A stretch of DNA of 13,961 nt from Bacillota bacterium (GTDB taxonomy: Bacteria; Bacillota_A; Clostridia; Lachnospirales; Bianqueaceae), in NCBI GenBank assembly GCA_017420625.1, contig JAFOIR010000264.1, forward strand, positions 1-13,961, written 5' to 3'. The notes beneath the pieces are model-generated. The model was not told the origin of the DNA, ran no database searches, and saw nothing but the letters and a program-made list of their open reading frames with translations. Positions 1-13,961 of this stretch are shown here, one piece after another (position 1 is the stretch's first letter; each line of letters opens with the position of its first letter). A program made the position numbers and the translations under genes.

Positions 1-199
1 CGTACTGGTCGGAGCCAATGCGGTCGTGATCGAGGGAGTGCATGTTGGAAAGGGTTCCGTTGTTGCTGCCGGTGCGATTGTGATCGAAGACGTACCGGAG
101 AATGTGGTCGTGGCCGGATGTCCTGCCAGGATCATCAAGGTTAAAGATGAAGGAACCAGTCAGAAGACTGCGTTGGAAGAGGCACTGAGAACGCTATGA
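1..199 (+). CDS. dapH: Tetrahydrodipicolinate N-acetyltransferase, C-terminal end (partial)
   Basis: Only the last 65 codons are present (reading frame from base 2, TGA at 197-199); the 5' part lies outside the window. The visible protein is a left-handed beta-helix tail with hexapeptide repeats ([24 protein letters not shown]) closed by the [12 protein letters not shown] block typical of acyltransferases of this fold, then a short acidic helix ending in LRTL. DapH acetylates tetrahydrodipicolinate with acetyl-CoA in the cytoplasm, the first step of the acetyl branch to meso-DAP and lysine. The assignment to DapH rather than another hexapeptide transferase rests on this tail and on lysA and a deacetylase following directly. 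The stop overlaps the lysA start by 4 bases (ATGA), so the two are probably translationally coupled. Function is inferred from a partial protein plus context. Confidence 0.82.
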
Positions 200-1470
200 G
201 GAAGCAGTTGCCGTTTACAGCTGAAGAAGCCATGAACTTTACGCAAAAATACCCCACGCCGATGCTGATCTATGATGAGCAGGGACTTCGCGAATGTGTG
301 GGAAAAGTCAAACAGGCTTTTTCATGGAATCCGGGATTTCAGGAATGCTTTGCAGTCAAAGCAGCGCCTGTTCCCGGCATCCTTCGGCTTCTGGAAAGTC
401 TGGGCTGCGGAACAGACTGTGCATCCGTCACCGAACTGGAACTGAGCCGCCGGTCGGGCATTCTGGGTGAGAGGATCGTTTTCTCATCGAATGAGACAGC
501 GCCTGAGGAATACGTTCATGCCGTGAAACTCGGAGCTATCATCAATCTGGATGATCTGACACAGGTAGATAACCTGAAACAGGCGCTCGAGGGGACAGAA
601 CTGTCATTCCCGGAGACGATCTGCTGTCGTTATAATCCGGGTCGATTTGACATAAGCAGTGATATCATGGGTCATCTGTACGATTCCAAGTACGGGATGA
701 TGAAGGAGCAGCTTTTTGATGCATATCGGAAGTTAAAAGATTTGGGCGTCAAAAAGTTCGGACTTCATGCGATGCTGCAGAGCTGTTCACTGGATGAGAC
801 GTATTATCCCAAACTCTGTGAAGAATTGTTTCCCCTGGCTGTAGAGATTCGCGAGAAGACCGGCATCACGATTTCCTTTATCGATTTATCAGGCGGGATC
901 GGAATCCCGTATAGGCCGGAGGAAGAACCGGTAGATATCGAACGGATCGGGGAAATGGTTCATGAAGTCTACGACCGGATCCTGAAAAGTGCCGGGATTG
1001 AGGTTTCTCTGTTTACCGAGATGGGACGATTTATCACTGGACCGTATGGATATCTTCTCACCAAAGTCGTTGGACATAAACATATCTATAAGGAATATGT
1101 CGGAGTCGATGCTTCAGCCTGTGATATGATGCGGCCGGCTATGTATGGAGCCTATCACGAGATCCGGGTACTGGGCAAGGAAACCGGTGAAGATGATCAG
1201 ATCGTGGATGTCGTTGGACAGCTCTGCGAGAATAATGATAAATTTGCGATCGATCGGAAACTTCCGAAGACAGAGATCGGAGATCTTTTAGTGATCGGGG
1301 ATTCCGGCGCCCATGGCAGATCTATGGGGTATAATTATAACGGAAGACTCAGATGCGGTGAGTATCTGTTGAGGCCGGATAAAACAATCTGTCAGATCCG
1401 AAGACCGGAAAGTCTGGAAGATCTGTTTGCAACATTCGATATCGATCAAACATTTCAGGAGCAGTTATGA
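196..1470 (+). CDS. lysA: Diaminopimelate decarboxylase
   Basis: This 424-residue fold-III PLP decarboxylase converts meso-DAP to L-lysine and CO2, the last step of lysine synthesis. The PLP lysine is K55 in FAVKAAP. Other family blocks are [12 protein letters not shown] (70-81), the SKYGM phosphate-region block (about 164-168), H191, the glycine loop [10 protein letters not shown] (232-241), E275 with R278 in [14 protein letters not shown], and the partner-subunit active-site Cys in QLCENND (C344-E345). MGYNYNG near 378-383 is the usual C-terminal substrate and PLP contact. Length fits the family. The ATG overlaps the dapH stop (ATGA) and has no strong Shine-Dalgarno of its own, so reinitiation after dapH is likely. 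Its own stop overlaps the next start in the same way. Ornithine/arginine decarboxylases share the fold, but the Cys-Glu motif and context favour LysA. Confidence 0.95.
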
Positions 1471-2633
1471 ATCAGATTGATTGGAAGAAAGAAGCAGCCG
1501 GGATCGGAGAAGAACTCCGGGAGATCAGAAAAGAGATCCATCGTAATCCGGAGATCGGCAATCGTGAATTCAAGACATCTTCACTGGTAGAAAATTATCT
1601 GAATTCATTGGGTATCGAAACGAAACATCTTGCAGGGACCGGCATCGTCGGAGAGCTTATAGGGAAAAAAGAGGGACCTGTTGTGGCGCTGAGGGCGGAT
1701 ATGGACGCCCTGCCGGTGACAGAGCATACCGGATGTGATTTTGCTTCGAGAGTACCGGGAATGATGCATGCCTGTGGGCATGATGTTCATACGACAGCAC
1801 TTCTGGGAGCTGCCAAGTTGCTGGCTGCCCATCGGGATGAACTGCCTGGCAACGTTCGTTTCTTCTTCCAGCCGGATGAAGAAGGAGATGGAGGAGCTCA
1901 GCGAATGATTCAGGAAGGTTGCATGGAAAACGTGAGTGCTGTTTTTGGTGCTCATGTGGATCCTGCGATTCCGGCTGGTCAGATCGGGATCCGTTATGGT
2001 AAATTCTATGCTGCTTCCGATTCCATGGACGTTTTTATTCATGGGAAGAGCGCTCATGGCGCGACCAGGGAACTGGGCATCGATGCGATCGAAGCAGCCT
2101 GCAAAATGATTCCGGAACTTCTGGATCTGCCAAAGATCCTGCTGCCGGAGAAGAGCGCAGTCAGTATCGGCGCGATTCAGGCAGGGACGGTTCGCAATAT
2201 CGTAGCGGATCATGCTGAATTTCACGGGATTATCCGAACCCTTGGCCGCGACAGCCGTGAAAAGCTTTTAAGTGCGCTGAGAGAAAAACTGTATGGTATC
2301 TCCGATGAGATGGGGACCCGGATCGAACTGATTTTGAAACAGCCTGGCAGTGGAATCGTCAACACGGATCCGGAGACTGCCTTGTGTGAGCATACAGCTG
2401 TCTCTCTGTTTGGAAAAGAAAATGTCGTTCTTCTTCAGGAACCCAAGATGATTTCTGAAGATTTTGGGTTCTTTGTAGAGAAATGCGGAGCCGGATGCTT
2501 CTATCACATTGGCGCTGAAAGCCCCTATCCACTTCATTCGGATCATTTTCTCCCGAAAGAAGAAGGAATCGAAGTGGGTGCGGCCATGCATGCCTGTATT
2601 GCGATGAGTTTTCTGGTAGAACATAGTAGATGA
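1467..2633 (+). CDS. M20-family amidohydrolase, probable N-acetyl-diaminopimelate deacetylase
   Basis: A 388-residue metallopeptidase of family M20D. Metal-site blocks are RADMDALP (76-83), HACGHD (H101, C103, H105), the catalytic Glu pair E138-E139 in PDEEGDGG, H163 in AHVDP, and H357 in LHSDHF near SEDFGFF. A lid/dimer domain spans about 180-290, with KSAHG at 194-198. M20D enzymes remove acyl groups from amino acids (hippurate, IAA-amino acids, N-acetyl amino acids). Because it follows dapH and lysA with an ATGA overlap, the likely substrate is N-acetyl-LL-DAP, the role of the B. subtilis enzyme YkuR (also called DapL). AGGAG at 1457-1461, 5 bases before the ATG, supports the start. The family is firm; the substrate is inferred from the neighbours. 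No clear terminator follows, so some read-through into the next gene is possible. Confidence 0.88.
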   Translation: MNQIDWKKEAAGIGEELREIRKEIHRNPEIGNREFKTSSLVENYLNSLGIETKHLAGTGIVGELIGKKEGPVVALRADMDALPVTEHTGCDFASRVPGMMHACGHDVHTTALLGAAKLLAAHRDELPGNVRFFFQPDEEGDGGAQRMIQEGCMENVSAVFGAHVDPAIPAGQIGIRYGKFYAASDSMDVFIHGKSAHGATRELGIDAIEAACKMIPELLDLPKILLPEKSAVSIGAIQAGTVRNIVADHAEFHGIIRTLGRDSREKLLSALREKLYGISDEMGTRIELILKQPGSGIVNTDPETALCEHTAVSLFGKENVVLLQEPKMISEDFGFFVEKCGAGCFYHIGAESPYPLHSDHFLPKEEGIEVGAAMHACIAMSFLVEHSR

Positions 2634-2662
2634 CAGCGTTTCACAAAAGTGAGGAATGGGAC

Positions 2663-2691
2663 TTGACTTTTTGGCGGATTTACGTTATGAT
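2663..2691 (+). promoter_or_regulatory. Sigma-70-type promoter for the Gfo/Idh/MocA gene
   Basis: The -35 element TTGACT is at 2663-2668 and the -10 element TATGAT at 2686-2691, separated by exactly 17 bases. Each hexamer matches the vegetative consensus at five of six positions. It lies in the 135-base gap after the deacetylase stop, with a predicted transcript start near 2698 and a leader of about 70 bases before the ATG at 2769. This marks the oxidoreductase as a separate transcription unit from the lysine genes. Confidence 0.75.
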
Positions 2692-2701
2692 TCGAAAAGG
2701 A

Positions 2702-2716
2702 ATGTTTTTAAAACAT
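2702..2716. promoter_or_regulatory. Operator candidate: 15-bp palindrome ATGTTTT-T-AAAACAT
   Basis: Two perfect 7-base arms (ATGTTTT at 2702-2708, AAAACAT at 2710-2716) flank a single central T. The site starts about 10 bases after the -10 box, so a bound repressor would cover the start of transcription. It is too AT-rich and short-looped to be a terminator. A repressor responding to a sugar or polyol that the oxidoreductase handles is a reasonable guess, but the protein cannot be named from this window, and a chance palindrome in AT-rich DNA is not excluded. Confidence 0.4.
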
Positions 2717-2768
2717 CTTTAAAAAGTTCAGCAGGAAACCATTACTGCTTTTATGAAAGGGAAATATC

Positions 2769-3905
2769 ATGGAAAATCAGAAAATAGTACGGATTGGTAT
2801 CGTCGGCTGCGGCGGTATGGGCGGAGGACATGCCATCGCGATACAAAGCGGTACCGGTAATGCAATTTGGAATGGCAATAACGCACAGGTTCCCGGGTTT
2901 GATTCTCCGGCAACCACGGACATCTCCAAGCTTCTGGAACTGGCTGGTATTGTGGATATCGATCCGGCTCGTCAGGAATGGGCTAAAGAGCGTGGAATGA
3001 AAGTTTATCCGGATTATCAGACTATGCTGGATGATCCTGCTGTTGATGCGATCCTGATTGCTACGCCGAACCATCTGCATAAAGAAGAAGCCATTCAGGC
3101 TATGAGGGCAGGAAAGCATGTCCTTTGTGAGAAACCGGTTATGCTGAACTCGGATGAACTTCTGGAAGTCATGGAAGTATCCAAAGAGACCGGTATGGTT
3201 TTCTATCCCCGTCAGAACCGTGAGTGGGACGAGGATTTCCTGATTGTGAAAAAGATCTATGAAGAGAAGCTCCTCGGCAACGTCTTCAATATCAAATGCC
3301 GGGTCATGGGTTCCCGCGGAATCCCCGGTGACTGGCGCGGTGTGAAAGCTTACGGCGGCGGTATGATGATGGACTGGGGCGTACATATCATTGATCGTAT
3401 TGTTGCAATGATGCCTGAAAAGATCACCAAGATCTACTGTGATCTTTCCTATATCACCAATCCGGAATGTGATGACGGCCTGCAGGTCACACTGACCTTT
3501 GAAAGCGGCCTGAGAGTCAATCTTGAAGTTGGAACCTGCCACTTCGTCAATGAACCGCTGTGGTGTGTCTATGGCGATATGGGTTCTGCTGAGATCCTGA
3601 ACTGGAAGATGGAAGGCCGTATGGTTCGTCTGAAGAGCTGGGATGAAAAGGATACGACACCGATCCTGGCCGGCGCTGGTCTGACCAAGACAATGGCACC
3701 TCGTACGCATGGAAACTCCGTGGAAGTGCTGCCGCTGCCTCGTTTCGAGTTTGATCACAACACTCTGTATGCGAACTTCGCTAATGTCTGCAACGGAAAA
3801 GCCAAACAGATCATCACCCAGGAGCATGCGCTTCGTGTTCTTCGCGTTATGGAAGCCTGCTTCAAATCCTACGAGACCGGTGAAACTGTTAAGTTTGAAG
3901 CATAA
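2769..3905 (+). CDS. Gfo/Idh/MocA-family NAD(P)-dependent oxidoreductase
   Basis: This 378-residue cytoplasmic dehydrogenase family oxidises or reduces sugars, inositols and related compounds. The Rossmann motif is GIVGCGGMGGG (10-20), followed by D63/D65 after the second strand, ATPNHLH (98-104), and the hallmark EKP with the catalytic lysine K122. The C-terminal domain has GGGMMMDWGVHIID (about 196-209), including D202 and H206. Residues about 21-55 form an insertion rich in Gly and Asn between the first helix and second strand, longer than usual. Arginine codons are almost all CGT/CGC (13 of 17), unlike the CGG/CGA/AGA mix of its neighbours, suggesting high expression. AAAGGG at 2756-2761 is a moderate ribosome site 7 bases before the ATG. 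It stands alone between its own promoter and a strong terminator. The exact substrate cannot be read from the sequence. Confidence 0.9.
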   Translation: MENQKIVRIGIVGCGGMGGGHAIAIQSGTGNAIWNGNNAQVPGFDSPATTDISKLLELAGIVDIDPARQEWAKERGMKVYPDYQTMLDDPAVDAILIATPNHLHKEEAIQAMRAGKHVLCEKPVMLNSDELLEVMEVSKETGMVFYPRQNREWDEDFLIVKKIYEEKLLGNVFNIKCRVMGSRGIPGDWRGVKAYGGGMMMDWGVHIIDRIVAMMPEKITKIYCDLSYITNPECDDGLQVTLTFESGLRVNLEVGTCHFVNEPLWCVYGDMGSAEILNWKMEGRMVRLKSWDEKDTTPILAGAGLTKTMAPRTHGNSVEVLPLPRFEFDHNTLYANFANVCNGKAKQIITQEHALRVLRVMEACFKSYETGETVKFEA

Positions 3906-3917
3906 AATAATATCACC

Positions 3918-3947
3918 AAAAGGGGCAATTGTTTGCCCCTTTTTTTT
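3918..3947 (+). terminator. Rho-independent terminator after the oxidoreductase gene
   Basis: Arms AAAAGGGGCAA (3918-3928) and TTGCCCCTTTT (3933-3943) form a perfect 11-bp stem with loop TTGT, followed by an unbroken T run to 3947. It begins 12 bases after the TAA stop. This is the strongest terminator in the window. Confidence 0.93.
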
Positions 3948-3957
3948 ATGTTATGAT
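3929..3957 (+). promoter_or_regulatory. Possible promoter of the signalling operon, inside the preceding terminator
   Basis: TATGAT at 3952-3957 lies 17 bases after TTGTTT at 3929-3934, which falls in the terminator loop and right arm. The -10 is good (five of six) but the -35 matches only at its first three bases. A second TATGAT is at 3963-3968, with only a T-tract at the -35 position. One of these probably drives the three signalling genes starting at 4004; the choice is uncertain. Confidence 0.4.
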
Positions 3958-4003
3958 ACCTTTATGATCATGGCATCAGGTGTTGGCAGAAAGGAGGAAG
4001 AAG

Positions 4004-5635
4004 ATGAATCAACGTGAAGCAAAACTGGTCCGAAATACGACCATCTTTGTCTGTATCTTCCTTCTGGCCGGGATCCTTCATACATTGGAGGATATCGAAG
4101 CTATTCCTTTTCTTCCAACGCTTTTATTCTGTTTGATTACTATGATTTATCTGGGCCTGGTCATGTTCTGGACGATTTCAGTCCGATACCGGCTTCTTCC
4201 CACCAGAGAAAGGACTTATACCCTGATTGCTGCAGGCTGCATGCTGATGATGCTTCTGATCCGAACAATCAAATATCGGTATTGTGATTCGGTTATTGTA
4301 GACCGGATTCTTTGGTATGCCAGCTATCTGCCGATCATTCTGATTCCGGGTATGTTTGCTTTAACAGCCAGTGAAACTGCCTCTGACCGCCGGAAAAAAC
4401 TCCATCAGCCGATCCTTTGTCTCATTCTGATCCTGATGGCACTGCTGGTCTTTACCAATGATCTGACAAGATGGGTCTGGAAACCGGTCGGAGAAATACT
4501 TACTTCCTATACAGACGATTATACCTATGGCTTCGGCATCTATCTGATCTATGCCGGTATTACATCTCTCTATCTGTACGGACTGCTGATCACGCTGAAA
4601 AGAGCGCTGGCGACGCATTCCTGGCGGGCGATCAGTTCAGTGATCATACTGCCTCTTCTGTATGCCTTTTTACATCTTTCTCTGCCGTATACCGAACGTT
4701 ATCACTATCCGCAGATGTTTCAGTTCTATGAAGTGCACGTATTCGGAATGTTGGCGATCTGGGAGAACTGTATCAGGCTCAGATTATTCCCGTTTAACTC
4801 ACAGTATAAAGTCTTTTTCGAAGATATGGAGCTGCCTACGCTGATCACGGACCGGGCTTTTACTCCGTATTATCAGGCAGCCTGGCACTATTTGATCACC
4901 CGCGATCAACTTAAGAATGCTTTATCGGCACCGGTCTATCCACAGCCGGATATTCGTCTGATGGGTCGAAAGATCCAGGCGGGATATGCCTTCTGGATCG
5001 AAGATGTTGGTGAGATCAATCGTCTCAATCATCAACTGGAAGAAATGCATGAAACGCTTGAGACAGAGAATGATCTGATCGAAGCGGAGCAGCGGCTGCG
5101 GGAAAAACAGGACCGAATCGAACTTCGAAACCGCATCTATGGGATCGTCGCGGAAGAGCTGCTTCCGGATCAGCAGAAAATCAGGGATCAGCTGAACGAA
5201 CTTAGTCCGGATGATCCTAAGTTCAGGGAAAAAATCGCGTATCTAGCTGTTGAACATGCATTTGTAAAGCGAAAATCCAACCTGACTCTGATGGCTGCCG
5301 AAGAGAGTGAAATTGACTTAAGAGAACTGTATCTCGCACTGGAAGAATATGGTAAGTATCTGAATTATCTGGGAATCGAAGTGAGTCTGGAGGCTCATGG
5401 CGGCAACCGGATCAGCAGTTTTATGGCACTTCGGCTTTATGATACGTTTTCAATGGCACTGGACGGTCTGATCGGTAGGATCACCCAGCTGATGATCACG
5501 CTATCTCCCATTGGGATTCGTCTTACCTGTGATCTGGATGAAACGATCCAGATCGCGGAAGCCAGAGTGCCGGTAGAAATCAAGCGAGAGGAAGGACTTT
5601 TGTTCGTCCGGTTGATCGGGGAGGTGATCCGATGA
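4004..5635 (+). CDS. Seven-helix membrane sensor-like protein with degenerate kinase region
   Basis: A 543-residue protein. About seven hydrophobic segments fill the first 225 residues (roughly 12-27, 36-59, 72-87, 102-121, 136-150, 174-196, 209-225), resembling the 7TM sensor region of some Firmicute histidine kinases. Residues about 265-335 look like a weak PAS region (FEDMELPTLITD), then a coiled coil at about 337-378. The remaining 165 residues have no HDxxGH box, no N-box and no glycine-rich ATP loop, so it is probably not an active kinase. ATG at 4004 is chosen because AAGGAGG (3991-3997) sits 6 bases before it; an in-frame GTG at 3980 lies upstream of that site and is unlikely. Its stop overlaps the histidine kinase start. 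It probably senses a signal and steers the kinase, which is an inference. The ligand is unknown. Confidence 0.8.
   Translation: MNQREAKLVRNTTIFVCIFLLAGILHTLEDIEAIPFLPTLLFCLITMIYLGLVMFWTISVRYRLLPTRERTYTLIAAGCMLMMLLIRTIKYRYCDSVIVDRILWYASYLPIILIPGMFALTASETASDRRKKLHQPILCLILILMALLVFTNDLTRWVWKPVGEILTSYTDDYTYGFGIYLIYAGITSLYLYGLLITLKRALATHSWRAISSVIILPLLYAFLHLSLPYTERYHYPQMFQFYEVHVFGMLAIWENCIRLRLFPFNSQYKVFFEDMELPTLITDRAFTPYYQAAWHYLITRDQLKNALSAPVYPQPDIRLMGRKIQAGYAFWIEDVGEINRLNHQLEEMHETLETENDLIEAEQRLREKQDRIELRNRIYGIVAEELLPDQQKIRDQLNELSPDDPKFREKIAYLAVEHAFVKRKSNLTLMAAEESEIDLRELYLALEEYGKYLNYLGIEVSLEAHGGNRISSFMALRLYDTFSMALDGLIGRITQLMITLSPIGIRLTCDLDETIQIAEARVPVEIKREEGLLFVRLIGEVIR
5620..5629 (+). promoter_or_regulatory. 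Extended perfect Shine-Dalgarno for the histidine kinase gene
   Basis: GGAGGTGATC matches ten consecutive bases of the complement of the 16S rRNA 3' end, far longer than the usual 5-6. The GGAGG core lies 7 bases before the ATG at 5632. It is embedded in the last codons of the upstream sensor gene, so both strong initiation and ATGA coupling serve the kinase. Confidence 0.8.
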
Positions 5636-6906
5636 TACCTGTCGCTGATCTACTGGGAAGCAAACTTCATCATCTGCTGCAGATCATACTGCTGATCTAT
5701 CTGACAGGGCAGCTGTATTTATTGATTCTGACTGTCCGGCTTCATCGTCCCCAAAAGTTCTGGATCGTGATGACAGCCTTCTTTTCTCTGGGGTGGTTCA
5801 TCCTTGCCATGTTGTCCGATATTTCTTACAGGTTTGGCAAAGAGACTTTCTTTATGGTCAGGGCATTCGAGGGTTTGCCATGGGGTTTTTATCTGGTTTA
5901 TGAGATCCTGATGATGGGATATCTTTTTGCCGCATTTCTGAATTGCCACCGGTTCATCTATACTCATCTGACGGATTCTTCGATCAAGGAAACGATTGAC
6001 CTTCTTCCGGCCGGCATCCTGATTTCTCTGCCGGACGGTACGGTGGAGATGAGCAATGTCCAGATGAATGATCTGTGCGAAGAACTGACGAACCGACCGC
6101 TCACAAATGCCAATCAGTTCTGGAAAACAATAAAAGCATCCGGTGAATCGGGTCAAAGCCATGTACTGATCCGATCCGAGGAAGACGATGATGCTTTGCT
6201 GTTTTCCAGAAGTCCGATCATGATTGAAAAACAGGAATATGTGCAGATCCTCGCGACGGATGTGACGGAGCGGTATCAGGCCATCGAAGAGGTTCAGGAG
6301 AAAAACCGTCAGCTCAGAGAGTATCAGAACCGAATGAAAAGCTATCAGCAGCTGGCAGCACAGACGATTCGCTCGGAGGAGATTTTAAATGCCAGAAGGA
6401 TCGTTCATGATCAGGAAGGCCATGCACTCCTGACTGCCCGTTACTATCTGGAGCATCCCGAAAATGTCAATCCGGAAGCTCTGCTTCTGATGCTGCGTCA
6501 GACAAATGAGTTCTTGCTTCGGGAGGCGGAGGATACAGAAGAATCGGATACCGATCCGATCGAAGATGCTGCTTCAATGGCTGGTGCGATCGGTGTCAAA
6601 ATCGTAATCAGCGGAGATCCGCCCACTGATCCTAAGCTGCGCAGTCTGGTCGGATATGCTATGAGGGAATGTGCCGCCAATACGGTCAAACATGGACATG
6701 GAGATTTCTTGTTTGTCTCGACGGAACGCTTCCCGGAGGGCCTGAAGGTCCGTCTTATCAACAACGGAATCGAACCGACAGAACCAATTCGCGAAAGCGG
6801 AGGACTATTGTCTCTTCGTCATATGACGGAAGAAGCAGAAGGAAAAATGATCATTGAAACAGAACCTTCCTTTACCGTGGAGCTGACGCTTCCGGGACCA
6901 GGATGA
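5632..6906 (+). CDS. Membrane PAS sensor histidine kinase (HisKA_3 / NarL-partner type)
   Basis: A 424-residue kinase. Hydrophobic segments lie at about 13-36, 43-63 and 83-104. A PAS-like domain (about 117-215) starts LLPAGILISLPDGTVEMSN, followed by a coiled coil (about 213-245). The phosphoacceptor box is ARRIVHDQEGHALL with H259, the HDxxGH pattern of kinases that pair with NarL/LuxR-type regulators. The ATPase domain has an N-box in RECAANTVKHG (E346, N350, H354) and a shortened nucleotide loop NNGIEP followed by ESGGLLSLR. It should autophosphorylate at H259 and pass phosphate to the regulator encoded 24 bases downstream. The start overlaps the sensor-like gene's stop (ATGA) and has a perfect extended ribosome site. 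The first membrane block is shorter than a 7TM sensor, suggesting that the upstream protein supplies part of signal detection. The signal is unknown. Confidence 0.88.
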   Translation: MIPVADLLGSKLHHLLQIILLIYLTGQLYLLILTVRLHRPQKFWIVMTAFFSLGWFILAMLSDISYRFGKETFFMVRAFEGLPWGFYLVYEILMMGYLFAAFLNCHRFIYTHLTDSSIKETIDLLPAGILISLPDGTVEMSNVQMNDLCEELTNRPLTNANQFWKTIKASGESGQSHVLIRSEEDDDALLFSRSPIMIEKQEYVQILATDVTERYQAIEEVQEKNRQLREYQNRMKSYQQLAAQTIRSEEILNARRIVHDQEGHALLTARYYLEHPENVNPEALLLMLRQTNEFLLREAEDTEESDTDPIEDAASMAGAIGVKIVISGDPPTDPKLRSLVGYAMRECAANTVKHGHGDFLFVSTERFPEGLKVRLINNGIEPTEPIRESGGLLSLRHMTEEAEGKMIIETEPSFTVELTLPGPG

Positions 6907-6930
6907 ACAACATAGGCAGGAGGTATGGAA

Positions 6931-7668
6931 ATGGCCGAGAGAATTAAAGTAGTCGTTGTAGATGATCAGAATGTTGCACGCGGCTTTTTTGAAATGCATA
7001 TCAAAACTTCGCTTCGGTATGAGCTGGTCCGGTCACTGCCAGCTGCTGATCTGGCCATCACTTATCTGGAACAGCATCCGGTGGATCTTGTGATCATGGA
7101 TATCGTCATGCGGTACGGCATGGATGGGCTGAGCGCAGCGGAGCAGATCAAAAAGAGATTCCCGCAAGTCAAGGTCATCCTGGTAACGTCCATGGCAGAG
7201 GCCACATGGGAGAAAAGAGCGAAGATAGCAGGAATCGAAAGTTTCTGGTACAAGGAATACAGTGAAGAACCGCTGATCGAGATCATGGACCGGACGATGA
7301 ACGGCGAGTCCGTTTATCCTTCTGATGCACCGGTTGTACAGTTTGGAAAGGTGACCACACAAGAGCTGACAGAGCGTGAACTGGATGTGCTGCGAGAGCT
7401 GACGTCCGGTGCAACCAATGAAGAGATCGCTCAGCATCTTTTTATTTCAGTCAATACTGTCAAAAGGCATATCCAGAATCTGATGGACAAATCCGGCTAC
7501 AAGAATCGTCTGGCCCTTGCCATCAATGCGACGTCGCTCGGACTCGTTGTCAGCGATGAGGAAATCGGAAAAAATAAGGAGGCTTCTTACGGAAGCCTCC
7601 TGCCACAACAGGTTTTGAATTTTCGACCGGAACCACAGGGGCACGCATCGTTGCGTCCGATCCCCTGA
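6931..7668 (+). CDS. NarL/LuxR-family response regulator
   Basis: This 245-residue cytoplasmic DNA-binding regulator has a receiver domain at 5-125 with acidic pair D11-D12, phosphoacceptor D57 (DLVIMDIVM), T86 and K108. A LuxR-type helix-turn-helix follows at about 145-205 (LTEREL, ATNEEIAQHLFISVNTVKRHI). It is the evident partner of the kinase just upstream. The ATG at 6931 is chosen: AGGAGG (6918-6923) lies 7 bases before it but only 1 base before the alternative ATG at 6925. The domain should end near residue 208; the last 35 residues or so are an unusual tail encoded by DNA that is also the hairpin and the antisense of the neighbouring gene's SEC-C end. The convergent coding overlap is 82 bases (7587-7668). 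Targets are unknown; autoregulation or control of the nearby minus-strand operon is possible but untested. Confidence 0.92.
   Translation: MAERIKVVVVDDQNVARGFFEMHIKTSLRYELVRSLPAADLAITYLEQHPVDLVIMDIVMRYGMDGLSAAEQIKKRFPQVKVILVTSMAEATWEKRAKIAGIESFWYKEYSEEPLIEIMDRTMNGESVYPSDAPVVQFGKVTTQELTERELDVLRELTSGATNEEIAQHLFISVNTVKRHIQNLMDKSGYKNRLALAINATSLGLVVSDEEIGKNKEASYGSLLPQQVLNFRPEPQGHASLRPIP
7567..7600 (-). terminator. Rho-independent terminator of the minus-strand operon
   Basis: GGAGGCTTC (7578-7586) and GAAGCCTCC (7592-7600) form a perfect 9-bp stem with a 5-base loop. Read on the minus strand, the hairpin is followed by TTATTTTTTC (7576-7567), a proper U-tract; on the plus strand no T run follows. 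The radical SAM stop codon at 7587-7589 lies in the loop. The same bases encode residues of the response regulator tail. Confidence 0.8.
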
Positions 7669-8840
7669 TATTTCTTTCGTTCCTCCCGTATGAGGATCTC
7701 CATCATCTGGGAGGGATTTTTCTTTTCTGAAGACAGCTGCATGGCCCGTTTCAGATGGGGAACGGCATAATCAAAGAAGGCAACTAACCCGGGACACAGG
7801 AGATACTGACCGGGTTCACCGTCTTTGGAAAGAGCACTGCGATCCTTCGGACAAGCACCGCCGCAGAGGAAAAGATATGGACAGCGATGGCATTCAGCAG
7901 TGAGCTTTGTTTCCTTCGAAAGACCGAATTCCGTCTGAAAATCCGAAGCAAGAATCGATTGAAAGTCATCTGTGAGGACAGAGCCGACCCGATGCGCCGG
8001 ATCGACAAAATGATCGCAGCTGTAGATTCCACCGTCTTTTTCAACGATCAGGACATTACCGCATGTCTTTCCCAGCATACACAGGTTTGGTTTCTGACCT
8101 GCGAGAGCCAGACTCATCTCTGAGAAAAGCTGAATTTCTGTACGACCCAGATCGTGGAAGAACCATTCAGCAAAAACATCCTTGAGAAATTCTCCATATG
8201 CTTCCGGCGTCACAGATTCGGCAGAGATACCATCTTCAGTATGGACTACGATCGGGATAAACTGCATCCAGCCTGTCTCAAAATCCCGGAGTGCACGGTA
8301 TACTTCTTTTCCGTGTGCAGCGGTCATGGCATTGACAGTGCATAAAAGGTCCGGACGGATCCCGACTCCTTTCAGACGATTAATGGCGGCAGCTGTTTTC
8401 TCGTATGTCGCGCCGCCGAGCGGATCTTTCCGGTAGGTATCATGACAGAACTTCGTTCCGTCGATGCTGATACCTACGTCAAAGTGATGCTGTGAAAGAA
8501 ATGCGCACCATGCTTCATCCAGTAGAACACCGTTGGTCTGAAGATTATTCCAGATCTCGCAGTCCGGTCGTTCCGTCAGATAGCGCTCCTGAAGCCGGAT
8601 AACTTTTTCATAGAACGAAAGGCCTGCAAGCGTAGGCTCTCCGCCATGCCAGGTAAAGGAGATTACCGGACCGGGACAGGAACGGATATAGCTCTGGATA
8701 AATGACTCCAAGACCTCATCACTCATGACGGGTGATGAGGTCTTTTCGTTTCCTGCATGGAGGTAGTAGCAGTAGGTACACTGCATGTTGCAGGCCGAGC
8801 CGATGGGTTTGGCCATCACGACAAATGGCTTTGAACTCAT
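7587..8840 (-). CDS. Radical SAM/SPASM enzyme, anaerobic sulfatase-maturase type, with SEC-C tail
   Basis: A 417-residue protein. The radical SAM cluster motif is C17-x3-C21-x2-C24 (ACNMQCTYCYY), followed by TWHGGEPTL (63-71). The SPASM cysteines C254, C260, C275, C317, C320, C326, C330 and C349 fall almost where they do in the characterised clostridial anSME, and D276 in YSCDHF matches its proposed catalytic Asp. These enzymes oxidise a Cys or Ser of a sulfatase to formylglycine without oxygen. Residues about 397-414 are a zinc-binding SEC-C motif (CPCGSG, then CC). The ATG overlaps the upstream hydrolase stop (ATGA) and lacks a clear ribosome site, so coupling is likely. No sulfatase is in the window, so the substrate could be elsewhere or a different peptide. 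Family confidence is high; substrate confidence is moderate. Confidence 0.9.
   Translation of the reverse strand: MSSKPFVVMAKPIGSACNMQCTYCYYLHAGNEKTSSPVMSDEVLESFIQSYIRSCPGPVISFTWHGGEPTLAGLSFYEKVIRLQERYLTERPDCEIWNNLQTNGVLLDEAWCAFLSQHHFDVGISIDGTKFCHDTYRKDPLGGATYEKTAAAINRLKGVGIRPDLLCTVNAMTAAHGKEVYRALRDFETGWMQFIPIVVHTEDGISAESVTPEAYGEFLKDVFAEWFFHDLGRTEIQLFSEMSLALAGQKPNLCMLGKTCGNVLIVEKDGGIYSCDHFVDPAHRVGSVLTDDFQSILASDFQTEFGLSKETKLTAECHRCPYLFLCGGACPKDRSALSKDGEPGQYLLCPGLVAFFDYAVPHLKRAMQLSSEKKNPSQMMEILIREERKKYQGIGRNDACPCGSGRKFKTCCGRRLP
7682..7727 (+). terminator. Weak candidate terminator for the signalling operon
   Basis: CCTCCC (7682-7687) and GGGAGG (7709-7714) can pair across a 21-base loop and are followed by ATTTTTCTTTTC (7716-7727). 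It starts 14 bases after the response regulator stop, the right place for a plus-strand terminator, but lies inside the radical SAM gene (antisense to codons about 372-387). The stem is short and the loop long, so this is only a candidate. Confidence 0.35.
8710..8744. repeat. 13-bp perfect inverted repeat inside the radical SAM gene
   Basis: AAGACCTCATCAC (8710-8722) and GTGATGAGGTCTT (8732-8744) are perfect complements around a 9-base loop. In the mRNA it would form a stable hairpin over codons 33-44. On the plus strand it is followed by TTCGTTT, so together with the end of the stem it gives a TTTT run and resembles a terminator for antisense transcripts. The two roles cannot be told apart by reading. 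Confidence 0.7.
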
Positions 8841-9601
8841 TTCAGATACTTGTCAAAGAAGGTTATCGTCTTGTTGAAGCTGTCCATCGCCTGTTCCTGA
8901 CGATACATGGGTTTGTCATAATACCAGATTCCATGACCGGCTCCGTCATAGCGATGGAACTCATAGTTTTTGCCGCATGCTTTCAGACGATCTTCCAGGA
9001 CATTGACATCTGCAGGGGTCGGACTGAAGTCATCGTTGCCAAAGATGCCTAAAAGCGGGATCTCGAGCTGTTCGGTATAGTCAATCGGTGCGACCGGACG
9101 CTGAGGGGAAAGGGACTCTTTGGGTGCAACGACACCGCCGCCCCAGCAGTCAACGACTGCGTCAAAGCCAGGTACCGTGCAGGCAGCCAAAAAAGCATGA
9201 CGTCCGCCGGAGCACATACCGATGACACCGACTTTACCGTTTGATCCGGGCTGACCTTTCAGAAAGTCCAGACAGCCTGCTGTGTCAGCCATGACTGTAC
9301 TGTCATAGGCTCCGCCGCCTTCACGGCTGCGCATGGCGACTTCCGGAGGTGTACCAGTACCGGCATCCTGATAGATGTCCGGGCACATAACACTGTAGCC
9401 ATGCTCTGTAAAGCGGCGGGAAGTCTCGCGGCACCATTCATCCCAGCCGGGCATATGAGGGATGAGGACGATACCGGGGGTGGGTTTGTCCGTGATCGGA
9501 TGGGAATAATACGCGCGAACCTGTTTGCCGTCATGACCTTTGAAGGCAACGGTTTCAGCGATCATTCCCGAGTAATCACCCGTGTTGAAGCTGTTCCACA
9601 T
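8837..9601 (-). CDS. Dienelactone-hydrolase-family alpha/beta hydrolase
   Basis: A 254-residue cytoplasmic hydrolase with no signal peptide. The nucleophile is C130 in GMCSGGRHA, the Cys form of the elbow typical of dienelactone hydrolases; the acid is D190 or D191 in GNDDFSPTP and the base H223 in GAGHGI. The oxyanion region is about 44-53 (IVLIPHMPGW). The family cleaves lactone or ester bonds; true dienelactone substrates are unlikely to be the only ones in an anaerobe. ATG at 9601 is chosen because AGGAGG (complement of 9610-9615) lies 8 bases before it; a longer open frame reaching 9934 has no ribosome site and would cover the gene upstream. It follows the small DegT-like gene after 61 bases and is coupled to the radical SAM gene by ATGA. 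Why it belongs with an aminotransferase and a maturase is unclear. Confidence 0.88.
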   Translation of the reverse strand: MWNSFNTGDYSGMIAETVAFKGHDGKQVRAYYSHPITDKPTPGIVLIPHMPGWDEWCRETSRRFTEHGYSVMCPDIYQDAGTGTPPEVAMRSREGGGAYDSTVMADTAGCLDFLKGQPGSNGKVGVIGMCSGGRHAFLAACTVPGFDAVVDCWGGGVVAPKESLSPQRPVAPIDYTEQLEIPLLGIFGNDDFSPTPADVNVLEDRLKACGKNYEFHRYDGAGHGIWYYDKPMYRQEQAMDSFNKTITFFDKYLK

Positions 9602-9662
9602 AAATGTTTCCTCCTGTATAGTATGGATTTCATTTTGACGATTTCCGATTAGATCAGACCGT

Positions 9663-10073
9663 TCAGATCTGATCGAGCATCTCGAGAAGTTCAGCTGCCT
9701 GCCATTCGGTGATCCGCATATCACCGCCAACGACGGTTTCCTCTGACAGGTCAACGGTTGCACCGATTCCCGGCCGGTGACCGCAGTGATGAATCTGATA
9801 AAAGATCTCATACAGGGATTCATCCGGAGTGAGGATCGCGCCGGCAAAACCGAAATCCCGGAGAGTGACTGGATTTTTTTCACTGCATAATGCCATGCGT
9901 TTCGCGACATCCAGGATCTCTTCAGCAGCGGCATAGGAATAGGTCAGAACGGCAAACAGCGGTTGATCCCTGCTTAGTTTTTCACAGAGTTTTTTTGCCG
10001 CCAGATCTTCCATGGGTCCACAGGTACCCCAGATACCGGAAAAGAGGATATGGCTCAGTCTTTCCTGATTCAT
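9663..10073 (-). CDS. Small DegT-like protein lacking the PLP-binding core
   Basis: 136 residues. By eye, residues about 11-60 (SGIWGTCGP, then FAVLTYSYAAAEEIL) resemble the N-terminal part of DegT/StrS aminotransferases (GTxGP, then the SGTAALE region). Residues about 77-136 (AGAILTPDESLYEIF, HHCGHRPG, GGDMRITEWQAAELLEML) resemble the region just after the catalytic lysine. The roughly 130 residues between, including the PLP aspartate and lysine, are missing, as is the C-terminal domain, so it cannot be a stand-alone aminotransferase. It has a good ribosome site (AAGGAGG, complement of 10082-10088) and overlaps the full DegT gene by 4 bases (ATGA), which argues that it is translated rather than debris. 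It may be a decayed paralogue or a partner subunit. The alignment is my own reading, not a search. Confidence 0.65.
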   Translation of the reverse strand: MNQERLSHILFSGIWGTCGPMEDLAAKKLCEKLSRDQPLFAVLTYSYAAAEEILDVAKRMALCSEKNPVTLRDFGFAGAILTPDESLYEIFYQIHHCGHRPGIGATVDLSEETVVGGDMRITEWQAAELLEMLDQI

Positions 10074-11182
10074 CCGAAATACCTCCTTTCCAGCGTCTCA
10101 AAGATCTCCAGCATCTGATCCAGCGTATCTTTGTCACTGAGTAAAGTGAACTGTTCCAGCCACAGACCTTCCGCATAGGAAGCCCTTTCACAGACGGAAA
10201 GCGGAGAAAGATCAATGTCAGATGCGATCAGTTTCCGGGTCGTTTCGGAACGAACGGAAGGCAGACTATATAGAGGCGCATAACCGGAAAGAAGCGGAAG
10301 TCCCATTTCGTGGGCATCCCGGATCAGATTCTGACGAGTCTTTCCCTCACCTTCGAGCTCTTCAACCCTGGTTCGTAAAACAAACAGATGATAAGCATCG
10401 AGAGTGATTCGTTCATCTTGTTTCATCGGACAGACCAGACGGCTTTCTTTCAGTGCTTCATTCAGATAACGGGCGCTCTTTGATCTTTTCTCCATTTGAT
10501 CAGGTAATCTGCGAAGCTGACTGATCAGCAGAGCGCAGGAGATTTCATTCAGCCAGTGATTGTTCTTTTCCAGAAGAGATAGTAAGCGCTGGTAGAGTTC
10601 CTGGTCACAGGTCGTGATCATCCCACCTTCGCCGCTGGTCAGATTTTTCGTGTTCTGGCAGGAAAAAGAAGCACAGGTGCCATAGGATGCGATATCCCTG
10701 TCTCTCCACTTAGCGCCGACAGCCTGTGCAGCATCCACAATCAGATAAAGATCGTGCGCTTTGGCCAGCTTTTCGAATGCATCCAGATCAAACGGACGAC
10801 CGGCCACCGCAACAGCTACGATCGCTTTGGTTTTTGGTGTGATCTTTTTCTCTGTTTCAGAAGGAGAAAGATTATAGGTATCGGGCTCGATATCAGCAAA
10901 GACAGGCGTTGCACCGGTATAGACGATGGAAGAGAATGTAGCAATAAAGGTATAGGGTGGAAGAATGACTTCATCGCCAAGACCTATACCAAGGGCAGTT
11001 AGAATAAGTTCCAGACTGATGGTTCCGTTTGCGACCGGCAGTACATAGGGCGTCTTGGTAAACTCGCTGAACACTTTTGCAAATTTCTTTGCCATGGGTC
11101 TTGAAGGATCCTTAAGATCAGCCTGTCGGATGAACATAAGATCCGACTCATCCGAGATCGGCCATTTTGGAAAAGAGAGCAT
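10070..11182 (-). CDS. DegT/DnrJ/EryC1/StrS-family aminotransferase with shortened mid loop
   Basis: A 370-residue PLP enzyme of the family that transaminates nucleotide-linked sugars and similar ketones. Visible blocks are the cofactor phosphate site ANGTISLE (51-58), GDEVILPPYTFIAT (69-82), GATPVFADIEPDTYN (90-104), the PLP aspartate D150 in IVDAAQA, and K179 in NTKNLTSGEGG. After the lysine it departs from the family: the usual loop of about 20 residues and the block like NYRMTEFQAA are reduced to NNHWLNEISCALL (207-219), with Trp where Arg is normal. That Arg usually contacts the cofactor or substrate across the dimer. AAGGAGG (complement of 11188-11194) lies 5 bases before the ATG. It is first in a four-gene minus-strand operon and overlaps the small DegT-like gene. 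Substrate unknown; no sugar nucleotide genes are nearby. Confidence 0.88.
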   Translation of the reverse strand: MLSFPKWPISDESDLMFIRQADLKDPSRPMAKKFAKVFSEFTKTPYVLPVANGTISLELILTALGIGLGDEVILPPYTFIATFSSIVYTGATPVFADIEPDTYNLSPSETEKKITPKTKAIVAVAVAGRPFDLDAFEKLAKAHDLYLIVDAAQAVGAKWRDRDIASYGTCASFSCQNTKNLTSGEGGMITTCDQELYQRLLSLLEKNNHWLNEISCALLISQLRRLPDQMEKRSKSARYLNEALKESRLVCPMKQDERITLDAYHLFVLRTRVEELEGEGKTRQNLIRDAHEMGLPLLSGYAPLYSLPSVRSETTRKLIASDIDLSPLSVCERASYAEGLWLEQFTLLSDKDTLDQMLEIFETLERRYFG

Positions 11183-11212
11183 GACAGCCTCCTTCGTCAG
11201 GTTGATAGGACT

Positions 11213-11242
11213 ATTATATCATAGCAGGCGTGGTTTTGGCGA
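11213..11242 (-). promoter_or_regulatory. Extended -10 promoter of the minus-strand operon
   Basis: On the minus strand, TGATATAAT (complement of 11221-11213) is a perfect -10 box with the TG extension. TCGCCA (complement of 11242-11237) is a four-of-six -35 at 18 bases. Transcription would start near 11206, about 24 bases before the DegT start. Confidence 0.7.
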
Positions 11243-11258
11243 GAAAAATCCAAGAGAC

Positions 11259-11287
11259 TTGCCGCACCGGAGAATTGGTAGTATAAT
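11259..11287 (+). promoter_or_regulatory. Promoter of the tldD-tldE operon
   Basis: TTGCCG (11259-11264) and a perfect TATAAT (11282-11287) are 17 bases apart. Transcription would start near 11294, giving a leader of about 22 bases that contains little more than the ribosome site. It is back to back with the DegT operon promoter; the two -35 boxes are 16 bases apart. Confidence 0.75.
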
Positions 11288-11315
11288 GACTTTACTTTTA
11301 TGTCAGGAGGCGAAA

Positions 11316-12785
11316 ATGAAAGCAAAATTTTCACCGTATTTGACACATTTGGCACAGTTTTTCCGGGAACTGTCCCAAGAGCTGTCAAAGACTTATAATT
11401 ATGTCAGTATCCTGAGTACAGACAGTGTGGGCTTGAACATCCGGATATCGCAGCGTTCGAAATCTGTTTCATCGGAGACGATGACGACGGAGCGTGGAAA
11501 CGTTGTCCGGGTGCACCAGAACGGTCTCTACAGCGAATATGCTTTTAATGATCTGGATCTGGAAGAAGCTATGTTCCCTACGGCAGAGCGGAGGCTGGAT
11601 TATGTGAAACAGACAGCCGACCGGATTCGTAATGAGGTGAACCGGCAGCTGGAACTTTTGAAGCGGACTGAAACGACCATCTATACGACTCCCACTCTGA
11701 AGGATGACCCCAAAGTGCTTCTTGTTGAGAAGGAAGCGAAGATCCTGCCGGAAGAGGCGGATGTGGCGCAGTATATCGAAAAACTGACCGAGCTGTCTGA
11801 TCGTGGTGCCGCTTCCATGGAAGAGGTGCTGGACTGCATGGTGAGCGCACAGTGCACTCATATCTCAAAGATGTTCATTACACCGAATCAGTATCTGAGA
11901 CAGAGCTATGTATATGCTGAAGGGACTTGTGTAATCATTGCCTCCAACGGGGAAGATACCAGATTCTCCTATGAAGGCACCAGTGGACTTGGCGGTATGG
12001 AGATCTTTGATAATCTGGAATCCAAACTGGAAGATTCGATCCGTCACACGAAGGATCTGCTGAGCGCGGAGCGGATCGAACCAGGCGAATATGATATCAT
12101 TACTGCGCCGAACGTGACGGGACTGATCGCACATGAAGCATTCGGACACGGCGTGGAAATGGATATGTTTGTCAAGAACAGGGCACTGGGCAAAGACTAT
12201 ATCGGTAAGAGAGTCGGATCTGATCTGGTGACGATGCATGAAGGCGCCGCCTGCGCTGAAAGCGTCACAGGATTTGCTTTCGATGATGAAGGTACACCGG
12301 CCGGTGATGTGATCGAGATCGATCATGGTATTCTGAAAACGGGTATCTGTGATGCACTTTCTGCACTGCGCCTGGGTGTAGAGCCTACCGGCAACGGCAA
12401 ACGGGAAAACTATGAGCATAAAGTATATACCCGTATGACCAATACGATCTTCGATTCCGGTAAAGACACGCTGGAGGATATGATCCGATCGATCACACAC
12501 GGATATCTGCTCGAGGGAATGGACAGCGGCATGGAAGATCCCAAACACTGGGGTATTCAATGCATCATTTCCAAAGGTTATGAGATCAAAGATGGTCGTT
12601 TGACCGGAAAAGTCGTCGCACCGGTTGTAATGACCGGCTATGTGCCGGATCTTCTGGGTTCGGTGAGCATGGCTAGTCCTGATCGTGAGATCGAAGGAAA
12701 CGGCGGCTGCGGAAAAGGCTATAAGGAGTGGGTCAAGGTAGCCGATGGAGGCCCGTATCTGAAGGCGAGAGCGAGGTTAGGCTGA
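11316..12785 (+). CDS. tldD: TldD-type zinc metallopeptidase
   Basis: A 489-residue member of the TldD/PmbA family, which forms a TldD-TldE heterodimer in the cytoplasm and degrades unfolded or modified peptides; in E. coli it also trims the leader of microcin B17. The zinc motif HEAFGH gives H273 and H278, with E274 as the catalytic acid, and C465 in NGGCGKG is the likely third ligand (as Cys454 in E. coli TldD). Glycine-rich blocks SYEGTSGLGG (218-227) and VADGGPYL (475-482) are typical. ATG at 11316 follows AGGAGG (11305-11310) by 5 bases and a consensus promoter; the open frame extends upstream to 11055 but that would pass through the promoter and over the DegT gene. It is followed by tldE with a one-base overlap. 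Only general proteolysis can be inferred here, since no RiPP precursor was seen. Confidence 0.93.
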   Translation: MKAKFSPYLTHLAQFFRELSQELSKTYNYVSILSTDSVGLNIRISQRSKSVSSETMTTERGNVVRVHQNGLYSEYAFNDLDLEEAMFPTAERRLDYVKQTADRIRNEVNRQLELLKRTETTIYTTPTLKDDPKVLLVEKEAKILPEEADVAQYIEKLTELSDRGAASMEEVLDCMVSAQCTHISKMFITPNQYLRQSYVYAEGTCVIIASNGEDTRFSYEGTSGLGGMEIFDNLESKLEDSIRHTKDLLSAERIEPGEYDIITAPNVTGLIAHEAFGHGVEMDMFVKNRALGKDYIGKRVGSDLVTMHEGAACAESVTGFAFDDEGTPAGDVIEIDHGILKTGICDALSALRLGVEPTGNGKRENYEHKVYTRMTNTIFDSGKDTLEDMIRSITHGYLLEGMDSGMEDPKHWGIQCIISKGYEIKDGRLTGKVVAPVVMTGYVPDLLGSVSMASPDREIEGNGGCGKGYKEWVKVADGGPYLKARARLG

Positions 12786-13961
12786 TGAATATTAGTTTGT
12801 TGAAAAAGCTTCTGGGAGAAGCAGGACTTACCGCATGGGAGATTACCGATCTTCGTAAACGTGGTTGGGAATTCTACTTCATCCGGCATAAACTGGATCA
12901 AAACCGGGCTAAAGAGGTCGAAGATATTACTCTGAAAGTGTATCGTTCCATCGAGGACAGTAAGTACCTCGGCGGTGCTTCTGCAAAGATCGCTCCGACA
13001 GCATCGGAAGAAGAGATGAGAAAGATCATTCATGACCTTTCCGAGCGGGCTTATCTGGTAAAGAACCCGTATTATACGCTGAACAGCGGAGACGGCGAAG
13101 CCCATGAGACCCTCAGAATGGTCTCCCTGGAGTCGATCAGCGACAGCTTTATCCGCACGATGCGCCGCCTTCCGGAAACGAAGACTGAGGATGTCAATTC
13201 CTACGAGATCTTTGTGCATGAGATGAACCGACGTTATATCAACAGCGAGGGGGTAGATCAGACTGTTGTCTATCCGAGTTCAATGCTGGAAGTGGTCATC
13301 AATGCAAGAAATGAAGCGAAAGATCATGAGATCGAACTTTACCGGATGCTGACATCCGGCACGTGCGATGAAGGACATATCGAAAAAGAGATCAGTCAGG
13401 CGCTGCAGTACGGCAAGGATAAACTGGTTGCGGAGGATACACCGGCGATCGGATCAGCATCTGTGGTATTCTCCAACGATAACTGTCTGCCCATTTATGA
13501 TTACTTCCTGGCCCAGATGGATGCTGCCATGAAATACCAGCAGATCTCCCGGGCAGAGATCGGTGAAAGCCTGATCTCTGAAGTGACAGGGGATAAGGTA
13601 TCGATTGAAGCAGTCCGAGAACTGCCGAATTCCTCTCACAACTTTGATGTTGATCTGGAAGGAGCAAAGATCTGGGATCGGTATCTGATCCGGGACGGCG
13701 TTGCCGAAAACTTCTATGGCAATCGTCAGTTCAGCCAATATCTCGGACTTGCCAAAAGTTCGCAGGTGTACAACTATATTGTTTCCGGCGGATCGAGATC
13801 ATCCGAGGAGCTTCGTCAGGGCGCATTTCTCGAATGTGTCGAGTTTTCGGATTTTCAGGTGGACGAGACGACCGGTGATATTGCCGGGGAGATCCGTCTT
13901 GGATATCTGCACGATGAAAGGGGCGTAAAGATCGTGAGCGGCGGTTCTATCAGCGGGAACA
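12785..13961 (+). CDS. tldE: TldE/PmbA-type peptidase partner subunit (partial, runs off the window)
   Basis: The first 392 codons are present, open to the window edge with no stop. The start ATG shares its A with the tldD TGA (TGATG, one-base overlap) and has only a weak purine-rich site before it, so translation probably reinitiates after tldD. The protein resembles PmbA/TldE. Typical blocks are VSGGSRSSEELRQGAFLEC (about 335-353), VDETTGDIAGEIRLGY and a final VSGGSISGN. It has no HExxxH motif, as expected of the non-metal partner that completes the TldD active site. The N-terminal half is poorly conserved and could be recognised only by position and length. The pairing makes the assignment firmer than the sequence alone. 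Confidence 0.88.
   Translation, partial: MNISLLKKLLGEAGLTAWEITDLRKRGWEFYFIRHKLDQNRAKEVEDITLKVYRSIEDSKYLGGASAKIAPTASEEEMRKIIHDLSERAYLVKNPYYTLNSGDGEAHETLRMVSLESISDSFIRTMRRLPETKTEDVNSYEIFVHEMNRRYINSEGVDQTVVYPSSMLEVVINARNEAKDHEIELYRMLTSGTCDEGHIEKEISQALQYGKDKLVAEDTPAIGSASVVFSNDNCLPIYDYFLAQMDAAMKYQQISRAEIGESLISEVTGDKVSIEAVRELPNSSHNFDVDLEGAKIWDRYLIRDGVAENFYGNRQFSQYLGLAKSSQVYNYIVSGGSRSSEELRQGAFLECVEFSDFQVDETTGDIAGEIRLGYLHDERGVKIVSGGSISGN

Follow-up and report, generated by a model that had tools for sequence, protein, structure and literature searches.

Two overlapping genes of a Bacillota bacterium, designated A and B here, very likely (probability about 0.8) encode a heteromeric PLP-dependent aminotransferase of the DegT fold, the two subunits of which share an active site. 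They were studied in the window, i.e. the whole stretch of 13,961 nucleotides (contig JAFOIR010000264.1) that was analysed. DegT enzymes are generally regarded as homodimers in which two active sites are shared between the subunits, and the NxR block of each subunit extends to the PLP of its neighbour. In the proposed heteromer, A would carry the PLP, the Schiff-base lysine K179 and the aspartate D150. B would stand in for the partner chain of an ordinary DegT homodimer and would supply the WGTxGP loop as well as the CGHRPG...GGDMRITEWQ loop with the Arg block across the interface.

The two open reading frames and their ATGA overlap, as described in the original prediction, were both confirmed in the window (Table 1), and the residues that it had singled out, D150, K179 and Trp210 of A and R120 of B, are all placed correctly. 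A is a clear member of the family: it reaches 258.6 bits with the profile PF01041 (cut-off 19.8), and its PLP residues are present (NGT, D150, K179). In one joint alignment, for which 22 single-chain, 122 A, 17 longer B and 21 short B rows were chosen from the sequences retrieved, the Asp and the Schiff-base Lys are found in 122 of 122 A rows. B reaches 20.3 bits with the same profile and cut-off, and the match covers profile positions 180-236 only. The small protein had been described as lacking the PLP core, and the region of the Asp and of the Schiff-base Lys is indeed missing from the 136-residue form. Because this form has no core, and because all 17 longer B proteins have Asn in place of the Asp, B is, judged from its sequence, a non-catalytic relative of DegT rather than an aminotransferase by itself. 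The Lys column contains a Lys in one of these 17 longer proteins (P0151), in a different context.

Table 1. Positions of the gene pair, its sequence elements and its neighbours in the window.
Feature	Position	Strand	Remark
A, loop-less DegT/DnrJ/EryC1/StrS aminotransferase, proposed catalytic subunit	10070..11182	-	370 aa; D150, K179
B, core-less mini-DegT, proposed active-site-completing subunit	9663..10073	-	136 aa
ATGA, overlap of the A stop and the B start	10070..10073	-	kept in window, L001, L002, L003
GAAAGGAGGT, Shine-Dalgarno-like site of B, within the final codons of A	10081..10090	-	
Element 1 of B, SGIWGTCGP	10014..10040	-	Trp-Gly in 38/38 B rows
Element 2 of B, HHCGHRPGIGATVDLSEETVVGGDMRITEWQA, includes R120	9696..9791	-	Arg in 38/38 B rows
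Site of the lost element 1 in A, IRQADLKDPSRP	11096..11131	-	
Site of the lost element 2 in A, LLEKNNHWLNEIS	10538..10576	-	
Dienelactone-hydrolase-family protein, third gene of the same-strand run	8837..9601	-	same place in L001-L003
Radical SAM protein, anaerobic sulfatase maturase family (TIGR03942), fourth gene	7587..8840	-	same place in L001-L003
Promoter-like TCGCCA-18-TATAAT, TG before the second hexamer	11213..11242	-	pattern match only; 7 in region, 3.9 expected
Terminator-like hairpin followed by a T run	7577..7601	-	pattern match only; 5 in region, 3.9 expected

The complementarity of the two proteins concerns two elements. The comparison set for A consisted of 19 single-chain relatives that had been retrieved with A (archaea, Armatimonadetes and others, 31-39% identical). 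Compared to these proteins, A of the window and of three close relatives, L001 from water buffalo rumen, L002 (RUG12885) and L003 from goat omasum, lacks an N-terminal SGxWGxxG stretch and the loop leading into the NYRMTEFQ block. The WG loop and the mid loop with the NxR block are traits of the subfamily and not of the whole Pfam family PF01041. Both elements cross the dimer interface in DegT structures. The absence of the mid loop from A had been claimed before and is borne out by the alignment of the window with L001-L003, and B does carry a version of the missing loop and block (HHCGHRPGIGATVDLSEETVVGGDMRITEWQA) as proposed. For the N-terminal element, the copy in B had been noted earlier, and its loss from A (WGxxG) is added here. 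The Trp in place of the block Arg, to which the original prediction had also drawn attention, is present in the window (Trp210) but not in the relatives: L001 and L003 have an Arg, and L002 has a gap or Cys. Since the Trp varies even among near relatives, the block Arg is still found in 51 of the 122 A-type proteins, and the ordinary single-chain DegTs L046 and L057 have Asn at this position, it is the missing loop and WG stretch that, at the level of sequence, mark the A family, and not the single Trp/Arg residue. The Gly of the WG element is present in 5 and its Trp in 30 of the 122 A rows, and many A proteins of 398 residues retain part of the loop.

It is conceivable that B binds A in order to regulate or stabilise it or to sense a ligand, and that homodimers of A do the chemistry: the invariant loop of B could bind a ligand, some A proteins have retained the Arg and part of the loop, and a regulatory role of SPT1, a subunit of serine palmitoyltransferase, is mentioned as an early hypothesis in PMC6148460. 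We consider this idea unlikely. Both elements are missing from A of P0019-P0023 and L001-L003, and these are what B keeps; an A homodimer would thus lack them altogether in these cases.

Among 102 columns conserved in the single-chain group, 15 of which make up the two elements, A has lost six that B retains, and all six are located within the elements; B has lost 34 columns that A retains, and none of these lies within the elements. This enrichment corresponds to P = 3.7e-6, with the elements having been named after looking at the sequences. Over the 102 columns as a whole, there is no avoidance of double loss: the two proteins have lost 24 columns in common, and 22 would be expected by chance (Fisher P 0.88). 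All 17 longer B proteins retain the Arg of CGR, which is replaced by His in 18 of the 21 short ones. In a tree with 67 rows, from which the short B proteins P0156 and P0157 and all B forms of 136-190 residues were excluded, A (27 rows) and the longer B (13 rows) are each set apart from the other rows by a branch supported at 100/100, and the longer B proteins are thus one lineage; the apparent kinship to them of the short B forms, whose length does not suffice for this tree, rests on motifs and alignments. The pair would have originated from duplicated DegT genes: A would have lost the parts that are supplied by its partner, and B would have lost its own PLP site and later much of the fold. 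Two observations on other loci may be mentioned here. L088 (1197-3549, minus strand) contains two tandem DegT frames, both with NARMxEW, of which the upstream one is truncated where the contig ends; they may represent a pair whose functions had not yet been divided. L092 and L093 code for single-chain DegTs that combine WGTLGP, CGR and NARMTEWQ with the Lys and the Asp; the B profile matches them, under the locus names L099 and L100, with 225 and 223 bits, and the protein from which A and B descend may have looked similar.

The plain alternative, already raised in the original prediction, is that B is a functionless, decayed remnant of a tandem duplicate, and B does derive from a DegT protein of which most has been lost. 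Several lines of evidence make this hardly credible. First, B has 18 homologues with sizes of 99-178 residues, of which one carries a database name ("hypothetical protein"). Second, 33 columns are invariant in an alignment of 17 B sequences (including the window; P0007 and P0017 were left out), and most of them lie within the two elements. Third, the small gene, rather than being broken or absent in all relatives, is intact and adjoins A in three of the three close relatives, with the same order of A and B and the ATGA overlap, and GAAAGGAGGTA is located within the last codons of A in all four loci (the window and L001, L002 and L003), as a Shine-Dalgarno-like site for B. Fourth, the pairwise dN/dS values are 0.12-0.25 for B and 0.08-0.19 for A, and these are rough values since five of six dS values exceed 1, for A and B alike. 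Finally, there are three natural fusions of A and B, and the predicted model of B is confident and compact with a DegT-like fold. The two sequences left out of the alignment look like chimeras and stem from contigs of 506 (P0007) and 651 bases (P0017); P0017, with 99 residues, combines a foreign start (PF02645) with the end of B and is probably a misassembly.

The fusions, at least three proteins of 593-605 residues, were found among the best 120 of 341 matches that were examined in a protein search with A. In G561 and G621, the place of B is taken by a full-length, dead DegT of 335 residues: its catalytic Lys and Asp are replaced and its NGT motif is broken, and it retains SGRWGTISP and NCGRSP...VGGNMRIAEWQ. 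With the ATG of MTILKS taken as the start, the A gene of these two genomes and this second DegT gene overlap by 26 bases, and the A protein has kept the Lys and the Asp, with YYGSFG in the WG stretch, a shortened loop and Asn in the place of the Arg. A search with the 335-residue protein yielded B relatives of 322-370 (13 proteins), 293-295 (four) and 234-236 residues (two). Together with the shorter forms of about 190 residues (fused), 167-178 and 136-137 residues, B is a graded set of sizes from 322-370 down to 136-137 residues, and this gradation may reflect the order in which B has shrunk.

The distribution of B was studied by scanning 86 loci with a B profile; nine repeats had been left out, many loci are cut by contig ends, and some of their B proteins are copies or near-copies of profile members. 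An open reading frame that fits B better than A is present in five of the 86 loci, in each case adjoining an A-type gene, and B is present for six of the six A-type genes with a visible neighbourhood, the window included. This constant company, the three fusions and the overlap in four of four loci speak against the notion that B acts alone or with another partner and that the adjacency of the genes reflects shared regulation only; A by itself being a confident DegT would agree with such separate action, which we regard as very improbable. The A+B system is rare in genomes. Searching with B within the order to which G001 belongs, we obtained matches in 3 of 392 genomes, none of them new. With P0137 as the query, there were matches in 4 of the same 392 genomes, in 6 of 391 genomes of the class, two of which are new A+B pairs, and, within the order to which G561 belongs, in 2 of 31 genomes, neither of them new. 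At E 1e-45, the B profile identified 1 of 398 genomes of the phylum (G561) and 4 of 371 genomes of the class, among which G403 and G440 are single-chain cases. PF01041 has 7-17 matches in each of nine genomes.

The single-chain prediction of an A-B fusion (P0025) reached a pTM of 0.83, and its A half matches 8y96_A/B by fold; the least certain parts of this model include the Lys loop (198-206) and the loop of B (562-572). The folding was done with an alignment of 19 rows, chosen since the B rows stayed on the B half; an alternative alignment was dropped as it placed the B rows on the A half. For the B model, Foldseek alone gave no match at E 0.001 or better against the PDB and viral models, and VIA-align, applied to the list of Foldseek, gave DegT matches including 8y96_D. 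According to PMC9309667, the active sites of fold type I aminotransferases are located at the subunit interface. We infer that A and B form a physical complex in which B completes A in trans. An A:B pair would hold exactly one complete site, made of the PLP core of A and the two elements of B: if the NxR block reaches the PLP of the partner, the second site would be free to decay in both proteins, in keeping with what each of them has lost. The pair can be seen as a natural dissection that suggests which residues have to come from the partner, and it allows one to ask what a single-site DegT can do. Moreover, the sizes from 370 to 136 residues and the fusions present a pseudoenzyme subunit that is being pared towards its minimum. 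Since the homologues of B are virtually unnamed in the databases, the large gene might well be expressed alone and give an inactive enzyme.

One heterooligomeric DegT with a small DegT-like chain has been solved, from Serratia sp. ATCC 39006 (PDB 8Y96, 8Y97 and 8Y98; 8Y96 and 8Y98 were released on 2024-12-18). It resembles the pair described here in that a large DegT chain is combined with a small DegT-like chain, 8y96_D, which B matches by fold; however, this small chain is larger than B, and it was absent among the matches listed in our sequence searches (for two of them the best 60 of 75 and the best 60 of 76). DegTs of the BtrR, AHBA synthase, ArnB and GDP-perosamine synthase type are homodimers that share the fold and the PLP residues with A; in these enzymes the PLP core and the partner-facing parts are in one chain, whereas here they are divided over two genes. 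SPT1 of serine palmitoyltransferase belongs to another PLP family and is a full-size subunit, whereas B has lost most of the fold. According to PMC6148460, SPT1 has no PLP lysine and the SPT1/SPT2 heterodimer presumably has a single active site, and would work like the proposed A:B pair. No paper on a heteromeric DegT was found in the literature searched, from which most subscription papers are absent. This kind of enzyme has one solved precedent; as far as our searches show, what is new is how extremely the dead subunit has been reduced, the span of its sizes and the existence of fusions. It is tempting to speculate, with somewhat less than even odds in our estimation, that the functions were split for good in a Bacillota lineage with several rumen members, independently of Serratia, and that the dead subunit was whittled down to 136 residues, the smallest form seen here, which solely finishes the site of A.

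The window and L001-L003 share the gene order A, B, dienelactone-hydrolase-family protein and radical SAM protein (the hydrolase was recognised by its start in L001 and L003, and the radical SAM protein by eye in L001-L003). In the window, the radical SAM protein reaches 402.6 bits with TIGR03942 (cut-off 349.45), and its gene overlaps the preceding hydrolase gene by 4 bases. TldD/PmbA-like genes diverge upstream, as detected with Pfam in the window and L001 and by eye in L002 and L003. In G561, the pair is preceded by genes for a BadF-type ATPase and a SIS-domain protein and followed by a ceramidase-family protein, and G621 looks likewise by eye; no common gene that would name a substrate was found between this setting and that of the window and L001-L003. 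In the single-chain relatives L090, L092 and L093, the next frame reads, by eye, like an oxidoreductase of the Gfo/Idh/MocA type. From the family, one may guess that a keto sugar or a keto cyclitol is transaminated. Elsewhere in the window (196-2633, plus strand), a LysA-like decarboxylase with 278.5 bits, which does not reach the equivalog cut-off of 297.9, overlaps an M20-type amidohydrolase by 4 bases. Two sensor-like open reading frames with a 4-base overlap, followed by a LuxR-type response regulator (recognised by eye), are located at 3980-7668 on the plus strand and are likely to form a two-component system.
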